DNA of 64,000 bases, taken from the NCBI RefSeq assembly GCF_019063845.1, contig NZ_CP077683.1, positions 4,084,501 through 4,148,500 on the forward strand. Direction: 5' to 3'. The notes under the pieces were generated by a model, which saw only the letters and a program-made list of their open reading frames with translations, was not told the DNA's origin and did no database searches. Positions 1 to 64,000 of the stretch are shown here, piece after piece (position 1 is the first letter of the stretch; every line of letters begins with the position of its first letter). The translations under genes and the position numbers were made by a program. This DNA is from Geomonas subterranea (GTDB taxonomy: Bacteria > Desulfobacterota > Desulfuromonadia > Geobacterales > Geobacteraceae).

Positions 1-1
1 G

Positions 2-406
2 ACGCCCCAGCTGCCGGACAGCGAATACTACCTCGGGAAGGCGCTCGAGGGGGCCAAGGACCATGCCGGCGCGGTGCGCAGCCTCGCCCGTTTCACCCTG
101 GCTGCGAAACGGGACAACCCGTTGCTCCCGGACGGCTACTTCACCCTGGCCACGGCCCTCGCCGCCGGCAAGGACTACCAGCGTGCGCTGGCGGCCTGCG
201 TGGTCGGGGCGAGCGTCGCCTCCGGGGAGATGAGCGGGCAGTTCCTGTACAAGACCGGCGAGCTGCAGCTGCAGCTGGGTGAGGTGCGTCAGGCCAAGGC
301 GACCTGGGAGAAGGGGGCCGCGACCGGGGGGGCCTGGGGCAGGCTCGCCTCGGAGGCGCTCAGCGACCTGAACTGGCGCATGAAGATCGCCGGTCAGCTC
401 CCCTGA
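2..406 (+). CDS. TPR-like protein, C-terminal fragment (5' end outside window)
   Basis: The reading frame is open from the first bases of the window and ends at TGA 404-406, so this is the 3' end of a longer gene. The visible 134 residues are alanine-rich helical repeats with a YFTLATALAAGKDY-type helix-turn-helix pattern typical of tetratricopeptide repeats. An internal GTG at 74 is in frame but is not needed as a start. It lies directly upstream of the flagellar cluster; a link to flagella is not shown. The family is a guess from repeat pattern only. Confidence 0.6.
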   Translation, partial: TPQLPDSEYYLGKALEGAKDHAGAVRSLARFTLAAKRDNPLLPDGYFTLATALAAGKDYQRALAACVVGASVASGEMSGQFLYKTGELQLQLGEVRQAKATWEKGAATGGAWGRLASEALSDLNWRMKIAGQLP

Positions 407-410
407 CACT

Positions 411-424
411 GTCAAAAATATGAC
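411..424. promoter_or_regulatory. Candidate enhancer site upstream of flgB sigma-54 promoter
   Basis: GTCAAAAATATGAC is a dyad (GTCA/TGAC arms) about 50 bp upstream of the sigma-54 promoter at 476. A near-identical dyad lies at 11932-11945, upstream of the other flagellar sigma-54 promoter. Position and recurrence fit a binding site for an enhancer-binding protein. This is inference. Confidence 0.45.
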
Positions 425-475
425 CGGGCGGAGGCCCTCCGGCGTAACCTGCCGATAACAGGGACCTCCCCCGGG

Positions 476-491
476 TGGTACGCCTTTTGCT
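476..491 (+). promoter_or_regulatory. Sigma-54 promoter of the flgB operon
   Basis: TGGTACG-N4-TTGCT matches the sigma-54 consensus TGGCACG-N4-TTGCW with correct GG-to-GC spacing and one change. The predicted start is near 502, giving a leader of about 20 nt before the flgB start at 521. Confidence 0.85.
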
Positions 492-520
492 ATTGCAGCT
501 TGGCGGCCAAGGAGGAAGAG

Positions 521-943
521 ATGCCAGTACAAGGATTATTCGGGACCACGGTGGAACTTCTGGGCAAGACCCTGGACCTGAGGGCGAAGCGGCAGACGAT
601 GATCTCGGCGAACCTCGCCAACGTGGAGACTCCGGGTTATACCAGCACCGACATCTCCTTTGAGGGGCAGCTGAAAAGCGCCCTGAAGGGGGGAAGGAAA
701 ACGGCAGCGCTGACCAACCCGCGCCACATACCGCTCAAGGGCGCATCCGCGGGCTCCCTGGAAAGGGTGCAGGGTGACGTGGTCGAGGTCACTTCCCGCA
801 ACATGGCTCCCGACGGCAACGGCGTGGAGATGGAGACCGAGATGGGGCGCCTGGCCGAGAACCAGATCATGTACAACGCCAGCGTGCAGATCCTCACCAA
901 GAAGTTCGAGGAACTGAAGCAGGCCATAAGGGGTACCTTATAA
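521..943 (+). CDS. flgB: Flagellar basal-body rod protein FlgB
   Basis: 140-residue proximal rod subunit of the flagellar basal body, exported by the flagellar type III system. The N-terminal rod signature (SANLANVETPGYTSTD) and the C-terminal helix with ENQIMYNASVQILTKKFEELK are typical of FlgB, and length matches the family. I chose ATG 521 because AAGGAGG (509-515) sits 5 nt upstream; the longer in-frame TTG at 500 has no ribosome site and would start at the predicted transcript end. It is the first gene of the sigma-54 operon. Its stop overlaps the flgC start (TAATG). Confidence 0.95.
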   Translation: MPVQGLFGTTVELLGKTLDLRAKRQTMISANLANVETPGYTSTDISFEGQLKSALKGGRKTAALTNPRHIPLKGASAGSLERVQGDVVEVTSRNMAPDGNGVEMETEMGRLAENQIMYNASVQILTKKFEELKQAIRGTL

Positions 944-1380
944 TGGACTTTTTCACCTCCATGGACATCAGCGCCTCGGCACTCGCCGCCGAGCGTACCA
1001 GGATGAACCTGATCTCCTCCAACCTGGCCAACGTCAATTCCACCAGGACCGCGGAGGGGGGACCCTACCGGCGCAAGGATGCGGTGTTCACCGCCACCCC
1101 GGTCAAGGAGGGGAACTCCTTCGGCGCGGCACTCTCCCGCGCCAACGAGGCCAAGAGCGTGCAGGTTACCCAGATCAACGAGGACCAGAGGCCCCCGCGG
1201 CTGCAGTACGAGCCGGGGCACCCGGACGCGGACGGGAACGGCTACGTGGCGTATCCCAACGTCAACGTGGTCGAGGAGATGGCCGACATGATCACGGCCA
1301 GTCGCAGCTACGAGGCGAACATAACGGCGACCAACGCGGCCAAGAGCATGGCACTGAAAACGCTCGACCTGCTGCGCTAG
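943..1380 (+). CDS. flgC: Flagellar basal-body rod protein FlgC
   Basis: 145-residue rod subunit assembled with FlgB and FlgF. The N-terminal ISSNLANVNSTRTAEGGPYRR motif and the C-terminal VNVVEEMADMITASRSYEAN motif are diagnostic of FlgC. The ATG overlaps the flgB stop by one base, which suggests translational coupling. Usual family length. Confidence 0.96.
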   Translation: MDFFTSMDISASALAAERTRMNLISSNLANVNSTRTAEGGPYRRKDAVFTATPVKEGNSFGAALSRANEAKSVQVTQINEDQRPPRLQYEPGHPDADGNGYVAYPNVNVVEEMADMITASRSYEANITATNAAKSMALKTLDLLR

Positions 1381-1396
1381 GTAACGGAGGTACTAC

Positions 1397-1711
1397 ATGG
1401 AAATATCGGCACTTACCAAGGTAGGCGGGCTCTCCGAGGCTTTTCCCACCCAAGAGACGCAGGGAATCCAGGGGGCGCAAAGCAACCCCACCGTCGGCTT
1501 CGGCAAGTTTCTGGAGGAGATGGTCTCCAAGGTGAACGAGCAGCAGGGCGCCGCCGACCGTTCCATCCAGGGGCTGGCCACCGGCGAGAGCAAGGGGCTG
1601 CACGAGGTGATGCTCGCGGTGGAAAAAGCCAGCATCTCGTTCCAGATGCTGACCCAGGTGCGCAACAAGGCGGTCGAGGCGTACCAGGAGATCATGAGGA
1701 TGCCGGTATAA
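1397..1711 (+). CDS. fliE: Flagellar hook-basal body complex protein FliE
   Basis: 104-residue adaptor joining the MS ring to the rod. The C-terminal half has the FliE pattern (FGKFLEEMVSKVNEQQ, then LHEVMLAVEKASISFQMLTQVRNKAVEAYQEIMRM). GGAGG lies just upstream of ATG 1397. Gene order flgB-flgC-fliE-fliF is the standard arrangement. Confidence 0.95.
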   Translation: MEISALTKVGGLSEAFPTQETQGIQGAQSNPTVGFGKFLEEMVSKVNEQQGAADRSIQGLATGESKGLHEVMLAVEKASISFQMLTQVRNKAVEAYQEIMRMPV

Positions 1712-1727
1712 AAGGCAGCTGAATAGG

Positions 1728-1836
1728 TCCCCCTCCCCCTGCGGGAGGGGGTTAGGGGGTGGGGGAAGGTGCCACTTGGGATGCCGAGGGCTGCTTCACC
1801 CACCCCCCGGCCCCCTCCCGTCAAGGGAGGGGGGGA
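1728..1836. repeat. GC-rich intergenic inverted repeat (family 1)
   Basis: The two arms, CCCCCTCCCCCTGCGGGAGG and CCCCCTCCCGTCAAGGGAGG, form hairpins between fliE and fliF. Related copies are at 30994-31106, 33004-33113, 40612-40726, 43835-43965, about 55597-55640 and 56094-56141, so this is a dispersed palindromic element. Confidence 0.75.
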
Positions 1837-1858
1837 TTAAAGGAAACACGGGGACACC

Positions 1859-3433
1859 ATGCCGGAAGGGCTTAAAAAACTGCTGGAACCTTTTCTCGCT
1901 CTGTCGAACGGGAAGCGCCTGGTCGTCGCGGGGGTGGCGCTCGCGTCGCTGCTCGCCTTCGGGGCGCTGATCACGGTGGCGAACAAGACCGACTACCGCC
2001 CGCTGTTCGCCAACCTGAACAGCGACGACGCCGGCGAGATCGTCAAAAAATTGAAGGAGCAGAAGGTCCCGTACCAGATCGCCGCCGACGGCAAGGCCAT
2101 CCTGGTCCCGTCGGACAAGGTGTACGACCTGAGGCTCTCCATGGCGAGCGACGGGCTGCCGCAGGGTGGCGGCGTCGGCTACGAGATCTTCGACCGCAAG
2201 AACTTCGGCATGACCGAGTTCGTGCAGAAGCTGAACTACCAGCGCGCCCTGCAGGGCGAGCTCTCCCGCACCATCTCCCAGATCGCCGGCGTCGAGTCGG
2301 CCCGGGTGCACCTGGCCATCCCGGAGAAGACCCTGTTCAAGGAGGCGGAGAAACCCGCCACCGCATCGGTCGTCCTCAAGATGAAATCGAACCGGATGCT
2401 CAGGGAAGGGGAGGTGCAGGGGATCGTGCACCTGATCGCCGCCTCCATCGAGGGGATGGACCCGGAGCAGGTGACCGTCCTGGACAGCCGGGGCAAGATG
2501 CTCTCCGGCAACACCCCCTCCGACCCGGCCAGCAAGCTGACCGGCTCCCGCCAAGAGACCCAGCGCAACTTCGAGAAGACCCAGGAGGACAAGCTGCAGT
2601 CGCTTCTGGACCGCGTGGTTGGCTCCGGCAAGTGCGTGGCCCGTGTCACCGCCAACTTCGACTTCAAGCAGGTCGAGAAATACGAGGAGCGCTACGATCC
2701 CGAGTCCGCCGCGGTGAGAAGCGAGCAGAGAAGCGAGGAGAAGGGGGGGACCACGACCACCGCCTCCGGCGTCCCCGGCGCGCAGACCAACCTCGGGCGC
2801 AACGCACCGGGAGCCCCCGGCCAGAGCGGCGGCGGCTCCAAGACCGACGAGACCTTGAACTACGAGGTGAGCCGTTCCACCGCCCGCATCATCGAGCCGG
2901 TGGGGGCGCTTTCCAAGGTGTCCATCGCCGTTTTGGTGGACGGCAAGTACGACCTCCCGGTTGGGGCGAAGCCGGGTGCCACGCCCAAGTACCAGCCCCG
3001 GACCCCGGACGAGATGCAGAAGATCGAGGCGCTGGTGAAGAGCGCGGTCGGCTTCAACGCAGAGCGCGGCGACCAGGTGACCGTGGCCAACATCCCGTTC
3101 CAGGAGACCGGCGATACCGGTGGCGAGGCCCCGAAGTGGTACGACGCTCCCATCGTGCAGGCCCTGATCAAGAACGGACTGATCGGCCTGGGGTTCCTGG
3201 CCCTGATACTGTTCGTGATCCGGCCGCTTTTGAAGACGCTGAAGAGCGAGAAGCCCGCCTCCTCCTCATTCCTCCCGATCCAGGACGAGGCCGAGAACGC
3301 CCACATGCTCGAGATGCAGAAGATCGCCCAGGAGAAGATGCGGGTGACCCAGATCGAGCTGGTGGAGAAGGTGAAACAGGACCCCTACCAGGCCGCCCAG
3401 ATCCTGCAGAACTGGCTGTCGCGCAAGGAGTAG
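1859..3433 (+). CDS. fliF: Flagellar MS-ring protein FliF
   Basis: 524-residue membrane protein that forms the MS ring, the base on which rod, C ring and export gate assemble. A first membrane helix lies near residues 22-42 and a second near 440-460 (IGLGFLALILFVI). Between them are the ring-building motifs (DYRPLFANLNSDDAGEIV; ARVHLAIPEKTLF) and a low-complexity Gly/Ser/Thr linker around residues 295-330. The C-terminal tail (AAQILQNWLSRKE) is the FliG-binding segment. Length is normal. It is followed 29 nt later by fliG. Confidence 0.97.
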   Translation: MPEGLKKLLEPFLALSNGKRLVVAGVALASLLAFGALITVANKTDYRPLFANLNSDDAGEIVKKLKEQKVPYQIAADGKAILVPSDKVYDLRLSMASDGLPQGGGVGYEIFDRKNFGMTEFVQKLNYQRALQGELSRTISQIAGVESARVHLAIPEKTLFKEAEKPATASVVLKMKSNRMLREGEVQGIVHLIAASIEGMDPEQVTVLDSRGKMLSGNTPSDPASKLTGSRQETQRNFEKTQEDKLQSLLDRVVGSGKCVARVTANFDFKQVEKYEERYDPESAAVRSEQRSEEKGGTTTTASGVPGAQTNLGRNAPGAPGQSGGGSKTDETLNYEVSRSTARIIEPVGALSKVSIAVLVDGKYDLPVGAKPGATPKYQPRTPDEMQKIEALVKSAVGFNAERGDQVTVANIPFQETGDTGGEAPKWYDAPIVQALIKNGLIGLGFLALILFVIRPLLKTLKSEKPASSSFLPIQDEAENAHMLEMQKIAQEKMRVTQIELVEKVKQDPYQAAQILQNWLSRKE

Positions 3434-3462
3434 ATGAGAACCATGACCTTTAGAGGTGCAGC

Positions 3463-4455
3463 ATGACCGGAGCCGAGAAGGCCGCCATACTCCTTTTGTA
3501 CCTGGGCCCCGAGGCGACCGCCAAGGTATTCGGGCATATGGATGACGGCGACATCAAGCGGATCAGCCAGAGCATGTCCAAGCTCGGCCACGTCCCGCGC
3601 GAGGAGATCGCCTCGGTGGTGGAGGAGTTCACCGACATCACCAACCCGGAGACCGGCTTCTTTTCCCAGGGTGAGGAGTTCGTCAAGAAGATCCTCGAGA
3701 AGGCCCTGGGTCCGCTGCGGGCCGAGACCCTCCTGCAGGAGATCCGCACCTCCGGTATCGGCGACATGGCCGACATCCTCTCCACCATGGACCCCCGCAC
3801 CATCGCCAACTTCTTCTCCCAGGAGCACCCGCAGACCATCGCCGTGGTGCTGGCGAAGTTAAAGCCCAAGCAGACCAGCGAGATCATCGCCCTTCTGCCG
3901 CAGGAGCTGCAGGCCGAGGTGGTGATAAGGATCGCCGAGGTGGACCAGGTCTCCCCCGAGATCCTGGCCGAGATCGACGAGGTGATCCGGGTGGAGCTGA
4001 CCGCCCTTGGTGGGGTGCAGCGCTTCAAGGTCGGCGGCGTCGAGAAGGTGGTGGACATGTTCGCACACCTGGACAGAAGCCGCGAGAAGAAGATCCTGGA
4101 CAAGCTCGACACCATGAACCCGCCGCTGGCCGAGGTGATCAGGAAGCACCTGTTCACCTTCGAGGACATCTTCAAGCTGGACGACCGCGCCATCCAGTCG
4201 ATCATGCGCGAGGTCTCCAACGACACCCTGACCCTGGCCATGAAGACCTCGGTGGACGAGGTGAAGGACAAGATCTTCCGCAACATCTCCAGCCGCGCGG
4301 CCGAGATGATCAAGGAGGACCTGGAGGTCATGGGGCCGGTGCGCCTCTCCGACGTGGAGAAGGCCCAGAGCGAGATCATCAAGATCGTCCGGAAGATGGA
4401 GGAGGAGGGGAAGGTGGTCATCGCGGGACGCGGGGCGGAAGATGTCCTCGTCTAA
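3463..4455 (+). CDS. fliG: Flagellar motor switch protein FliG
   Basis: 330-residue C-ring protein that contacts FliF and the stator. The N-terminal GAEKAAILLLYLG, the middle EHPQTIAVVLAKLKP motif (the EHPQR position reads EHPQT), and the charged C-terminal torque helix around DDRAIQSIMREVSNDTL are all visible. AGAGGTG precedes ATG 3463. The 3' end overlaps fliH by 14 nt. Confidence 0.97.
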   Translation: MTGAEKAAILLLYLGPEATAKVFGHMDDGDIKRISQSMSKLGHVPREEIASVVEEFTDITNPETGFFSQGEEFVKKILEKALGPLRAETLLQEIRTSGIGDMADILSTMDPRTIANFFSQEHPQTIAVVLAKLKPKQTSEIIALLPQELQAEVVIRIAEVDQVSPEILAEIDEVIRVELTALGGVQRFKVGGVEKVVDMFAHLDRSREKKILDKLDTMNPPLAEVIRKHLFTFEDIFKLDDRAIQSIMREVSNDTLTLAMKTSVDEVKDKIFRNISSRAAEMIKEDLEVMGPVRLSDVEKAQSEIIKIVRKMEEEGKVVIAGRGAEDVLV

Positions 4456-5155
4456 GATCATCAGGAAGGGGTTCGAGACCGAGGCCTACACCCTGGAGCC
4501 GCTGGGTGGCGTGCTGGTCCCCTCCGCCGGACAGGAGGTGTTCCGTCCCATCCAGCTGGGGGGGGAGGAGCCCGCTCCGGCCGAGGAAGAGGAGGAACCC
4601 GAGGCACCCCCCGCCATGATCGCCGAGGACGAGGCGCTCAAAAGGATCCAGCAGGCGCACGCCGAAGGGATGAGGAAGGGGAGGCAGCAGGCCGAGGAGG
4701 ATCTCGCCAAGGTGAGCGAGGCGCTGGCCCAGGCGCTCCTCTCCACGGGTGCCCTGCGGGCCCAGCTCATGCACGACGCCGAGGAGGACCTCCTCAAGCT
4801 CTCCGTGCTGATCGCGCGCAAGGTGATGATGCGCGAGTTCTCCCTGGACCCGGGGCTCGTCGCCGGCCTGGTGCACGGCGCGGTGGAGCTTGCCGCGGAC
4901 GAGGGTGAGATCGTGGTGCGGCTCAACCCGGAGGAGTACCAGGTGGTGGCATACTCGCCGCAGTTCCAGGCGCTCTCCCGGGACCGGAAGAAGATCACGC
5001 TGCGCGAGGACCCGGCGCTCGGGCCGGCGAGCTGCCTGGTCGAGACGGTGCGGGGGAACATCGACGCCGGTCTGGACGCCCAGCTCGACGAGATCATGCG
5101 CCGGCTCTCCGAGGAGAGGAACGCGCGGCGGGAGGAAGAGGCAAGTGGGGATTGA
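4442..5155 (+). CDS. fliH: Flagellar assembly protein FliH
   Basis: 237-residue cytoplasmic regulator of the export ATPase FliI. The N-terminal region is Glu/Pro-rich, followed by a long charged coiled coil (HAEGMRKGRQQAEEDLAKV) and the conserved C-terminal domain (LARKVMMREF, VRLNPEEYQVV, DAGLDAQLDEIMRRL). It overlaps fliG upstream and the fliI GTG start downstream, so the three genes are tightly coupled. Confidence 0.92.
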   Translation: MSSSKIIRKGFETEAYTLEPLGGVLVPSAGQEVFRPIQLGGEEPAPAEEEEEPEAPPAMIAEDEALKRIQQAHAEGMRKGRQQAEEDLAKVSEALAQALLSTGALRAQLMHDAEEDLLKLSVLIARKVMMREFSLDPGLVAGLVHGAVELAADEGEIVVRLNPEEYQVVAYSPQFQALSRDRKKITLREDPALGPASCLVETVRGNIDAGLDAQLDEIMRRLSEERNARREEEASGD

Positions 5156-6470
5156 TCTGGCGCGCTACATGCCGGTGGTCGAGGCGGCCAAGCCGGTCCG
5201 CTTCCACGGCAAGGTCACCCAGGTGGTGGGGCTGGTCATCGAGGGGTACTGCCCGGAGACCGCGGTGGGGAGCGTCTGCGAGGTCCATTCCGAGGGGCAT
5301 CCCCCCATTCCCGCCGAGGTGGTCGGTTTCCGCGAGAACAAGACCCTGCTGATGCCGCTTGGCGAGCTGCGCGGCGTGGGACTGGGGAGCGTGATCTCGG
5401 TCCGGCGCGAGAAGGCGGCTTTGGGGGTCGGGCCCGCCCTTTTGGGACGGGTCATCGACGGGCTGGGGGAGCCGATCGACGACAAGGGTCCCATCGAGGT
5501 GGCGGACGAGTACCCGATCTACGCCCTCCCGGTGAACCCCATGAAAAGGCGCCCGATAAGGAAGCCCCTGAACCTCGGCATCCGCGCCATCAACGGTCTT
5601 CTGACCTGCGGCGAGGGGCAGAGGGTCGGCATCATGGCAGGCTCCGGCGTCGGCAAGTCGACGCTTCTCGGGATGATCGCCCGCTACACCGAGGCCGACG
5701 TCAACGTGATCGCCCTGATCGGCGAGCGCGGCCGGGAGCTGCGGGAATTCATCGAGAAGGATCTGCAGGCCGAAGGGCTCCGGAAATCGGTCGTGGTGGT
5801 GGCGACCTCCGACCAGCCCCCGCTGGTGCGGATGCGCGGCGCCTACATAGCGACCACCATCGCCGAGTACTTCCAGGCCCAGGGGAAGAAGGTGCTCCTG
5901 ATGATGGACTCCGCCACCCGTTTCGCCATGGCGATGCGCGAGGTGGGGTTGGCCATCGGCGAGCCCCCCACCACCAAGGGGTACACCCCGAGCGTGTTCG
6001 CCGCGCTCCCGAGGCTTTTGGAGCGGACCGGCAACTTCCAGGGGGGGAGCATCACCGGCCTCTACACGGTACTTGTCGAGGGGGACGACTTCAACGAGCC
6101 GATCTCCGACGCCATGCGCAGCATCCTGGACGGGCACATCATCCTGACCCGCGAGCTGGCCGCGAGGAACATCTATCCTCCCATCGACCTGTTGAACAGC
6201 GCGAGCCGCGTCATGAGCGACGTGACCAGCAGGGAGCACCGGGCGCTCGCAGGGCAGTTCAAGGAGACCCTGGCCACCTACCGCCAGGCCGAGGACATGA
6301 TCAACATCGGCGCCTACAAGGCCGGCAGCAACCCGAAGATCGACCTCGCCATATCCCGGATGGACCAGATGGTCGCCTACCTGAAGCAGGACGTGGCGGA
6401 CCAGGTCACCTTCGAGGAGTCGATCGAGGCTCTGGCGCGGATCTTCGGGACGGGAAGTCTGAACGATTAG
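5145..6470 (+). CDS. fliI: Flagellum-specific export ATPase FliI
   Basis: 441-residue F1-type ATPase of the flagellar type III export apparatus. The P-loop (AGSGVGKST) is near residue 165, followed by IGERGRELREFIEKDL and the DSATRFAMAMREVGLA Walker B region. I chose GTG 5145 because GGAGG at 5131-5135 lies 9 nt upstream and the length fits the family (about 440 aa). The frame stays open to 4890 inside fliH, but that extension has an arginine/serine-rich shadow composition. Confidence 0.95.
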   Translation: MGIDLARYMPVVEAAKPVRFHGKVTQVVGLVIEGYCPETAVGSVCEVHSEGHPPIPAEVVGFRENKTLLMPLGELRGVGLGSVISVRREKAALGVGPALLGRVIDGLGEPIDDKGPIEVADEYPIYALPVNPMKRRPIRKPLNLGIRAINGLLTCGEGQRVGIMAGSGVGKSTLLGMIARYTEADVNVIALIGERGRELREFIEKDLQAEGLRKSVVVVATSDQPPLVRMRGAYIATTIAEYFQAQGKKVLLMMDSATRFAMAMREVGLAIGEPPTTKGYTPSVFAALPRLLERTGNFQGGSITGLYTVLVEGDDFNEPISDAMRSILDGHIILTRELAARNIYPPIDLLNSASRVMSDVTSREHRALAGQFKETLATYRQAEDMINIGAYKAGSNPKIDLAISRMDQMVAYLKQDVADQVTFEESIEALARIFGTGSLND

Positions 6471-6503
6471 CGCCTCAAAAGGTGCGGGGTTTATTTTGCG
6501 GTG

Positions 6504-6543
6504 TGGCAAGGGGCTTGCCCACCGTAGCTTTAGCGAAGGTGGG
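6504..6543. repeat. Double-hairpin intergenic repeat (CCCACC..GGTGGG type)
   Basis: Two adjacent palindromes: GGCAAG-GGG-CTTGCC (6505-6519), and CCCACC (6518-6523) paired with GGTGGG (6538-6543) around gtagctttagcgaa. The second resembles a short palindromic repeat seen scattered in many bacterial genomes (from memory). It sits between fliI and fliJ inside the operon. Confidence 0.6.
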
Positions 6544-6555
6544 AGGGAGTAAGCC

Positions 6556-6996
6556 ATGGCAGGACAGGAATTCAGGCTCGAACAGGTGCTCAAGTTCCGC
6601 AAGGAAGTGGAGAAGATGCACCAGCTGGAACTCGCGGCGGCGAAGCAGCAGCACGAGAGCGCCAGGGAGCGGCTGAAGAACGAGAAGGCCATGATGGAGC
6701 AGCTGGAGCAGGAATACGCCCAGCGCCAGATGAAGGGGATCGAGGCCAAGGACCTGCAGCTTTACGGGAACTTCTCGCGCAGGAAAAGCCACGAGATCCA
6801 GCAGTTGCGGGAAAGCCTCGTGACGCTCGAGAAGGCGGTCCAGGAAAAGCGCGAGGCGCTTTTGGCTGCGGCCAAGGAGAAGAAGGCGCTCGAGGTATTC
6901 AAGGAGAAGAAGATGCGCGACCTGCGCATGGAACAGTTGAACCGCGAAAGGGCCTTCCTGGACGAGATAGCCGTGCAGGGGAGGGGGCATAAGTGA
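6556..6996 (+). CDS. fliJ: Flagellar export chaperone FliJ
   Basis: 146-residue, almost entirely coiled-coil protein rich in Lys/Glu/Gln/Leu. The pattern EFRLEQVLKFRKEVEKMHQ at the N-terminus is typical of FliJ, which acts as the stalk of the FliI hexamer. Its place directly after fliI supports the call. The stop overlaps the next start (GTGA). Confidence 0.9.
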   Translation: MAGQEFRLEQVLKFRKEVEKMHQLELAAAKQQHESARERLKNEKAMMEQLEQEYAQRQMKGIEAKDLQLYGNFSRRKSHEIQQLRESLVTLEKAVQEKREALLAAAKEKKALEVFKEKKMRDLRMEQLNRERAFLDEIAVQGRGHK

Positions 6997-7490
6997 AAAA
7001 GCTGATTGGCGTGCTGGTGCTGGTGGTGCTGGCCCTGCCGCTGTTATGGAACGAACGGCAGATGTTCACCGCCCAGGCGGCGGAGGTGAAGAACCCGCCC
7101 CGGAACATGTCCAGCGAGAGCGCGGCCCTGGAGGCGAAGCGGCAGCAACTGGCGCAGAAAGAGGCGGCCCTGGCGGCCAAGGAAGCCGCCCTGAACCAGC
7201 TCTCCGCCAAGTTGGACGCCCGGGTGGCCGAGTTGAACGCGGCCAAGAAGGGGATCGAGGAGTCGCTCACCGCCAAGAAGAAGCAGGACGACGAGCGCTA
7301 CAAGAAGATGATCAAGATCTACAAGGGGTTGAAGCCTGAGGAGGCGGGGACCCTGCTCAACAAGCTGGACGAGAAGATGGTGATCCAGATGCTGAACCAG
7401 ATGGACCAGAAGACGGCGGTGAAGCTGATCCCGTTCATCAACCAGCCCCGGGTCCTCGAGTGGACCAGGCTGAACCTCGCCGGGAACTGA
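6993..7490 (+). CDS. MotE-like flagellar protein (MgtE N-terminal-like domain)
   Basis: 165 residues: an N-terminal membrane anchor (KKLIGVLVLVVLALPLLW), a coiled coil rich in AALAAKEAALNQL, and a C-terminal domain (KMIKIYKGLKPEEAGTLLNKL.. MNQMDQKTAVKLIPFI) of the MgtE_N/MotE type. Such proteins between fliJ and fliK act as periplasmic motor chaperones for MotB-type stators in other bacteria. The GTG start overlaps the fliJ stop by 4 nt. It is not a magnesium transporter: the channel domain is absent. Confidence 0.8.
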   Translation: MKKLIGVLVLVVLALPLLWNERQMFTAQAAEVKNPPRNMSSESAALEAKRQQLAQKEAALAAKEAALNQLSAKLDARVAELNAAKKGIEESLTAKKKQDDERYKKMIKIYKGLKPEEAGTLLNKLDEKMVIQMLNQMDQKTAVKLIPFINQPRVLEWTRLNLAGN

Positions 7491-7586
7491 CCCAACTGAC
7501 ATCTCTATCAGACGCCGCTTGAGGCGGATGGGAAACGGCGGCGTATCGGCGCTGCCGCAATTAAGACAAAAGGAGGTGATACGTAC

Positions 7587-9629
7587 ATGATGGTTCAAAA
7601 CGCAGCATTCATTCCAGACGCCATCCCGGCCCCAGCGGCGCAGAGCGGGATGGCGACGGCAGCGGCGGCCCCCGGCGCAGGGGTGTTCCAGCAGCTGCTG
7701 CAGGGGAGACAAACCCCGGCGGAGAACACGGCACGGCCGGCGCCGGAGAAGACCCCGAAGACCTCCCCACGCCCCGCCAGGGCGGAGGAGAAAAACCAGG
7801 CAACGGAAACCCGTGGCGCGCGAGACGGCCTCCCGGCCCAGGCCACGCATACACCGGCGGCTGAAAAGGCGGCGGTGGAAAACGGCAAGCTCCAGGCCCG
7901 CAAGGCGGATCCCGAAAAGGAGACATCCGAACCGGCGCGGGACGCCGGGGCGGAGGCCACTTCGGGGAACGTTGCGCAGGCGGGGACGGAGCAGGCGGCA
8001 CCGGCGATGCCGGAAGCTTCGGCTACCGGTCAGGCGGGCGATGCGGCGACCGGGACGGTCCCGGAGACGCAGCCCGATCCCAACCCGGGCCTTGTCGTGG
8101 CCATGGCGGCTCTAGAGTCGAACATGGCGGCAAGGAGCGAGGATGCCAACGCGGAAGCAGGCTCGACCGCGCTGGAAAGGCTCCAGGCCCTGCAGCAGGG
8201 CGCGCGCCGGGAACCCGCAGCGACGGGGGACGGCGTGGAGAGCGGTGCACAACCGGAGCTGCCGCAGCAGGCAGCGCCACAGCGGAACCAGCAGCAACAG
8301 ACCACCACCGGCACGGCCGGTATCGCTCTCGGCCAGAAGGCGGAGCCGGCGGAGCTTTCACAGGTGGTTTACTCTACGTGCGCGACAGAAGGAGCGCAGG
8401 TCGAGAAGCCCCAGGCGCCGGCGGCGCAGGGGGGGGCGGAGCGGCAGCAAGGCCCGGGGCAACTCCCCGATGCCGCGAAAACCGCCGTCGCCCCCGGTCA
8501 GACGGTGGCAACCGCACATCTCGCGGCGAAGGAGACCGGTGCGGGGCGCTTCGTAGCCATGCCGGTCAGGAAGCAGGCGGAGCCCGCGACGGCGACCGGT
8601 CCTGCCACAACCCCGGCAACGGCCGGGGAGGAGAGTGCGCCGGCACAGCAGGAAGCGGCACTACCGCAGGACGCAACGGAGCAGGTGCAGGCGCCGACAC
8701 CGGAAGCGTCAGCCGCGACAGCAGCGACAGCAGCGAAGAGCAGCGGCGCGACGGTCGCCCCGGCCAAGGCGGAGGCGGCAGCGTCGGAGCTGAAGACACA
8801 ACCGGAAAAGCAGGGTGCACCGGAACAGCAGGGCGCACCGGAACAGCAGGGCGCACCGGGGCAGGCGGCGGAGCAGGCTCCACAGGCGCCGCGCAAGGAC
8901 GCGCACGGTGAGGCCGTTACCGGTAAGCAGGTCCGGGAGGCGGCGCAGGCCCAGCAGGGGAACGTCTCCACTGCACCGGGAGAGGAGCTTTCCGGCACCA
9001 AGAATGCAACGACGGCAACTGCCAAGCCGGTCCCCGAAGCAGGGGCGGTGCGGGAGATGTCGGGCGGCCAAAGCGAGCAGGGACAATCGCACCAGAAGGG
9101 TGAGCAGAGCCAGAACGGCCAGATGCTCGGCGCGGGATTGACGGCGCAGGCAGCCCCTGCCGAAGTGGCGCAGGCGGAAACCAGGCAGGCGGGCGGCAAG
9201 AGCTTCCTGCACGAAAGCATCCTTTCCCAGGTGAGGGAAGGGGTGGTGACGCACGACGGCAAGGGGAACGGCCAGATGAGCATCAGGCTGAACCCGGGCG
9301 AGCTGGGAGAGCTGAAGATCCAGCTCCGCATGGAGAACAACCGGCTCAACGTGGAGGTACAGGCGGACAACCGCATGGTCAAGGACCTCCTGATGAGCAA
9401 CCTCGACTCGCTGCGCGAATCCCTTTCCGGCAAGAACCTCACCATGGAAGGGTTCAACGTCTCTACCGGCGGTGGCGGGTTCAACGCCCCCCTCAACGAG
9501 GAGCGGGGCAACCAGCAGCAGCACCAGCCCCAAAGGTTCGCCAGGGGCGCAGGGTACGACGGGCAGGATGCACCCCGGGTCAATTATCTGACGGCCGAGG
9601 TCAACAACCTGCTGGACGTGAGATTCTAG
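7587..9629 (+). CDS. fliK: Flagellar hook-length control protein FliK
   Basis: 680-residue secreted ruler protein, longer than the usual 400-500. Residues about 1-520 are disordered and rich in Ala, Gln, Glu, Pro and Thr, with a short tandem repeat near residues 409-426. The C-terminal domain holds the conserved Flg_hook motif (MSIRLNPGELGELKIQLRME, then NRMVKDLLMSNLDSLRESL). The ribosome site AAAGGAGGTGAT (7569-7580) is a near-perfect complement to the 16S tail, suggesting strong translation. flgD follows 13 nt later. Confidence 0.93.
   Translation: MMVQNAAFIPDAIPAPAAQSGMATAAAAPGAGVFQQLLQGRQTPAENTARPAPEKTPKTSPRPARAEEKNQATETRGARDGLPAQATHTPAAEKAAVENGKLQARKADPEKETSEPARDAGAEATSGNVAQAGTEQAAPAMPEASATGQAGDAATGTVPETQPDPNPGLVVAMAALESNMAARSEDANAEAGSTALERLQALQQGARREPAATGDGVESGAQPELPQQAAPQRNQQQQTTTGTAGIALGQKAEPAELSQVVYSTCATEGAQVEKPQAPAAQGGAERQQGPGQLPDAAKTAVAPGQTVATAHLAAKETGAGRFVAMPVRKQAEPATATGPATTPATAGEESAPAQQEAALPQDATEQVQAPTPEASAATAATAAKSSGATVAPAKAEAAASELKTQPEKQGAPEQQGAPEQQGAPGQAAEQAPQAPRKDAHGEAVTGKQVREAAQAQQGNVSTAPGEELSGTKNATTATAKPVPEAGAVREMSGGQSEQGQSHQKGEQSQNGQMLGAGLTAQAAPAEVAQAETRQAGGKSFLHESILSQVREGVVTHDGKGNGQMSIRLNPGELGELKIQLRMENNRLNVEVQADNRMVKDLLMSNLDSLRESLSGKNLTMEGFNVSTGGGGFNAPLNEERGNQQQHQPQRFARGAGYDGQDAPRVNYLTAEVNNLLDVRF
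8811..8864 (+). repeat. 18-nt tandem repeat, three copies, inside fliK
   Basis: Three consecutive 18-nt units beginning CAGGGYGCACCGG encode QGAPEQ/QGAPEQ/QGAPGQ in the disordered region. Copy number change would lengthen or shorten the ruler by 6 residues per unit without breaking the frame. Confidence 0.85.
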
Positions 9630-9642
9630 AAAGGAGGTAAGG

Positions 9643-10308
9643 ATGATAACCGACGCAACATCAGCAGCAACAACGACGTCAGCCGCGGCCGCGATGAAGA
9701 AGGCGACGGGAATGAACAAGGACGATTTTCTGAAGCTGTTCGTGACCCAGCTGCAGAACCAGGACCCCCTGAACCCTCAGGACGGCACCCAGTTCATCTC
9801 GCAGCTCGCCCAGTTGACCCAGGTCGAACAGGCCTACAACACCAACACCAACCTGCAGAGCCTGCTGAGCCAGGGAAGCAACGCCGGCACCCTCGCGGCG
9901 GTTTCGCTGATCGGCAAGCAGGTTGAGGCTCCCGGTTCCCAGGTGGAGCTCACACCGGGGAGCGGCGCCGCCATCAACTACAACCTGGGGAGGAACGCGG
10001 AAACCGTGACCGTCTCCGTCCTCGATGCCAACGGCAAGGTGGTGAAGACCATCACCGGCGGCACCCAGAGCTCGGGCAACAACAGCGTCACCTGGGACGG
10101 CACCGACAACTCCGGTGCGCCCCTCACCCCCGGCGCCTACAGCTTCAGCGTCTCCGCCAAGGACGCCTCGGGGACCGCCATTTCCACCACGGGTCTCGTG
10201 CGCGGGAAGGTGAACGGCGTCGACATGTCCGGCAGCACCCCGGTACTTTCCGTAGGGGCGCTGAAACTCAACCTGACCGATGTCACCTCGGTGACCGAGG
10301 GAGTCTAA
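9643..10308 (+). CDS. flgD: Flagellar hook assembly scaffold FlgD
   Basis: 221-residue hook cap. The N-terminal segment has the FlgD signature (KDDFLKLFVTQLQNQDPLNP, then FISQLAQLTQVEQ). The C-terminal half has the FlgD Ig-like fold pattern (VTWDGTDNSGAPLTPGAYSFSVSA). AAAGGAGGTAAGG precedes ATG 9643. Confidence 0.96.
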   Translation: MITDATSAATTTSAAAAMKKATGMNKDDFLKLFVTQLQNQDPLNPQDGTQFISQLAQLTQVEQAYNTNTNLQSLLSQGSNAGTLAAVSLIGKQVEAPGSQVELTPGSGAAINYNLGRNAETVTVSVLDANGKVVKTITGGTQSSGNNSVTWDGTDNSGAPLTPGAYSFSVSAKDASGTAISTTGLVRGKVNGVDMSGSTPVLSVGALKLNLTDVTSVTEGV

Positions 10309-10309
10309 G

Positions 10310-10702
10310 ATGATCGACAACAGCATCTTGTTTCCCCAACCGATCCAGGCGCCGGTCAAGCCGAACCAGACCGCCAACAAGCCGGCCGCGAAAGGCACGG
10401 GGAGCGGCACCCCCTTCGCCCAGGTCCTGGACCAGAAACTCCCGGGGCAGCCGGTCAAGCTCTCGCAGCACGCGCAGGAGCGGCTTAAATCCCGCGGCAT
10501 CACCCTCTCCGACGCCGACATGAAGCAGCTGGAAGGGGCGGTGGACAGCGTGGCGCAAAAGGGAGGCCGGGAATCGCTGATCCTGATGGGGGACGCGGCC
10601 CTTGTGGTGAGCGTCAAAAACCGGACAGTGGTGACCGCCATGGATCGCCAGGGGATGAAAGGAAACGTTTTCACCAACATCGACTCGGCAGTATTTTTCT
10701 AA
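10310..10702 (+). CDS. TIGR02530-type flagellar operon protein
   Basis: 130-residue small protein with the conserved core LSQHAQERLKSRGITLSDAD and VSVKNRTVVTAMDR, typical of the uncharacterised flagellar family found between flgD and flgE. Role unknown; its fixed position in flagellar operons suggests hook assembly. It starts 1 nt after flgD ends, so it is probably translated by coupling. Confidence 0.85.
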   Translation: MIDNSILFPQPIQAPVKPNQTANKPAAKGTGSGTPFAQVLDQKLPGQPVKLSQHAQERLKSRGITLSDADMKQLEGAVDSVAQKGGRESLILMGDAALVVSVKNRTVVTAMDRQGMKGNVFTNIDSAVFF

Positions 10703-10805
10703 AACGCAAAGACGACAACCGAAACGGGCTGGCCCTCCAGAAGGAAAGCCCGCGGGACACCGACCGACTGAGGAGTCCCACAACCAAGCCTGAGGAGGCA
10801 AAAAA

Positions 10806-11690
10806 ATGAGTGTTACTTCCGCATTGTTTACCGGCGTTACCGGCCTGATCCAAAACGGCGAAGCGATGAACGTCATCGGCAACAACATCTCCAACGTCAA
10901 CACGGTAGGTTTCAAGGGGGCCAGAACCCTCTTTTCTGACATGCTGTCCCAGAACATCGGCGGCGGTTCCCAGATCGGCAAGGGCGTGCAGATGCAGGCG
11001 GTGCAGAACGTGTTCAGCCAGGGCTCGACCCAGAGCTCGGAGAACGTGACCGACCTCGCCATACAAGGGACCAGCTTCTTCGCCCTTAAGCCGCCGACCG
11101 CGGCCTCCCCGGTGGCGACCCAGAATTCCGCCTTCCTCTCCCGCGCCGGCGCCTTCCAGGTAGACAACAACCTGACCCTGGTGAACCCGGACGGCTACCA
11201 GGTGCTGGACACCCAGGGTAACCCGATCAAGTTCGTGAACAGCGGCGCGGCGCCGACCACCGACTTCGGCAAGATCATCAGCATCGACAACTCCGGCCTG
11301 ATCACCTACCTCGCCACCGACGGCATCACCCAGAACTACTACAACACCTCCGGCGCCGTGGGCGTAGCGGCCACCCCCGCCAACTCCGCTACCGTGCAGC
11401 GCCTCGCCGTGATCACCGCATCCGACCCTACCGCGCTCAGCAAGATGGGGGGCTCCCTGTACCAGGCGACGGCGGATGCCGGCGTTTCCGGGGCCGCCTT
11501 CTCCCTGGCCGCCAACAAGCCCAACGGCGTGAGCGAGAAGATCCTCTCCAACACCCTCGAACAGAGCAACGTCGACATGGCGAGCGAGTTCGTCAAGATG
11601 ATCATCACCCAGCGGGCCTACTCGGCCAACTCCAAGACCATCACCACCACGGACCAGATGACGCAGGAAGTTCTGCAGCTGATCCGCTAG
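10806..11690 (+). CDS. flgE: Flagellar hook protein FlgE (short form)
   Basis: 294 residues. The N-terminus (GNNISNVNTVGFKGARTLFSDM) and C-terminus (LEQSNVDMASEFVKMIITQR) are the D0/D1 segments of FlgE. Position after flgD and the TIGR02530 gene supports hook rather than distal rod (FlgG). At under 300 aa it is short for FlgE (commonly about 400), so the surface-exposed D2 domain is small or missing. TGAGGAGG lies upstream of ATG 10806. This ends the first flagellar transcription unit. Confidence 0.85.
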   Translation: MSVTSALFTGVTGLIQNGEAMNVIGNNISNVNTVGFKGARTLFSDMLSQNIGGGSQIGKGVQMQAVQNVFSQGSTQSSENVTDLAIQGTSFFALKPPTAASPVATQNSAFLSRAGAFQVDNNLTLVNPDGYQVLDTQGNPIKFVNSGAAPTTDFGKIISIDNSGLITYLATDGITQNYYNTSGAVGVAATPANSATVQRLAVITASDPTALSKMGGSLYQATADAGVSGAAFSLAANKPNGVSEKILSNTLEQSNVDMASEFVKMIITQRAYSANSKTITTTDQMTQEVLQLIR

Positions 11691-11699
11691 CACAAGCAG

Positions 11700-11723
11700 G
11701 GGGCGCGGCTCGCGCCGCGCCCC
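11700..11723 (+). terminator. Hairpin after flgE
   Basis: GGGGCGCGGC-tcgc-GCCGCGCCCC, a perfect 10-bp stem just after the flgE stop. No T-tract follows, so it may slow or protect transcripts rather than act as a classical terminator. Confidence 0.5.
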
Positions 11724-11931
11724 TCATCCTCGCCGTGTCAAAGGCGCCCCCGGCGTCGGAGGTCTGACACCGCCCCCTGCGGCGCGGTGCCGCGCCTGCG
11801 GCGGCAAAAGAAGCGCCCCTTTCGGGCGTCATGGCACCGGTGCGCCCGGTTGCCCCCTCTTTTGCCGTCCCGGGCCCCCTTGCGCCCCGCGCCCGGCTCC
11901 CGGCGACCCGCACGCCGCCCCCGGCACGCTG
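11724..11931. other. GC-rich non-coding spacer between flgE and fliL
   Basis: No convincing gene. A GTGTCA..TGACAC inverted pair lies at 11733-11770 and several short CG-rich palindromes follow. In many other phyla flbD-motA-motB sit at this position; here they are absent. Confidence 0.5.
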
Positions 11932-11945
11932 GTCAAAATCTTGAC
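11932..11945. promoter_or_regulatory. Candidate enhancer site upstream of fliL sigma-54 promoter
   Basis: GTCAAAATCTTGAC is a strong dyad (GTCAA/TTGAC) 145 bp upstream of the sigma-54 promoter at 12090. It closely matches the dyad at 411-424. Likely a binding site for the flagellar enhancer-binding protein. Inference. Confidence 0.5.
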
Positions 11946-12089
11946 CCGTGCTCTTTTCCGCCTCCCTCACCCATTCCCCGGCAATATCTTCTTTTCCCGC
12001 GCAAGATTCCGTAACATAACGATTTACCCGCCCCTTTGCGCAGCCGGCCCGATGCTGTCGCAGGCATATCTGGCGCGGCGCTACGGTTC

Positions 12090-12105
12090 TGGCACTTGGG
12101 TTGCA
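12090..12105 (+). promoter_or_regulatory. Sigma-54 promoter of the fliL operon
   Basis: TGGCACT-N4-TTGCA matches the sigma-54 consensus at every strongly conserved base with correct spacing. Transcription should start near 12117, 43 nt upstream of fliL. Confidence 0.88.
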
Positions 12106-12159
12106 AGGTGTTCAAAACGAATACACCAGCTTAAGCTGTTTCCAAAAGGAGAACCCAGC

Positions 12160-12690
12160 ATGGCCGAACCGGCGAAGCCGCAAGAGACCCCGGAAAAGAA
12201 CAACAAGAAGCTCTTCATCATCATCGGCGCCGTGGTAGCGGTCCTTGCCATCGGGGGGGCGGCAGCCTTCTTCATGGGGGGGAGCAAGAAGGAGAAGGCG
12301 CCGGAAGGCGCCAAGGTCGAGGCCAAGGCGGAAGGTGGCGGCGAACACGGCGCGCCCGCCAAGGGAGGTGAGGGCGCGGCTGCCGGCGGCGGCACCGTCT
12401 ATCCCCTGGAGCCTTTCATCGTCAACATCTACGACGGCCAGGAACTCCGTTACCTGAAGATCAAGGTAGAGTTCGAGATGGCCAACCCGCAGGCGAAGGC
12501 GGAGCTCGACGCGAAGCTCGCCCCGCTGCGGGACGCGATCCTGATCCTTTTGACCACCAAGACCATGCAGGAGATCCAGGACCTGCAGGGGAAAAACCAG
12601 CTGCGCGAGCAGATCCTCGCCGCGGTCTCCAAGGTGGTCCCCCCCAGCAAGGTAACCAAGGTGTATTTCACCGACTTCGTGGTGCAGTAA
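12160..12690 (+). CDS. fliL: Flagellar basal body-associated protein FliL
   Basis: 176 residues: a short cytoplasmic N-terminus, one membrane helix near residues 18-40 (LFIIIGAVVAVLAIGGAAAFF), a Lys/Glu/Gly linker, then the periplasmic FliL domain (YPLEPFIVNIYDGQELRYLKI). It stabilises the stator around the motor. ATG 12160 has AAAAGGAG upstream; the frame extends to 11941, but that part crosses the sigma-54 promoter. Confidence 0.93.
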   Translation: MAEPAKPQETPEKNNKKLFIIIGAVVAVLAIGGAAAFFMGGSKKEKAPEGAKVEAKAEGGGEHGAPAKGGEGAAAGGGTVYPLEPFIVNIYDGQELRYLKIKVEFEMANPQAKAELDAKLAPLRDAILILLTTKTMQEIQDLQGKNQLREQILAAVSKVVPPSKVTKVYFTDFVVQ

Positions 12691-12702
12691 AAGGTGCCAT
12701 CG

Positions 12703-13680
12703 ATGGAAAAATTCCTTACCAAGGAAGAGATCGACGCCCTGGTGGCGGCCGTTTTCGACGGGAGCCTGATCCCGGATAACGAGCTGGCCAAGGAAGGGCC
12801 TCAGGCGGAGCAGTTCGACCTGCTCGACATCGAGGCCCACCGCGCCATCCCGAACCTGGACATCGTCTACGACGGCTTCATCCGCTACAACCGGGTCACC
12901 ATGTCGAACCGGCTCGGGCGGATGGTGGACATCAAGAAGGAGGAGGCGGTCCCCTACAAGTTCGGGGATTTCCTGAGCGTGCTTCCCTCGCCGGTCTGTA
13001 TGGCCATCTACAAGATGGACCCGTTGAAGGGGGCGGCGCTGATCGCCTTCGACAGCACCCTGGTGTTCACCATCGTGGACAGCATCCTGGGTGGATCGGG
13101 GGTGCCGTCGGGGCAGGGGATGAACCGGCTCTTCACCTCCATCGAGCTCCGCCTGGTGGAGAAGATCGTCAAGGACGCGCTGGCCGACCTGGAGCGCGCC
13201 TGGGCGCCGCTTTGCCCGGCCAGCATGAACCTTTTGCGCCTGGAGATGAACCCGCGCCTGGTCAACATCGTCCCCCCCGAGTACCAGGTGGTCACCATGA
13301 GCATGAAGATCCAGATCGAGGAGACCGTGGGGAGCATGATCCTCGCCATCCCGTTTTTGACCATCGAGCCGATCCGCGACAAGTTGAAGCGCGGCGTGCA
13401 GATGGACATGATGGTGGTGGATCCCCTCTGGTCCTATCGCCTCTCCGAGGAGCTCATGGGGGCGCCCATGGACATGTCGGTGGAGATGGGGGGCGCGACC
13501 ATATCGCTGGCGGACCTGTTGGGGCTCACCCCCGGGGACGTGATCATGCTCGACTCCAGCGGCAAGGACGAACTGGTGGTCAAGGTGGGGGGAACGAAGA
13601 AGTTTATGGGAATTGCCGGGGTAAGCGGCGGAAACAAGGCGGTACAGATCACCCGCACCCTGACAGGAGGTGAAGATTGA
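12703..13680 (+). CDS. fliM: Flagellar motor switch protein FliM
   Basis: 325-residue C-ring protein. The N-terminal KFLTKEEIDALVAAV segment (the usual LSQ-EIDALL CheY-P binding peptide is recognisable but altered) is followed by the CheC-like middle domain and the C-terminal SpoA domain (LLGLTPGDVIMLD). I chose ATG 12703 because AAGGTG at 12691-12696 fits it; GTG 12694 is inside that ribosome site. The stop overlaps fliN. Confidence 0.94.
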   Translation: MEKFLTKEEIDALVAAVFDGSLIPDNELAKEGPQAEQFDLLDIEAHRAIPNLDIVYDGFIRYNRVTMSNRLGRMVDIKKEEAVPYKFGDFLSVLPSPVCMAIYKMDPLKGAALIAFDSTLVFTIVDSILGGSGVPSGQGMNRLFTSIELRLVEKIVKDALADLERAWAPLCPASMNLLRLEMNPRLVNIVPPEYQVVTMSMKIQIEETVGSMILAIPFLTIEPIRDKLKRGVQMDMMVVDPLWSYRLSEELMGAPMDMSVEMGGATISLADLLGLTPGDVIMLDSSGKDELVVKVGGTKKFMGIAGVSGGNKAVQITRTLTGGED

Positions 13681-13982
13681 GCGAAAAACTCGCTTTAGAC
13701 GAACAGAAGGACGTTCCGCAGCCGAAGAACCTGGACTTCATCATGGACATCCCGCTGCAGCTCACGGTCGAGCTGGGGCGGACCAAGCTCCTGGTGCGGG
13801 ACGTCTTGCAGCTGAACCAGGGCTCGGTGGTGGAGCTGACCAAGCTCGCGGGCGAGCCGCTGGATGTCTTCGTGAACTCCAAACTGGTGGCGCGCGGCGA
13901 GGCGGTGGTGGTGAACGACAAGTTCGGCATCAGGCTTTTGGACATCGTGAGCCCCAATGAAAGGGTGGACAAGGTGCTATGA
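13677..13982 (+). CDS. fliN: Flagellar motor switch protein FliN
   Basis: 101-residue C-ring protein, essentially one SpoA domain (DIPLQLTVELGRTKLLVRDV, VVELTKLAGEPLDVFVN). The TTG start at 13677 overlaps the fliM stop (TTGA), with AGGAGGTG at 13665-13672 just upstream. The stop overlaps the fliO start (ATGA). Confidence 0.95.
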   Translation: MSEKLALDEQKDVPQPKNLDFIMDIPLQLTVELGRTKLLVRDVLQLNQGSVVELTKLAGEPLDVFVNSKLVARGEAVVVNDKFGIRLLDIVSPNERVDKVL

Positions 13983-14449
13983 GAAAGCTCGCGGCGGTGA
14001 CAACGGCGACGCTGCTCATCCCGGCGGCGGCACACGCCGATAGCGGCGGACCGGACCTGCTGGGGAGCCTGGCGCAGATGGTGGGATCGCTGATCCTGGT
14101 GATCGGGATCATCCTGATCCTCTACTACCTGGCCGGCCGGCTCATGAAGATGCCGCAGGGGAAGTCCGCGGGGTACATCCGGGTGGTGGAGACCAGGCAC
14201 CTGGCCCCCAAGAAGTCGCTGATGCTGGTCGAGGTGGGGGGCGAATACCTGCTTCTGTCCAACAGCGGCGAGGGGGTGAGCCTGATCAAGCAGGTGGAGA
14301 TGCTGGAAGAGATCGAGCTGGTCGAGGAAAGAAGCGCCGCGGCGCTGATCCCGGGGCGGCTCAGGAAGAAGCTGGAGACCCTGGCCGGCGGGCTCCCCCG
14401 TAAGGAGGCGCCGCTTGGGCAGCTCGGCAAAAGCGGTGGGTTTGCGTGA
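13979..14449 (+). CDS. fliO: Flagellar biosynthesis protein FliO
   Basis: 156 residues with an N-terminal signal-like segment (LAAVTTATLLIPAAAHA), one membrane helix near residues 36-55, and a cytoplasmic domain with the FliO pattern (IRVVETRHLAPKKSLMLVEVG). FliO helps assemble the FliP export pore. It overlaps both fliN and fliP by 4 nt. Confidence 0.88.
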   Translation: MRKLAAVTTATLLIPAAAHADSGGPDLLGSLAQMVGSLILVIGIILILYYLAGRLMKMPQGKSAGYIRVVETRHLAPKKSLMLVEVGGEYLLLSNSGEGVSLIKQVEMLEEIELVEERSAAALIPGRLRKKLETLAGGLPRKEAPLGQLGKSGGFA

Positions 14450-15204
14450 GACATAAAAAGATCCTGGGAGCGCTGCTCCTGGTGGCTCTATCCCTGATAC
14501 TGGCGGCGACCGCGGGCGCGGAGCCGCTTTCCCTTCCCACGGTGAGCGTGGGGGTCGGCAAGGTCAGCAAGCCCGCCGACGTCTCCGTGGTGCTGCAGAT
14601 CTTCTTCGTGATGACCATCATCTCGCTGGCGCCGAGCCTCCTGATGATGACCACCTCCTTCACCCGCATCGTCGTGGTGCTCTCCTTCCTCCGGTCGGCG
14701 CTGGGAACCCAGCAGGCCCCCTCCAACCAGATCGTGGTGGGGCTGTCGCTGTTTCTCACCTTCTTCATCATGGCCCCGGTCTGGCAGCAGGTGAACACCC
14801 AGGCGCTGCAGCCCTACAAGGCGCAGACCATCACGCAGGAGGAGGCCTTGAAGCGCGGCGTGGCCCCCTTGCGCAAGTTCATGCTATCGCAGGTGCGCGA
14901 GAAGGACCTGGCCCTCTTCATCAACCTCTCCAAGCTACCCAGGCCGCGCAACGCCGACGACATCCCCACCATGACGCTGATCCCGGCCTACATGGTGAGC
15001 GAACTGAAGACCGCCTTCCAGATCGGCTTCTTGATCTTCATCCCGTTTCTGGTGCTGGACATGGTGGTCGCCTCGGTGCTCATGTCGATGGGTATGATGA
15101 TGCTGCCGCCGGTGATGATCTCGCTTCCCTTCAAGATACTGCTGTTCGTCCTCGTGGACGGCTGGGGGCTGGTCATCGGGTCGCTGGTGAAGAGTTTCGG
15201 ATAA
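14446..15204 (+). CDS. fliP: Flagellar export gate protein FliP
   Basis: 252 residues with a cleavable-type signal peptide (residues 1-25) and four membrane helices. Family signatures MTTSFTRIVVVLSFLRSALG and FQIGFLIFIPFLVLDMVV are present. GTG start overlaps the fliO stop. Forms the export pore with FliQ and FliR. Confidence 0.97.
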   Translation: MRHKKILGALLLVALSLILAATAGAEPLSLPTVSVGVGKVSKPADVSVVLQIFFVMTIISLAPSLLMMTTSFTRIVVVLSFLRSALGTQQAPSNQIVVGLSLFLTFFIMAPVWQQVNTQALQPYKAQTITQEEALKRGVAPLRKFMLSQVREKDLALFINLSKLPRPRNADDIPTMTLIPAYMVSELKTAFQIGFLIFIPFLVLDMVVASVLMSMGMMMLPPVMISLPFKILLFVLVDGWGLVIGSLVKSFG

Positions 15205-15222
15205 GACAAGGAGTTTTCAGAT

Positions 15223-15492
15223 ATGACCCCCGAAATGGTAGTCCAACTCGGCAGAAGGAGCTTCGAGGCGGTGATCCTCCTCTCGGCGCCCTTGCTCATC
15301 TGCGCCCTGGTGGTCGGCCTTCTGGTCAGCATCTTCCAGGCCGTCACCTCGATCAACGAGGCGACGCTCGCTTTCGCCCCCAAGATCATCGCGGTGATGG
15401 TGGCCATGGTCATCTTCTTCCCCTGGATGATGATGTACATGAGCGACTTCACCCGCGAGATCTACGGCATGATCGCCAACATGAGGCATTAG
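15223..15492 (+). CDS. fliQ: Flagellar export gate protein FliQ
   Basis: 89-residue protein with two membrane helices and the FliQ motif SIFQAVTSINEATLAFAPKI. AAGGAG is upstream of ATG 15223. fliR begins at the base after its stop. Confidence 0.96.
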   Translation: MTPEMVVQLGRRSFEAVILLSAPLLICALVVGLLVSIFQAVTSINEATLAFAPKIIAVMVAMVIFFPWMMMYMSDFTREIYGMIANMRH

Positions 15493-16278
15493 GTGCTTGG
15501 CTCCCTCCCGCTCAAGGCCCTGGCCGACCTGATCCCCTTCGCCCTGGTCCTGGCCCGGGTCGCGGCGCTGTTCATGGCCATCCCGATGTTCGGCGCCCGT
15601 CTGGTCCCCAACCGCGTCAAGGCGGTGCTCATCTTCGCGATGGCGCTGGTCATCTTCCCCATCATCCGCCTGCAGGCCGTCCCCGCCGATACCGACTCCC
15701 TCTCCCTGATGACCCTGGTGCTGCGCGAAACGCTGGTCGGACTGACGCTCGGGGCGATTTCGCAGTTCGTCTTCGCGGCGGTCGAGTTCGGCGGTCAGCT
15801 GGTGGGGACCCAGATGGGGATCTCCATCGCCGCCCAGTTCGACCCGACCACCCAGAACAACGTCCCCACCATGGCCATCTTCGAGGGGGTGCTGGCGACC
15901 CTGATCTTCCTCGCTCTCGACGTGCACCATTTCTTCATCAAGGGGATCGTGGAGAGCTACCAGCTCATCCCGCTGGGGGCCTGGCACGTGAGCGGCGGCC
16001 TGCTGAAGTTCCTGGTGCAGACCAGCACCGGCATCTTCGTCATCGCGCTTAAGCTCGCGGCTCCGGTCTCCGTGGCGCTTCTGGCCACCACCGTGGCGCT
16101 GGGCATCGTGGCGCGGAGCTTCCCCGCCATGAACGTGTTCATGGTCAGCATGCCGCTCAACATCGGCATCGGCTTTCTCATCCTCGGCATCACGCTGCCG
16201 GTGTTCCTGCGTGTTCTCAACGGGAGCTTCGCCGGGTTCGTGCAGCAGATGCACACCCTGTTCAGGCTGCTCGCCTAG
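15493..16278 (+). CDS. fliR: Flagellar export gate protein FliR
   Basis: 261 residues, about six hydrophobic helices. The FliR signatures MFGARLVPNRVKAVL and GEFGGQLVGTQMG-like (VEFGGQLVGTQMGIS) are visible. The GTG start is directly adjacent to the fliQ stop. Confidence 0.95.
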   Translation: MLGSLPLKALADLIPFALVLARVAALFMAIPMFGARLVPNRVKAVLIFAMALVIFPIIRLQAVPADTDSLSLMTLVLRETLVGLTLGAISQFVFAAVEFGGQLVGTQMGISIAAQFDPTTQNNVPTMAIFEGVLATLIFLALDVHHFFIKGIVESYQLIPLGAWHVSGGLLKFLVQTSTGIFVIALKLAAPVSVALLATTVALGIVARSFPAMNVFMVSMPLNIGIGFLILGITLPVFLRVLNGSFAGFVQQMHTLFRLLA

Positions 16279-16287
16279 GCCCGCGCC

Positions 16288-17346
16288 ATGTCAGACGACA
16301 AACACTCCAAAACAGAGAAACCTACCAGTAAGAAGGTCTCCGATGCCAAGAGCAAGGGGAACGTAGCGCGCAGCCGCGAGATGACCTCGGCGGTCACCCT
16401 GATCGCGGCGATGGTGGCCCTCTACGCAAGTTCCGGCATGATGCTGAAGACCCTGCAGGGGACCATGAGGGACATTTTCGGCGGGCTCGCCACCATCGAG
16501 ATCACCCCGGCCGGCGTGCACCACCTGATGATCCGGGAATTCGCCAACCTGGGCATCATGCTGACTCCGTTCATGCTGGTCTGCCTGGTCGCGGGGCTCG
16601 GCGTGGAGATCAGCCAGGGGGGGATCAACCTCAGCTCCGAGAAGCTCAAGTTCGACCTGGGGCGGCTCAACCCGGTGCAGGGGGTGGGAAGACTCTTCAA
16701 CAAGGACTCGCTGTTCGAGGTCGCCAAGTCCTTCATGAAGATGGCGATCGTGGGGTACATGGCGTACAAGGTCCTGACCGAGGAGATGGAAGGGATCATC
16801 TTCCTGGTGGACCAGGACCTGCAGGGGATCCTGCAGTTCATCGGGCACATCGCCTTCAAGATCGTGCTGCACACCTGCGGGGTGCTGATCATCCTGGCGG
16901 TGCTCGACCTGGCCTTCGTCAAGTGGCGCTTCATGGACAACCTGAAGATGACCAAGCAGGAGGTGAAGGACGAGCACAAGAACACCGAGGGTGACCCGGC
17001 CATCAAGGGGAAGCAGCGCCAGAAGGCGTTCCAGATGGCGCGCCGGCGCATGCGGCAGATCATCCCGACCGCCGACGTCGTGGTCACCAACCCGACCCAC
17101 TACGCCGTGGCGCTCAAGTACGACCGCTTCAAGATGTCCGCTCCGGTGGTGCTCTTCAAGGGGGTGGACCAGATGGCGCTGCAGATGAAGATCGTGGCGC
17201 GGGAGAACAACGTGACCCTGGTGGAGAACCGTTTCCTGGCCCGCGAGCTCTACGCCCAGGTGGAGGAGGGATACGAGATCCCGGAGGGGCTTTTCGCGGC
17301 CGTCGCCGAGATCCTCGCCTACGTGTACAGCCTGAAGCGGAGGTGA
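16288..17346 (+). CDS. flhB: Flagellar export specificity switch protein FlhB
   Basis: 352 residues: cytoplasmic N-terminus (KTEKPTSKKVSDAKSKGNVA), four membrane helices, and a C-terminal cytoplasmic domain with the autocleavage motif NPTH at residues 268-271 (VVVTNPTHYAVALKY). Cleavage switches export from hook to filament substrates. flhA does not follow; the cluster ends here and the next gene is on the other strand. Confidence 0.97.
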   Translation: MSDDKHSKTEKPTSKKVSDAKSKGNVARSREMTSAVTLIAAMVALYASSGMMLKTLQGTMRDIFGGLATIEITPAGVHHLMIREFANLGIMLTPFMLVCLVAGLGVEISQGGINLSSEKLKFDLGRLNPVQGVGRLFNKDSLFEVAKSFMKMAIVGYMAYKVLTEEMEGIIFLVDQDLQGILQFIGHIAFKIVLHTCGVLIILAVLDLAFVKWRFMDNLKMTKQEVKDEHKNTEGDPAIKGKQRQKAFQMARRRMRQIIPTADVVVTNPTHYAVALKYDRFKMSAPVVLFKGVDQMALQMKIVARENNVTLVENRFLARELYAQVEEGYEIPEGLFAAVAEILAYVYSLKRR

Positions 17347-17367
17347 GGCGGGCGCCTCACCTCCGCT
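17336..17367. terminator. Perfect 14-bp hairpin between flhB and glgP
   Basis: AGCGGAGGTGAGGC-gggc-GCCTCACCTCCGCT; the left arm includes the last codons and stop of flhB. It separates two convergent operons. There is no T-tract on either side. Confidence 0.65.
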
Positions 17368-17385
17368 GAGTCAACCCGGAAAGAT

Positions 17386-19938
17386 TCATCCCCACAGTAT
17401 CAGCCCCGGGTCGTACACGGTGCCAAGCTCCGGGTGCCGCGGCATGACCCGCAATAGGAAGCCGTGCCTCCCGCAGAAGCGGCATTCCAGCTCGCCTCCG
17501 AAGTGGCCGACCTTGTCCGGCTCGGTGGCGGGGTCAAGCGGCACCACCTCCCCCCCCATGATGGCCCCGCGGGAATCCAGCACCCCGAAGTAGACCTCCA
17601 CGGCGATCTCGGTGAGGGGCACCTCTCCCGGCGTGATCTGCACCGAGATGGGGACCTTCTGCCCCACGGTCACCTCCCGGTCGCATTCGGCCTGGACCGC
17701 GACGATGGAAAGCCCCCCCCAGACGCCGTGCAGCCGTTCCTTCCAGCGCGCCAGTTCCACCGCGAGCCTCAGGTCGTCCCGGTTCAGCCGCTCCCAGTTC
17801 TCGAAGGCGGGGAGGTAGCAGCGCCGGGCGTACTCCTGCACCATGCGGTCGGTGGAAAAGACGGGGCAGAGGGTCTGCATCGACGCCTTCATGAACGCGG
17901 TCCAGCCGCGCGGCACCCCATCGCTGCCGCGGTTGTAGAAAAGCGGCACGATCTCCTTCTCCAAGAGGTCGTAGATGGCCCTGCTCTCCACCTCGTTCTG
18001 GTAGGCGAGGTCGTCGTAGACCTCCCCCCTGCCGATGGCCCAGCCGTTGTTGCCGCGGTACCCCTCGCACCACCACCCGTCCAGGATACTCATGTTCAGC
18101 CCGCCGTTGAAGGCGGCCTTCATGCCGCTGGTGCCGCTGGCCTCCTGCGGCCTGAGCGGCGTGTTCAGCCAGATGTCCACCCCCTGCACCAGGCGTCGCG
18201 CCACTGAGATGTCGTAGTCCTCGAGGAAGATGATGCGACGCCGGAACCCTTCCTGCTGCGCGAGCTGCACGATCTGCCTGATCAGTTCCTTCCCCTGGTG
18301 ATCGGCGGGGTGGGCCTTGCCGGCGAAGACGATCTGCACCGGCCGCTCCGGGTGGTTGAGGATCCGCTCCAGCCGCTCCTTGTCGTGCAACAGGAGCGTC
18401 CCCCGCTTGTAGGTGGCGAAGCGGCGCGCGAAGCCTATGGTGAGGATCTCCGGGTCGAGCACGTCGGAGGCGCGGTCGATCTCCTTGGCTCCGGCGTCCA
18501 GCTTCTGCAACTGGGCCTTAAGGCTCAGGCGGGCGTAGTCCACCAGGCGCTCGGTGCCGCGGCGGTGGGTGCGCCACAGCTCGGCGTCGGGGATGCGCGA
18601 CACCTTGCGCCAGAGGGAGTCGTCGCTCTGCTCCAGCCAGCGGGTGCCAAGGTAGCGGGTCAAAAGTCCGCTCATCTCCTCGGAGAGCCAGCTCTTCTGG
18701 TGCACGCCGTTGGTGACGTAGGTGAGGGGGAGTTGTTCTTCCGGAAGGTCGGGCCAGACGTCGGCCCACATGCGGCGCGACACCATGCCGTGCAGTTCGC
18801 TCACGCCGTTTGAGTGCAGCGAGAGCTTCATGGCCAGCACCGCCATGCAGAAGTTCTCGTTGCTGCGGCCGTGGTTCTGCATCCCCAGGGTGAGGAACTG
18901 TTCGCGGGTGAGCCCCAGGTGGCGGTAGTAGCACCCGAGGTAGCGCTCGAGGAGCTCGGGGGGGAAATGGTCGATGCCCGCCTCGACGGGGGTGTGGGTG
19001 GTGAAGACGTTGCCGCCGCGGACCGCCTCCATCGCCTCCTGGAAATTGAGCGAGCGCTCCTCCATGAGGATCCGGACCCGTTCCAGGGCGAGGAATGCGG
19101 CGTGCCCCTCGTTCATGTGGCAGACGTTGGGCTCGACCCCGAGAAGGCGCAGCGCCCTGATGCCGCCGATTCCCAGCAGGATCTCCTGCCGGATGCGCAT
19201 CTCCTGGTCGCCGCCGTAGAGCCTCGTGGTGATCTCGCGGTCCGCCGGGGTGTTTTCCTCGAGGTTGCTGTCCAGAAGGTAGAGCCGCAGCCGCCCGACC
19301 TGGACCCGCCAGACCTGCACCCGGACGTTCCTGCCGGGATACTCCAGCTCCAGGGTGAGCGGCTCGCCGGCGCCGTCCCGTTCCAGGTGCAGCGGCAGGT
19401 TGTAGAAGTCGTTCTCGGGGTAGATCTCCTGCTGCCACCCTTCCAGGTTCAGGTGCTGCCGGAAGTACCCCTGGCGGTACAAAAGACCCACCCCCACCAG
19501 CGGCAGCCCGAGGTCGCTGGCGGACTTCAGGTGGTCGCCGGCCAGGATCCCGAGCCCGCCGGAGTAGATGGGGAGCGACTCGTGCAGGCCGAACTCCATG
19601 GAGAAGTAGGCGATACGCGCCCGCGGGGTGCCGTGCCGCTCGTACCAGGTGTGCGAGGCCAAGTACTCGTCGAGCCTCTCCTCAACCTGGGCCAGGTGCG
19701 ACATGAACCCCTCGTCCAGCATCAGGCTGTCGTAGGTGGCCTGTTGCAGGCACCCCAGCATCTCCAGGGGGTTGTGGCGCGTCGCCCGCCACAGTTCCGG
19801 GTCGAGGCGCTTGAAGAGTCGGATGGCCTCCGGTTCCCAGGTCCACCAGAGGTTGTATGCGATCCGTTGCAGCCCGGAGAGCTCCTTGGGGAGCGAGGGG
19901 ACAACGGTGAAGCGGTGCAGCGTCGAGAAGAGGTTCAT
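17386..19938 (-). CDS. glgP: Alpha-glucan phosphorylase (GT35)
   Basis: 850-residue glycogen/maltodextrin phosphorylase releasing glucose-1-phosphate. The N-terminus (LQRIAYNLWWTWEPEAIRLF) is the DUF3417-type extension of the TIGR02094 subfamily. The PLP-lysine region reads EASGTSGMKAAFNGGLNMS. GAGGAGG lies 4 nt upstream of the ATG. It starts 16 nt after the response-regulator gene, so it is probably the third gene of that operon. Confidence 0.93.
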   Translation of the reverse strand: MNLFSTLHRFTVVPSLPKELSGLQRIAYNLWWTWEPEAIRLFKRLDPELWRATRHNPLEMLGCLQQATYDSLMLDEGFMSHLAQVEERLDEYLASHTWYERHGTPRARIAYFSMEFGLHESLPIYSGGLGILAGDHLKSASDLGLPLVGVGLLYRQGYFRQHLNLEGWQQEIYPENDFYNLPLHLERDGAGEPLTLELEYPGRNVRVQVWRVQVGRLRLYLLDSNLEENTPADREITTRLYGGDQEMRIRQEILLGIGGIRALRLLGVEPNVCHMNEGHAAFLALERVRILMEERSLNFQEAMEAVRGGNVFTTHTPVEAGIDHFPPELLERYLGCYYRHLGLTREQFLTLGMQNHGRSNENFCMAVLAMKLSLHSNGVSELHGMVSRRMWADVWPDLPEEQLPLTYVTNGVHQKSWLSEEMSGLLTRYLGTRWLEQSDDSLWRKVSRIPDAELWRTHRRGTERLVDYARLSLKAQLQKLDAGAKEIDRASDVLDPEILTIGFARRFATYKRGTLLLHDKERLERILNHPERPVQIVFAGKAHPADHQGKELIRQIVQLAQQEGFRRRIIFLEDYDISVARRLVQGVDIWLNTPLRPQEASGTSGMKAAFNGGLNMSILDGWWCEGYRGNNGWAIGRGEVYDDLAYQNEVESRAIYDLLEKEIVPLFYNRGSDGVPRGWTAFMKASMQTLCPVFSTDRMVQEYARRCYLPAFENWERLNRDDLRLAVELARWKERLHGVWGGLSIVAVQAECDREVTVGQKVPISVQITPGEVPLTEIAVEVYFGVLDSRGAIMGGEVVPLDPATEPDKVGHFGGELECRFCGRHGFLLRVMPRHPELGTVYDPGLILWG

Positions 19939-19954
19939 ACCGCCTCCTCGCTAC

Positions 19955-21322
<1,368 letters not shown>

Positions 21323-21341
21323 TGCCACTCCCAGGTATCTC

Positions 21342-22826
21342 CTAATTTCCCGCTGCTTCATTGGGTCCGGCGGGCACCAGCGCCGCCTCCCTTCCATCCC
21401 CCTTGCCGGAGGGGGCCGGGGCGACCAGCGCCCCCGCCGGGAGGATCACCGTGAAGGTGGTCCCTTCACCCTTGCGGCTTGCCACGCAGATGCGCCCGCC
21501 GTGCTCCTTCACGATGCGCTCGGTGATGGCGAGCCCCAGCCCGATACCCGCCTCGCGGGTGGTGAAGTAGGGCTGGAACACCTTCTCGATGTCCTGCTCC
21601 TCGATGCCCACGCCGCAGTCGCTGAAGCTCAGCCGGCACTCCCCGCTTTCCGGTTCCACCGCGGCCCCCAGGGTGATGGTGCCGCCGTCGGACATGGCCT
21701 GCATGCTGTTGCTTATGAAGTTGCACAGGCAGTTGCGCATCAGTTCCGGGTCGATCAGCATGGCCGGCAGGTCCGCGGGGATCTCGCGCACCACCTGCAT
21801 GTTCCTTTCGGTGAGCCGGTCCTGCATGAGGTGGATCGCCTTGTCGACCAGGTCGGGATAACTCACCTGCTGGCGCTTCAGCTTGAGCGGCCGGCCGTAG
21901 TTCATGAAGTTGAGCACCATGTAGTTGGCCTTGCGGACCTCTTCCTTGATGTTGTCCGCGATGGCCTCGAGTTCGCCACCCTTCTCCGGGCAGGAGGGGA
22001 GCAGCTCGCTTTTCAGGTGGTCGATCGCGAGGCTTATGTAGTTGAGCGGGTTCCTGATCTCGTGGGCGATCCCCGCGGCCAGCTGTCCCACCTTCGAGAG
22101 GTGCTCCGCCTCGTAGAGCCGCTTCTCCAACTGCTCCTTCTCCTTGAGCTTCTTCACCATCTCGTTGAGGTTCTCGGCGAGTTCGCCGATCTCGTCGCCG
22201 CTCTCCGCCTCGAAGGTGACGCTCAGATCGCCGGCCGATACGTTGGTGACCCCCGCCGCCAGGCGGTGGATCGGGTTGGTGTAGCGGCGCGCCAGGAAGA
22301 TGATGAGGATCATGCCCCCCATGAACACCAGCACCGTCGCGGAAAGGCGCCGGACGAAGTTGGCGTGCTGGATGTCGCGGATGTTGTCCAAGAGGAGGTT
22401 GATCTGCACGTAACCCAGTTGCTCGTCACCGACGATGACCGGTACCACCAGGTCGTAGGGCTTCAGGGAACTCCCCCCCCCGCCCCCACGGCGCTTGAGC
22501 CCCTTCTCAAGCTTCTTTATCTCGCGCTTCTTGCCGACCTGCGCGGGGTCGGAGGAGTTGATGATCTCCCCTTCGTTGTTGATGATGTTGATCTCGTTGA
22601 CGCCCTTGTTCTTGGCCTGGCTGAGATATTCCGAAAGCCGCGTCGATTCCTCTTCCGAGGTCAGGTCCTCGACGCTTAGCTGAATCGCCTTGGAAACGAC
22701 GGTGGAGCTTTCCTGGATCTCCTGCACCAGGTCGTTCTGGCTGAATTGGTTCAGGATGAAGAGAATCAGCGTGGCGACTACCAGCATGGTGAGCATGATC
22801 ATCACCAGCTTCGTGTTCAGTTTCAT
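21342..22826 (-). CDS. Two-component sensor histidine kinase
   Basis: 494 residues: membrane helix near 7-27, a periplasmic domain of about 130 residues, a second helix near 161-179, a HAMP linker (RYTNPIHRLAAGV), the H-box AAGIAHEIRNPLNYIS with H255, and an ATP-binding domain (GVGIEEQDIEKVFQPYFTT, GIGLGLAI). A glycine run (residues 114-118) encoded by a C9 tract on the + strand (22473-22481) sits in the sensor domain. First gene of the kinase-regulator-glgP operon. Confidence 0.94.
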   Translation of the reverse strand: MKLNTKLVMIMLTMLVVATLILFILNQFSQNDLVQEIQESSTVVSKAIQLSVEDLTSEEESTRLSEYLSQAKNKGVNEINIINNEGEIINSSDPAQVGKKREIKKLEKGLKRRGGGGGSSLKPYDLVVPVIVGDEQLGYVQINLLLDNIRDIQHANFVRRLSATVLVFMGGMILIIFLARRYTNPIHRLAAGVTNVSAGDLSVTFEAESGDEIGELAENLNEMVKKLKEKEQLEKRLYEAEHLSKVGQLAAGIAHEIRNPLNYISLAIDHLKSELLPSCPEKGGELEAIADNIKEEVRKANYMVLNFMNYGRPLKLKRQQVSYPDLVDKAIHLMQDRLTERNMQVVREIPADLPAMLIDPELMRNCLCNFISNSMQAMSDGGTITLGAAVEPESGECRLSFSDCGVGIEEQDIEKVFQPYFTTREAGIGLGLAITERIVKEHGGRICVASRKGEGTTFTVILPAGALVAPAPSGKGDGREAALVPAGPNEAAGN

Positions 22827-22865
22827 GACATTTTTTCCGATATATGAGTTTTCACTAAGCTCGCA

Positions 22866-22894
22866 AGTATACAGCAGCGCCCCTGGCTAGACAA
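22866..22894 (-). promoter_or_regulatory. Sigma-70-type promoter of the kinase operon
   Basis: On the - strand TTGTCT (22889-22894), 17-bp spacer, TATACT (22866-22871). It is about 40 bp upstream of the kinase start. Confidence 0.6.
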
Positions 22895-22958
22895 GGCCAA
22901 TGTCAGTTGCGGCGGGGATGAATTAATTGACTTCCATTAGCGTGGACTTGCTGCTAAG

Positions 22959-23189
22959 ATGCCGGTCGTTGAAATGCGCCAGAACCAGGGGGCGATGGGA
23001 GGAGGCATGGGCTACAGCGTCGACAGGATTTCGGGGGGGCTCAGGATCGACCCGGATGCCGGGGGGCAGGAGCATCAGCGCAGGCGGGGCAAGCCGGCCC
23101 ACAAGCCGGAGCCGGCTGACAGCGTCAGCATCTCCGATGAGGCGAAGAAACTGCTCGAAAAAGCCGAAGCCGGGGACATCTCCGAGTGA
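22959..23189 (+). CDS. Small hypothetical protein
   Basis: 76 residues at most, hydrophilic, Gly/Arg/Lys-rich, ending DSVSISDEAKKLLEKAEAG. Not recognised. The start is uncertain: ATG 22959 has no ribosome site, while in-frame ATGs at 22974, 22995 and 23007 also exist, the last just after GGGAGGAGG. It ends 4 nt before the convergent HDOD gene. The C-terminal SISDEAKKLL helix resembles short tails of small regulatory proteins, too weak for a call. Confidence 0.55.
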   Translation: MPVVEMRQNQGAMGGGMGYSVDRISGGLRIDPDAGGQEHQRRRGKPAHKPEPADSVSISDEAKKLLEKAEAGDISE

Positions 23190-23192
23190 CCC

Positions 23193-24044
23193 CTAGCTGG
23201 TGAACAGGGCCTTGTCTTCGGCGAAGGCCTTGTCGAACACCTCCAGCATCTCGGCCGCGTTCTCTTCCGTGATATTGAGCAGCTGACCCGCCTTGGACGC
23301 CGCCGGTTCGATCTCTTCCTGCGGCTCCCGGATCCCGATGCCAAGCTTGAGACAGAACTGGTCCGCCAGGGAGGTCACCGCGGTCAGGTTGATCAGTGCC
23401 GGGTCGTCCAGTTCCGTGAAGTCCAGTTGGTGGTGCTGCAGGATCGCCGTGGTCAGGATCTCCGGGAAGTTCCATTTCTTGATCACGTACGCTCCAACCT
23501 CGTCATGGGTGAAGGGGTAAACCCCCTTCTCCGCCTGCCCGAAGGAAATCCCCTCGTTATAACAGTGCTGCATCACCTCCTGGAACTTGTCGCGGTCCAG
23601 GGTGTTCATGATGATCTTGCCGATGTCGTGGAACAGTCCGGCGAGGAAGGCCTCTTCCTCGTTGGCGAGGCGGGTGCGGCGGGCGATGATCCTGGCGGCG
23701 AGCCCGGCGGCGAAGGAGTGCTCCCAGAGCATCTTCTCGGTCAGACCGTAGGGCTTGTAGACCTGCTTCACGGACGCGGCGACCACGAGGCTTCTCAGGG
23801 TGCTGAAGCCAAGGACGACGATGGCGCTGGAGAGGGTCTGGATCTGCCTGCGGCAGCCGTAAAAGGAGGAGTTGGAAATCTTGAGGACCCGCGCTGCAAC
23901 GGCGGGATCCGATGACACGATCTTGGCGAGTTCTTCGGCCGTCGCGCTGTCGCTCTCGATAAGCTCCATCACCTTGATGGCAACGATGGGAATGGTGGGC
24001 AGGTCCGCTGCGGTCATGATCGCAGTCTCGAGTTCTTTATTCAT
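23193..24044 (-). CDS. HDOD domain protein
   Basis: 283 residues with an HDOD domain over most of its length (LPTIPIVAIKVMELIESDSA; VSSDPAVAARVLKISNSSFY; FLAGLFHDIGKIIMNTL). HDOD proteins are signalling or regulatory modules related to HD phosphodiesterases. No output domain is visible. Monocistronic with its own promoter. Confidence 0.9.
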   Translation of the reverse strand: MNKELETAIMTAADLPTIPIVAIKVMELIESDSATAEELAKIVSSDPAVAARVLKISNSSFYGCRRQIQTLSSAIVVLGFSTLRSLVVAASVKQVYKPYGLTEKMLWEHSFAAGLAARIIARRTRLANEEEAFLAGLFHDIGKIIMNTLDRDKFQEVMQHCYNEGISFGQAEKGVYPFTHDEVGAYVIKKWNFPEILTTAILQHHQLDFTELDDPALINLTAVTSLADQFCLKLGIGIREPQEEIEPAASKAGQLLNITEENAAEMLEVFDKAFAEDKALFTS

Positions 24045-24091
24045 GCCTTGGATCCTTCCGTTTGCTGGGGCCGGTTCTGGTCAGGTTCAAA

Positions 24092-24119
24092 AATATACCA
24101 AAATGTTAGCTTTAGGCAA
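24092..24119 (-). promoter_or_regulatory. Sigma-70-type promoter of the HDOD gene
   Basis: On the - strand TTGCCT (24114-24119), 16-bp spacer, TATATT (24092-24097), about 50 bp before the start codon. Confidence 0.5.
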
Positions 24120-24193
24120 GCTCGGATTTAATGATTGAAAGGGGGCGCTCCCCGGTCTATACTGCCCTGAAAAAAAAGGGAAAAGGTTTCACC

Positions 24194-24829
24194 TTGATTG
24201 TAAAGAACACGCAGTTCATTAAAAGTGCGACCCGTCCGGCGCACTACCCGGAGGGGAACCTGCCGGAGATCGCCTTCGCCGGACGCTCCAACGTCGGCAA
24301 GTCTTCCCTGGTCAACGTGCTGGTGAACCGGAAGAACCTGGTGCGCACCAGCTCCACCCCCGGCCGCACCCAACTGATCAACTTCTTCCAGGTAAACGAC
24401 GACTTCATGCTGGTCGACCTCCCCGGCTACGGCTACGCGAAGGTGCCGCTGGCGGTCAAGAAGGACTGGCGCCCCATGATGGAGACCTACCTTGCCAAGC
24501 GGGAGAACCTGCGCGGCGTGGTGCTGATCCTGGACATCCGCCGGGTTCCCAGCGACGACGACCTGCAGATGCTCGCCTGGCTGCGCGCGTACTCGGTCGC
24601 CCCCATCATCGTGGTCACCAAGTGCGACAAGCTCTCCAAGAACGAGCGTGCGCGCCAGACCGCCGTCATCTGCGCGACGCTTGGCGTCGAGAAGCAGGAA
24701 CTCACTTTTTTCTCCGCCCTGAACAAGGAAGGCAAAGACGCCGTCTGGCGCCGGATCGACGCCCTTTTGGACGCGGGGGAGGGGGAAAGCGGCGAATTTG
24801 CGGAGGAAGCGGCGCCGGTTAGTGATTGA
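24194..24829 (+). CDS. engB: Ribosome biogenesis GTP-binding protein EngB (YsxC/YihA)
   Basis: 211-residue GTPase for large ribosomal subunit assembly. G1 is [10 protein letters not shown]3 is DLPGYG, G4 is TKCDK. I chose TTG 24194 because AAAAGG sits 7 nt upstream and the protein then starts [19 protein letters not shown], as in the family. The ATG at 24131 in the same frame gives 21 extra residues and lacks a ribosome site. Confidence 0.92.
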
Positions 24830-24854
24830 CTTTCACCGTTGCGTCTGTTACTAA
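24826..24854 (+). promoter_or_regulatory. Promoter of the cobalamin operon
   Basis: TTGACT (24826-24831), 17-bp spacer, TACTAA (24849-24854), just upstream of the riboswitch. The -35 box overlaps the engB stop codon. Confidence 0.6.
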
Positions 24855-24879
24855 ACAGGTCGCTGAAAAAAAGACATAG

Positions 24880-25045
24880 ACGTTCGTCCTGGTGCCCCGA
24901 GAGGGGTTAAAAGGGAAGAGGGTGTGAATCCCTCGCTGTCCCGCAACTGTGAACGGAGATGAAAGCCGCAACAACGCCACTGATCGAATCGGGAAGGCGC
25001 GGCGAGTAAGACGACCCGTGAGTCAGGAAACCTGCCTGGATGCAA
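24880..25045 (+). ncRNA. Cobalamin riboswitch
   Basis: Contains the conserved cobalamin aptamer blocks in order: GGTGCC, TTAAAAGGGAA, GGTGTGAATCC, GCTGTCCCGCAACTGTGA, and AGTCAGGAAACCTGCC. It lies between a sigma-70-type promoter and a terminator directly before cobU, so high cobalamin should switch off cobU-cbiO. Confidence 0.95.
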
Positions 25046-25111
25046 GCTTGTTGGAACCTCCGTGGCAGAGGGGCTAAAGCCGGAATCGCGCCTGTAGTGC
25101 GAATTTTGACC

Positions 25112-25142
25112 CGCCTTCCGTCATGGGAAGGGGGGTTTTTTT
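25112..25142 (+). terminator. Riboswitch expression-platform terminator
   Basis: CCGCCTTCC..GGAAGGGGG stem followed by seven Ts, ending one base before the cobU ATG. The G-run of the right arm (25129-25135) is also the only ribosome site for cobU, so the same hairpin could both end transcription and hide the site. Confidence 0.85.
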
Positions 25143-25664
25143 ATGTCCAAAGTGGTCCTGGTCACCGGCGGCGCCCGCAGCGGCAAGAGCCGCTACGCCG
25201 AAGGTCTGGCCGAGAAGTACGCGCCGCTACGGGGGTACCTCGCCACCGGCGAGCCGGGGGACGCCGAGATGGCCCAGCGCATCGCGCGGCACCAGGGGCG
25301 GCGCGGGGCGGAGTGGCAGACCGTGGAGGAACCGGTCCGGGTGGCGGAGGCGATCCGCAGCCACGAGGGGCGCTTCAACGTGATGCTGCTGGACTGCGTC
25401 ACCCTCTGGATCTCCAATCTCCTCTTCCGCTGCCCGGGCGGGGCCGCCGAGGCCCTCGCCGAGGTGGAGAGCTTCGCCGGGAGCTTCGCCTCCCTTACCA
25501 CCCCGCTCATCATCGTCACCAACGAGGTGGGGATGGGGATCGTCCCCGAGCACCCGCTCTCCCGCGCGTTCCGGGACCTTGCCGGCGAGGCCAACGAAAT
25601 CATCGCCGCGGCGGCGGACGAGGTGTACGTCACTATCTCTGGACTGCCGCTCAGGCTGAAGTGA
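25143..25664 (+). CDS. cobU: Adenosylcobinamide kinase / guanylyltransferase
   Basis: 173 residues. P-loop GGARSGKS at residues 8-15, then the CobU motifs RIARHQGRRG and VTNEVGMGIVPEHPLSR. It phosphorylates adenosylcobinamide and transfers GMP to it. First gene after the riboswitch. Confidence 0.95.
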   Translation: MSKVVLVTGGARSGKSRYAEGLAEKYAPLRGYLATGEPGDAEMAQRIARHQGRRGAEWQTVEEPVRVAEAIRSHEGRFNVMLLDCVTLWISNLLFRCPGGAAEALAEVESFAGSFASLTTPLIIVTNEVGMGIVPEHPLSRAFRDLAGEANEIIAAAADEVYVTISGLPLRLK

Positions 25665-25708
25665 TATGCCATGACCAGTGAAATGCCATGAAACCCAAGG
25701 AGGAACCG

Positions 25709-26761
25709 ATGCAACTTCTGGAAACGACACTCGCCAAGATCCAGCCGGTGGACGAGGCGCTGCTCGCCAAGGCCCAGGCCAAACTCGATAACAAGACCAA
25801 GCCGCTTGGCTCACTGGGACGCCTGGAGGAGGTAGGGCGCCGCTTTGCCGCCATCACCGGCGACCTCGCCCCCGACACCGCCAAGAAGGTCATCTTCACC
25901 TTCGCCGGCGACCACGGCATCGTGGAGGAAGGGGTCTCCCTGTTTCCCAAGGAAGTCACCCCGCAGATGGTGCTCAACTTCCTGCGCGGCGGCGCCGGTG
26001 TCAACGTGCTCGCCCGCCACAGCGGCGCTGAGGTGCGCGTGGTGGACGTGGGGGTGGACTACGACTTCGAGCCGGCCCCGGGCCTGATCATCCGCAAGGT
26101 GGCCAAGGGGACGCGCAACTTCGCCAAGGGTAGCGCCATGACCCGCGAGGAGGCGGTCGCCGCCATCGAGGTCGGCATCGCGCTCGCCGACGAGGCCAAA
26201 AAGGAAGGGGTCGCCATGGTCGGCACCGGCGAGATGGGGATCGGCAACACCAGCCCCTCCTCCGCCATCATCGCCGCCATCGCCGGCTGCACCGTCCGCG
26301 AGGTGACCCACCGCGGCACCGGCATCGGCGACGAGGCCCTGGAGAACAAGGTCAAGGTGATCCAGGCCGGTCTCGACCTGAACCGCCCCGAGCCGCAGGA
26401 CCCGCTGGACGTTCTCACCAAGGTCGGGGGACTGGAGATCGCCGGCATCGCCGGCCTTGTGCTCGGCGCGGCGGCCAACCGGATGCCGGTGGTCGTCGAC
26501 GGCTTCATCTCCACCGCCGGCGCACTGATCGCCTCCGAGATGCATCCCGCCGTGCGTGACTACATCTTCACCGCCCACACCTCGGTCGAAATAGGGCACC
26601 AGATGATGCTGGAGCGCATCGGCGTGAAGCCGCTGCTCGACCTGCAGCTGCGCCTCGGCGAGGGGACCGGCGCCGCGCTGGCCATGGGACTCATCGAGGC
26701 CGGGGTCAAGATCCTGAAGGAGATGGCGACCTTCGAAGAGGCCGGGGTGGCCTCCTCCTGA
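25709..26761 (+). CDS. cobT: Nicotinate-nucleotide-dimethylbenzimidazole phosphoribosyltransferase
   Basis: 350 residues. Activates the lower-ligand base by transfer of phosphoribose from nicotinate mononucleotide. Signatures: [36 protein letters not shown], and the catalytic glutamate in [14 protein letters not shown] chose ATG 25709 because AAGGAGG (25697-25703) is 5 nt upstream; ATG 25688 adds 7 residues. Confidence 0.95.
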
Positions 26762-26784
26762 GTGAGGCGGCCCGGGGTGAACTC

Positions 26785-27531
26785 ATGAGGCTCTTCATCA
26801 TCGCATTCCAGTTCCTGACCATCGTGCCGCTGCCGGTTTCGGTGCGCTGCGAGGAAAAGGATCTGGGGCGTTCCATGGCGCTGTTCCCGCTGGTGGGGCT
26901 GGCCCTCGGGGCGCTTCTTGCCGGTACGGACTTCCTGCTGGCACCGCTTTTGCCCCGCTCCGTGGCCGACCTGGTGCTGGTCGCGCTACTGAGCGTCGTC
27001 ACCGGTGCGCTGCACCTGGACGGACTCTCCGACGTCTGCGACGGGTTGGCCGCGCGCGGTTCCCGCGAGCGTTTCCTGGAGATCATGAAGGATTCCCGGG
27101 TCGGCGCGGTGGGGGCGGTCGGCCTGGTGCTGGGGCTGACGCTCAAGTACCAGGCGCTGCTCGCGCTCCCTCTGGAACACAAGCGCGAAGCGCTCCTCTT
27201 CTTCCCGATGGCCGCCCGTTTTGCCCAGGTGCAGATGACGGTCGGCTCGCAGCGCGCCCGGAAGGACGGGCTCGGGCACGCCTTCGTGGGAGGGGCGGGG
27301 ATGCTGCAGCTGGTCCTCGCCGGCGTCTGCGCGGTCGCTGTCGGGGCCGCTCTGCTCCGGTTGCCCGGCCTCATCACCCTGCTGCTCCTGTTCCTCCTGA
27401 CCTGGGGGATCAAAGGGTGGTCGCATAGAAAGCTTGGTGGCGTCACCGGCGACGTGATCGGCTGTGCCAGCGAACTGAACGAGATCTTTTGCCTTATCTT
27501 CCTGCTGGCGCTGTTGGGCCGGCTGGGGTAG
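26785..27531 (+). CDS. cobS: Adenosylcobinamide-GDP ribazoletransferase
   Basis: 248-residue polytopic membrane enzyme joining alpha-ribazole(-phosphate) to adenosylcobinamide-GDP, the last step of nucleotide loop assembly. FQFLTIVPLP at the start and HLDGLSDVCDGLAARG (metal-binding aspartates) are diagnostic. Confidence 0.95.
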   Translation: MRLFIIAFQFLTIVPLPVSVRCEEKDLGRSMALFPLVGLALGALLAGTDFLLAPLLPRSVADLVLVALLSVVTGALHLDGLSDVCDGLAARGSRERFLEIMKDSRVGAVGAVGLVLGLTLKYQALLALPLEHKREALLFFPMAARFAQVQMTVGSQRARKDGLGHAFVGGAGMLQLVLAGVCAVAVGAALLRLPGLITLLLLFLLTWGIKGWSHRKLGGVTGDVIGCASELNEIFCLIFLLALLGRLG

Positions 27532-27537
27532 GGGTAA

Positions 27538-27567
27538 GGGGACTGGCTCCGCCAGGTGCCTGTCCCC
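27538..27567. repeat. Short hairpin repeat between cobS and cobC
   Basis: GGGGAC-TGGCtccGCCA-..-GTCCCC, a nested palindrome in the 78-nt gap inside the operon. Confidence 0.5.
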
Positions 27568-27609
27568 GTGGCGCATCCCCCTGCCGCAGGTTGATATAGA
27601 GGAGAACCC

Positions 27610-28206
27610 ATGACCCAAAGAACCAGGATCCACCTGATCCGTCACGGCGAGGTGGAACGCCCCTACTGCTACAACGGCCACTTCGACGTCCGCCTCACGC
27701 CTCGCGGCGAGGAGATGTACCACCAGCTGAAACCGCGCCTGGAGCCGGACCGGATCAGCGCCCTCTACACTAGCGACCTGCAGCGCACCGTGCGCGGCGG
27801 GGAGATCCTGGGCCCGTACCTCGGGGTCGAGCCGGTCAAGGTCCCCGCCCTGCGCGAGCTGAGCTGCGGGGTCTGGGAAGGGCTCTCCGTGGCCCAGATC
27901 CAGGAACAGCGCCCGGACGAGTGGGCGGCGCGCCTGGCGGACCTGGAGAACTTCTGTGCGCCCGGCGGCGAGAGCCTCGGTGAACTGGCGGGGCGCGTGT
28001 TACCCGCCTTGAAGGAGATCGTGGAGCGGCACCGGGGCGAGGAGGTCCTGGTGGTGGCGCACGGCGGGGTGAACCGCATCATCCTCCTGGACGCGGTCAA
28101 GGCGCCGCTGGGTTCCTTCTTCAGTATCGACCAGCAGTACTGCGCCGTGAACATCATCGACTACTGGGCCGACGGCAACACCGTTGTCCAACTGGTCAAC
28201 GGCTGA
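27610..28206 (+). CDS. cobC: Alpha-ribazole phosphatase (histidine phosphatase family)
   Basis: 198 residues. The catalytic RHGE motif ([10 protein letters not shown]) is at residues 10-13, with LYTSDLQRT and VAHGGVNRI further on. Operon position supports dephosphorylation of alpha-ribazole phosphate or cobalamin phosphate over a general phosphoglycerate mutase. Confidence 0.88.
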
Positions 28207-28222
28207 CGGAGACTCCCCGGGC

Positions 28223-29602
28223 ATGAAGCGCATCGTCATCGCAGCGCCGCACAGCGGCTCCGGCAAAACCACCGTGACCCTCGGCATCATGGCGGCGCTC
28301 AGGCGTCGCGGGCTCAAAGTGGCGCCGTTCAAGGTCGGGCCGGATTTCATCGATCCCGGCTACCACGCCCTGGTGACCGGCGCCCCGTCCATCAACCTGG
28401 ACGGCTGGATGTGCCCGCGGGAATTCGTGAGCGACAGCTTCGCCCGCAGCACGGCGGACAGCGACATCGCGGTGATCGAAGGGGTGATGGGGCTCTTCGA
28501 CGGTATCGACGGCAGTTCCGACGCCGGGAGTACGGCCCAGGTCGCCAAGGAACTCGCCGCGCCGGTCATCCTGGTTGTGGACGCCAGGAGCCAGGCCCGC
28601 AGCGCCGCCGCGCTGGTCAGCGGCTTCGCCGGTTTCGATCCCGGTGTTCGTGTGGCCGGCGTAATCTTCAACAACGTGGCGAGCGCGAACCATGAGCGGA
28701 TTCTGCGCGAGGCACTGGCGGCGCATCTTCCCGGCGTCGCGGTGCTGGGGTGCATGCCGAGGGACGCGGCGCTGGCCATCCCGTCGCGACACCTGGGGCT
28801 CACCACGGCCGAGGACAACCCGCTCTCCGCAGAGTTTCTGGACCACCTGGTCGAGGTCGTTGAGCGGCACCTCGACCTGGAGGCTCTTTTAAACCTGAAA
28901 CAGCAGAAACTTCCGGCGTTGCCGCAGCCGGAAGCGGAAGGCGGGAGGGGAGGCGCGCCGGTGCGGATCGCCGTCGCCCGCGATGCCGCCTTTTGCTTCG
29001 CCTACCCGGACAACCTGCGGCTTCTTGCCGAGGAGGGGGCCGAGATCTGCTGCTTCTCCCCGATGGAGGATGCCGCATTGCCCGATGGGATCGGCGGCAT
29101 CTACCTTCCCGGCGGCTACCCAGAACTCTTCGCCGCAAAGCTGGCCGGCAACGAGCCGATGCTGCAGGCGGTCCGCCAGGCGGTCGAGGCGGGCGTCCCC
29201 GTCTACGCCGAGTGCGGCGGATTCATCTACCTCACTCAAGGGGTGGCGGGCGAAGGGGAAACGATCCCGTTTGTCGGTGTCTTCCCGGTGCGGACCCGTA
29301 TGCTGCCGCGCCGCAAGGCACTCGGGTACCGGGAGATAGAGCTGATCGCCGACACCGTGGTCGGCACCAAGGGGACCAAAGCACGAGGGCACGAATTTCA
29401 TTATTCCGAGATGGGGGAGATGCCGGAGAGGATCGAACGCCTCTACCGGGTCAGCAGGAAGGGCGCCGACCTGGGGCTGGAAGGGTTTCGCTACAAGAAC
29501 TGCCTGGCCTCCTACATCCATTTACACTTCGGCAGCTCACCGGGTATCGCACGTGACTTCGTGGGACACTGCAGGGCATACCGGACCAGGAGTCTCACAT
29601 GA
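28223..29602 (+). CDS. cbiA: Cobyrinate a,c-diamide synthase
   Basis: 459 residues. N-terminal ATP-binding fold ([22 protein letters not shown]) and a C-terminal glutamine amidotransferase domain with its cysteine in [10 protein letters not shown]. It amidates cobyrinate side chains. I chose ATG 28223; the in-frame start at 28184 lies in cobC. It is the only corrin-ring enzyme in this operon; the rest of the ring pathway is not in the window. Confidence 0.93.
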
Positions 29603-30906
29603 AAACGCAGATTGAAGCGGCGCGCGCGGGGATCATAACCCCGCAGATGGCGCAGGTGGCATTCGACGAAGAGGTAACACCGGAATACGTCCGGGACAAG
29701 GTGGCCGCGGGGCAGATCGTCATCCCGTGGAACCACGTGAGGAAGCCGAAGGTGGCCGGCATCGGCACCGGACTGCGCACAAAGGTGAACGCATCCATCG
29801 GCACCTCGTCGGACATCATCGATTACGAGGCCGAAGTGCGCAAGGCACAGGTGGCGCAGCAGGCGGGGGCGGACACGCTGATGGAGCTCTCGGTCGGCGG
29901 GGACCTGGACCGGGTGCGTCGCGAGGTGATCGCCGCCGTCGACCTGCCGGTGGGTAACGTGCCGCTCTACCAGGCGTTCTGCGAGGCAGCCAGGAAGTAC
30001 GGCGATCCCAACAAGCTGGACGAGGAGATGCTCTTCGACATCATCGAGCGCCAGTGCGCCGACGGCATGGCCTTCATGGCGGTGCACTGCGGCATCAACC
30101 TCTACACCCTGGAGCGCCTGAGGAAACAGGGATACCGCTACGGCGGCCTGGTCTCCAAGGGGGGCGTCAGCATGGCCGCGTGGATGATCGCCAACAACCG
30201 CGAGAACCCGCTCTACGAGAAGTTCGACCGTGTGGTGGAGATCCTGAAGCGCTACGACACCGTGCTCTCGCTGGGTAACGGCCTCAGGGCCGGCGCCATC
30301 CACGACTCCAGCGACCGCGCCCAGATCCAGGAGCTGCTGATCAACTGCGAGCTGGCCGAACTCGGCCGCGACATGGGGTGCCAGATGCTGGTGGAAGGGC
30401 CGGGGCACGTGCCGCTGGACGAGGTCGAGGGGAACATCAAGCTGCAAAAGCGAATGAGCGGCGGAGCCCCCTATTACATGCTGGGCCCGATTTCCACAGA
30501 CGTGGCGCCGGGCTTCGATCACATCACCGCCGCCATTGGCGCGGCCCAGTCCTCGCGTTACGGCGCCGACCTGATCTGCTATATCACGCCGGCCGAGCAT
30601 CTGGCGCTCCCGAACGAGGAAGACGTCAAGATGGGTGTCAAGGCGGCCAAGATAGCCGCCTACATCGGTGACATGAACAAGTACCCCGAGCGGGGGAGGG
30701 AGCGCGACAAGGAGATGAGCAAGGCGCGCCGGGATCTGAACTGGCAGCGTCAGTTCGAGCTGGCCCTCTTCCCTGAGGACGCCGCAGCCATCAGGAAGAG
30801 CCGCGTCCCCGAGGACGAGCAGACCTGTACCATGTGCGGCGACTTCTGCGCCTCCCGCGGCGCCGGAAAGATCTTCGCGGAACATCTGCGCGGGGACAAG
30901 ATTTGA
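29599..30906 (+). CDS. bzaF: 5-hydroxybenzimidazole synthase BzaF (ThiC paralogue)
   Basis: 435-residue ThiC-superfamily radical-SAM enzyme. Family motifs: [47 protein letters not shown]. ThiC makes the thiamine pyrimidine and BzaF makes 5-hydroxybenzimidazole from aminoimidazole ribotide, for the cobalamin lower ligand. Location between cbiA (4-nt overlap) and cbiM in a B12-riboswitch operon favours BzaF. The C-terminal cluster motif reads CTMCGDFC (CX2CX3C), one residue shorter than the CX2CX4C of ThiC as I remember it. Confidence 0.88.
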
Positions 30907-30993
30907 TACGGATTCACCATCGAACTACCGATTTACGGGGGCAGTTCCTGGCAGACATTGCATCAGTGTCCAGACCCGCTCCGGACAGGAAAT

Positions 30994-31106
30994 CCCCTCT
31001 CCCTTCGGGAGAGGGTGGCCGAAGGCCGGGTGAGGGAGATGTCACGGAGAAAGAACCCTGCCATGGCGGAGCCCTCACCCCGACCCTCTCCCGGAGGGAG
31101 AGGGGG
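30994..31106. repeat. GC-rich intergenic inverted repeat (family 1)
   Basis: Arms CCCCTCTCCCTTCGGGAGAG and CCCTCTCCCGGAGGGAGAGG with a GCCGAAGGCCGGGTGAGG core. It lies inside the operon between bzaF and cbiM, pushing the cbiM start away from any obvious ribosome site. Confidence 0.75.
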
Positions 31107-31172
31107 ACTGTCCGGTCGTCGGTCGCTCGTGACAGCTTCTCTCACAGCTGGGGAGGATTTAGGGCCGGTTCG

Positions 31173-31910
31173 TTGTTCGCGCTGGTGCTGGCCTTCTCCA
31201 TGTTGGTCGCCACCCCGGCCCATGCCATGCACATCTCCGAGGGAATCCTTCCCTTCCCGTGGGCGGTCGCCTGGTTCCTGGTGCTGGTACCGTTTCTGGC
31301 CCTGGGGATCAGGCAGTTGAACGCCCTGGCGCGGGAGGATCTCTCCATGAAGCCGCTGGTCGGGCTGCTCACCGCCGTGGTCTTCATCATCTCCTGCATG
31401 CCGATCCCGGTGCCGACCGCCGGGACCTGCTCGCACCCCTGCGGCACCGGGGTGTCCGCCATACTGGTGGGGCCGCTGGTGAGCGTGATCATCGCGGCGG
31501 TGTCGCTCCTGATCCAGGCGCTGTTTCTCGCCCACGGCGGTCTCTCGACCCTGGGCGCCAACACCCTCTCCATGGGGGTGGTCGGCTCCTTTGCCGGGTG
31601 GTCCGCCTTCCGGGTTCTGCGCCGGGTCGGCGGGAGTTTAGCTCTGGCTGGATTTATCGCCGGGCTTGTGGCAGACTGGGCCACCTACGCCACCACATCG
31701 CTCCTCCTTGCCCTCGGCATCCGGGGTGAGTCGCCGCTGTGGCCGCTGTTCGTGAAAATAGTGTTCGCGTTCCTCCCCACCCAGTTGCCGCTGGGCATCC
31801 TGGAAGGGGTCATTACCGCGGGGATGGTCACGCTTTTGTACCGCAAGCGCCCGGACCTGCTCGTTAAGATGAGGGTCATCACGGAAAAGGAGGTTGCCGG
31901 CAATGCCTGA
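31173..31910 (+). CDS. cbiM: Cobalt ECF transporter S component CbiM
   Basis: About 245 residues. A hydrophobic signal segment ends ATPAHA, followed by MHISEGILP, the conserved CbiM/NikM N-terminus, then six or so membrane helices. The core motif PTAGTCSHPCGTG is present. The start is uncertain: the frame is open far upstream through the repeat, TTG 31173 is the first plausible start after GGGGAGG (31150-31156, far spacing), and ATG 31200 is an alternative. Confidence 0.88.
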   Translation: MFALVLAFSMLVATPAHAMHISEGILPFPWAVAWFLVLVPFLALGIRQLNALAREDLSMKPLVGLLTAVVFIISCMPIPVPTAGTCSHPCGTGVSAILVGPLVSVIIAAVSLLIQALFLAHGGLSTLGANTLSMGVVGSFAGWSAFRVLRRVGGSLALAGFIAGLVADWATYATTSLLLALGIRGESPLWPLFVKIVFAFLPTQLPLGILEGVITAGMVTLLYRKRPDLLVKMRVITEKEVAGNA

Positions 31911-32196
31911 CAGAAAACGCAGGTGGAAAGTCCTGCTGCTGCACACCGTGATGCTGCCGACGCTGTTGTTCGCGTTCTACTTCTTCTCCCTGGCCCCCAA
32001 GTCCTACCAGGGGGTGGACGAGGCCGTGGTGGAGAAGATCGCCAAGGAGCACGGGCGGGAGGCCAAGGCGCCCCTCATCGATCCGGGCTCCGGCGACCTG
32101 CTTCTGTTCGCCTTCCTGGGGGCCGGGGTCGTGGGCGGTTTCGCCGCCGGATATTATTGGCGGCAGCTGACGGGCAAGGACAAGAAGGAAGGTTGA
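31903..32196 (+). CDS. cbiN: Cobalt transport protein CbiN-like subunit
   Basis: 97 residues: an N-terminal membrane helix (VLLLHTVMLPTLLFAFYFF), a charged extracytoplasmic loop, and a second helix near the C-terminus (LLLFAFLGAGVVGGFAAGYYW). That two-helix layout and its place between cbiM and cbiQ identify it as the CbiN-type accessory. AAGGAGG precedes ATG 31903; it overlaps cbiM and shares a base with the cbiQ start. Confidence 0.8.
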   Translation: MPDRKRRWKVLLLHTVMLPTLLFAFYFFSLAPKSYQGVDEAVVEKIAKEHGREAKAPLIDPGSGDLLLFAFLGAGVVGGFAAGYYWRQLTGKDKKEG

Positions 32197-32957
32197 TGCA
32201 CCATCACTTCAACGCATACCGCCACCACGCGGCCCATCCTCTCGCTTCGGTGGACGCGCGGGTGAAACTGGTCAGCGCCCTCGCCCTCCTGGTCATGGTG
32301 CTGAGTTCGCAGGGAGTGGCCTTTCCCCTGGCGGTGGCCGTGCTCGGGTTCCTCCTCTGCCTGCACCTGGGCACGCCGGTGCGTATCCTCGTGCTGCGCT
32401 TCTCCGAGCCGCTCTTCATCGCGGTCATGGTGCTGGCGCTGAAGACCTTCTTTTCCGGGACCATCCCCCTTTTCAGCGTCGGTGTGGCCGGCTGGGAACT
32501 GGTCGGGCACCGCGACGGCCTGGCGGCGGGGCTCCTCATCGCCGGGCGGATCCTGGGGGGCGTCTCCCTGCTCGCCGCGGTCGGCTTTGCCACCCCCTTC
32601 ACCGAACTGATGGCCGCGCTCTCCTGGCTCAGGGTGCCGCAGGTGCTGGTGGATGTCGCGCTCTTTGCCTGGCGCTACCTGTTCCTGCTCCTCGAGGATG
32701 CCCAGGTGGTCTATAACGCCCAGAAGAACCGCCTCGGCTACGTGGGGTGCCGGCGCGCCCTCTCCTCCTTGGGGACCCTCGCTGGCGTGCTGGTAATCAA
32801 GGCCTTCGACAACAGCCAGAGCATCACTACCGCGATGGTGCAGCGCGGCTACGACGGCGCCATGCCCACGTCCGTGCATCGGCCGCTGCGCGGGGTCGAG
32901 GTTGGCTCGGCGATCCTCTTCGTCAGCGCCGCGGCCCTGTTCAGATTGATGCAATAG
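32196..32957 (+). CDS. cbiQ: Cobalt ECF transporter T component CbiQ
   Basis: 253-residue transmembrane coupling protein. The family motif for ATPase contact reads VQRGYDG (ARG-type signature) near the C-terminus. The first 11 residues (MHHHFNAYRHH) are unusually histidine-rich. ATG 32196 overlaps the cbiN stop (TGATG). Confidence 0.9.
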   Translation: MHHHFNAYRHHAAHPLASVDARVKLVSALALLVMVLSSQGVAFPLAVAVLGFLLCLHLGTPVRILVLRFSEPLFIAVMVLALKTFFSGTIPLFSVGVAGWELVGHRDGLAAGLLIAGRILGGVSLLAAVGFATPFTELMAALSWLRVPQVLVDVALFAWRYLFLLLEDAQVVYNAQKNRLGYVGCRRALSSLGTLAGVLVIKAFDNSQSITTAMVQRGYDGAMPTSVHRPLRGVEVGSAILFVSAAALFRLMQ

Positions 32958-33003
32958 AGTAAAGGCCCTGAAAGGCATCATCTCCCGTTACAGCTGTCCA
33001 CAT

Positions 33004-33113
33004 CCCCTCTCCCTCAGGGAGAGGGCCAGGGTGAGGGCGTTGCCAAGGGAAAATAACCGCAACCGGCAGAGCCCTCACCCGCCCTCCGGGCACCCTCTCC
33101 CAGAGGGAGAGGG
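33004..33113. repeat. GC-rich intergenic inverted repeat (family 1)
   Basis: CCCCTCTCCCTCAGGGAGAG..CCCTCTCCCAGAGGGAGAGG with GCCCTCACCCGCCCTCCGGG between. Same family as the copy at 30994; lies between cbiQ and cbiO. Confidence 0.75.
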
Positions 33114-33154
33114 ACTCGCGGAAGAAGATCTTCGCTAAAGGTAAAGGAACGCCT

Positions 33155-34000
33155 GTGGACCCGATCAGAATATCCGTCAACCTCGAAAGCTATAAGTATC
33201 CTGACGGAACCGTTGCCCTCTCGGACATGCAGCTCCGGATCGCCCGGGGGGAGTTCGCCGGCATCCTCGGCTCCAACGGCTCGGGGAAAACGACGCTGCT
33301 GAAGATCATGGACGGCCTGATCAAGGGGTACCGTGGCGAGGTGCTCCTGGATGGCGACAACGTGCTCCGACTGCACCCGCGCGACATCTACCGCAAGGTC
33401 GGACTCGTGTTCCAAAACCCGGACGATCAGCTCTTCGCCGGCAACGTCTTCGAGGACGCCGCCTTCGGTCCGCGCAACATGGGATGTGCCGAGGCCGAGG
33501 TGAAAAGCCGCGTGGACGCCGCACTGGCGAGCGTCGACATGTCGGAGTTCGCCGGGAAGGGTATCCACAACCTGAGCTACGGCCAGAAGAAGCGGGTCTG
33601 CATCGCCGGGCTTCTCGCCATGGGGCACGAGATCCTGCTCCTGGACGAGCCGACCGCCGGGCTGGATCCCATGGGCGAGTACCGGATGATGGAGCTCTTG
33701 ACCCGGTTGAACCGGGACCAGGGCGTCACCATCGTTATGGCGACCCACAGCGTCGACCTGGTGCCCATCTTCCTGCACCAGCTCCATATCCTGAGCAAAG
33801 GGCGCCTGGTCCGGGGCGGCACCCCAGAAGAGGTGTTCACCGCACCGGAAGAACTGGCCAACGTCAAGCTGCGCCTCCCCCACATCGCCGAACTTATCTA
33901 CCAGCTGAAACACGAGGAGGGGCTTCCCTTCAGCCGCCTCCCCCTCACCATCGGCGAGGCGCGCCGGGAGATGGTGGAGGCGATGTCCCGAAAACGATGA
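33155..34000 (+). CDS. cbiO: Cobalt ECF transporter ATPase CbiO
   Basis: 281 residues. Walker A GSNGSGKTT, Q-loop FQNPDDQLF, signature LSYGQKKR, Walker B ILLLDEPTAGLD, all intact. GTG 33155 has AAAGGA 6 nt upstream. Completes the CbiMNQO importer and ends the operon. Confidence 0.95.
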   Translation: MDPIRISVNLESYKYPDGTVALSDMQLRIARGEFAGILGSNGSGKTTLLKIMDGLIKGYRGEVLLDGDNVLRLHPRDIYRKVGLVFQNPDDQLFAGNVFEDAAFGPRNMGCAEAEVKSRVDAALASVDMSEFAGKGIHNLSYGQKKRVCIAGLLAMGHEILLLDEPTAGLDPMGEYRMMELLTRLNRDQGVTIVMATHSVDLVPIFLHQLHILSKGRLVRGGTPEEVFTAPEELANVKLRLPHIAELIYQLKHEEGLPFSRLPLTIGEARREMVEAMSRKR

Positions 34001-34022
34001 TTGCTGCAGCGCGCTCCCTTCC

Positions 34023-34048
34023 AGGGCGACCTCACGGTCGCCCTTTTT
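34023..34048 (+). terminator. Terminator of the cobalamin/cobalt operon
   Basis: AGGGCGACC-tcac-GGTCGCCCT followed by TTTT, 23 nt after the cbiO stop. Confidence 0.85.
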
Positions 34049-34269
34049 CGTGTCACCGTGGCGGCGGCGTTAGCTATTGAGACAGTTCGGCGTCCCGCTT
34101 TCGCACAGTTCTCGGCCGGACAACCCGCTCCGGTGCCGTAACCGCGCGTTTTTCCATGCTCCGGCACTCCGGAGTCGAAGCGGCATGCATCGTGCTCATT
34201 AGAAAGTGCGCCCGCGGTCGAGGACGTACCTCTTCCGCGGCGAATCCACTATATATATGGGAGTGACAG
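34049..34269. other. Non-coding stretch before the 45-aa gene
   Basis: No gene seen. It ends in an AT-rich ATATATAT box just before the ribosome site of the next small gene; no clear promoter. Confidence 0.4.
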
Positions 34270-34407
34270 ATGGGTGGTTTCTTTATCGCGGTGGGGGTGG
34301 TGTACGCAGTGGCAATCCTGGTACAGATCGCCTGCTACCGGAGCGGCTTGAAGAAGGGGACGAGAGAGAGCGGAGCAGGTGTGGTGGCGGCCCAGGGGTG
34401 TCACTAG
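34270..34407 (+). CDS. 45-residue predicted membrane peptide
   Basis: ATG 34270 to TAG 34405-34407 with GGGAG 6 nt upstream. It starts MGGFFIAVGVVYAVAILVQI, a single membrane helix (residues 3-22), followed by a basic segment (CYRSGLKKGTRES). A strong bidirectional terminator follows. Not recognised; the ribosome site, helix and own terminator support a real gene. Confidence 0.6.
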   Translation: MGGFFIAVGVVYAVAILVQIACYRSGLKKGTRESGAGVVAAQGCH

Positions 34408-34431
34408 ACGCGCGACCGGCGGTACGAAAAA

Positions 34432-34461
34432 AGCGGGGCGGATCTGTCGATCCGCCCCGCT
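34432..34461. terminator. Bidirectional terminator
   Basis: AGCGGGGCGGATC-tgtc-GATCCGCCCCGCT, a perfect 13-bp stem, preceded by six As and followed by CTTGTTTT. It serves the 45-aa gene and the convergent transglutaminase gene. Confidence 0.88.
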
Positions 34462-34488
34462 CTTGTTTTCAGCGAGCAGGCGTAGGGG

Positions 34489-35931
34489 CTATCGCTTCTC
34501 GAGGACCTTGGCCCGCGCCCGGCCGATCATGCCGGCGATGCTCCCCATCTCGTCCAGCGATTCCCCCTCGATCAGCTTGATGTGCGTGACGTCGGCGGGG
34601 ACCTGGTTGAAGGTCGGATCGACCGGGACCCATTTCCCTTCCAGGTAACTCTCGGCCCAGCTGTGGTACAAGAACCCGTCGCCTTGGTACACGAGGCCGG
34701 ACACGAAGCGGGTAGGGATGCCGGCGGCCCGCGCCAGGGAGACGTAGAGCCGCGCGTGGCTTTGACAGTTGCCGCGGCCCTTCTGCAAGGTCTCCAAAGG
34801 CGACTGGGAATCGATCACGTCGGCTTTGATCTGGGCGGCCACCCACGCCGCCAGGCGGGCGATCTTCTTGGCCGGATCCTTCTCGTCCCCGACGACCGCC
34901 CTCATGCGCGAGACGATCTCTGGGTTGTCGCTGGGCGTCCGCTCGCCGGGGTTGAGGTCGGCCTGGGTGGGAATTTCTTCTGCGGCAGGGCCGGGGTTCG
35001 GGAGGACGAAGATGACGCTGCCGTCCGGCTGGCGCTCGGCCCTTTGCCACGTTCCCTGCAGCAGGCGCTGCTCCGCCGGTATCCCCGTTATCTGCAGCAA
35101 CAGTTTCTGCAGCCGCTCGGGATGCTCCAGGGGAGGCGTGACGCGGATCAGGCTGAAGTCGTAGACGAGGTCCTTTTTGCCCATGGCCGCTTCCGCGAGT
35201 TCGGCCTTCGCGGTCGCCTCGTCGCGGGCAAGCGTGACTACCAACCCGTCCCGCACCGATTCCTTCAGAACGTTACCCGCCAGGTCTACCCAGATGTCGT
35301 TGTCCACCATGGTGTAGAGGTCGTTTTTAAGGTGTACCACCTGCTTCCCGTCCAGCGTTTCCGGGCCGATTACCTCGACCTTCGCCTCCTTCACCTTCAC
35401 CGCTTCCGGGTCGAGGTACTTGATTTTATAGGTTTTTCCCGGCACGGTGCCCTTCATGAGCGGGTACAGGTTCAAGGCGTGCGGAGGGTACACCGGCCCC
35501 TTCACCTTCAGGGTCCGCTCCTTGTTGCCGTTGGCCGAGCGCGTGTGCACCGTGATCCCTTTGGGGGTCACAGCCCCGTCGATGTCGACCGGGCTTCCAT
35601 CGATACGGTTTTGAACCTGGAACGAGCGCAGGGTCAGGTCGGGTGCCACCTGATAGGATTCGGTGGAGCTAGCCTCGCGGGAGAACCCCATGACCTTCAT
35701 CTTCACGCTGCTGCGGGAGGAGATCTGGTAGCCGCTGGCGGTGCGTGTCACGGTGGTCTGGCCGAAGCCGACCTGCTCGTCTCCCATGATGATGCTGTAC
35801 CAGCGCTCCCCTTCGGGGGGGGCAGCCAGTTTGGGGAGTGGGGCGGCCGCGAGGAGCTGGAGCGGCAAGAGGACCATGGCCAGTACCGCCATGAACCGTA
35901 GTGTGAATGGGAAACGTGCCGTGGTTGTCAT
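34489..35931 (-). CDS. Transglutaminase-like exported protein
   Basis: 480 residues with an N-terminal signal peptide (FTLRFMAVLAMVLLPLQLLAAA). The catalytic triad region is in the C-terminal third: Cys in GRGNCQSHARLYVSLARAAG, His in FLYHSWAESY, Asp in WVPVDPTFNQ. Likely a periplasmic transglutaminase-fold hydrolase; substrate unknown. AAGGAGG precedes ATG 35931; the longer frame to 36039 has no ribosome site. Confidence 0.85.
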   Translation of the reverse strand: MTTTARFPFTLRFMAVLAMVLLPLQLLAAAPLPKLAAPPEGERWYSIIMGDEQVGFGQTTVTRTASGYQISSRSSVKMKVMGFSREASSTESYQVAPDLTLRSFQVQNRIDGSPVDIDGAVTPKGITVHTRSANGNKERTLKVKGPVYPPHALNLYPLMKGTVPGKTYKIKYLDPEAVKVKEAKVEVIGPETLDGKQVVHLKNDLYTMVDNDIWVDLAGNVLKESVRDGLVVTLARDEATAKAELAEAAMGKKDLVYDFSLIRVTPPLEHPERLQKLLLQITGIPAEQRLLQGTWQRAERQPDGSVIFVLPNPGPAAEEIPTQADLNPGERTPSDNPEIVSRMRAVVGDEKDPAKKIARLAAWVAAQIKADVIDSQSPLETLQKGRGNCQSHARLYVSLARAAGIPTRFVSGLVYQGDGFLYHSWAESYLEGKWVPVDPTFNQVPADVTHIKLIEGESLDEMGSIAGMIGRARAKVLEKR

Positions 35932-36086
35932 ACATCCTCCTTGGCTGAATTCGGGGTAATTTATACCACACGACTTGCGCCGGGCGCAATGCGCCAACCC
36001 GCCATTTTTCTTATGAAACCCGGTCACGCGTGAGCTCATGAGATGGATCGTGAAAAGAGTTCTTTGATTAATTATAGTTAAGCTCT

Positions 36087-36115
36087 TGCAGTCTTCAGAG
36101 CGTCTCAGTATAATG
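36087..36115 (+). promoter_or_regulatory. Strong sigma-70-type promoter of candidate sRNA 1
   Basis: TTGCAG (36087-36092), exact 17-bp spacer, TATAAT (36110-36115). One of the best matches to the consensus in the window, with no gene start for 180 bp. Confidence 0.75.
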
Positions 36116-36121
36116 TGTTCA

Positions 36122-36198
36122 TAGATAAGAGTTGCGGAGGATCGTAGGATCCTCCTTCCCCTAGCCGACTTGCCCTCCTAGTCGCTAGGGTTTTTTTT
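36122..36198 (+). ncRNA. Candidate small RNA 1 (about 77 nt)
   Basis: Between the promoter at 36087 and a T8 tract at 36191-36198 there is no open reading frame with a ribosome site. The RNA would fold into GGAGGATC-gtag-GATCCTCC (36136-36155) and a terminator stem CCCTAG-c-CGACT..AGTCG-CTAGGG (36159-36190). It shares GGATCCTCCTT with candidate sRNA 2 at 55933. It could alternatively be an attenuator for the gene at 36303, but that gene has its own promoter at 36229. Confidence 0.6.
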
Positions 36199-36217
36199 GC
36201 CTCGAATTCGCTCGAAG

Positions 36218-36239
36218 TGTGCCAACTGTTGCACACTTT
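36218..36239. promoter_or_regulatory. Candidate operator A of the hydrogenase-like regulator
   Basis: TGTGCCAA-CT-GTTGCACACTTT matches operator B at 38649-38670 in 18 of 22 positions and contains AAGTGTGC/GCACACTT inverted arms. It overlaps the -35 box of the promoter at 36229, which suggests autorepression. Confidence 0.6.
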
Positions 36240-36257
36240 CCCCGATTCCTATACAAT
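36229..36257 (+). promoter_or_regulatory. Sigma-70-type promoter of the hydrogenase-like regulator
   Basis: TTGCAC (36229-36234), 17-bp spacer, TACAAT (36252-36257), about 45 bp before ATG 36303. Confidence 0.6.
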
Positions 36258-36302
36258 CCAACCTGATTCTGCGATTTTATCCGGCTGTGCCTGCGAGGAC
36301 CG

Positions 36303-37547
36303 ATGTATCCCATTGTAACCATTACCGATCAGTGCCGAAAATGCTACTCGTGCGTGCGCAGTTGCCCCGTCAAGGCGATCAAGGTGGAGAAGAGCTACAC
36401 CGAGATCATCTTCGAGCGCTGCATCGGCTGCGGCAACTGCCTGAGCAACTGCCCGCAGCATGCCAAGGTCATCGCTGACAACGTGGTGGTGACGGAGGCG
36501 CTTCTTACTTCCGGCGACCCCGTCGTCGCCGTCCTTGGCTGCTCTTTTCCTGCCTTCTTCCACAACTGCTCTCCCGGCCAGCTCTCGGCCGGCCTGCGCC
36601 AGCTCGGTTTCGCCGAGGTGCACGAGGGGGCAAGCGGCGTGGAACTTATCGCCGGAGAGTACAGAAACGCCATCGAAAAGGCGGAGTTGCCGCTCATCTC
36701 CTCCCATTGCCCCGCCGTCGTCGATCTCGTGGAGCGGCACTACCCGCAACTGATCGAAAACATGGTCGGGGTGGTGACCCACATGGTGGCCATGGGGCGC
36801 TACCTGAAGCACGTGCTGGGAGAGCAGGTCAAGGTTATCTATATAAGCTCCTGCATCGCCGGAAAGTTCGAGGTGCAGGCCGAGCAGACCAAGGGGGCGG
36901 TGGACGTGCTGCTTACCTACCGGGAGCTGGAGTCGATCTTCAAGGAGCGGGGCATCGATCTGGCCGCACTCGAGGAAGAGCCCTTCGACGGCAGGGAGCC
37001 GCACATGGGGCGTATATTCTCCCTGTCCCAGGGCTCTTTCCAGGCCTTCGGCATCAACCCCGACCCGCTCGATACCGATATCGTCACGGCCGAGGGTGAG
37101 GTCAACGTAATGGGGATCATAAAGGACCTGGCCGCCGGGCGCATCAGCCCCAAGCTGGTCGATCTCCGTTTCTGTTACGACGGCTGCATCGGCGGCCCCG
37201 GGCGCAACAAGGAACTCACCGAATTTTCCAGGCGCAACATGGTCATTTCCCATTTCAGAAGCGAGATCCCGTACCGGGTGGCGCCGCACTACCAGAAGCA
37301 ATGGGACATCGACCTCTCCCGCACTTTCTCGGACAAGTACGCGAAGCTTCCCACTCCAAAGGGGGGGGACGTAAAAAGATCCTGCACGCGACCAACAAGT
37401 TCACCCAGAAGGACGAACTCAACTGCCGCACCTGCGGCTACCGCACCTGCCGGGAGTATGCCGTGGCGGTATTCCAGGGGCTGGCGGACCTCGAGATGTG
37501 CCTGCCGCACAACCTTCAGCAGCTGGAGGAGGAGAGAGGGCGCCTGA
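36303..37547 (+). CDS. [FeFe]-hydrogenase-like sensor, N-terminal part of a split sigma-54 regulator
   Basis: Two ferredoxin-type clusters (C11/C14/C17/C21 and C40/C43/C46/C50) lead into a hydrogenase large-subunit-like domain. The four cluster cysteines are kept (SSHCP, SSCIAGKFE, and CYDGC in the L3-like motif), but the proton-transfer cysteine of TSCCP reads His. True homology ends near residue 353, at the G8 tract 37361-37368; the remaining residues to 37547 are out-of-frame (Arg/Ser/Thr-rich). A -1 shift there joins it to the frame of the next entry. The call as a sensor, not an enzyme, is inference from the fused activator. Confidence 0.8.
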   Translation: MYPIVTITDQCRKCYSCVRSCPVKAIKVEKSYTEIIFERCIGCGNCLSNCPQHAKVIADNVVVTEALLTSGDPVVAVLGCSFPAFFHNCSPGQLSAGLRQLGFAEVHEGASGVELIAGEYRNAIEKAELPLISSHCPAVVDLVERHYPQLIENMVGVVTHMVAMGRYLKHVLGEQVKVIYISSCIAGKFEVQAEQTKGAVDVLLTYRELESIFKERGIDLAALEEEPFDGREPHMGRIFSLSQGSFQAFGINPDPLDTDIVTAEGEVNVMGIIKDLAAGRISPKLVDLRFCYDGCIGGPGRNKELTEFSRRNMVISHFRSEIPYRVAPHYQKQWDIDLSRTFSDKYAKLPTPKGGDVKRSCTRPTSSPRRTNSTAAPAATAPAGSMPWRYSRGWRTSRCACRTTFSSWRRREGA

Positions 37548-38584
37548 TCCAAAAGTACGAACTGGCCAAGAGGGAGTTGGACCGGGAATACGGCGACGAG
37601 TTCATCGTGGGGAGCGACGGCAATACGCTTGAGGCCCTGGACCAGATCAAGCAGGTCGGGCCGACGCCGACCACGGTGCTGATCCGAGGCGAGTCCGGCA
37701 CCGGCAAGGAGCTCGCCGCGCGCGCCATCCACCGCTACAGCAAGAGAAACGACAAGCCGCTGGTAACCGTCAACTGCACCACCATCACCGACTCCCTGCT
37801 GGAAAGCGAACTGTTCGGCCACAAGAAGGGATCCTTCACCGGTGCCATCACCGAGAAGAAGGGCCTTTTCGAGGCGGCCGACGGCGGCACCATCTTCCTG
37901 GACGAGATCGGAGACATCACCCCGAAACTGCAGGCGGAACTGCTGCGCGTGCTCGACCTGGGGGAAGTGCGCCCGGTGGGGGGCACGATGGCGCGCCGCG
38001 TCGACGTCAGGCTCATCGCCGCCACCAACAAGTCCCTGGAGGACGGGGTGCGCGAGGGGTGGTTCCGTGAAGATCTCTATTACCGGCTCAACGTATTCTC
38101 CATCACCATGCCCCCGTTGCGTGAGCGGGTGGAATCCATCCCGCAGCTCGCCCACTACTTCCTGGAGAAGGCGCGCAACAAGCTGAACAAGCACATCGTG
38201 GGCATCGAGGAGCGCGCTATCAACGCCATGGTGAAGTACCCCTGGCCGGGGAACATCAGGGAGATGCAGAACGTCATCGAGCGCGCCGCGGTCCTCACCC
38301 ACGACGACATCATAAAGCTGGGCAACCTGCCTCTGGCGTTCGCGGAAAGCTACGCCGACGAGGGGGAGGACGTCATCGACCTGCGCTCGTTCAAAAAGGA
38401 GCGCGAACCGCACGTACTGAGGGTCGAGAAGAAGCTGATCCAGCGCTATCTGGCAGACGCCGGAGGCAATGTGTCAAAAGCGGCACAACTTGCCAACATA
38501 CCAAGAAGGACCTTTTACCGTCTTTTGGCCAAACATGGGTTGAAAGGGCGCACAATCCGTGCGCGGGAGGAAGAAGATGAGTGA
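37301..38584 (+). CDS. Sigma-54 activator, C-terminal part of the split hydrogenase-like regulator
   Basis: Genuine coding begins about 37371 (KKILHATNKF). It has a CX2CX4C..C Fe-S motif (CRTCGYRTC.. MCLP), a coiled linker, an AAA+ domain (GESGTGKE; HKKGSFTGA; IFLDEIGD) and a Fis-type helix-turn-helix (NVSKAAQLANIPRRTFYRLL). The ATG at 37301 would read about 20 unrelated residues and is probably not used. Joined to the previous entry it gives a single protein of about 760 residues. Related one-piece genes are expected in Geobacteraceae (from memory). Confidence 0.8.
   Translation: MGHRPLPHFLGQVREASHSKGGGRKKILHATNKFTQKDELNCRTCGYRTCREYAVAVFQGLADLEMCLPHNLQQLEEERGRLIQKYELAKRELDREYGDEFIVGSDGNTLEALDQIKQVGPTPTTVLIRGESGTGKELAARAIHRYSKRNDKPLVTVNCTTITDSLLESELFGHKKGSFTGAITEKKGLFEAADGGTIFLDEIGDITPKLQAELLRVLDLGEVRPVGGTMARRVDVRLIAATNKSLEDGVREGWFREDLYYRLNVFSITMPPLRERVESIPQLAHYFLEKARNKLNKHIVGIEERAINAMVKYPWPGNIREMQNVIERAAVLTHDDIIKLGNLPLAFAESYADEGEDVIDLRSFKKEREPHVLRVEKKLIQRYLADAGGNVSKAAQLANIPRRTFYRLLAKHGLKGRTIRAREEEDE
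37361..37368 (+). other. G8 tract at the frame change (possible -1 slippery site)
   Basis: In the upstream frame the codons read AAG GGG GGG GAC, so the heptamer G-GGG-GGG is in the right phase for -1 slippage, and -1 is exactly the shift needed. A missing G in the sequence (G9 to G8) would look the same. Confidence 0.6.
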
Positions 38585-38648
38585 TTTGCCACATGGCGGG
38601 GAGTGCCACCCCGGCCAAAATGATACAAATGGGCACAATTACGCACTC

Positions 38649-38670
38649 TGTGCCAAAAGTGGCGCACTTT
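38649..38670. promoter_or_regulatory. Candidate operator B (enhancer of the ribbon-helix-helix gene)
   Basis: TGTGCCAA-AA-GTGGCGCACTTT, 18/22 identical to operator A at 36218. It lies about 100 bp upstream of the sigma-54 promoter at 38763, a normal enhancer distance. A weaker related half-site (GGGCACAATTACGCACTCT) is at about 38631-38649. Confidence 0.6.
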
Positions 38671-38762
38671 GTATACACTGTTGGGTTATAGGGCTTTAAC
38701 GTGAATTAAACGGTATACGTGAAAACAGCAGGTTACGCCGCAGGACTGTTCTTTTTTGGGGT

Positions 38763-38778
38763 TGGCACGCATATAGCA
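38763..38778 (+). promoter_or_regulatory. Sigma-54 promoter of the ribbon-helix-helix gene
   Basis: TGGCACG-N4-TAGCA: perfect -24 element, correct spacing, one mismatch (TAGC for TTGC) in the -12 element. Predicted start about 38789. Confidence 0.7.
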
Positions 38779-38830
38779 ATATTGTAGACATCGTGTCACC
38801 AATCTTGAGCAGTACAAGGAGAAGAAGCAG

Positions 38831-39010
38831 ATGGGCAGAATGAGAGAGAACCCCAGGTACAATGTCATTTCCATGAGGATCAGCGACGCAGAGCGTGAGA
38901 CCCTCGAAGCAATCATGGACTCCACCAAGAAAAGCGTTTCCGACATCATGAGGGAAGCGATGGAACTCGTGAAGGCGAGAAGCGCTGAGCTGAACCAGAA
39001 GGCGGCCTAG
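38831..39010 (+). CDS. Small ribbon-helix-helix DNA-binding protein
   Basis: 59 residues: a short basic N-terminus, a strand (NVISMRIS), then two helices (DAERETLEAIMDST, VSDIMREAMELVKARS) in the CopG/Arc pattern. AAGGAG lies 9 nt upstream of ATG 38831. It is the only gene behind the sigma-54 promoter and ends at a strong terminator. Probable target of the hydrogenase-like activator; its own targets are unknown. Confidence 0.8.
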   Translation: MGRMRENPRYNVISMRISDAERETLEAIMDSTKKSVSDIMREAMELVKARSAELNQKAA

Positions 39011-39038
39011 GCCGCCTCGCATCACCCGCCGAAGCATA

Positions 39039-39068
39039 AAAAACGGCCGCGTTAAGCGGCCTTTTTTT
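39039..39068. terminator. Bidirectional terminator
   Basis: GGCCGC-gttaa-GCGGCC with As before (39038-39043) and seven Ts after (39062-39068). A further palindrome GGCGGCC-TA-GGCCGCC overlaps the end of the ribbon-helix-helix gene. Confidence 0.88.
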
Positions 39069-39100
39069 ATTCCTGCGCTACCGGTCGTGCCGGCAGCTTC

Positions 39101-40543
39101 CTACTTCACCGACCAGGTGGTCCCTTCCTTGCCGTCCAAAAGGACGATGTTCTTAGCGAGCAGCAGGTCCCTGATCTCGTCGCTGCGCTTAAAGTCCTTC
39201 GCCTTCCGGGCCTCGGCGCGCTCGGCTATCAAAGCCTCTATTTCCTCAACCGGAATTTCCATATCCGAGGTCTTGCGGTCCTTCATACGCTGCATGAACT
39301 CCACGGGCACCGAGTCGCACACCCCGAGGGTCGTCGCGATGTTGGCGACTTCCCGCTTCACGCGCGCGAGCAGTTCCAGCGGCGAGACCGGCAGGGCGCG
39401 GTTGATGCTGCGCACAAGGTCGAAGACGTGCCCGAGCGCCATGGCGGTGTTGAAGTCATCATCCATCGCCTCGGTGAAGCGGGCTCCGATGCTGCCGCAC
39501 TTCTCCTCCAGTTCTGCGCTCTCCTCGGTGGCGGCGTGGTCGGTCCCGGCCGCCAGGCGCTCGTCGATCCCCGCCAGTGCCTTGTAGATCCTTTCCAGGC
39601 CTAGCTCCGCTTCCTTGAGGTTCTGGTCCGAGAAGTCGATCGGGGAGCGGTAGTGCGCCGAAAGCAGGAAGAAGCGGAGCACCTCGGCGTCGTAACGCTC
39701 CAGCACGTCCTTGATGGTGAAGAAGTTGCCGAGCGACTTGGACATCTTTTCGGAGTTGATGTTCACGAAGCCGTTGTGCAGCCAGTACTTGACGAAAGGC
39801 TTGCCGGACGCAGCCTCGGACTGGGCTATTTCATTCTCGTGGTGCGGGAAGATGAGGTCTTTCCCCCCGCCGTGGATGTCGAGGGTATCGCCCAGGAACT
39901 TGGTGCTCATGGCGGAGCACTCGATGTGCCAGCCGGGCCTGCCGTGGCCCCAGGGGGATTCCCAGTACGGCTCGCCCGGCTTGGCGCCCTTCCAGAGCGC
40001 GAAGTCCATCGGGTGCTCTTTCTTCTCGTCCACCTCGATGCGGGCCCCTGCCTGCATGTCCTCGAGGTTCCTCTTGGAGAGTTTCAGGTACCCCTCGAAG
40101 CGGTCCACCCGGAAGAAGACGTCGGAGCCGGACGCGTAGGCGTACCCTTTGTCGATCAGCCTCTGCACCAGCGCGATGATCTCCGGGATATGCTCGGTCG
40201 CCTTGGGCTGGAAGGTGGGGAGCTGCAGCATGAGCCGCGCCATGTCCTTGTCGAACTCCTCGATGAAGCGCTCGGAGATCTCGTTGTAGGGGACGCCGTC
40301 GCGGTTGGCGCGGTTGATGATCTTGTCGTCGATGTCGGTGTAGTTGCGGACGTAGGTGACGTCGAGCCCCTTGGCCTGCAGGTAGCGGTAGATCATGTCG
40401 AAGACGACGTTCGCGCGGGCGTGCCCGATGTGGCAGTGGTCGTAAACCGTTACGCCGCAGACGTACATGCCGACCTTGCCGGGGTTGATCGGTACGAATT
40501 CTTCCTTGCTGCCCGTAAGGGTGTTGTAGACGCGTAAAGCCAT
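39101..40543 (-). CDS. cysS: Cysteinyl-tRNA synthetase
   Basis: 480-residue class I synthetase. N-terminal [18 protein letters not shown] (HIGH motif and zinc cysteine) and the KMSKS loop ([12 protein letters not shown]). Full family length. AGAGGA is upstream of the ATG at 40543. Confidence 0.97.
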
Positions 40544-40611
40544 ATGTCAGATCCTCTTTCTAAAAAGTGTTAACCCTGTTCAGGGCCGGATTCGTATCAC
40601 CAACGTGCAAG

Positions 40612-40726
40612 CCCCTCTCCCTTTGGGAGAGGGTGGCCGGAGGCCGGGTGAGGGCATTGCCATTCAAGTGCGACCTTGCCTATTGAGGCGCCCTCACCCC
40701 TGCCCCTCTCCCGGAGGGCGAGGGGG
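40612..40726. repeat. GC-rich intergenic inverted repeat (family 1)
   Basis: CCCCTCTCCCTTTGGGAGAG..GCCGGAGGCCGGGTGAGGGC..CCCCTCTCCCGGAGGGCGAG between cysS and glnS. Confidence 0.75.
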
Positions 40727-40735
40727 AATATGCCG

Positions 40736-42424
40736 TTACCGCTTGCCGTCGTTCCAGGAGTCGCGCAGCGTGGCGGTCCGGTTGAAAACCAGCGCGCCGG
40801 GACGGGAGTCCTTGAGGTCGGGGCAGAAGTATCCCAGTCGCTCGAACTGGAAGCGGTCCTCCTGGGTGGCCGCGGCCAGCGACGGCTCCAGCTTGCAACC
40901 GTTGAGCACCTCGATGGAGTTCGGGTTCAGCGAGGTGCGGTAGTCCGGCTCGTTCTTCCCGCCGGGGTTGGGTGTGCTGAACAGCCGGTCGTAGAGGCGC
41001 ACCTCGGCGTTGACGGCATGCTCGGCGCTGACCCAGTGGATGGTTCCCTTGATCTTGCGGCCGTCCGGGGCGCTGCCGCCGCGGGAGCCCGGGTCGTAGC
41101 TGCAGTGCACCTCGACCACCTCGCCATTCTCGTCCTTCACCACCGACTCGCATTTCACGATGTAGGCGTAACGCAGCCGCACTTCCTTGCCCGGCGCCAT
41201 CCTGAAGAACCCCTTGGCCGGTTCCTCCTGGAAATCGTCGCGCTCGATGTACACGGTCTTTCCGAAGGGAACCATGCGGCTCCCCATTTCGGGGTTGTTG
41301 GGGTGGTTGGCCGCCTCGAACTCCTCGGTCTCCCCTTCCGGGTACCCCTCGATGACGACCTTGAGGGGGCGCAGCACCGCCATGGCGCGCGGGGCACGCA
41401 GGTTCAGGTCCTCGCGCACCGCGTCCTCGAGGATGCTCATGTCGATCAGGCTGTCGCTCTTGCCCACGCCGATGGTCTCGCAGAAGGCGCGGATGGATTC
41501 GGGGGTGAAGCCGCGGCGCCTGATCCCCACGAGGGTCGGCATGCGCGGGTCGTCCCACCCGTCGACGAGTTTCTCCTGGACCAGTTCGAGGAGTTTTCTC
41601 TTGCTCATCACCGTGTAGTTCAGGTTCAGGCGTGCGAACTCGATCTGCCGCGGGTGGCAGGGGACCGGGAGCTGGTCCAGCACCCAGTCGTAGAGCGGGC
41701 GGTGATCCTCGAACTCCAGGGTGCAGATGGAGTGGGTGATCCCCTCGATGGCGTCGGAGATGCAGTGCGCGTAGTCGTACATCGGGTAGATGCACCAGGC
41801 GTCGCCGGTCCTGTGGTGGTCGACCTTCTTGATGCGGTAGATGACAGGGTCGCGCAGGTTGATGTTGGGGGATGCCATGTCGATCTTCAGGCGCAGCACC
41901 TGGGTGCCGTCCTCGAATTCGCCGGCGCGCATGCGGGCGAAGAGGTCGAGGTTCTCTGCGACTTCGCGGTTGCGGTACGGGCTCTCCTTCCCCGGCTCGC
42001 TCAGGGTACCGCGCATGGCGCGGATCTCATCGGCGCTGCTGCTGTCGACGTAGGCGAGCCCCTTCTCGATGAGGATCTGCGCGTACTGGTAGAACTTTTC
42101 GAAGTAGTCGGACGCGTAGTACATGTGCTGGCCCCAGTCGAAGCCGAGCCACTTCACGTTCTCCTTGATGGAGTCCTCGTACTCGATGTCCTCCTTGGTG
42201 GGGTTGGTGTCGTCGAAGCGCAGGTGGCAGCGGCCGCCGAAGTCGCGGGCCAGGCCGAAGTTGAGGCAGATCGACTTGGCGTGCCCGATGTGCAGGTACC
42301 CGTTGGGTTCGGGCGGAAAGCGGGTGACGATGCTCTGGTGCTTGCCGTTTTTCAGATCGTCGGTGACGATGTTCCGGATGAAGTTGGCCGCCTTTTCGAC
42401 GACCGGGGTTTCTTCTGTAGTCAT
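40736..42424 (-). CDS. glnS: Glutaminyl-tRNA synthetase
   Basis: 562-residue class I synthetase. [18 protein letters not shown] (HIGH) near the N-terminus, [11 protein letters not shown], and [10 protein letters not shown] (KMSKS equivalent) are present. The C-terminal anticodon-binding barrels are complete. Its presence implies direct Gln-tRNA charging in this organism. Confidence 0.97.
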
Positions 42425-42509
42425 ATAGATGTCCTGTCCGCAGCCGTCTGATAACCGGTGTGCGTAGAGTTAATTAGTGAATGGCACCCGCCTCGTGGGG
42501 CGGATGTGG

Positions 42510-42531
42510 GGGGCGAATGATTATTCGCCCC
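42510..42531. repeat. GGGGCGAAT..ATTCGCCCC hairpin repeat
   Basis: A perfect 9-bp stem around gatt, followed by CTACAGGG. This type of short palindrome is scattered in many genomes (from memory). Confidence 0.6.
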
Positions 42532-42556
42532 TACAGGGAAACGGTGCTTTTTACCC

Positions 42557-43036
42557 TTACCCTTTTTTAGCCAAAAGCGCCACCGAGTAGGCTGCGATCC
42601 CCTCGCCCCGGCCGGCGAAACCGAGCTCCTCGGTGGTGGTCGCCTTCACGTTGACCCGGTCCTCCCCGGTGCCCAGCGTCTCCGCGATGTTCCGTCTCAT
42701 CTGCTGGATGAAGGGGGCGAGCTTGGGGCGCTGCGCCACGATGGTGGCGTCGACGTTGCCGATTATGTACTCCTTGCGCTCGGCCAGGTCCATGACGTGG
42801 CGCAGGAGTTTCCGGCTGTCGGCCCCCTTGTAAGCGGGATCGGTGTCCGGGAAGTGCTTGCCGATGTCCCCCTCGCCGATGGCGCCCAGGATGGCGTCGG
42901 AGATGGCGTGCAGCAGCACGTCGGCGTCGGAGTGCCCGAGAAGCCCCTTCACGTACGGGACATCTACCCCTCCCAGGACCAGTTTGCGCCCCTCTACCAG
43001 TCTGTGTACGTCGTAGCCGTGTCCGATGCGCATCAT
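42557..43036 (-). CDS. ispF: 2-C-methyl-D-erythritol 2,4-cyclodiphosphate synthase
   Basis: 159-residue MEP-pathway enzyme. Zinc-binding GHGYDVHRL (Asp/His) at the start, [19 protein letters not shown], and [13 protein letters not shown] are diagnostic. AAGGAG precedes the ATG; the two ATGs in tandem leave one residue of doubt. Starts 1 nt after the ispD stop. Confidence 0.96.
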
Positions 43037-43037
43037 G

Positions 43038-43733
43038 TCAGTTCTTCTCCTTCAAAAACGCCTCGGCGAGGATCATGTCCTCGGGCGTGGTGATCTTTAT
43101 GTTGCGGTAGTCGCCCTGCACCACCCGGACCGGCTCCCCCTGCCATTCCAGGAGCGAGGCGTCGTCGGTTCCTAAAAAACCGGCTGCGGCAGCCTGGTCG
43201 TGCGCAGCGCGGATCATGCCGTAGCGGAAAGCCTGCGGCGTCTGTGCGAGCCAGAGCGTTTCGCGCGGCGGCGTAGCGGTGATGATCCCGTCGCGGACCA
43301 CCTTGACCGTGTCCTTCACCGGGACGGCGACCACCGAGGCTCCGGCATCCCTAGCGACGGCGGCGGCGTCCTCGATCATCTGCACGGAGACGAAGGGGCG
43401 CACCCCGTCGTGGATCAGCACCACGTCGTCGGGGTTGATATCCCCGATGGCGCGCAGCCCGTTGTACACCGAGTGCTGACGCTCGCTCCCCCCGGGGACG
43501 ATGGCCCGGACCTTGGTGAAGCCGTAGCGTTCGACCACCTCGCTGCGGCAAAAGGGGATCTCTTGTTCCGGGGAGACCAGGTAGATCGCGTCGATGCAGC
43601 CGGCTTCCTGGAATGTCCGGACGGTGCGGGCGAGGATGGGCATTCCGTCCAGCATGAGGTACTGCTTGTTGGAGCCTGCTCCCATCCTCTTTCCCATGCC
43701 GGCGGCGGGGATCAGCGCGAACGTTCTTGCCAA
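43038..43733 (-). CDS. ispD: 2-C-methyl-D-erythritol 4-phosphate cytidylyltransferase
   Basis: 231 residues with the nucleotide-binding [31 protein letters not shown], and DDASLLEW motifs. The frame is open to 43910. I chose TTG 43733 because GAGGTGAT lies 5 nt upstream; GTG 43739 is inside that ribosome site. Both ispD and ispF act in isoprenoid precursor synthesis and are probably co-transcribed. Confidence 0.92.
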
Positions 43734-43834
43734 AATCACCTCGGGATCAGCGAAGGCCCCCTGTACGGGGAAAATCGCCGAATTATACAGTTTGGCTGTG
43801 AAAAAACCAGTTAAATATGACCAAAGTACCGATC

Positions 43835-43965
43835 CTCCCCTCGCCCTGCGGGAGAGGGCTTGGGGGTGAGGGCACCAGCCGCCAGCGGCACAGACGGCAG
43901 CTGCACCCACCTCCCGCCCCCCTCCGCGGATCGAAGCGTTTCGGCGCGCAGGCCGTCAAGGGAGG
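43835..43965. repeat. Degenerate intergenic repeat (family 1)
   Basis: CCCTCGCCCTGCGGGAGAGG, then CACCTCCCGCCCCCCTCCG and GCCGTCAAGGGAGGAGG, between ispD and selA. Two partial copies with unrelated bases between. No gene in 43740-44002. Confidence 0.55.
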
Positions 43966-44002
43966 AGGAGCGAGTCGCTCGGTTCATGCCGGAGGCCGAT
44001 GC

Positions 44003-45391
44003 TCAGCCGGCGAGTGCGCCCAGCGCCGCTGCCAAATCGTCCAGGTCGGCGTCCTGCAGGGTTCTCGGGTCGAGCAGGAAGGCGTTCTTGTTGATGCGCC
44101 CGATCACGGGGATCTCCATCCCGCGCAGCCTTGCCTCGATGTCGTTGGGAGTGAGCCCCTCGACCGCAACCTCGATCAGCATGGTGGGGAGGTTCAACAG
44201 CGGCAGCGTCCCTCCCCCCGCCTGGGAGAACCCCTCGCTGAGCTTGAAGCTGACGGCGTCCGGAGTGCGGCGGCGCAGCCGGCCGGTGATCTTCCTGGCC
44301 CGGGCGGTCAGCTCGGGGAGGGTTGCGGTCAGCATGCGCAAGGTCGGCACTTCCTTCAGCGCCACCATCTCGTCGCGATAGAGGGCGAGCGTCGCCTCGA
44401 GGCTTGCCAGGGTCAGCTTGTCCATCCTGAGCGCGCGCAGCAGCTGGTGCTTCTTCATGGCCTCGATGAACGGCTTCTTCCCGACTATGATGCCGGCCTG
44501 GGGACCGCCCAAAAGTTTGTCCCCGCTGAAGGTGATCACGTCGACCCCGGCGCGGACGAAGTCCTGGACCGTCGGTTCGGGGCAGGGGAGCCGGTTGGAA
44601 AGGTCGACCAGGTTGCCGCTTCCCATGTCGGCCAGAACCGGCACTCCAGCCTGTTTCCCCAGCTCGACCATCTCCTCCGCGGTGACCTCCTTCGTGAAGC
44701 CGAGCACGGCGAAGTTGCTGCAGTGCACCTTGAGGAAGACGGCGGTGTTCTCGTTCACCGCGCCGAGGTAATCCTTGGGATGGGTCCGGTTGGTGGTGCC
44801 GACCTCCTTCAGGGTCACGCCGGACAGCTTCATGACCTCGGGGATCCGGAAGGACCCGCCGATTTCCACCAGCTCCCCGCGCGACACCACGGCCTCGCGC
44901 CCGGCCGCCATGGCACTCAGCGTGAGGAGGACGGCCGCGGCGTTGTTGTTCACCACGATGGCCGCCTCGGCGCCGGTCAGCTCGCACAAAAGCGCCTCCA
45001 CGTGGCTGTAGCGGCTGCCGCGGACACCCTCGTCGAGGTTGAATTCGAGATTGGAATAGGAAAAGGCGATCGTGTTCAGCGCGTCGCGCGCCGCCTCGGG
45101 GAGAATGGAGCGCCCGAGGTTGGTGTGGATCACGATGCCGGAGCCGTTGATGACCCGCTTCAGGCTCGGCTGGGTCAGCAGCCGCAGCTCACGCGCAACC
45201 TCGGCGCAGACGGCGGCTTCGCCAAAGGCGTCGTCGTTGAGTCCGCCGGCGCGGGCACCGCCGCGCAGCCGGTCCAGCACGATCCTTACCGCCTTCAGGA
45301 CCAGCTCCCGCGGCTGCCCGGAAAGAAGCGTGCGCACCGCCTCCCATTCGAGCACGCGGTCAACCTTGGGGATCATTTTGAGCTGCTGCAC
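44003..45391 (-). CDS. selA: L-seryl-tRNA(Sec) selenium transferase
   Basis: 462-residue PLP enzyme making Sec-tRNA. Signatures: NGSGIVIHTNLGRS, VVNNNAAAVLL, and the PLP lysine in TFSGDKLLGGPQAGIIVG. I chose GTG 45391 because GGGAGG is 4 nt upstream and length equals the family norm. Implies selenoprotein synthesis; selB and selC are not in the window. Confidence 0.95.
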   Translation of the reverse strand: MQQLKMIPKVDRVLEWEAVRTLLSGQPRELVLKAVRIVLDRLRGGARAGGLNDDAFGEAAVCAEVARELRLLTQPSLKRVINGSGIVIHTNLGRSILPEAARDALNTIAFSYSNLEFNLDEGVRGSRYSHVEALLCELTGAEAAIVVNNNAAAVLLTLSAMAAGREAVVSRGELVEIGGSFRIPEVMKLSGVTLKEVGTTNRTHPKDYLGAVNENTAVFLKVHCSNFAVLGFTKEVTAEEMVELGKQAGVPVLADMGSGNLVDLSNRLPCPEPTVQDFVRAGVDVITFSGDKLLGGPQAGIIVGKKPFIEAMKKHQLLRALRMDKLTLASLEATLALYRDEMVALKEVPTLRMLTATLPELTARARKITGRLRRRTPDAVSFKLSEGFSQAGGGTLPLLNLPTMLIEVAVEGLTPNDIEARLRGMEIPVIGRINKNAFLLDPRTLQDADLDDLAAALGALAG

Positions 45392-45656
45392 GACGCCTCC
45401 CTTCTCATTGAAATGGCAACGGGCTAATTTAGCGCAAAGTGCGCCGTGAGGCAAAGGAAAACCACAAGGGGAACGGGCAATTGCCCACTAAAGAAGGGGG
45501 AAGGGATGACGCAATCGGCAACGGACCAGTGACGATGGGCACCTGAGGCATTGCAGTGAATCCAAAGCGGAGCGAAGCGGACGGGTGACGAAGGCGCGGG
45601 GTAGCGGGTGAGAGGGGCGGGGGGGATGACAGGCCGCCTCCGGAACCATGAAAGAG

Positions 45657-45690
45657 AAAGGCCCCGCGTCTCCTTGGAAACGGGGGCCTT
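45657..45690 (-). terminator. Terminator of the GntR gene
   Basis: AAGGCCCC..GGGGCCTT stem; read on the - strand the tail is TTTCTCTTT. Directly after the regulator stop codon. The 200 bp between it and selA hold no gene, only low-complexity GC-rich sequence. Confidence 0.7.
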
Positions 45691-45700
45691 ATGGGAAATA

Positions 45701-46393
45701 TTACAGATCGAGCCCTTTGCAGGTCCATGCTTCAGCGGCGGCGGCGTCTTCCTCGATCAGCACCTTGCCGCCATACTCGGCATTTTTCTGCACCAGCATC
45801 TCGGCCATGACCGGATCACGCTTGCGGAAAGCCTCGATGATCTTCTCGTGTTCCTCCACCGAGAGCTGCATCCGGCCCGGCTTCATGAGCGACGCCAGGC
45901 GCAGCCGCTGGAACTTCTTCAGCAACTGGGCGATCATGTCGTGCAGCTTGTCGTTGCCGGCTCCCTTGATGAAGAGGTCGTGGAAGCTGTTGTGTACCTT
46001 GAAGAAATGACGTACGTCGCCTTCCTCCGCGATCTCGCGCAACTTCTCGTTGATCGCTTCCAGCTTGTTTATCTCCCTGGTGCTGAGCAGGCTGCAGGCC
46101 TTGCGGGCGGCGTAGCCTTCAAGAATGCTCTTTATGGCGTAGAACTCTTCGACGTCTTTCGCGGAGAAACTGGCGACCAGCGCCCCTTTGCGCGGTATGA
46201 CGGAAAGGTACCCTTCGGATTCCAACTGGCGGAACGCTTCGCGGATGGGGGTGCGGCTGATGCCGAAACGGGCTGCGAGTTCGGGTTCAGCTACCTTTTC
46301 TCCCGGCTTGAGGGCTCCTGACATGATGGCATCGCGGATCGTCTCAAGTATCCGTTCTCTAAGGGTAAGGTGCTTCTCGACATTCTTCTTCAT
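45701..46393 (-). CDS. GntR-family regulator, FCD (FadR C-terminal) type
   Basis: 230 residues: winged helix (LRERILETIRDAIMSGALKPG, FGISRTPIREAFRQLESEG) and an all-helical FCD ligand domain (YAIKSILEGYAARKA; HNSFHDLFIKGAGN). I chose ATG 46393 with AAGGGGG upstream. Ligand unknown; FCD regulators usually sense organic acids. Confidence 0.9.
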   Translation of the reverse strand: MKKNVEKHLTLRERILETIRDAIMSGALKPGEKVAEPELAARFGISRTPIREAFRQLESEGYLSVIPRKGALVASFSAKDVEEFYAIKSILEGYAARKACSLLSTREINKLEAINEKLREIAEEGDVRHFFKVHNSFHDLFIKGAGNDKLHDMIAQLLKKFQRLRLASLMKPGRMQLSVEEHEKIIEAFRKRDPVMAEMLVQKNAEYGGKVLIEEDAAAAEAWTCKGLDL

Positions 46394-46416
46394 GCGGCCC
46401 CCTTCAATGATCGCCG

Positions 46417-46445
46417 TATTGTATACAGTATCCAAAGATTGTCAA
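46417..46445 (-). promoter_or_regulatory. GntR promoter with overlapping GTATAC operator
   Basis: On the - strand TTGACA (46440-46445), 16-bp spacer, TACAAT (46418-46423). A near-palindrome TATTGTATACAGTA (46417-46430) covers the -10 box. FCD-type GntR proteins bind TTGTATACAA-like sites, so autorepression is likely. Confidence 0.65.
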
Positions 46446-46487
46446 GAACTTCCCTCTTTGAAATTGTGGTGTTGCACATGAAAAAGC

Positions 46488-46516
46488 TTGAAATCTCGCT
46501 GCACGCTCTGTATGTT
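46488..46516 (+). promoter_or_regulatory. Possible sigma-70-type promoter of the K+ channel gene
   Basis: TTGAAA (46488-46493), 17-bp spacer, TATGTT (46511-46516), 23 bp before the ATG. Spacing is right but the leader would be very short. Confidence 0.35.
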
Positions 46517-46538
46517 GCGACGCTGAGGGAGTTTAGCC

Positions 46539-47591
46539 ATGGACCCGGTACGACATTTCAAGATATCCATCGGTGTGCTGTTGCTGTTGCTTACCGTTGG
46601 CACCTGCGGCTACATGACGCTGGAAGGGTGGAGCCTGCTCGACGCCCTGTACATGACGGTGATCACCCTGGGAACCGTCGGCTTCCGCGAGGTCCACGAC
46701 CTGAGCCACGTCGGCAAGGTTTTCACCATGATGCTGATCTTCTTCGGCGTCGGCGTCATCGGTTACATCGTGGGGAGCCTGGCCCAGATCATGTTCGAGG
46801 GGCAGTTCCAGCGGATCATCGGGAGGAAAAAGGTGGAAAAGGCCATTGCCGCCCTGGACGGGCACTACATCATCTGCGGTTTCGGGCGCATAGGCTCGCT
46901 GATCTGCAAGGAGTTCGCCGCCAAGCCGCTTCCTTTCGTGGTGGTGGAGAAGGACATCGAGATGATCGCCCAGATGGAGCAGGACGGCCACGGCTACCTG
47001 TTCCTGCCCGGCGACGCGACCATCGACGACGTGCTCCTGAGGGCGGGAATCAAGAAGGCCAAGGGGCTCATCTCCGTGGTCACCTCGGATACCGAGAACG
47101 TCTACATCACGCTGACGGCGCGGGGGCTCAACCCCGACCTCTTCATCCTGGCACGCGCCGGCGAAGAGGGGAGCGAGCTGAAGCTGAAGCGGGCCGGCGC
47201 CAACAAGGTCGTTTCCCCCTACCTCATCGGTGGTTCCAGGATGGCCCAGGCGATCCTGCGCCCCACCGTGGTGGATTTCATCGAAATCGCAACCGGACGG
47301 GAGCACATGGAGCTGCAGATGGAGGAGATCCTGATCCCTGCGCACACCGGCTTCATCGGCGAGACGCTGGCCAGTTCAGGCTTTCGCAAGGAGACCGGCG
47401 TCATCATCGTCGGGGTCAAGAAACAGACCGGAAAGATGGTGTTCAACCCGGAATCCCACACCAAGATAGAGGCGCACGACACGCTGATCGTGCTGGGGGA
47501 ACCGGCGGCGATACAGAAGCTGGACCAGCTGGTCCGCTGCGACAGCTGCGCCGAGGAACTGATCAAAAAACACAGGAAAAAAGATGACTAA
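46539..47591 (+). CDS. Two-helix potassium channel with RCK domain
   Basis: 350 residues: helix 1 (FKISIGVLLLLLTVGTCGYM), pore loop with filter-like TLGTVGFREV, helix 2 (MMLIFFGVGVIGYIVGSLA), then TrkA-N/RCK (HYIICGFGRIGSLICKEFA) and TrkA-C domains. The filter reads TVGFR, not the canonical TVGYG. Overlaps the next gene by 8 nt. Confidence 0.9.
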   Translation: MDPVRHFKISIGVLLLLLTVGTCGYMTLEGWSLLDALYMTVITLGTVGFREVHDLSHVGKVFTMMLIFFGVGVIGYIVGSLAQIMFEGQFQRIIGRKKVEKAIAALDGHYIICGFGRIGSLICKEFAAKPLPFVVVEKDIEMIAQMEQDGHGYLFLPGDATIDDVLLRAGIKKAKGLISVVTSDTENVYITLTARGLNPDLFILARAGEEGSELKLKRAGANKVVSPYLIGGSRMAQAILRPTVVDFIEIATGREHMELQMEEILIPAHTGFIGETLASSGFRKETGVIIVGVKKQTGKMVFNPESHTKIEAHDTLIVLGEPAAIQKLDQLVRCDSCAEELIKKHRKKDD

Positions 47592-48354
47592 AAGAGTCTT
47601 CGTCCACGTCCCGCACACCCAGATCGAGGAGCATCTCCCCTTCATCCTGGAGCGCCGGCTGAGCCCGGAGATCTACTTCTCCGCCGACGCGCTCGACGCC
47701 GCCACCCCGGCGCGACTCGCCGAGACGGCGCAGGCGCTCAAGGGAGAGGGGCTCACCTGCACCATCCACGCGCCGTTCATGGACCTGAACCCCGGCTCGC
47801 TGGAGCGGATGCTGCGGGACGCGACCCTGCACCGCTTCGGGCAGGTGCTGGACGCAGCCGAAATACTGCGCCCCGAGGTGATGGTGTTTCACCCCGGTTT
47901 CGACCGCTGGCGCTACGGCGAGGCGCAGGGGCAGTGGCTCGAGTTGAGCGTCGCCGCCTGGCGCGGCGTTTTGCAGAGGACCAAAGCGATCGGCACGGTG
48001 GTGGCGGTGGAGAACATCTTCGAGGAGGAGCCGTCGACCCTGAAGGCGCTCTTCGAGGCGGTGCAGGAACCATCATTCGGGCACTGTTTCGACGTGGGGC
48101 ACTGGAATCTGTTCAAGCGGGTGGGGATGGCGCAGTGGTTCGAGGCGCTGGGGACGTGGATCAGGGAGGTGCACATCCATGACAACAGTGGCACCAGGGA
48201 CGATCACGCGCCCCCGGGGGAAGGCGCCATCGACTTCGAACTCTTCTTCCGGTTGATGGGGCGCTACGCGCCGGATGCCGCCTATACCATCGAGTCACAC
48301 AGCAGGCCACACCTGGAGAGCTCGCTGCGGGTCTTGGCCCCGCACCTGGGCTAG
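47584..48354 (+). CDS. Sugar-phosphate isomerase/epimerase-like TIM barrel
   Basis: 256 residues of the AP-endonuclease-2/xylose isomerase-like fold. Metal-ligand candidates: HAPFMDLNPGS, FHPGFDRW, VENIFEEEPSTL, CFDVGHWNLF, HIHDNSG. Substrate cannot be told. Its last 4 nt overlap the end of the convergent DUF2127 gene. Confidence 0.85.
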   Translation: MTKRVFVHVPHTQIEEHLPFILERRLSPEIYFSADALDAATPARLAETAQALKGEGLTCTIHAPFMDLNPGSLERMLRDATLHRFGQVLDAAEILRPEVMVFHPGFDRWRYGEAQGQWLELSVAAWRGVLQRTKAIGTVVAVENIFEEEPSTLKALFEAVQEPSFGHCFDVGHWNLFKRVGMAQWFEALGTWIREVHIHDNSGTRDDHAPPGEGAIDFELFFRLMGRYAPDAAYTIESHSRPHLESSLRVLAPHLG

Positions 48355-48824
48355 CGGCGGGACTTCGAGGAGCGCTTGAGGGCCCAGGCGAGGTAACCGA
48401 CCACGCCGACGTTGACCAGGAAAACCGTGACGCGGGCCCAGTCCGGTTTGCGGAAGATCTCGATGACTTCGACGGGGAGGTAGATCGCTCCGGAGAGGAA
48501 GCCGAACCATTCCGCCCATCGTTTCTCATGCCACAGCCCGTATGCTTCCGCCAGCCGGACCGCCGCGAAGGTGAGCGCGGAAGCCGCAAGCATCCAGAGC
48601 TGCAGGTCGGTAACGCGGTTGGCGGCGTCGATAAAGATGCCCGGATAGTGGCGCGCCGGGTTCATGTGCAGGACCAGCACCAGCCGCACCGCGATGTGGT
48701 GCAGGTCCTTGTGCACCAGCGCCAGCACGCCGCAGCCGGCCAGAAGGACCACGGCCCCCTTCAACGCCTCGAAGACCGCCACCACGCGCAGCCCGCCCCG
48801 CTTTGCCTTCCCCCTCACCGCCAT
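48351..48824 (-). CDS. DUF2127 family membrane protein
   Basis: 157 residues with about four membrane helices. GLRVVAVFEALKGAVVLLAG at the N-terminus and RLAEAYGLWHEKRWAEWFG in the middle are typical of DUF2127. Function unknown. Confidence 0.85.
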   Translation of the reverse strand: MAVRGKAKRGGLRVVAVFEALKGAVVLLAGCGVLALVHKDLHHIAVRLVLVLHMNPARHYPGIFIDAANRVTDLQLWMLAASALTFAAVRLAEAYGLWHEKRWAEWFGFLSGAIYLPVEVIEIFRKPDWARVTVFLVNVGVVGYLAWALKRSSKSRR

Positions 48825-48841
48825 CCGCAGTTGCCCCCGTT

Positions 48842-49171
48842 TTATCCGCGAAAGATGAAAAAGACGGCCCCCGCCATGCAGAGCCCCGCCCAGAGATAGT
48901 CGAGCTTGAGCGGTTGCCCCATGTAGAACACGGCGAACGGGACGAAGACCGAAAGGGTGATCACTTCCTGCATGATCTTTAATTGTCCCAGGTTAAATGT
49001 TCCGAAGCCGGCGCGGTTCGCCGGCACCTGGAGCATGTACTCGAACAGGGCGATGCCCCAGCTGGCGAGGACTGCCACGTAGAGCGGCGCACTGCGCAGG
49101 TCTTTGAGGTGCGCATACCAGGCGAAGGTCATGAAGACGTTGGAAAGGATCAAAAGTACGATAGTTCTCAT
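48842..49171 (-). CDS. DMT-superfamily small membrane protein (DUF486)
   Basis: 109 residues, four membrane helices. NVFMTFAWYAHLKD and SWGIALFEYMLQVPANR.. FNLGQLKIMQEVITL match DUF486, a small DMT-type family. Function unknown. Lies 17 nt upstream of the DUF2127 gene on the same strand, probably co-transcribed. Confidence 0.88.
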   Translation of the reverse strand: MRTIVLLILSNVFMTFAWYAHLKDLRSAPLYVAVLASWGIALFEYMLQVPANRAGFGTFNLGQLKIMQEVITLSVFVPFAVFYMGQPLKLDYLWAGLCMAGAVFFIFRG

Positions 49172-49406
49172 AGCGGTTCCGATAAAGATTTAGCTCCGTT
49201 ACGCCGGGGGCGCGCGGCCGCCGCTGGCCGGGTCCGGAGCGGGTGGCACACCGGAGGGGGCTGCGGCGACTGGCAAGGATAGCACGAGAGGTGCGTCCCG
49301 CGCAAAGGTTGCAACAGGATAAAACGCCGGTGGGCAAAGTGACGGATAAATATTGGTCTCCAGTAATTAACAAAAACATTACTTGCTGATCTTTCAGAAG
49401 TTTCAA

Positions 49407-49435
49407 TTGTTTACATCACAAAAATACTGTAGTAT
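49407..49435 (+). promoter_or_regulatory. Sigma-70-type promoter of the GAPDH gene
   Basis: TTGTTT (49407-49412), 17-bp spacer, TAGTAT (49430-49435). It leaves an untranslated leader of about 170 nt before ATG 49611 with no recognised riboswitch. Confidence 0.55.
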
Positions 49436-49610
49436 GCGGGCGTTTTGGCCGTTCCTGTTGCTGTCGTTCTGTCAACCGCGAAATGATTCGGTGTACTTAG
49501 GCGATGCCTTGGTGGCAGTTGACAGTGGCTCGTCGGCCGTTATGTACGCTGAGTTTTGCGTCGAGGCGCGTGGTCGTGTCCGGCGTTATTTTCTGCGAGG
49601 GGACGGAACT

Positions 49611-51056
49611 ATGAAGATTGAGAAACAGGAAGCTTATCTGAAGGAATGGCAGGGGCATGAGGAACTTGCCGAGCGCATGCTCCCGATCATCGGCCATCTT
49701 TACCGCGACAACAACATCGTCACCACGGTGTACGGCCGCTCGCTGGTAAACAGCCCGACCATCGAGATCCTCAAGGCGCATCGTTTCGCTCGTCTGATCC
49801 TCGACGGCGAGCTGACCGTCCAGGAGACGTTCCCGGTCCTGGAAGCCCTCGCCAAGCTGGACCTGGCACCGGCACGCATCGACCTGGGGAGGCTCGCGGT
49901 CCGCTATGAGGCCGTCAAGGACAAGGTCTCCATCGACGACTTCGTCGCCAGCGAGCTCGCCTCGGTCAACACCGGCCGCACGCCGCTGCTCGACGAGCCG
50001 CAGGACATCGTGCTTTACGGTTTCGGCCGCATCGGCCGCCTGCTCGCCCGCATCCTGGTCGAGAAGTCCGGCAGCGGCGAGAAGCTCCGTCTGCGCGCCG
50101 CCGTGGTGCGCAAGGCCGGCCCGGACGACCTGGTCAAGAGGGCGAGCCTCCTGCGCCGTGACTCCGTGCACGGTCCCTTCAACGGCATCATCACCATCGA
50201 CGAGGAAGAAAACGCGATCATCGCCAACGGCAACATGATCCGCATCATCTACTCCGACGCCCCCGAAAACGTCGACTACACCGAGTACGGCATCCATAAC
50301 GCCATCGTCATCGACAACACCGGCAAGTGGCGCGACCGCGAAGGGCTCGGCCGTCACCTGAAGGCGCCGGGCGTCTCCCAGGTGCTCCTCACTGCACCGG
50401 GCAAGGGGGACATCCCCAACGTCGTCGCCGGCATCAACAACGAGCTGATCGTGGCGCAGGAGACCATCTTCTCCGCGGCGAGCTGCACCACCAATGCCAT
50501 CGTTCCGGTGCTGAAGGCGGTCAGCGACAAGTTCGGCATCGTGAGCGGCCACGTCGAGACCTGCCACTCCTACACCAACGATCAGAACCTGATCGACAAC
50601 TACCACAAGGCCGACCGCCGCGGGCGGAGCGCCCCGCTCAACATGGTCATCACCGAGACCGGCGCCGCCAAGGCCGTGGCCAAGGTGCTTCCGGAGCTGA
50701 CGGGCAAGCTGACCGGCAACGCCATCCGCGTGCCGACCCCGAACGTCTCGCTGGCGATCCTCAACCTGCAGCTCAACACCGAGACCGACGTGGAGACGCT
50801 GAACAGCTACCTGCGCGCCATCTCGCTCGATTCGCCGCTGCAGAACCAGATCGACTACACCAACTCCCCGGATGTCGTCTCCAGCGACTTCGTCGGCTCG
50901 CGCCATGCCGGCGTGGTCGATTCCCTGGCCACCATCGTCCAGGGGAACCGCTGCGTGCTCTACGTCTGGTACGACAACGAGTTCGGCTACAGCTGCCAGG
51001 TGGTGCGCATGGTCCAGAAGATGGCGGGCCTGGAACTTCCGGCGCTGCCGGTCTAG
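49611..51056 (+). CDS. Glyceraldehyde-3-phosphate dehydrogenase, long form
   Basis: 481 residues, about 140 longer than standard GapA. Residues 1-125 form an extra N-terminal helical domain (MLPIIGHLYRDNNIVTTVYG). The Rossmann start is LYGFGRIGRLLARIL, the catalytic Cys292 is in SAASCTTNAIVP, and WYDNEFGYSCQVV closes the protein. Long forms of this type occur in gammaproteobacteria such as Shewanella and Vibrio (from memory). The ORF extends to 49383 but GAGGGGAC supports ATG 49611. Confidence 0.92.
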   Translation: MKIEKQEAYLKEWQGHEELAERMLPIIGHLYRDNNIVTTVYGRSLVNSPTIEILKAHRFARLILDGELTVQETFPVLEALAKLDLAPARIDLGRLAVRYEAVKDKVSIDDFVASELASVNTGRTPLLDEPQDIVLYGFGRIGRLLARILVEKSGSGEKLRLRAAVVRKAGPDDLVKRASLLRRDSVHGPFNGIITIDEEENAIIANGNMIRIIYSDAPENVDYTEYGIHNAIVIDNTGKWRDREGLGRHLKAPGVSQVLLTAPGKGDIPNVVAGINNELIVAQETIFSAASCTTNAIVPVLKAVSDKFGIVSGHVETCHSYTNDQNLIDNYHKADRRGRSAPLNMVITETGAAKAVAKVLPELTGKLTGNAIRVPTPNVSLAILNLQLNTETDVETLNSYLRAISLDSPLQNQIDYTNSPDVVSSDFVGSRHAGVVDSLATIVQGNRCVLYVWYDNEFGYSCQVVRMVQKMAGLELPALPV

Positions 51057-51087
51057 CTTCGTCACAGGCAAAAGCGGACAGACAAGG

Positions 51088-51119
51088 AAAAGGGGCATCC
51101 GGAGCGGGTGCCCCTTTTT
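51088..51119 (+). terminator. Terminator after GAPDH
   Basis: AAAAGGGGCA..TGCCCCTTTTT, a 10-bp stem ending in a T5 tract. Confidence 0.88.
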
Positions 51120-51220
51120 GCGTCAAGGGCAGGCCGGTAACGCCGTGGTGGCCGCCGGATGCTTCTCTTGCCCACGGCGGCGAAGCAGGGTAAAGTTCAC
51201 GCTGCACGGCGAGGGGACAC

Positions 51221-52384
51221 ATGAAAGTCGACAGTGGCACAACTTTAATCCCGCAAGGCCCGGTCCGGATCCTGGCGTATATCGCCGCCGGGGTGTTCTG
51301 CGTCTGCCTGCTCGCGTTCGTCCTCCTGCACGCCTATCTCGCCACACCGCTCCCCGCCCGACAGATCTCCCGCCTGGTCAGCTCGTCCTTGCAGCAGGAA
51401 TTCACCGTGCGGCGTGTTTCCTTGTCGGGGCGCACGGTGGTGCTGGACGGGGTCAGGCTGCGCAACCCCAAAGGTTTCGCGGGACCCGATGTGGCCGCCG
51501 CGGAGACCGTGGTCATCAAGCCGCAGTGGCTGGCGTTATTGCGGGGGAAGCGGCGCTTCGACCTCATCGCCATCGACGGCGGCAACATCAACCTTCTAAA
51601 AAATGACGCGGGCGCCTGGAATTTCAGCGACCTGCAGCGCAGGCTCGCAGCCAGGAAACCGGTGCAGCCTCCCCCGGAGACGGTGATCGGCAAACTCCTG
51701 GTGCGCAAAGGGGCGCTGACGGTGCAGGGTGAGGGGGTGCGCGGCGTCGACCTCAAGCTTTACAACCTTACCAGCGGAGGGTCGCGCAACGCCCAGGTGG
51801 AGCTCGCCTTCGAGGACGCGGCGGCCAACCGTTACCAGTTACAAGGGACCGCACGGCCCGGCGCCGAGGCCGCGGTGGACCTCACCCTGAGTGCCCCGGT
51901 CCTGTCGCTGCGGAGGGTCGCCACCCTGCTGAAGCTGAAGAACCCGGCGGCGCTGGAAAAGGCGCGGGGCTCTCTCACCGTCAACGGGGTGCTGGCCAGG
52001 GGGGAACTGCGCAGCTCAGGCTCCTTCCGGTTCACAGACGTATCGTTGCCGGCCGCCGGGGGAACCTATCCCGTCGCCGGGACGCTGCAGTTCAACGGCT
52101 TTTACAGCCTTACCGAGGACCGGGCGGACCTGAACGAGGCGACGCTCGACATCGAAAAGGTGGCTCAGCTGCATGCGGAAGGGAGCCTGAGCGGGATCAG
52201 GAAGGAGCGGCGCTTCGCCCTCCTGTTCGGGGTGGACCAGGTAGACCTTGCCCTTCTGAACGTCCTGCTGCCGGAGGAGGCGCGCAGGGGGGTGCTGCTG
52301 GGGGGAAGCTTCGTTGCGAATCGCTGCGGCTGGAGGGTACCGCAGCGGGAGGCGTGGAGAGCGCCGCCGGCATCCTGCTGCTAA
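51221..52384 (+). CDS. AsmA/YdbH-like protein, N-terminal part of a split gene
   Basis: 387 residues as read. An N-terminal membrane anchor (ILAYIAAGVFCVCLLAFVLL) is followed by an AsmA-type repeating-beta region (VRRVSLSGRTVVLDGVRLRN, FDLIAIDGGNINLLKNDAGAW). Coding sense is lost near 52300-52320, and the last about 25 residues are out of frame. The next entry continues the same protein in the -1 frame. Confidence 0.8.
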   Translation: MKVDSGTTLIPQGPVRILAYIAAGVFCVCLLAFVLLHAYLATPLPARQISRLVSSSLQQEFTVRRVSLSGRTVVLDGVRLRNPKGFAGPDVAAAETVVIKPQWLALLRGKRRFDLIAIDGGNINLLKNDAGAWNFSDLQRRLAARKPVQPPPETVIGKLLVRKGALTVQGEGVRGVDLKLYNLTSGGSRNAQVELAFEDAAANRYQLQGTARPGAEAAVDLTLSAPVLSLRRVATLLKLKNPAALEKARGSLTVNGVLARGELRSSGSFRFTDVSLPAAGGTYPVAGTLQFNGFYSLTEDRADLNEATLDIEKVAQLHAEGSLSGIRKERRFALLFGVDQVDLALLNVLLPEEARRGVLLGGSFVANRCGWRVPQREAWRAPPASCC

Positions 52385-54774
52385 GGGAGGGGTGGCTGGC
52401 GAGGAAGGGGGAACGGCTGGTCACGGGGCTCTCGGGGAAGGCGACGCTCTCCCGGAAGGGAAACGGGGTGTCCGCCATCGGGGCGCTTTCAGAGGCGCCT
52501 GGGGAGGGGGGGGCGGTCGTCGGCTCCCTCCGCCTGCCCTTCGACGTCACCCTTTCCTCGCACCTGAAGCCGGTGGCGATGCACAGCTCCGGCTTCAGCG
52601 CCCGGGTCTACGGTGTTCCCGTGGACGGCCACATCTCGTATGAAGCGCAGCGGCCTGAACCGCTGTCGGCTGCACTGAGAGTGGCGCAGGCGAAGCTCAC
52701 CTCCCTGAACCCTTTCCTGCAACGCCATGACCTGCAGGCGACCGCGGGCACCGCATCGGGAACCGCCGTGTTGGCCGGAAAGAACGCGCAGGAGCTGAAG
52801 CTCTCGGGAAGAATCGCGCTTGCCGGCATCACGGGGAAGCGGGGCAAAGACCCGGTTGCGGTCAAGGAGGGGGTGGTCACGGTCGCACTGCGGCAGCAGG
52901 GGGGACACCGGCAGGCCTCCGGTGAGGCGAACCTGGCAGGGATCGCCTTTGGTTCCCGGAGCGGGGATGCACGTTTCCGCTACCGGCTGGAGGACGAGCA
53001 GGTGAGCCTGGAGGGGGTACAGGCGCGGCTGGGAGCGGCGAGAGTGGCGGCCACCCGTATCGCCGGCCGGTTACCGCCTCGAGTTGCCTCCGCCGGGCGC
53101 GTTCCGCTGGTCGTGGAGCTCGAAGGGGGGACGTGGCACCAGGGTGACCTTGAACTTTCCGGCCTCTCGGGGCGGACCCGGGGGGACATGGTCACGTCAG
53201 GAGCGGAAAAATGGCTGGAGGGGACTGCCACCCTCTTTTCCCGCGCCGTCACCATGAAAGGGTACGCCGCGGGGGGCGCTCAGCTGCAGGCGAGGTTCGA
53301 CAGAGCGGGGGGGCATGCCGGGCTGAGCGGGAAGTTTCTGGGGGGGGAGCTTGATGCAGAGGCGGTTTTCCGTCCCTTTGCTCCGGAGGGGGGCGTCACC
53401 TTCAAGGCCACCCTGCAGGATGGGGGTGCGGCCCAGGCGGCGTCCTTTTTACCTAAGACGGCAATCATCCGCCCGACCGCGGGGCACCTGGAGGTCAGGA
53501 GTTCCGGTACCTACTCGGGCAAAAGGGGGGTGGAGTGCCGATTCGAGACCAGGGGACGCGGGCTCGCCTTCTCCAAAAGCGGCAAGAGCGCATTGTCAGG
53601 AGCCTCCCTCTTCCTGTCGGGGAGCTACTCGACTGGGAAGCTTTCCATCGGAGAGGGGCTGTTTTCGCCGGGAAAAGGGGTGGCGCTGCGGGCGCGGGGG
53701 CAGGTGGCGGAGCTCTTCTCCTCCAAGCGCAGTGGGATCATCACCTTTTCCCTTCCCGGCACCCCGGTGGAAGCCCTGGTTGACGCCACCGTGAACCTCA
53801 TCCCCCCGGCACTCCAGGAGGCGACGCTCAAAGGGGCGCTCTCGGCGGATGCAACGCTGGAATTCCGGGAGGGGCGGCAACTTCTGGAAGGGGTCGTCGA
53901 TGTGCGCGACGCACGTATCGAATCGGCACCCCAGAAGCTGGCCATGAGCGATATCAACGGCAGGATTCCTGTCTCCTTGGATCTTTCAGGGAAGAGCGCC
54001 TCGCAGCCCAAAGACACCAGGGAGTTCAGCAGGGGGAACTACCAGCGCCTGCTGGGGCAATTGGGGGGGCTCCCCGCAGGAGGCGAGCAGTTCACGGTGG
54101 GACGGACGGTATTCGGCACCCTGGAACTGGGCAAACTGACCCTCCAGTTGCGCGCCTCGCAGGGGCTCATGGAAATCGCTCCCCTCCGCACCACCCTCTA
54201 TGACGGCGCCATCCTGGGCTCCGGCTACCTTGCCGTCAGGGATAAACCGACCTACCGCGTGGACCTGCTGGTCAACGGGCTCAGCCTGAAGAAACTCTGC
54301 CGCAGCCTCCCCAGCCTCCAAGGGTACATCTCAGGGCGGGTGGACGGCGTGATCAGCGTCAGGGGCGTGGGAGGGGGCATCCTGGGGATGACCGGGTTCG
54401 TCGACCTCTGGGCACGCGAGGGGGGGGGCGAGAAGATGCTGGTCAGCAAGGAGTTCCTGCAGCGCCTGGCAAAGCAGAAGCTGAGCGGATTTTTCCTGAC
54501 CCGCGACCGCGCCTATGACGAGGCGGAGATCAAGGCGAACCTGCAGGAGGGGGACCTGAGTTTCAACACCCTGAAGATCGTCAACACCAATTTTTTCGGG
54601 GTGAAGGATCTGAACGTGAACATCGCGCCGACGCAGAACCGGATCGCCCTGGAGCACCTGCTTGAGTCGATCAAGGAGGCCGCGGTGCGCGGAAAGCCCG
54701 CAACCGGTGAGCCGCCGGCGGAGAAGGCGCCGGCGAAACAGGAACTGGTGCCGGAGTTCAAGTGGGAAGAGTGA
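52354..54774 (+). CDS. AsmA/YdbH-like protein, C-terminal part of a split gene
   Basis: 806 residues; genuine homology starts about 52306 (ESLRLEGTAAGG) and the GTG at 52354 is just the first start codon. Long repeating beta-strand region as in inter-membrane lipid-transport bridges. The C-terminal domain (LAVRDKPTYRVDLLVNGLSL, GGGILGMTGFVDLW, LNVNIAPTQNRIALEHLL) is the YdbH-type end. A YdbL-like gene follows. G9 and G8 tracts at 54420 and 53340 are in frame here. Confidence 0.8.
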   Translation: MESAAGILLLREGWLARKGERLVTGLSGKATLSRKGNGVSAIGALSEAPGEGGAVVGSLRLPFDVTLSSHLKPVAMHSSGFSARVYGVPVDGHISYEAQRPEPLSAALRVAQAKLTSLNPFLQRHDLQATAGTASGTAVLAGKNAQELKLSGRIALAGITGKRGKDPVAVKEGVVTVALRQQGGHRQASGEANLAGIAFGSRSGDARFRYRLEDEQVSLEGVQARLGAARVAATRIAGRLPPRVASAGRVPLVVELEGGTWHQGDLELSGLSGRTRGDMVTSGAEKWLEGTATLFSRAVTMKGYAAGGAQLQARFDRAGGHAGLSGKFLGGELDAEAVFRPFAPEGGVTFKATLQDGGAAQAASFLPKTAIIRPTAGHLEVRSSGTYSGKRGVECRFETRGRGLAFSKSGKSALSGASLFLSGSYSTGKLSIGEGLFSPGKGVALRARGQVAELFSSKRSGIITFSLPGTPVEALVDATVNLIPPALQEATLKGALSADATLEFREGRQLLEGVVDVRDARIESAPQKLAMSDINGRIPVSLDLSGKSASQPKDTREFSRGNYQRLLGQLGGLPAGGEQFTVGRTVFGTLELGKLTLQLRASQGLMEIAPLRTTLYDGAILGSGYLAVRDKPTYRVDLLVNGLSLKKLCRSLPSLQGYISGRVDGVISVRGVGGGILGMTGFVDLWAREGGGEKMLVSKEFLQRLAKQKLSGFFLTRDRAYDEAEIKANLQEGDLSFNTLKIVNTNFFGVKDLNVNIAPTQNRIALEHLLESIKEAAVRGKPATGEPPAEKAPAKQELVPEFKWEE

Positions 54775-54840
54775 TCCTACTGTGTTATATTTCGTGATGT
54801 CCACATCCGGAGCAGACCAACGTATAGATGGGGGTATTCC

Positions 54841-55515
54841 ATGAACAGAAAATTGATCAAGTTGCTGCTGGCCCTTGCCTGTTTCTCCCTTGCCGCCTGC
54901 GCGGTGATCACGGTCAACGTCTACTTCCCCGAGAAGGCCGCCAAGGAAGCCTACAAGTCGCTGGACGACATGCTCCTAAAGAGCGGGGAGAAGCCGGCCA
55001 CCCCGGCCCCTGCGCCGGGACTGCCGCCGGCCGCACCCCTCGACAAACCGCAGAGTCGGCTTTTTGACAGTCTGCCGGAGTTCTCGTTGGTGGCCCAGGC
55101 TTTTGCCGCGGATGCCGATGCCGACGCGGAAGCGCTGGCAGTCGAGCTTTCCAGCATGCCGGAGGTTCTGAAGGCCTACGACGAGATGAGCAAGCGTCTC
55201 CCGAGGCTGAACGCCCTCTTCGCCAGCGGGGCCGTCGGGATCTCGAAACAGGGGCTGGTGGTGGTTCCCCCCTCTGCCAAGGGGAAACTCGGGCCGCAGG
55301 ATGAGGCCTTGCTGGCCGCTGAAAACCAGAGCCGCAAGACGGTGGTGCTCAGCATGGCCAAGGCGATTCTGAAGCTGCAGAAGCAAAAAGAAAGCAAGGA
55401 GGCGCTCAACCTGGTCATGGCGAAAGCGGCGGTTACCTATGCCGACACCAAGCGGGAAGCAGCCCAGCCGGGGTGGTGGATGCAGCTGCAGAACGACCGG
55501 TGGGTGCAGAAGTAG
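54841..55515 (+). CDS. YdbL-like lipoprotein (DUF1318)
   Basis: 224 residues with a lipoprotein signal peptide (LAAC, lipidated Cys20; Ala at +2 favours the outer membrane) followed by VITVNVYFPEKAAKEAYKSL, then a DUF1318 domain ending VTYADTKREAAQPGWWMQLQ. In E. coli, YdbH, YnbE and YdbL form an inter-membrane bridge; here a single lipoprotein may combine YnbE and YdbL roles (inference). Confidence 0.85.
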   Translation: MNRKLIKLLLALACFSLAACAVITVNVYFPEKAAKEAYKSLDDMLLKSGEKPATPAPAPGLPPAAPLDKPQSRLFDSLPEFSLVAQAFAADADADAEALAVELSSMPEVLKAYDEMSKRLPRLNALFASGAVGISKQGLVVVPPSAKGKLGPQDEALLAAENQSRKTVVLSMAKAILKLQKQKESKEALNLVMAKAAVTYADTKREAAQPGWWMQLQNDRWVQK

Positions 55516-55537
55516 TTTCCGGCGACATCACGGGAAA

Positions 55538-55573
55538 GAAACGGCCGCGGCGCTTGGTGCCCGCGGCCGTTTC
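55538..55573 (+). terminator. Terminator after the YdbL-like gene
   Basis: GAAACGGCCGCGG-N10-CCGCGGCCGTTTC, a perfect 13-bp stem followed by TTG. Confidence 0.75.
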
Positions 55574-55906
55574 TTGTAGCAGGCTGGGGCAATGGGGGCG
55601 ACCTCCCTCTCCCTCCGGGAGATGGCCGGGGTGAGGGTGCGGCCACCATTTCCCAGGAGGAGAGTGGGACGCCGGTCAGGAGCGACGACACGGGGATGGC
55701 GGAATTTTGACACCTGTGCAAAGTTTGAACTGCTGCTCAAAATGTGAAAGTCCTTGATTCTATGCTGTTTTCAGCGCAATCGGCGGGCGGGGAGCGGCTT
55801 CGCTGTTCAACCGCTGAGTCGGCAGGACGGGACGGTCATCGCCAGGATCTCTCTCAAAACCGTGTAAAATCGGTACGTTGAAAAAAATTTGAGCTGCCGG
55901 TGGGTT
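55574..55906. other. Intergenic region with partial family-1 repeat
   Basis: No gene. A partial repeat (CCCTCTCCCTCCGGGAGATGG, 55605-55625) lies near the start. Two TCAAAAT/TTTGA-like half-dyads (about 55706-55747) are upstream of the sRNA 2 promoter and loosely resemble the flagellar enhancer dyads. Confidence 0.4.
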
Positions 55907-55922
55907 TGGCACCGCTCTTGTA
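55907..55922 (+). promoter_or_regulatory. Sigma-54-like promoter of candidate sRNA 2
   Basis: TGGCACC-N4-TTGTA: correct spacing, -24 element good, but the conserved -12 GC reads GT. Plausible, not strong. Confidence 0.45.
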
Positions 55923-55932
55923 TTAATGAAAG

Positions 55933-56020
55933 ACAAAGCGGCACTGCAGATGCCGCTTGCCAGAAAACCCAACTTTTGCGCCGATGATGGATCCTCCTTT
56001 TCCTCTCGGCGCTTTTTTTT
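55933..56020 (+). ncRNA. Candidate small RNA 2 (about 88 nt)
   Basis: From the sigma-54-like start to a T8 tract at 56013-56020. Stem 1 AAGCGGCA-ctgcaga-TGCCGCTT (55936-55958); terminator stem GCGCCGA..TCGGCGC (55978-56012) whose loop carries GGATCCTCCTTTTCC. That motif matches candidate sRNA 1 (36147-36161) at 13 of 15 bases and resembles the 16S rRNA 3' tail. Confidence 0.55.
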
Positions 56021-56093
56021 GTTCATCCGGGAGTCGCGGGAAAAGGGCCATTTACCCCGCGTCCCTTGCGGCAATCATTTCCGTGCCTTGCGG

Positions 56094-56141
56094 CTTCACC
56101 CACCCCCCGGCCCTCTCCCGTCAAGTGCGGGGGTGGCGTGA
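56094..56141. repeat. Partial GC-rich repeat (family 1)
   Basis: TTCACCCACCCCCCGGCCCTC TCCCGTCAAG, same core as the right arm of the fliE-fliF copy. Confidence 0.65.
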
Positions 56142-56195
56142 AAAGGGGGGGCTCCGCAGAGTTCCCGGATGAACCAATCTGGCCCGCCGGGGGGC

Positions 56196-56669
56196 TCAGG
56201 CCAAAAGCAGCCGCCCCAGCGACGCCTTCGCGGACGACCCTGACACGTCCGGCATTATCTCGAGTTCGAGCGTGGTCACTCCGGCCAGGTCCACCTGGTA
56301 CTCCTCCTGCTCGGTCGTGGTGCCGGGAGGGGCAAAGGTGAACTGCTGGCGCACGATCTCCCGGAAGCTTCGGGCGTGGTTCTGCGCGTAGCGCAGCACG
56401 AACTCCTGGGTCCGCGTCACTTCCTCCTCGTTGATCAGCAGGTAGATCCGCTTCAGGTTTTGCGGAGCGTCAAACAGCAGGCGGATCATCTGGGGACCCG
56501 GGTCCGCCGCACGCCATCCCGGTGCCCCCACCGGTTGCAGCGCCGATTCGATGGGTTGCGAAGGATCTTCCGACGTTATTTCCACTTGGGCGATGCTGTC
56601 GAGGTCCAACCACTCCGCTCCCGTCACCGGGCGCTCCTGAGCCTGTCTCTTAACAACAGTTTTGCGCAT
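56196..56669 (-). CDS. Conserved hypothetical protein
   Basis: 157 residues, soluble, with no signal peptide. The core (MIRLLFDAPQNLKRIYLLIN, SFREIVRQQFTFAPPGTTTE) looks like a small beta-sandwich; not recognised with confidence. Good codon use and its own start region support a real gene. Confidence 0.7.
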   Translation of the reverse strand: MRKTVVKRQAQERPVTGAEWLDLDSIAQVEITSEDPSQPIESALQPVGAPGWRAADPGPQMIRLLFDAPQNLKRIYLLINEEEVTRTQEFVLRYAQNHARSFREIVRQQFTFAPPGTTTEQEEYQVDLAGVTTLELEIMPDVSGSSAKASLGRLLLA

Positions 56670-56735
56670 CTGGTTCTCCTGTTCCGCCGTGGCGGTGCCC
56701 TCGCCGGCTGATCCGTGCGGGGGGTAAAGGTACGT

Positions 56736-57083
56736 TTAAAGGTGTAACGCGACAGCCCACCAAGCGATCAAGGCCGCTTCCGCTACCGCGTCCAGCAGGT
56801 AAATTGGTGCGATGATCTTCCTGGAGACGTAAATGACATCAACGGCGGCGAGGGCCGCAGCGCTCCCGACCGCGAGCAGTCTCACCGCCTCACCCAGCTC
56901 CGCATTGAAGCCGGCAACGAGGAGCGCCGCCCCGATTACCGCCAGGACAGCACCGACCGTCTTTACCAGCCACAGGTCGGTCTTGGGACCGGTGACCATC
57001 ATGAAGGTGGTGATGCTGAAGATGGGCCACAGGCCCGTGATCAAAAAATAGGCCCCCTGCACGAGGGCGACGGCCTGTTCCAT
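56736..57083 (-). CDS. Small membrane protein, unknown function
   Basis: 115 residues with four hydrophobic helices (FLITGLWPIFSITTFM; AVLAVIGAALLVAG; AALAAVDVIYVS; AEAALIAWWAVAL). I chose ATG 57083; the upstream frame to 57197 is Arg/His-rich and overlaps radC, so it is a shadow. Confidence 0.7.
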   Translation of the reverse strand: MEQAVALVQGAYFLITGLWPIFSITTFMMVTGPKTDLWLVKTVGAVLAVIGAALLVAGFNAELGEAVRLLAVGSAAALAAVDVIYVSRKIIAPIYLLDAVAEAALIAWWAVALHL

Positions 57084-57100
57084 GGCTCCCCCGGGTGCGG

Positions 57101-57796
57101 CTAGAGCTGACCGTGGTCGGCGAAACTGTAGAACTCGTTCTCGCCGATGATGATGTGGTCGAGCACCCTGATCCCCATGAGGTGCCCGGCGTCGCACAGC
57201 CGCCGTGTCACCTCGAGGTCTTCGAGACTGGGGGCAGGGTCACCGGTTGGATGGTTGTGCAAAAGGATCATGGCGGCTGCGGACTGGCGCACGGCGGCGT
57301 TGAAGACCTCGCGCGGGTGCACGATGCTCTGGTTCAGCGACCCCTCTGAGATGAGGGCGCGGGTGATGATCCGGTTTTTACCGTCCAGAAGCAGCGCCAT
57401 GAACTGCTCGGTGTGGCGGTCCCTGAATTCATGGTTCAAGTGCTCGAAGACCTGGGACGCAGAGGTGAAGCGCTCGAACGATTCGATGGGGCGCCGCTCC
57501 TTCTCGCGGATGCGCCGGGAAAGGTCGAGCGCGGCGAGGATGCAGGTCGCTTTGGCCGGGCCGATTCCCTTCACCTGCTGGATTTCCAGGTAGGAGGCGT
57601 CGGCGAGGGCGCGCAGCGACTTGAACTGGAGCATCAGCTCGCGCCCCAGGTCGAGAGCGCTGCGGCGGCTGGCGGCATTGCCGCTGCCCAGGATCAGCGC
57701 CAGCAGCTCCGCCTCGGACAGAGCCGAGGCGCCTCGTTGCATCAGCTTCTCGCGTGGACGCTCCGCTTCGGGCCAGCACTTGATTCCGCCGCTCAT
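57101..57796 (-). CDS. radC: DNA repair protein RadC (JAMM family)
   Basis: 231 residues: helix-hairpin-helix region (QVKGIGPAKATCILAAL) and a C-terminal JAMM-type domain with LLHNHPTGDPAPS (HXH..D metal motif). Role in repair remains debated for the family. Confidence 0.93.
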   Translation of the reverse strand: MSGGIKCWPEAERPREKLMQRGASALSEAELLALILGSGNAASRRSALDLGRELMLQFKSLRALADASYLEIQQVKGIGPAKATCILAALDLSRRIREKERRPIESFERFTSASQVFEHLNHEFRDRHTEQFMALLLDGKNRIITRALISEGSLNQSIVHPREVFNAAVRQSAAAMILLHNHPTGDPAPSLEDLEVTRRLCDAGHLMGIRVLDHIIIGENEFYSFADHGQL

Positions 57797-58020
57797 GAAG
57801 TGCTCCTGTCCGGGTGGTGGGTGCTAAAAAATTAAAGTGCAATCATACCCGAAGGGCGCTAAGTTTGCCAGGCGGCGCGGGGGGCAAGTGTAAACGGTGG
57901 ACGCCGGGTTGGTTAGGTTAATTTACTTATTTCATTGTTTTATATTTGCCGGGAATGTGGTATATCTCGCCAGTTTGTAACTAGATGCCGGCCGTCAAGA
58001 CCGGGACTTTGGAGGGACTA

Positions 58021-58638
58021 ATGTTTGGGTTGATGCCAAAAGAAGAAAAGTTTTTCGCCATGTTCAGGGAAATGTCCCACAACATCATCGAAGGGGCCCA
58101 GCTCCTGAAGGACATGCTCGACAACTTTGACGATCCGGTGGCCAGCCAGCGCAAGATAAAGGACGTTGAGCACAAGGGCGACACCATCACCCACGACATC
58201 ATCAAGAAGCTCAACAAGAGCTTCATCACCCCCTTCGACCGTGAAGATATCTATGCCCTCTCCGCGGCCCTCGACGACATCCTCGACCTGATCGACGCCT
58301 CGGCCCAGCGCTTCGTCATGTACAACGTAGAGAAGCCGACGCCCGAGTCGAAGGAGCTTGCGTTCCTGATCCTCAAGGCCTGCCAGACCATCGACAAGAC
58401 CGTCGCGGTCCTGGGCGGGAAGCTGGAGCCGATCAGCGCCTACTGCATCGAGGTGAACGCCCTCGAGAACGAGGCGGACCGCGTCTGCCGCGAAGCGATC
58501 AGCCGTCTCTTCGCCGAGGAGAAGGATCCGATCCAGCTCATCAAGTGGAAGGAGATCTACGAGACGCTGGAGACCGCAACGGACAAGTGCGAGGATGCCG
58601 CGAACATCCTGGAAAGCGTGGTGGTAAAAAATGCCTGA
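58021..58638 (+). CDS. DUF47 / PhoU-like accessory of phosphate transporter
   Basis: 205 residues, all-helical, with the DUF47 pattern (EVEHKGDTITHDII-like VEHKGDTITHDIIKKLNKSF, DREDIYALSAALDDILDLID). GGAGGG precedes ATG 58021. Overlaps pit by 8 nt; such pairs regulate Pit-type uptake. Confidence 0.92.
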   Translation: MFGLMPKEEKFFAMFREMSHNIIEGAQLLKDMLDNFDDPVASQRKIKDVEHKGDTITHDIIKKLNKSFITPFDREDIYALSAALDDILDLIDASAQRFVMYNVEKPTPESKELAFLILKACQTIDKTVAVLGGKLEPISAYCIEVNALENEADRVCREAISRLFAEEKDPIQLIKWKEIYETLETATDKCEDAANILESVVVKNA

Positions 58639-59632
58639 GGTCACACTGGTCCTGCTGGTGGCCGTCATCGGCGCGGCCCTGCTGTTCGACTACATAAACG
58701 GCTTCCACGACACAGCCAATGCCATCGCTACCTGCGTCTCCACCCGCGCGCTCACCGTCAGGACGGCGATCTTCATGGCCGCCGGACTCAACTTCCTGGG
58801 TGCCATGATCTCCACCAAGGTCGCTGCTACCATCGGCAAGGGGATCGTCGACGCCAGCAGCATCACCCAGATGGTCGTGCTTGCCGGCATTCTCGGCGCC
58901 ATCATCTGGAATCTGATCACCTGGTACTACGGGCTCCCCTCTTCCTCCTCCCACGCCATCATCGGCGGACTGGTCGGCTCGGTGGTCGCCCATGCCGGCA
59001 GCGGTGCGCTGCACTGGGCCGGTCTCAAGAAGATCGTGACCGTGCTCGTCATCTCGCCCATCGTGGGTGCCTTCTTCGGCTTCATGTTCATGGTCGGCAT
59101 GATGTGGGCCTTCAGGAACAAGGCGCCCTACAACCTGAACAAGGTGTTCCGCAAGCTGCAGATCCTTTCCGCCGCGGTCATGGCCTTCTCCCACGGCACG
59201 GCCGACGCACAGAAGTCGATGGGGGTCATCACGATGGCACTGCTGAGCTACGGTTCCATCACCACCTTCGATGTCCCCAACTGGGTGAAGATGTCGTGCG
59301 CCATCGCCATGGGGCTTGGCACCGCCGCCGGCGGCTGGAGGATTATTAAGACCGTCGGACATGACTTCGTGAAATTGCAGCCGGTGCACGGTTTCTGCGT
59401 GGAGACCGCTTCGGCGGCGGTCATCCTGGGCGCATCGGCCATGGGGCTTCCCACCAGCACCACGCACGTGATCACTTCCTCCATCCTCGGCGTCGGGCTC
59501 ACCAAGAGGATTTCGGCGGTCAACTGGGGCGTCGCCTACCGCATCGTCACGGCATGGGTGATCACCATTCCGGCTTCGGGCTTCGTGGGTTTTGTAAGCT
59601 ACATCGTGTTGTCACCATTTCTGGGCAAGTGA
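58631..59632 (+). CDS. pit: Inorganic phosphate transporter, Pit family
   Basis: 333 residues, about ten membrane helices. Both Pit signature repeats are present: DYINGFHDTANAIATCVSTRAL and ETASAAVILGASAMGLPTSTTH, with GLPSSSSHAIIGGL in the first half. Low-affinity metal-phosphate symport. Confidence 0.95.
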   Translation: MPEVTLVLLVAVIGAALLFDYINGFHDTANAIATCVSTRALTVRTAIFMAAGLNFLGAMISTKVAATIGKGIVDASSITQMVVLAGILGAIIWNLITWYYGLPSSSSHAIIGGLVGSVVAHAGSGALHWAGLKKIVTVLVISPIVGAFFGFMFMVGMMWAFRNKAPYNLNKVFRKLQILSAAVMAFSHGTADAQKSMGVITMALLSYGSITTFDVPNWVKMSCAIAMGLGTAAGGWRIIKTVGHDFVKLQPVHGFCVETASAAVILGASAMGLPTSTTHVITSSILGVGLTKRISAVNWGVAYRIVTAWVITIPASGFVGFVSYIVLSPFLGK

Positions 59633-59658
59633 CAGGGGGGAGACATCGGGAAGAGAGG

Positions 59659-59694
59659 TCGGGGGCGGTCTGCGGACTGCTCCCGATTTTTTTT
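59659..59694 (+). terminator. Terminator after pit
   Basis: TCGGGGGCGGTC-tgcg-GACTGCTCCCGA, a 12-bp stem with two G-T pairs, followed by T8 (59687-59694). Confidence 0.9.
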
Positions 59695-59698
59695 GCGG

Positions 59699-60184
59699 CT
59701 ATTCCAGTTCTTCGCCCACCTCGGTCATCTCCTTGGCGAGTTCCGCCTGGGCGGCGTCCTTGGCGCGGAACCGTATGACGAGGTAATAGCAAAGGAAGTA
59801 GGCGATGATGGCGGCGAAGAAGCCGAGGATGGAGGAACCGAGGATCAGGGACTTGGCGTAGCGCTCCAGGTTATGCCACTCGAGCCCCCCCGCGAGCGGG
59901 AGGTCCTTGATGGGTCGGCCGCGCAGGAAGGCGCCCAGCTTGTAGCTCACCCCCAGGATGGGGACCACCGTGATGGGGGTGTTGACCCAGGCCCCGGTGA
60001 TGCAGGTGAGCTTGTTGAGTCTGAGGAGAAAGGCTGCCGCGATGGCGAGAGGGGTGTGGAGGCCGAAGAACGGGGTGAAGCTGATGAACACGCCGACCGC
60101 GAATCCGGCGGCTATGTGCCCCGGATGGCTGTCGAGCGAGAGGATGCCGTAGATCCTTTTTTTCCAGCGTTCTTTGTTCAGCAA
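59699..60184 (-). CDS. DUF2062 membrane protein
   Basis: 161 residues with about three to four membrane helices and the DUF2062 core (PGHIAAGFAVGVFISFTPFFGLH). TTG start at 60184 with GAGGTGAC upstream. Function unknown. Confidence 0.85.
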   Translation of the reverse strand: MLNKERWKKRIYGILSLDSHPGHIAAGFAVGVFISFTPFFGLHTPLAIAAAFLLRLNKLTCITGAWVNTPITVVPILGVSYKLGAFLRGRPIKDLPLAGGLEWHNLERYAKSLILGSSILGFFAAIIAYFLCYYLVIRFRAKDAAQAELAKEMTEVGEELE

Positions 60185-60266
60185 CAGTCACCTCGAAATG
60201 GGGCCCAGTCTAAAGTTCGCACCACTCTTTGTCAATGAGTTTGAGTCCGCGCGCTCCTTAAGAAAA

Positions 60267-60295
60267 TTGCCATGGGTGGGGAAACGTGTTAGTAT
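60267..60295 (+). promoter_or_regulatory. Sigma-70-type promoter of proB
   Basis: TTGCCA (60267-60272), 17-bp spacer, TAGTAT (60290-60295), about 35 bp before ATG 60331. Confidence 0.55.
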
Positions 60296-60330
60296 CCTTG
60301 CCTTTACTAAACAAATAGACGGAATTCGGT

Positions 60331-61452
60331 ATGCGTAAGGAACTGCTCAAGAAGGTAAAGAGAATCGTGGTGAAGATCGGCTCCGGCGTCCTGACCTGCG
60401 AGGATAACGGCATAGACCCGGCGTTCCTGGACGGGCTCGCCTCGCAGATAGCGGGGCTGCGCGCCCGGGGGATCGAGGTGGTCGTGGTCTCCTCCGGCGC
60501 CGTGGCCGCCGGGCGCCAGGCGCTCGGCCTTCCGGACCGGCCGCGGACCCTGCCGCAGAAGCAGGCGGCCGCCGCCATCGGCCAATCGCGCCTCATGCGC
60601 GCCTACGAGGAGGCGTTCTCCGCCTATGAGCTGAAAGTCGCCCAGATCCTGCTGACCCGCGACGACCTCGCCAACCGGCGCCGTTTCCAGAACGCCCGCG
60701 GCACCCTGGATACCCTCCTCTCCTGCGGCATCGTCCCGGTCATCAACGAGAACGACACCGTCGTGGTCGACGAGCTGAAGTTCGGGGACAACGACAACCT
60801 TTCCGCCCTGGTGACCAACCTGGTCGAGGCGCAGCTCCTTTTGATCATGACCGACATCGACGGTCTCTACACCGCCGACCCGCGCACCGATCCGGGCGCC
60901 ACGCTGATCCACCAGGTGGGCGCGGTGACCCGCGAGATGGAGCGCGGGGCGGGGGGAAGCGGCACCAGTGTCGGCACCGGAGGCATGGCGACCAAGCTCG
61001 CCGCCGCCAAGAAGGTGGTGAAATCCGGCGTCGCCGCCATCATCTTCGCCGGCAAGGGTGAGGGGAACCTGGCGCGGGTCATGGGGGGGGAGCTGCTCGG
61101 GACCCTGTTCCTGCCCGCGGGAGAGTCGCTGAACCGGCGCAAGCACTGGATCGCCTTCACCATCAAGCCGGCGGGGAGCCTCGTCGTCGATGCCGGCGCC
61201 CGCGGCGCCCTCGCCACCCACGGCAAGAGCCTGCTCCCCTCGGGGATAGCGAGGGTCGAGGGGCGTTTCGACCGCGGCGCCTGTGTCAGGGTCGTCGACC
61301 CGGAGGGGGTCGAGTTCGCGCGCGGCATCGTGGACTACTCAAGCCAGGAGATCGAGAAGATCAGCCGTCACAAGAGCAACGAGATCGAGCAGATCCTCGG
61401 TTTCCGCTACGGCGACGACGTCATCCACCGGGACAATCTCGTTTTGTTGTAA
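60331..61452 (+). CDS. proB: Glutamate 5-kinase
   Basis: 373 residues: amino-acid kinase domain ([42 protein letters not shown]) and a C-terminal PUA domain. First step of proline synthesis; proA follows. Confidence 0.96.
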
Positions 61453-61462
61453 ACCGCATTTA

Positions 61463-61561
61463 ACAGGGATGAAGGGGATGCAGGGGATAAAACCGGAAAC
61501 GGTTCAAGAGGTTTTCTCCCATGCGTTGCCTCCTTATCCCTTTCATCCCCTTCATCCCTGT
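61463..61561. repeat. Long imperfect inverted repeat between proB and proA
   Basis: ACAGGGATGAAGGGGATG (61463-61480) pairs with CATCCCCTTCATCCCTGT (61544-61561), with an inner arm GGGGATAA/TTATCCC. The RNA would be a very large hairpin inside the operon, just upstream of the proA ribosome site. Confidence 0.8.
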
Positions 61562-61572
61562 CGGAGGTACAC

Positions 61573-62829
61573 ATGTCAGTTGCCGAACAGATCCGCAGCA
61601 TAGCAGCCGAGGCCCGGCAGGCCTCCTTCGCCATGGCGAAACTCTCTTCCGCCGTGAAGAACGAGCTTCTTCTGGACATGGCGCAGGGGCTTGTGGGCAA
61701 CGCCGAGGAGATCATCGCGGAGAACCAGAAGGACCTCGAGGCCGGCAAGGAGCGGGGGCTTTCTTCCGCGATGCTGGACCGCCTCATGCTGAACGAGGCC
61801 CGCATCAAAGGCATGGCCGACGCCATCCGCGAGGTAGCCGCGCTTCCCGACCCGGTGGGCGAGGTGACCGGCATGTGGAAGCGCCCCAACGACCTGATGG
61901 TCGGCAAGATGCGCATCCCGCTTGGCGTCATCGGCATCATCTACGAGTCCCGCCCGAACGTCACCTCCGACGCGGCCGCCCTCTGCCTGAAGAGCGGCAA
62001 CGCCGTGGTGCTGCGCGGCGGCTCCGAGGCGATCCACTCGAACCTCGCCATCGCCACCGTCCTCAAGAACGAGCTGGCCAAGCGCAATATCCCTGCTGCT
62101 GCACTCTCCCTGATCCCGTTCACGGAGCGCGAGGGGGTCACCGAGATGCTAAAGCAGGAGGAGTTCATCGATGTGATCATCCCGAGAGGGGGCGAGAGCC
62201 TGATCCGCTTCGTGGTGGAGAACTCGAAGATCCCGGTCATCAAGCACTACAAGGGGGTCTGCCACGTCTTCGTGGACGCCTCCGCCGACTTCGAGATGGC
62301 GCGCGAGATCATCATCAACGCCAAGGTGCAGCGCCCCGGCGTCTGCAACGCCCTGGAGACGCTGTTGATCCACAAGGACATCGCGGAGAGCTTCGTCCCC
62401 TTCATCTACCAGGCGCTCGACGCGCAGAAGGTGGAGCTGCGCGGCGACGAGACCTTCCGCCGCTTCGCTCCGCAGGCCGTGCCGGCCACCGAGGATGACT
62501 GGTACGCCGAGTACCTGGAGCTGATCCTGGCCGCGCGCGTGGTGGACGGGCTGGACGCCGCCATCGACCACATCAACCGCTACTGCTCGCTGCACACCGA
62601 GTCGATCATCACCGGCGACTACGCCAACGCCCAGCGCTTCATCCGTGAGGTCAACTCCGGCGTGGTGATGGTGAACGCCTCGACCCGCTTCTCCGACGGC
62701 AACCAGCTGGGTCTGGGGGCCGAAATCGGCATCTCTACGACCAAGCTGCACTCCTTCGGCCCGATGGGGCTCACCGACCTGACCACGACCAAGTTCATCG
62801 TGTACGGCTCGGGGCAGGTGCGGCCTTAA
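61573..62829 (+). CDS. proA: Glutamate-5-semialdehyde dehydrogenase
   Basis: 418 residues. Signatures: IPLGVIGIIYESRPNVTSDA, the catalytic-cysteine region KVQRPGVCNALET, and LGLGAEIGISTTKLHSFGPM. GGAGG is upstream of ATG 61573. Second step of proline synthesis. Confidence 0.97.
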   Translation: MSVAEQIRSIAAEARQASFAMAKLSSAVKNELLLDMAQGLVGNAEEIIAENQKDLEAGKERGLSSAMLDRLMLNEARIKGMADAIREVAALPDPVGEVTGMWKRPNDLMVGKMRIPLGVIGIIYESRPNVTSDAAALCLKSGNAVVLRGGSEAIHSNLAIATVLKNELAKRNIPAAALSLIPFTEREGVTEMLKQEEFIDVIIPRGGESLIRFVVENSKIPVIKHYKGVCHVFVDASADFEMAREIIINAKVQRPGVCNALETLLIHKDIAESFVPFIYQALDAQKVELRGDETFRRFAPQAVPATEDDWYAEYLELILAARVVDGLDAAIDHINRYCSLHTESIITGDYANAQRFIREVNSGVVMVNASTRFSDGNQLGLGAEIGISTTKLHSFGPMGLTDLTTTKFIVYGSGQVRP

Positions 62830-62836
62830 AAGCCTC

Positions 62837-62928
62837 AACGCAAAGACGCAGAGCCGCGAAGGCGCAAAGAGAACCAAAAGAAGTCCGGTTTACGTCCTTG
62901 CGCCCCTGCGCCGCGGCGGCTTTGCGTT
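62837..62928. repeat. AACGCAAAG..CTTTGCGTT inverted repeat
   Basis: AACGCAAAGACGCAGAG at one end and GGCGGCTTTGCGTT at the other with CGCAAAG-type units between. CGCAAAGACGC-rich elements are common between Geobacter genes (from memory). Between proA and nadD. Confidence 0.65.
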
Positions 62929-62968
62929 ACGGCCTTTGGTCTTCGTCAACAACCGGAGCCTCGACACC

Positions 62969-63619
62969 ATGAAAACGGGGATACTGGGGGGTACTTTCAA
63001 CCCCATCCATAATGCGCACCTGCGTATCGCCGAGGAGGCGCGCGACCTGTTCCAGCTGGACCGGGTCGTCTTCATCCCGGCTGCCGCACCGCCGCACAAG
63101 CCGCAGGTGGGGGAACTCTCCTTCGCCTGCCGCCTCGAGATGGTCCGCCTCGCGGTCGCCGGCAACCCCTGCTTCGAACTCTCCGACATGGAGGCGGTGC
63201 GCGGCGGACGCTCCTATTCGGTGGACACGCTGCGCCAGTTGCGCGCCGAACATCCCGGGGACGAGCTTTTCTTCATAGTCGGGGCGGACTCCTTCAACGA
63301 CATCTCCACCTGGCACCAGTACGAGGCGATCTTCAGCATGTGCAACATCATCAGCGTGCAGCGCCCCGGCTCCACCATCGCCAGTCTCACCCAGGCCCTC
63401 CCTGTTGCCATAAGTGGGGAGTTCTGCTATGATTCGGCGGCTAAACGCCTGAACCACAGTTCGGGCCACTGTGTCTACGCGCTGGACGGTGTGCTGCTCG
63501 ACATCTCATCCAGCCATATCCGGCAGCTTGTCAAAGCCGGCCGCTCGATCAGGTATCTCCTTCCGGAGGCCGTCGAGCACTACATAAAGGAACAAGGGTT
63601 ATACGTTGATGCAAGATAA
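62969..63619 (+). CDS. nadD: Nicotinate-nucleotide adenylyltransferase
   Basis: 216 residues. N-terminal GILGGTFNPIHNAHLRIAEE (HXGH-type motif reads HNAH) and the C-terminal ISSSHIRQLVKAGRSIRYLLP. I chose ATG 62969 (MKTGILGG), with GGAG 10 nt upstream. Overlaps rsfS by 11 nt. Confidence 0.94.
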   Translation: MKTGILGGTFNPIHNAHLRIAEEARDLFQLDRVVFIPAAAPPHKPQVGELSFACRLEMVRLAVAGNPCFELSDMEAVRGGRSYSVDTLRQLRAEHPGDELFFIVGADSFNDISTWHQYEAIFSMCNIISVQRPGSTIASLTQALPVAISGEFCYDSAAKRLNHSSGHCVYALDGVLLDISSSHIRQLVKAGRSIRYLLPEAVEHYIKEQGLYVDAR

Positions 63620-63998
63620 GGAAGTAGTAGTACCGGCAGTGGAACGCGCCGTGAAATGTGCGGCTTTCGCGCTCGACAAGAAGGCGCTCGACGTCAAGGT
63701 GCTCGAGATCAAGAACATCTCCAGCATCGCGGACTACCTGGTGCTCGCCACCGGGCGCTCGGACCGTCAGGTTCAGGCCATGGCCGACTCGGTCAAGCAG
63801 GGGCTCAAGCCCATCGACAGGGCGATCGACACCGAGGGGTACGACGAGGGGCGCTGGGTGGTGGTCGACTTCGGCGACGTGATCGTGCACCTTTTCCAGG
63901 AAGAGGTGCGCAAGATATACAACCTGGACGATCTCTGGAACAGGGCGCCGCAGATCGAGATTCCCGAGGAATACCTCTGGGAGCATAAAGAGAAATGA
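63609..63998 (+). CDS. rsfS: Ribosomal silencing factor RsfS
   Basis: 129 residues with the RsfS core (KKALDVKVLEIKNISSIADY, VLATGRSDRQVQAMADSV, VVVDFGDVIVHLFQEEVRKI). It binds ribosomal protein L14 to block subunit joining. ATG 63609 chosen over TTG 63606. Ends 2 nt before the window end; rlmH commonly follows. Confidence 0.94.
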   Translation: MQDKEVVVPAVERAVKCAAFALDKKALDVKVLEIKNISSIADYLVLATGRSDRQVQAMADSVKQGLKPIDRAIDTEGYDEGRWVVVDFGDVIVHLFQEEVRKIYNLDDLWNRAPQIEIPEEYLWEHKEK

Positions 63999-64000
63999 GG

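Follow-up and report, generated by a model that had tools for sequence, protein, structure and literature searches.

The window, a stretch of 64,000 nucleotides from Geomonas subterranea, holds an atoC RNA, a regulator gene and a gene for a ribbon-helix-helix (RHH) protein, arranged as follows.

36086..36114, +: sigma-70-type promoter of the atoC RNA, TTGCAG-17-TATAAT, read in the sequence
36107..36197, +: atoC RNA (RF01733), two stem-loops and its own terminator (Rfam 73.1 bits, gathering cut-off 50)
36218..36235, +: operator O1, TGTGCCA-N4-TTGCACA, with a wider 8+8 inverted repeat at 36215-36238 (sequence, genome scan, conservation)
36229..36257, +: regulator promoter, -35 TTGCAC inside O1, 17 nt, -10 TACAAT, read in the sequence
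36303..37380, +: regulator 5' part, 2x[4Fe-4S] ferredoxin-like and Fe_hyd_lg_C domains (Pfam, invariant cysteines)
37355..37385, +: 1-nt deletion in a G8/A5 stretch that breaks the frame (comparison with relatives)
37361..38584, +: regulator 3' part, FeS domain (PF04060), sigma-54 AAA+ domain with GSFTGA loop, HTH_8 (Pfam; loop by eye)
38649..38666, +: operator/UAS O2, TGTGCCAAAAGTGGCGCA (sequence, genome scan, conservation)
38671..38676, +: GTATAC element 1, candidate second operator
38713..38718, +: GTATAC element 2, 42 bp from element 1
38763..38778, +: sigma-54 promoter TGGCACGCATATAGCA (GG-N10-GC pick in 60/60 loci)
38831..39010, +: 59-aa RHH protein, HgtR family (homologue rows, hgtR label, available part of Leang 2009)
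39039..39066, +: hairpin resembling a terminator, with a T-run, downstream of the RHH gene, read in the sequence

The frameshift, the atoC RNA and the likeness of the target to a known repressor had been missed by the earlier note on this DNA.

The regulator's AAA+ domain (PF00158) includes both a Walker A motif and a G[AS]FTGA loop, as expected of a sigma-54 enhancer-binding protein (EBP), and its EBP domains score above the Pfam cut-offs, while all NCBIfam matches listed for the two halves fall below theirs. The recognition helix reads PRR[TS][FL]YR in 77 of 81 proteins. The AAA+ domain, the GAFTGA-type loop and the UAS upstream of a sigma-54 promoter are shared with activators of the NifA/NorR/FhlA kind, which have a Fis-type HTH; the difference here is an iron-hydrogenase-like sensor. 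The AlphaFold model of a relative's regulator has a mean pLDDT of 59. A scan of named genome contigs gave mostly generic AAA+ peptides and one full-length relative among 80 loci.

In the window the regulator is read as two ORFs, and relatives carry one extra base near 37355-37385. A programmed frameshift was ruled out, for the gene is a single frame of 754-772 aa in 59 of 60 relatives of the order (Geobacterales); outside the order it measures 756-771 aa in 20/20 loci. The window's own frame and that of G116, which stops at 570 aa, end early. The 1-nt change is a mutation or a sequencing error. Is the circuit decaying in this strain? A 40-kb piece of the relative G021 gave 42 ORFs (at least 120 aa, some possibly non-coding) with more than 80% identity to the window, and of these the regulator alone splits into two frames. 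That speaks for a real frameshift, after which the 3' ORF may yield a truncated, constitutive activator. However, eight consecutive G adjoin the break, a kind of stretch in which sequencing often slips, and the RHH protein is still 100% identical to that of G013, so we regard decay as doubtful. If the missing base is no sequencing error, the frameshifted regulator may leave the circuit broken in this genome.

The earlier note had paired two 22-bp sites, and they lie where it placed them, with 18 of 22 bases identical and four different; their shared dyad is TGTGCCA-N4-TKGCACA. With up to 3 mismatches allowed, the 22-mer matches over the whole genome at O1 and O2 only, and a reversed control pattern gives one forward and one reverse match. 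The claimed overlap of O1 with the -35 box is also found, TTGCAC (36229-36234) lying inside O1 and 17 nt before TACAAT (36252-36257). At up to one mismatch, 16 of the 19 genomes from the genus have the 22-mer twice, 1 has it once and 2 lack it; in other genera it occurs once in 2 of 29 genomes and is absent from 27. The exact 22-mer is largely confined to the genus. The pair had been staked on the motif recurring near orthologues, and it survived that check, as a relaxed dyad is kept across the order. Of the 61 loci inspected, 60 have an RHH gene next after the regulator; G121, the exception, is left out of the 60-locus dyad and promoter counts. A dyad scoring at least 11/13 lies upstream of the regulator in 59/60 loci, before the RHH gene in 59/60, and at both places in 58/60. 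In G010 the first dyad sits about 240 bp upstream, beyond the 200-nt search span, and in G116 the second scores 10. In first-order resamples of upstream regions, taken from in-order loci, a score of at least 11 occurred in 6 of 1200, and the locus's own score was matched in 20/1200 for O1 and 1/1200 for O2. TTGCAC-17-TANNNT precedes the regulator in 51/60 loci. Position 13 of the dyad, which forms the -35 TTG in O1, is T, G or another base in 56, 3 and 1 loci for O1 and in 6, 53 and 1 for O2. A wide regulon in the window's genome, built on near-perfect dyads, was considered and rejected: with up to one mismatch to TGTGCCA-N4-TGGCACA, the matches listed include O1 and O2 plus TGTGCCAGGTCTGCCACA in two copies. 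The latter is a repeat present elsewhere in the genus.

The window's sigma-54 promoter reads TGGCACG-N4-TAGCA, of the GG-N10-GC type, and transcription would start near 38789. O2 had been put about 100 bp before it; its start measures 114 bp upstream, and across the order the distance to the picked promoter is 101-117 bp in 57/60 loci. The exceptions are G028 (369 bp, with a second dyad nearer), G055 (142 bp) and G034, whose pick overlaps O2 and is apparently the wrong promoter. An HTH_8 domain together with this dyad upstream of a GG-N10-GC promoter is again as expected of an EBP, binding itself being predicted. Might O1 and O2 belong to another factor that the EBP merely adjoins? A degenerate dyad is seen by eye before some RHH genes in genomes without the regulator, but dyads and regulator co-occur in two distinct locus layouts, and we find this very improbable. 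Within the order, an operator on the EBP's own promoter with one sigma-54 target, the layout first proposed, is conserved and has near-fixed spacing.

That the promoter serves the RHH gene only is in keeping with the terminator-like hairpin and, beyond it, a convergent 480-aa ORF (39101-40543), which we take to be cysteinyl-tRNA synthetase by eye; the gene thus looks monocistronic. The 59-aa protein scores 15.8 bits with Pfam RHH_1 (PF01402), below the 20.5 cut-off, and a few of its homologue rows carry PF01402. The homologue P0272, labelled hgtR, matches it at 83% identity over 48 residues, and from this one database label and a matching layout the target looks like HgtR (GSU3364). In Geobacter sulfurreducens, as the available part of Leang 2009 reports, an EBP gene likewise lies upstream of the repressor gene, for which an RpoN promoter is predicted, and here too an RpoN promoter adjoins an EBP gene. 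The accessible literature on HgtR and its EBP makes no mention in those parts of an operator, autorepression or sensor residues. It describes HgtR as a repressor that, in G. sulfurreducens, restrains citrate synthase (gltA) and other energy genes, and as a master regulator of central metabolism in Geobacter. At E<=1e-9, 134 of the 141 genomes searched within the order have the RHH protein, and 0 of 136 outside it do.

What does the regulator sense? H2, redox or CO had been suggested. With the sensory [FeFe] hydrogenases of groups C/D (TmHydS, TamHydS) it has in common an F-domain, an H-domain and a C-terminal FeS cluster, whereas its output is AAA+ sigma-54 rather than PAS or none, its di-iron pocket residues are changed, and HydF is mostly absent. 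A real H-cluster sensing H2 directly, as in those groups, would fit the domain order up to the C-terminal cluster (PMC13104023, in part), the four cubane cysteines (C136, C184, C291, C295), invariant in 25/25 aligned proteins, and the target HgtR, said to be induced by hydrogen (PMC7894505, in part). Yet the pocket equivalents of CpI M353, K358 and M497 are absent from the hydrogenase-like domain in 81/81 proteins (G/A for K358 and R for M497 throughout), and the proton-transfer cysteine is replaced by H in 80 and by Q in 1. In CpI numbering, M353, K358 and M497 are the residues holding the di-iron site. Of the order's genomes with the regulator, 3 of 119 have HydF, the only maturase searched, above cut-off, versus 11 of 22 genomes lacking the regulator, some genomes being incomplete and their relatedness making Fisher values overstate independence. 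The lysine is kept instead, by eye, in an H-domain protein of G046/G040 (586-587 aa) within 10 kb of a HydF-type gene. Replaced pocket residues and rare HydF argue against an H-cluster and for Fe-S or redox sensing, so that direct H2 sensing, the part of the suggestion left unsupported, is most unlikely; HydF is not above cut-off in 116/119. The link to hydrogen keeps indirect support from the reported induction of HgtR.

Another possibility is that hydrogen induces HgtR by some other route and the activator answers not hydrogen-linked redox but O2, NO or iron-sulphur status. The alignment of 25 proteins has 16 invariant cysteines, Fe-S clusters elsewhere sense O2, NO and stress (PMC13104023, in part), and HgtR rises under Co(II) stress (PMC7726332, in part). 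We consider it unlikely. Rather than detecting H2 at an H-cluster, the sensor would most likely use its [4Fe-4S] clusters to read redox state or iron-sulphur status.

The best explanation, which we hold to be probable, is an autorepressing Fe-S sigma-54 activator with HgtR as its target. Sites, promoters, spacing, conservation, domain residues and the distribution of HydF are observed; binding, repression, activation and ligand are predicted. The EBP would bind TGTGCCA-N4-TGGCACA by its Fis-type C-terminal helix-turn-helix. At O1, which overlaps the -35 box of the sigma-70 promoter serving the EBP gene, bound EBP would exclude polymerase and keep its own level low. At O2, about 114 bp from the sigma-54 promoter, it would act, sensor permitting, as an upstream activator, and the activated promoter would express one gene, the RHH repressor HgtR.

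Does the same circuit exist elsewhere? At the 20 loci fetched outside the order no RHH gene was found (20/20); instead a structured RNA of about 95 nt lies behind dyads of similar form and a sigma-54 promoter. The claim of a single RHH target thus holds inside the order and not outside. TTGAC lies 9-10 nt before the operator in 16/20 of these loci (raw count), so the operator fills the promoter spacer, a different geometry that would still block the promoter. An EBP-driven small RNA, as suggested here, recalls two sigma-54-dependent small RNAs, a quorum regulatory RNA of Vibrio fischeri and CrcZ of Azotobacter (sources available in part); unlike those, it has no Rfam match in 8 loci tested.

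Beside the window's regulator stands the atoC RNA, a copy of the RF01733 motif just upstream of it, with a fold z of -4.1 for 36118-36198 and, by eye, -10-like boxes before most aligned copies. It is probably a separate small RNA outside the regulator mRNA. A role as cis-regulator of the EBP gene was rejected, given its own terminator and copies away from the regulator in the loci of family f4 that were read. Weinberg 2010, as far as available, lists the motif as probably cis-regulatory; in many genomes here it lies apart from the regulator. In genomes whose search gave no regulator it precedes the RHH gene, directly so in 11 genomes of families f1 and f2. A sigma-54-like promoter is retained (by eye) in 8/8 of those inspected, so another activator must serve the RHH gene there, or the gene is silent.

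Is the outside RNA related to atoC? The Rfam atoC model gave no match on 8 outside loci. Run over 37 chosen sources, model R1 of the outside RNA finds atoC copies only at E 0.76-6.4, though they take 5 of R1's 8 places in 279 kb; a common terminator shape may be the source of these matches. R1 reaches E<=1e-5 in 85 outside genomes, 20 of them sources of the model itself. Alignment A4, which included one wrong row (L161), served the hairpin list only. These matches are weakly suggestive of homology.

A joint reading, plausible though tentative, is that one autorepressing Fe-S switch changed its type of output. A sigma-54-dependent small RNA of about 95 nt with a pyrimidine-rich loop would serve in other orders of the class, and HgtR would have taken its slot at the base of Geobacterales, turning post-transcriptional into transcriptional control with the same sensor and operators. 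The H-domain would read hydrogen-dependent reduction without an H-cluster, and the neighbouring atoC RNA, similar in terminator-loop layout, may be a displaced descendant of the small RNA. The switch would then be a natural example of a regulator that stayed the same as its output passed from small RNA to protein repressor or the reverse, with a hydrogenase-like sensor seemingly working without the hydrogenase cofactor. The HgtR target, its RpoN promoter and the neighbouring activator gene are already in print (sources available in part), where the activator gene upstream is noted and, in those parts, the signal protein is not stated. The analysis names a candidate switch for HgtR with two predicted binding sites and a testable sensor. 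In the literature searched, we met no published account of the operator pair, the altered di-iron pocket with scarce HydF, the confinement of the RHH protein to the order, or the small RNA in its slot.

With the regulator present, 48 of 60 RHH loci have the GTATAC elements, against an expectation of 4.0 from first-order resamples; with the regulator absent, 3 of 10 do, against 0.4. Of the 20 small-RNA loci 0 have them, though the expectation there is just 0.2. The elements may be a site for HgtR itself or for a GntR-type regulator. At 45701-46435 the window also has a GntR/FCD gene, and TTGTATACAGTATCC stands where that gene begins, which makes a GntR factor possible at these elements.

The earlier note had claimed two matching 22-bp sites, one over the promoter of the sigma-54 activator gene (O1) and one upstream of the sigma-54 promoter of a 59-aa ribbon-helix-helix (RHH) gene (O2), and this description is accurate, both copies being present in the sequence and laid out in that way. 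They share the core dyad TGTGCCA-N4-T(T/G)GCACA and are the sole matches in the whole genome with up to 3 mismatches. The -35 box of a TTGCAC-17-TACAAT promoter sits within O1, the left copy, and O2, the right copy, starts 114 bp upstream of TGGCACG-N4-TAGCA. Is this layout kept near orthologues, as the note proposed to check? In addition to the window, 60 regulator-bearing relatives were fetched. Among 29 genomes from other genera, 27 gave no match to the exact 22-mer. The relaxed dyads are kept: O1 scores at least 11/13 in 59 of the 60 loci, O2 in 59, and both together in 58, while 6 of 1200 randomised upstream regions reach that score. A GG-N10-GC promoter was picked in 60/60 loci, the pick in G034 being apparently wrong. 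Dyad position 13 is T in 56 loci, G in 3 and another base in 1 for O1, and G in 53, T in 6 and another base in 1 for O2; thus the operator copies diverge where one must double as promoter. In one locus (L116 of G028) two O2-like dyads lie upstream of the RHH gene, the farther one 369 bp from the promoter. GTATAC elements (window 38671-38718) stand at a near-fixed distance from O2 or the start site, and are present in 48/60 RHH loci against 4.0 expected. A GntR/FCD regulator gene (window 45701-46435, minus strand) carries TTGTATACAGTATCC at its own start, and the GTATAC pattern could stem from it.

Regulator matches were found in 122 of the 141 genomes of Geobacterales (E<=1e-40), and since those in G040, G044 and G046 belong to a different kind, related at 28-29%, the count becomes 119. 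RHH matches occur in 138/141 genomes at E<=0.001 and in 134/141 at E<=1e-9, and the regulator is followed by RHH in 60 of 61 loci, the exception being G121. Three features of the window are placed as follows:

24873-25053, plus strand: cobalamin riboswitch (121 bits)
36107-36197, plus strand: atoC RNA, a Rfam match listed in Rfam as cis-regulatory
37355-37385: 1-nt deletion breaking the regulator frame, from comparison with relatives

At the deletion, relatives read GACGTCAAGAAGATCC and the window reads GACGTAAAAAGATCC, one base shorter and next to eight consecutive G; the 18 other genus members that were read all lack this deletion. Among 42 ORFs of the relative G021 matching the window at more than 80%, the regulator alone changes frame, and four more give shorter single matches with the frame unchanged. 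Both a mutation and a sequencing slip are possible origins. The regulator frame stops early in G116 too.

What might the regulator sense? Eight ferredoxin cysteines, four of the H-domain and four of the FeS domain are invariant in 25 proteins. The comparison with solved hydrogenases covered 81 proteins, of which 20 come from outside the order and 61, including that of the window, from within it; the search pattern missed five L1 motifs and one of L2, which were read by eye. Residues holding or serving the di-iron site are altered: at the equivalent of C299, 80 proteins have H and one has Q, and in all 81 the equivalents of M353, K358 and M497 (CpI numbering) are S, G or A, and R, respectively. 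HydF is above the cut-off in 14/141 genomes of the order, namely 3/119 with the regulator (G005, G038, G120) versus 11/22 without (Fisher 3e-8, a value that ignores kinship of genomes, some of them incomplete); the match in G045 is partial and below the cut-off. In three HydF-positive genomes (loci L384, L385 and L386), an H-domain protein of 585-587 aa shares a stretch with the HydF-type gene, and in the two whose sequence was read, G046 and G040, this protein (586-587 aa) retains the Lys absent from the regulator. As the di-iron site residues are changed and HydF is mostly absent where the regulator occurs, we favour a regulator that would sense redox or cluster status through [4Fe-4S]. The earlier interpretation, a self-repressing activator of one target that may sense H2, redox or CO with Fe-S and H-cluster-like domains, is supported in part: the conserved operator and promoter layout speaks for it, the altered di-iron site residues and the scarcity of HydF against direct H2 sensing by an H-cluster.

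The RHH protein scores below the Pfam RHH_1 cut-off and shares 83% identity across 48 residues with a homologue that bears the label hgtR. Leang 2009 gives GSU3364 of Geobacter sulfurreducens a predicted RpoN promoter and an upstream gene for an enhancer-binding protein (EBP), and three other papers name GSU3364 HgtR, all citing Ueki and Lovley 2010: it is hydrogen-induced and lowers citrate synthase (PMC7894505), it downregulates gltA, atpG and nuoA (PMC7726332), and through it hydrogen could repress acetate metabolism (PMC8691401). Given the labelled homologue and this arrangement at GSU3364, the target in the window is very probably HgtR. Neither GSU3363, a tentative locus number for the EBP gene beside GSU3364, nor the operator pair was found mentioned in the literature searched.

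Beyond Geobacterales, a relative of the regulator is present in 87 of the 136 genomes from the rest of the class (E<=1e-60; 205 minus the 118 of the order). RHH follows the regulator in 0/20 outside loci, with tblastn chance matches only (E 0.63 and 0.89 in two), and is found at E<=1e-9 in 0/136 genomes. Instead, each of these 20 loci has a sigma-54-type promoter and a stretch of 87-110 nt closed by a terminator whose loop is rich in C/U. In each, one or more dyads scoring at least 11/14 lie no more than 280 bp upstream of the predicted start. TTGAC lies 9-10 nt upstream of the operator in 16/20, so that the operator occupies the promoter spacer. The 20 predicted transcripts hold one closed ORF of at least 12 codons (G232, 14 aa). 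Pairing in the terminal helix reaches 96%, and 4 pairs carry both-side changes, a number attained by 3/500 shuffles; Rfam gave nothing above threshold for 8 loci. The RNA would be transcribed, and from the predicted sigma-54-type promoter.

A model of this RNA, R1, matches 96/136 outside genomes at E<=0.01 and 85/136 at E<=1e-5, and 11/141 within the order (best E 4.2e-4). It is found in 82/87 outside genomes with the regulator versus 14/49 without; the five regulator-bearing genomes lacking it all belong to family f21 and have weak regulator matches. In 32/32 outside genomes with both positions available, RNA and regulator are on the same strand, and the distance from the RNA to the start of the regulator is 2465-2691 bp. 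Our reading of these sequences is that one activator, with similar operators and a self-blocking promoter, serves both layouts, with a protein repressor as output in Geobacterales and a small RNA as output outside it. Since the RNA is the more widely spread of the two, it may have been the earlier output. The target is largely known already, while the sensor reading and the swap of output are new within the literature searched.

In families f1 and f3, 46 of the 48 genomes that have both atoC RNA and regulator carry the RNA about 300 bp or less upstream of the regulator (exceptions G054 and G055). Where RHH and atoC RNA occur and no regulator was found, the RNA is directly upstream of RHH in 11/11 genomes of f1 and f2, and on another contig in G062 of f3. 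It is distant from the regulator in the f4 loci read. Having its own promoter-like boxes and terminator, it looks like a separate, stand-alone small RNA, and its resemblance to the RNA outside the order is suggestive only. Another sigma-54-like promoter (TGGCACCGCTCTTGT) stands at window 55905-56019 (plus strand), before a short stretch that resembles an RNA and has a terminator with a loop rich in C/U. This stretch matched R1 at E 0.00029 in one search, and the whole-genome R1 search had no match at E<=0.01 in the window's genome. The same promoter is directly upstream in 5/8 fetched relatives, about 18-20 kb from the regulator, and in some relatives a repeat like TTTGAAC-N4-GTTCAAA lies upstream of it.
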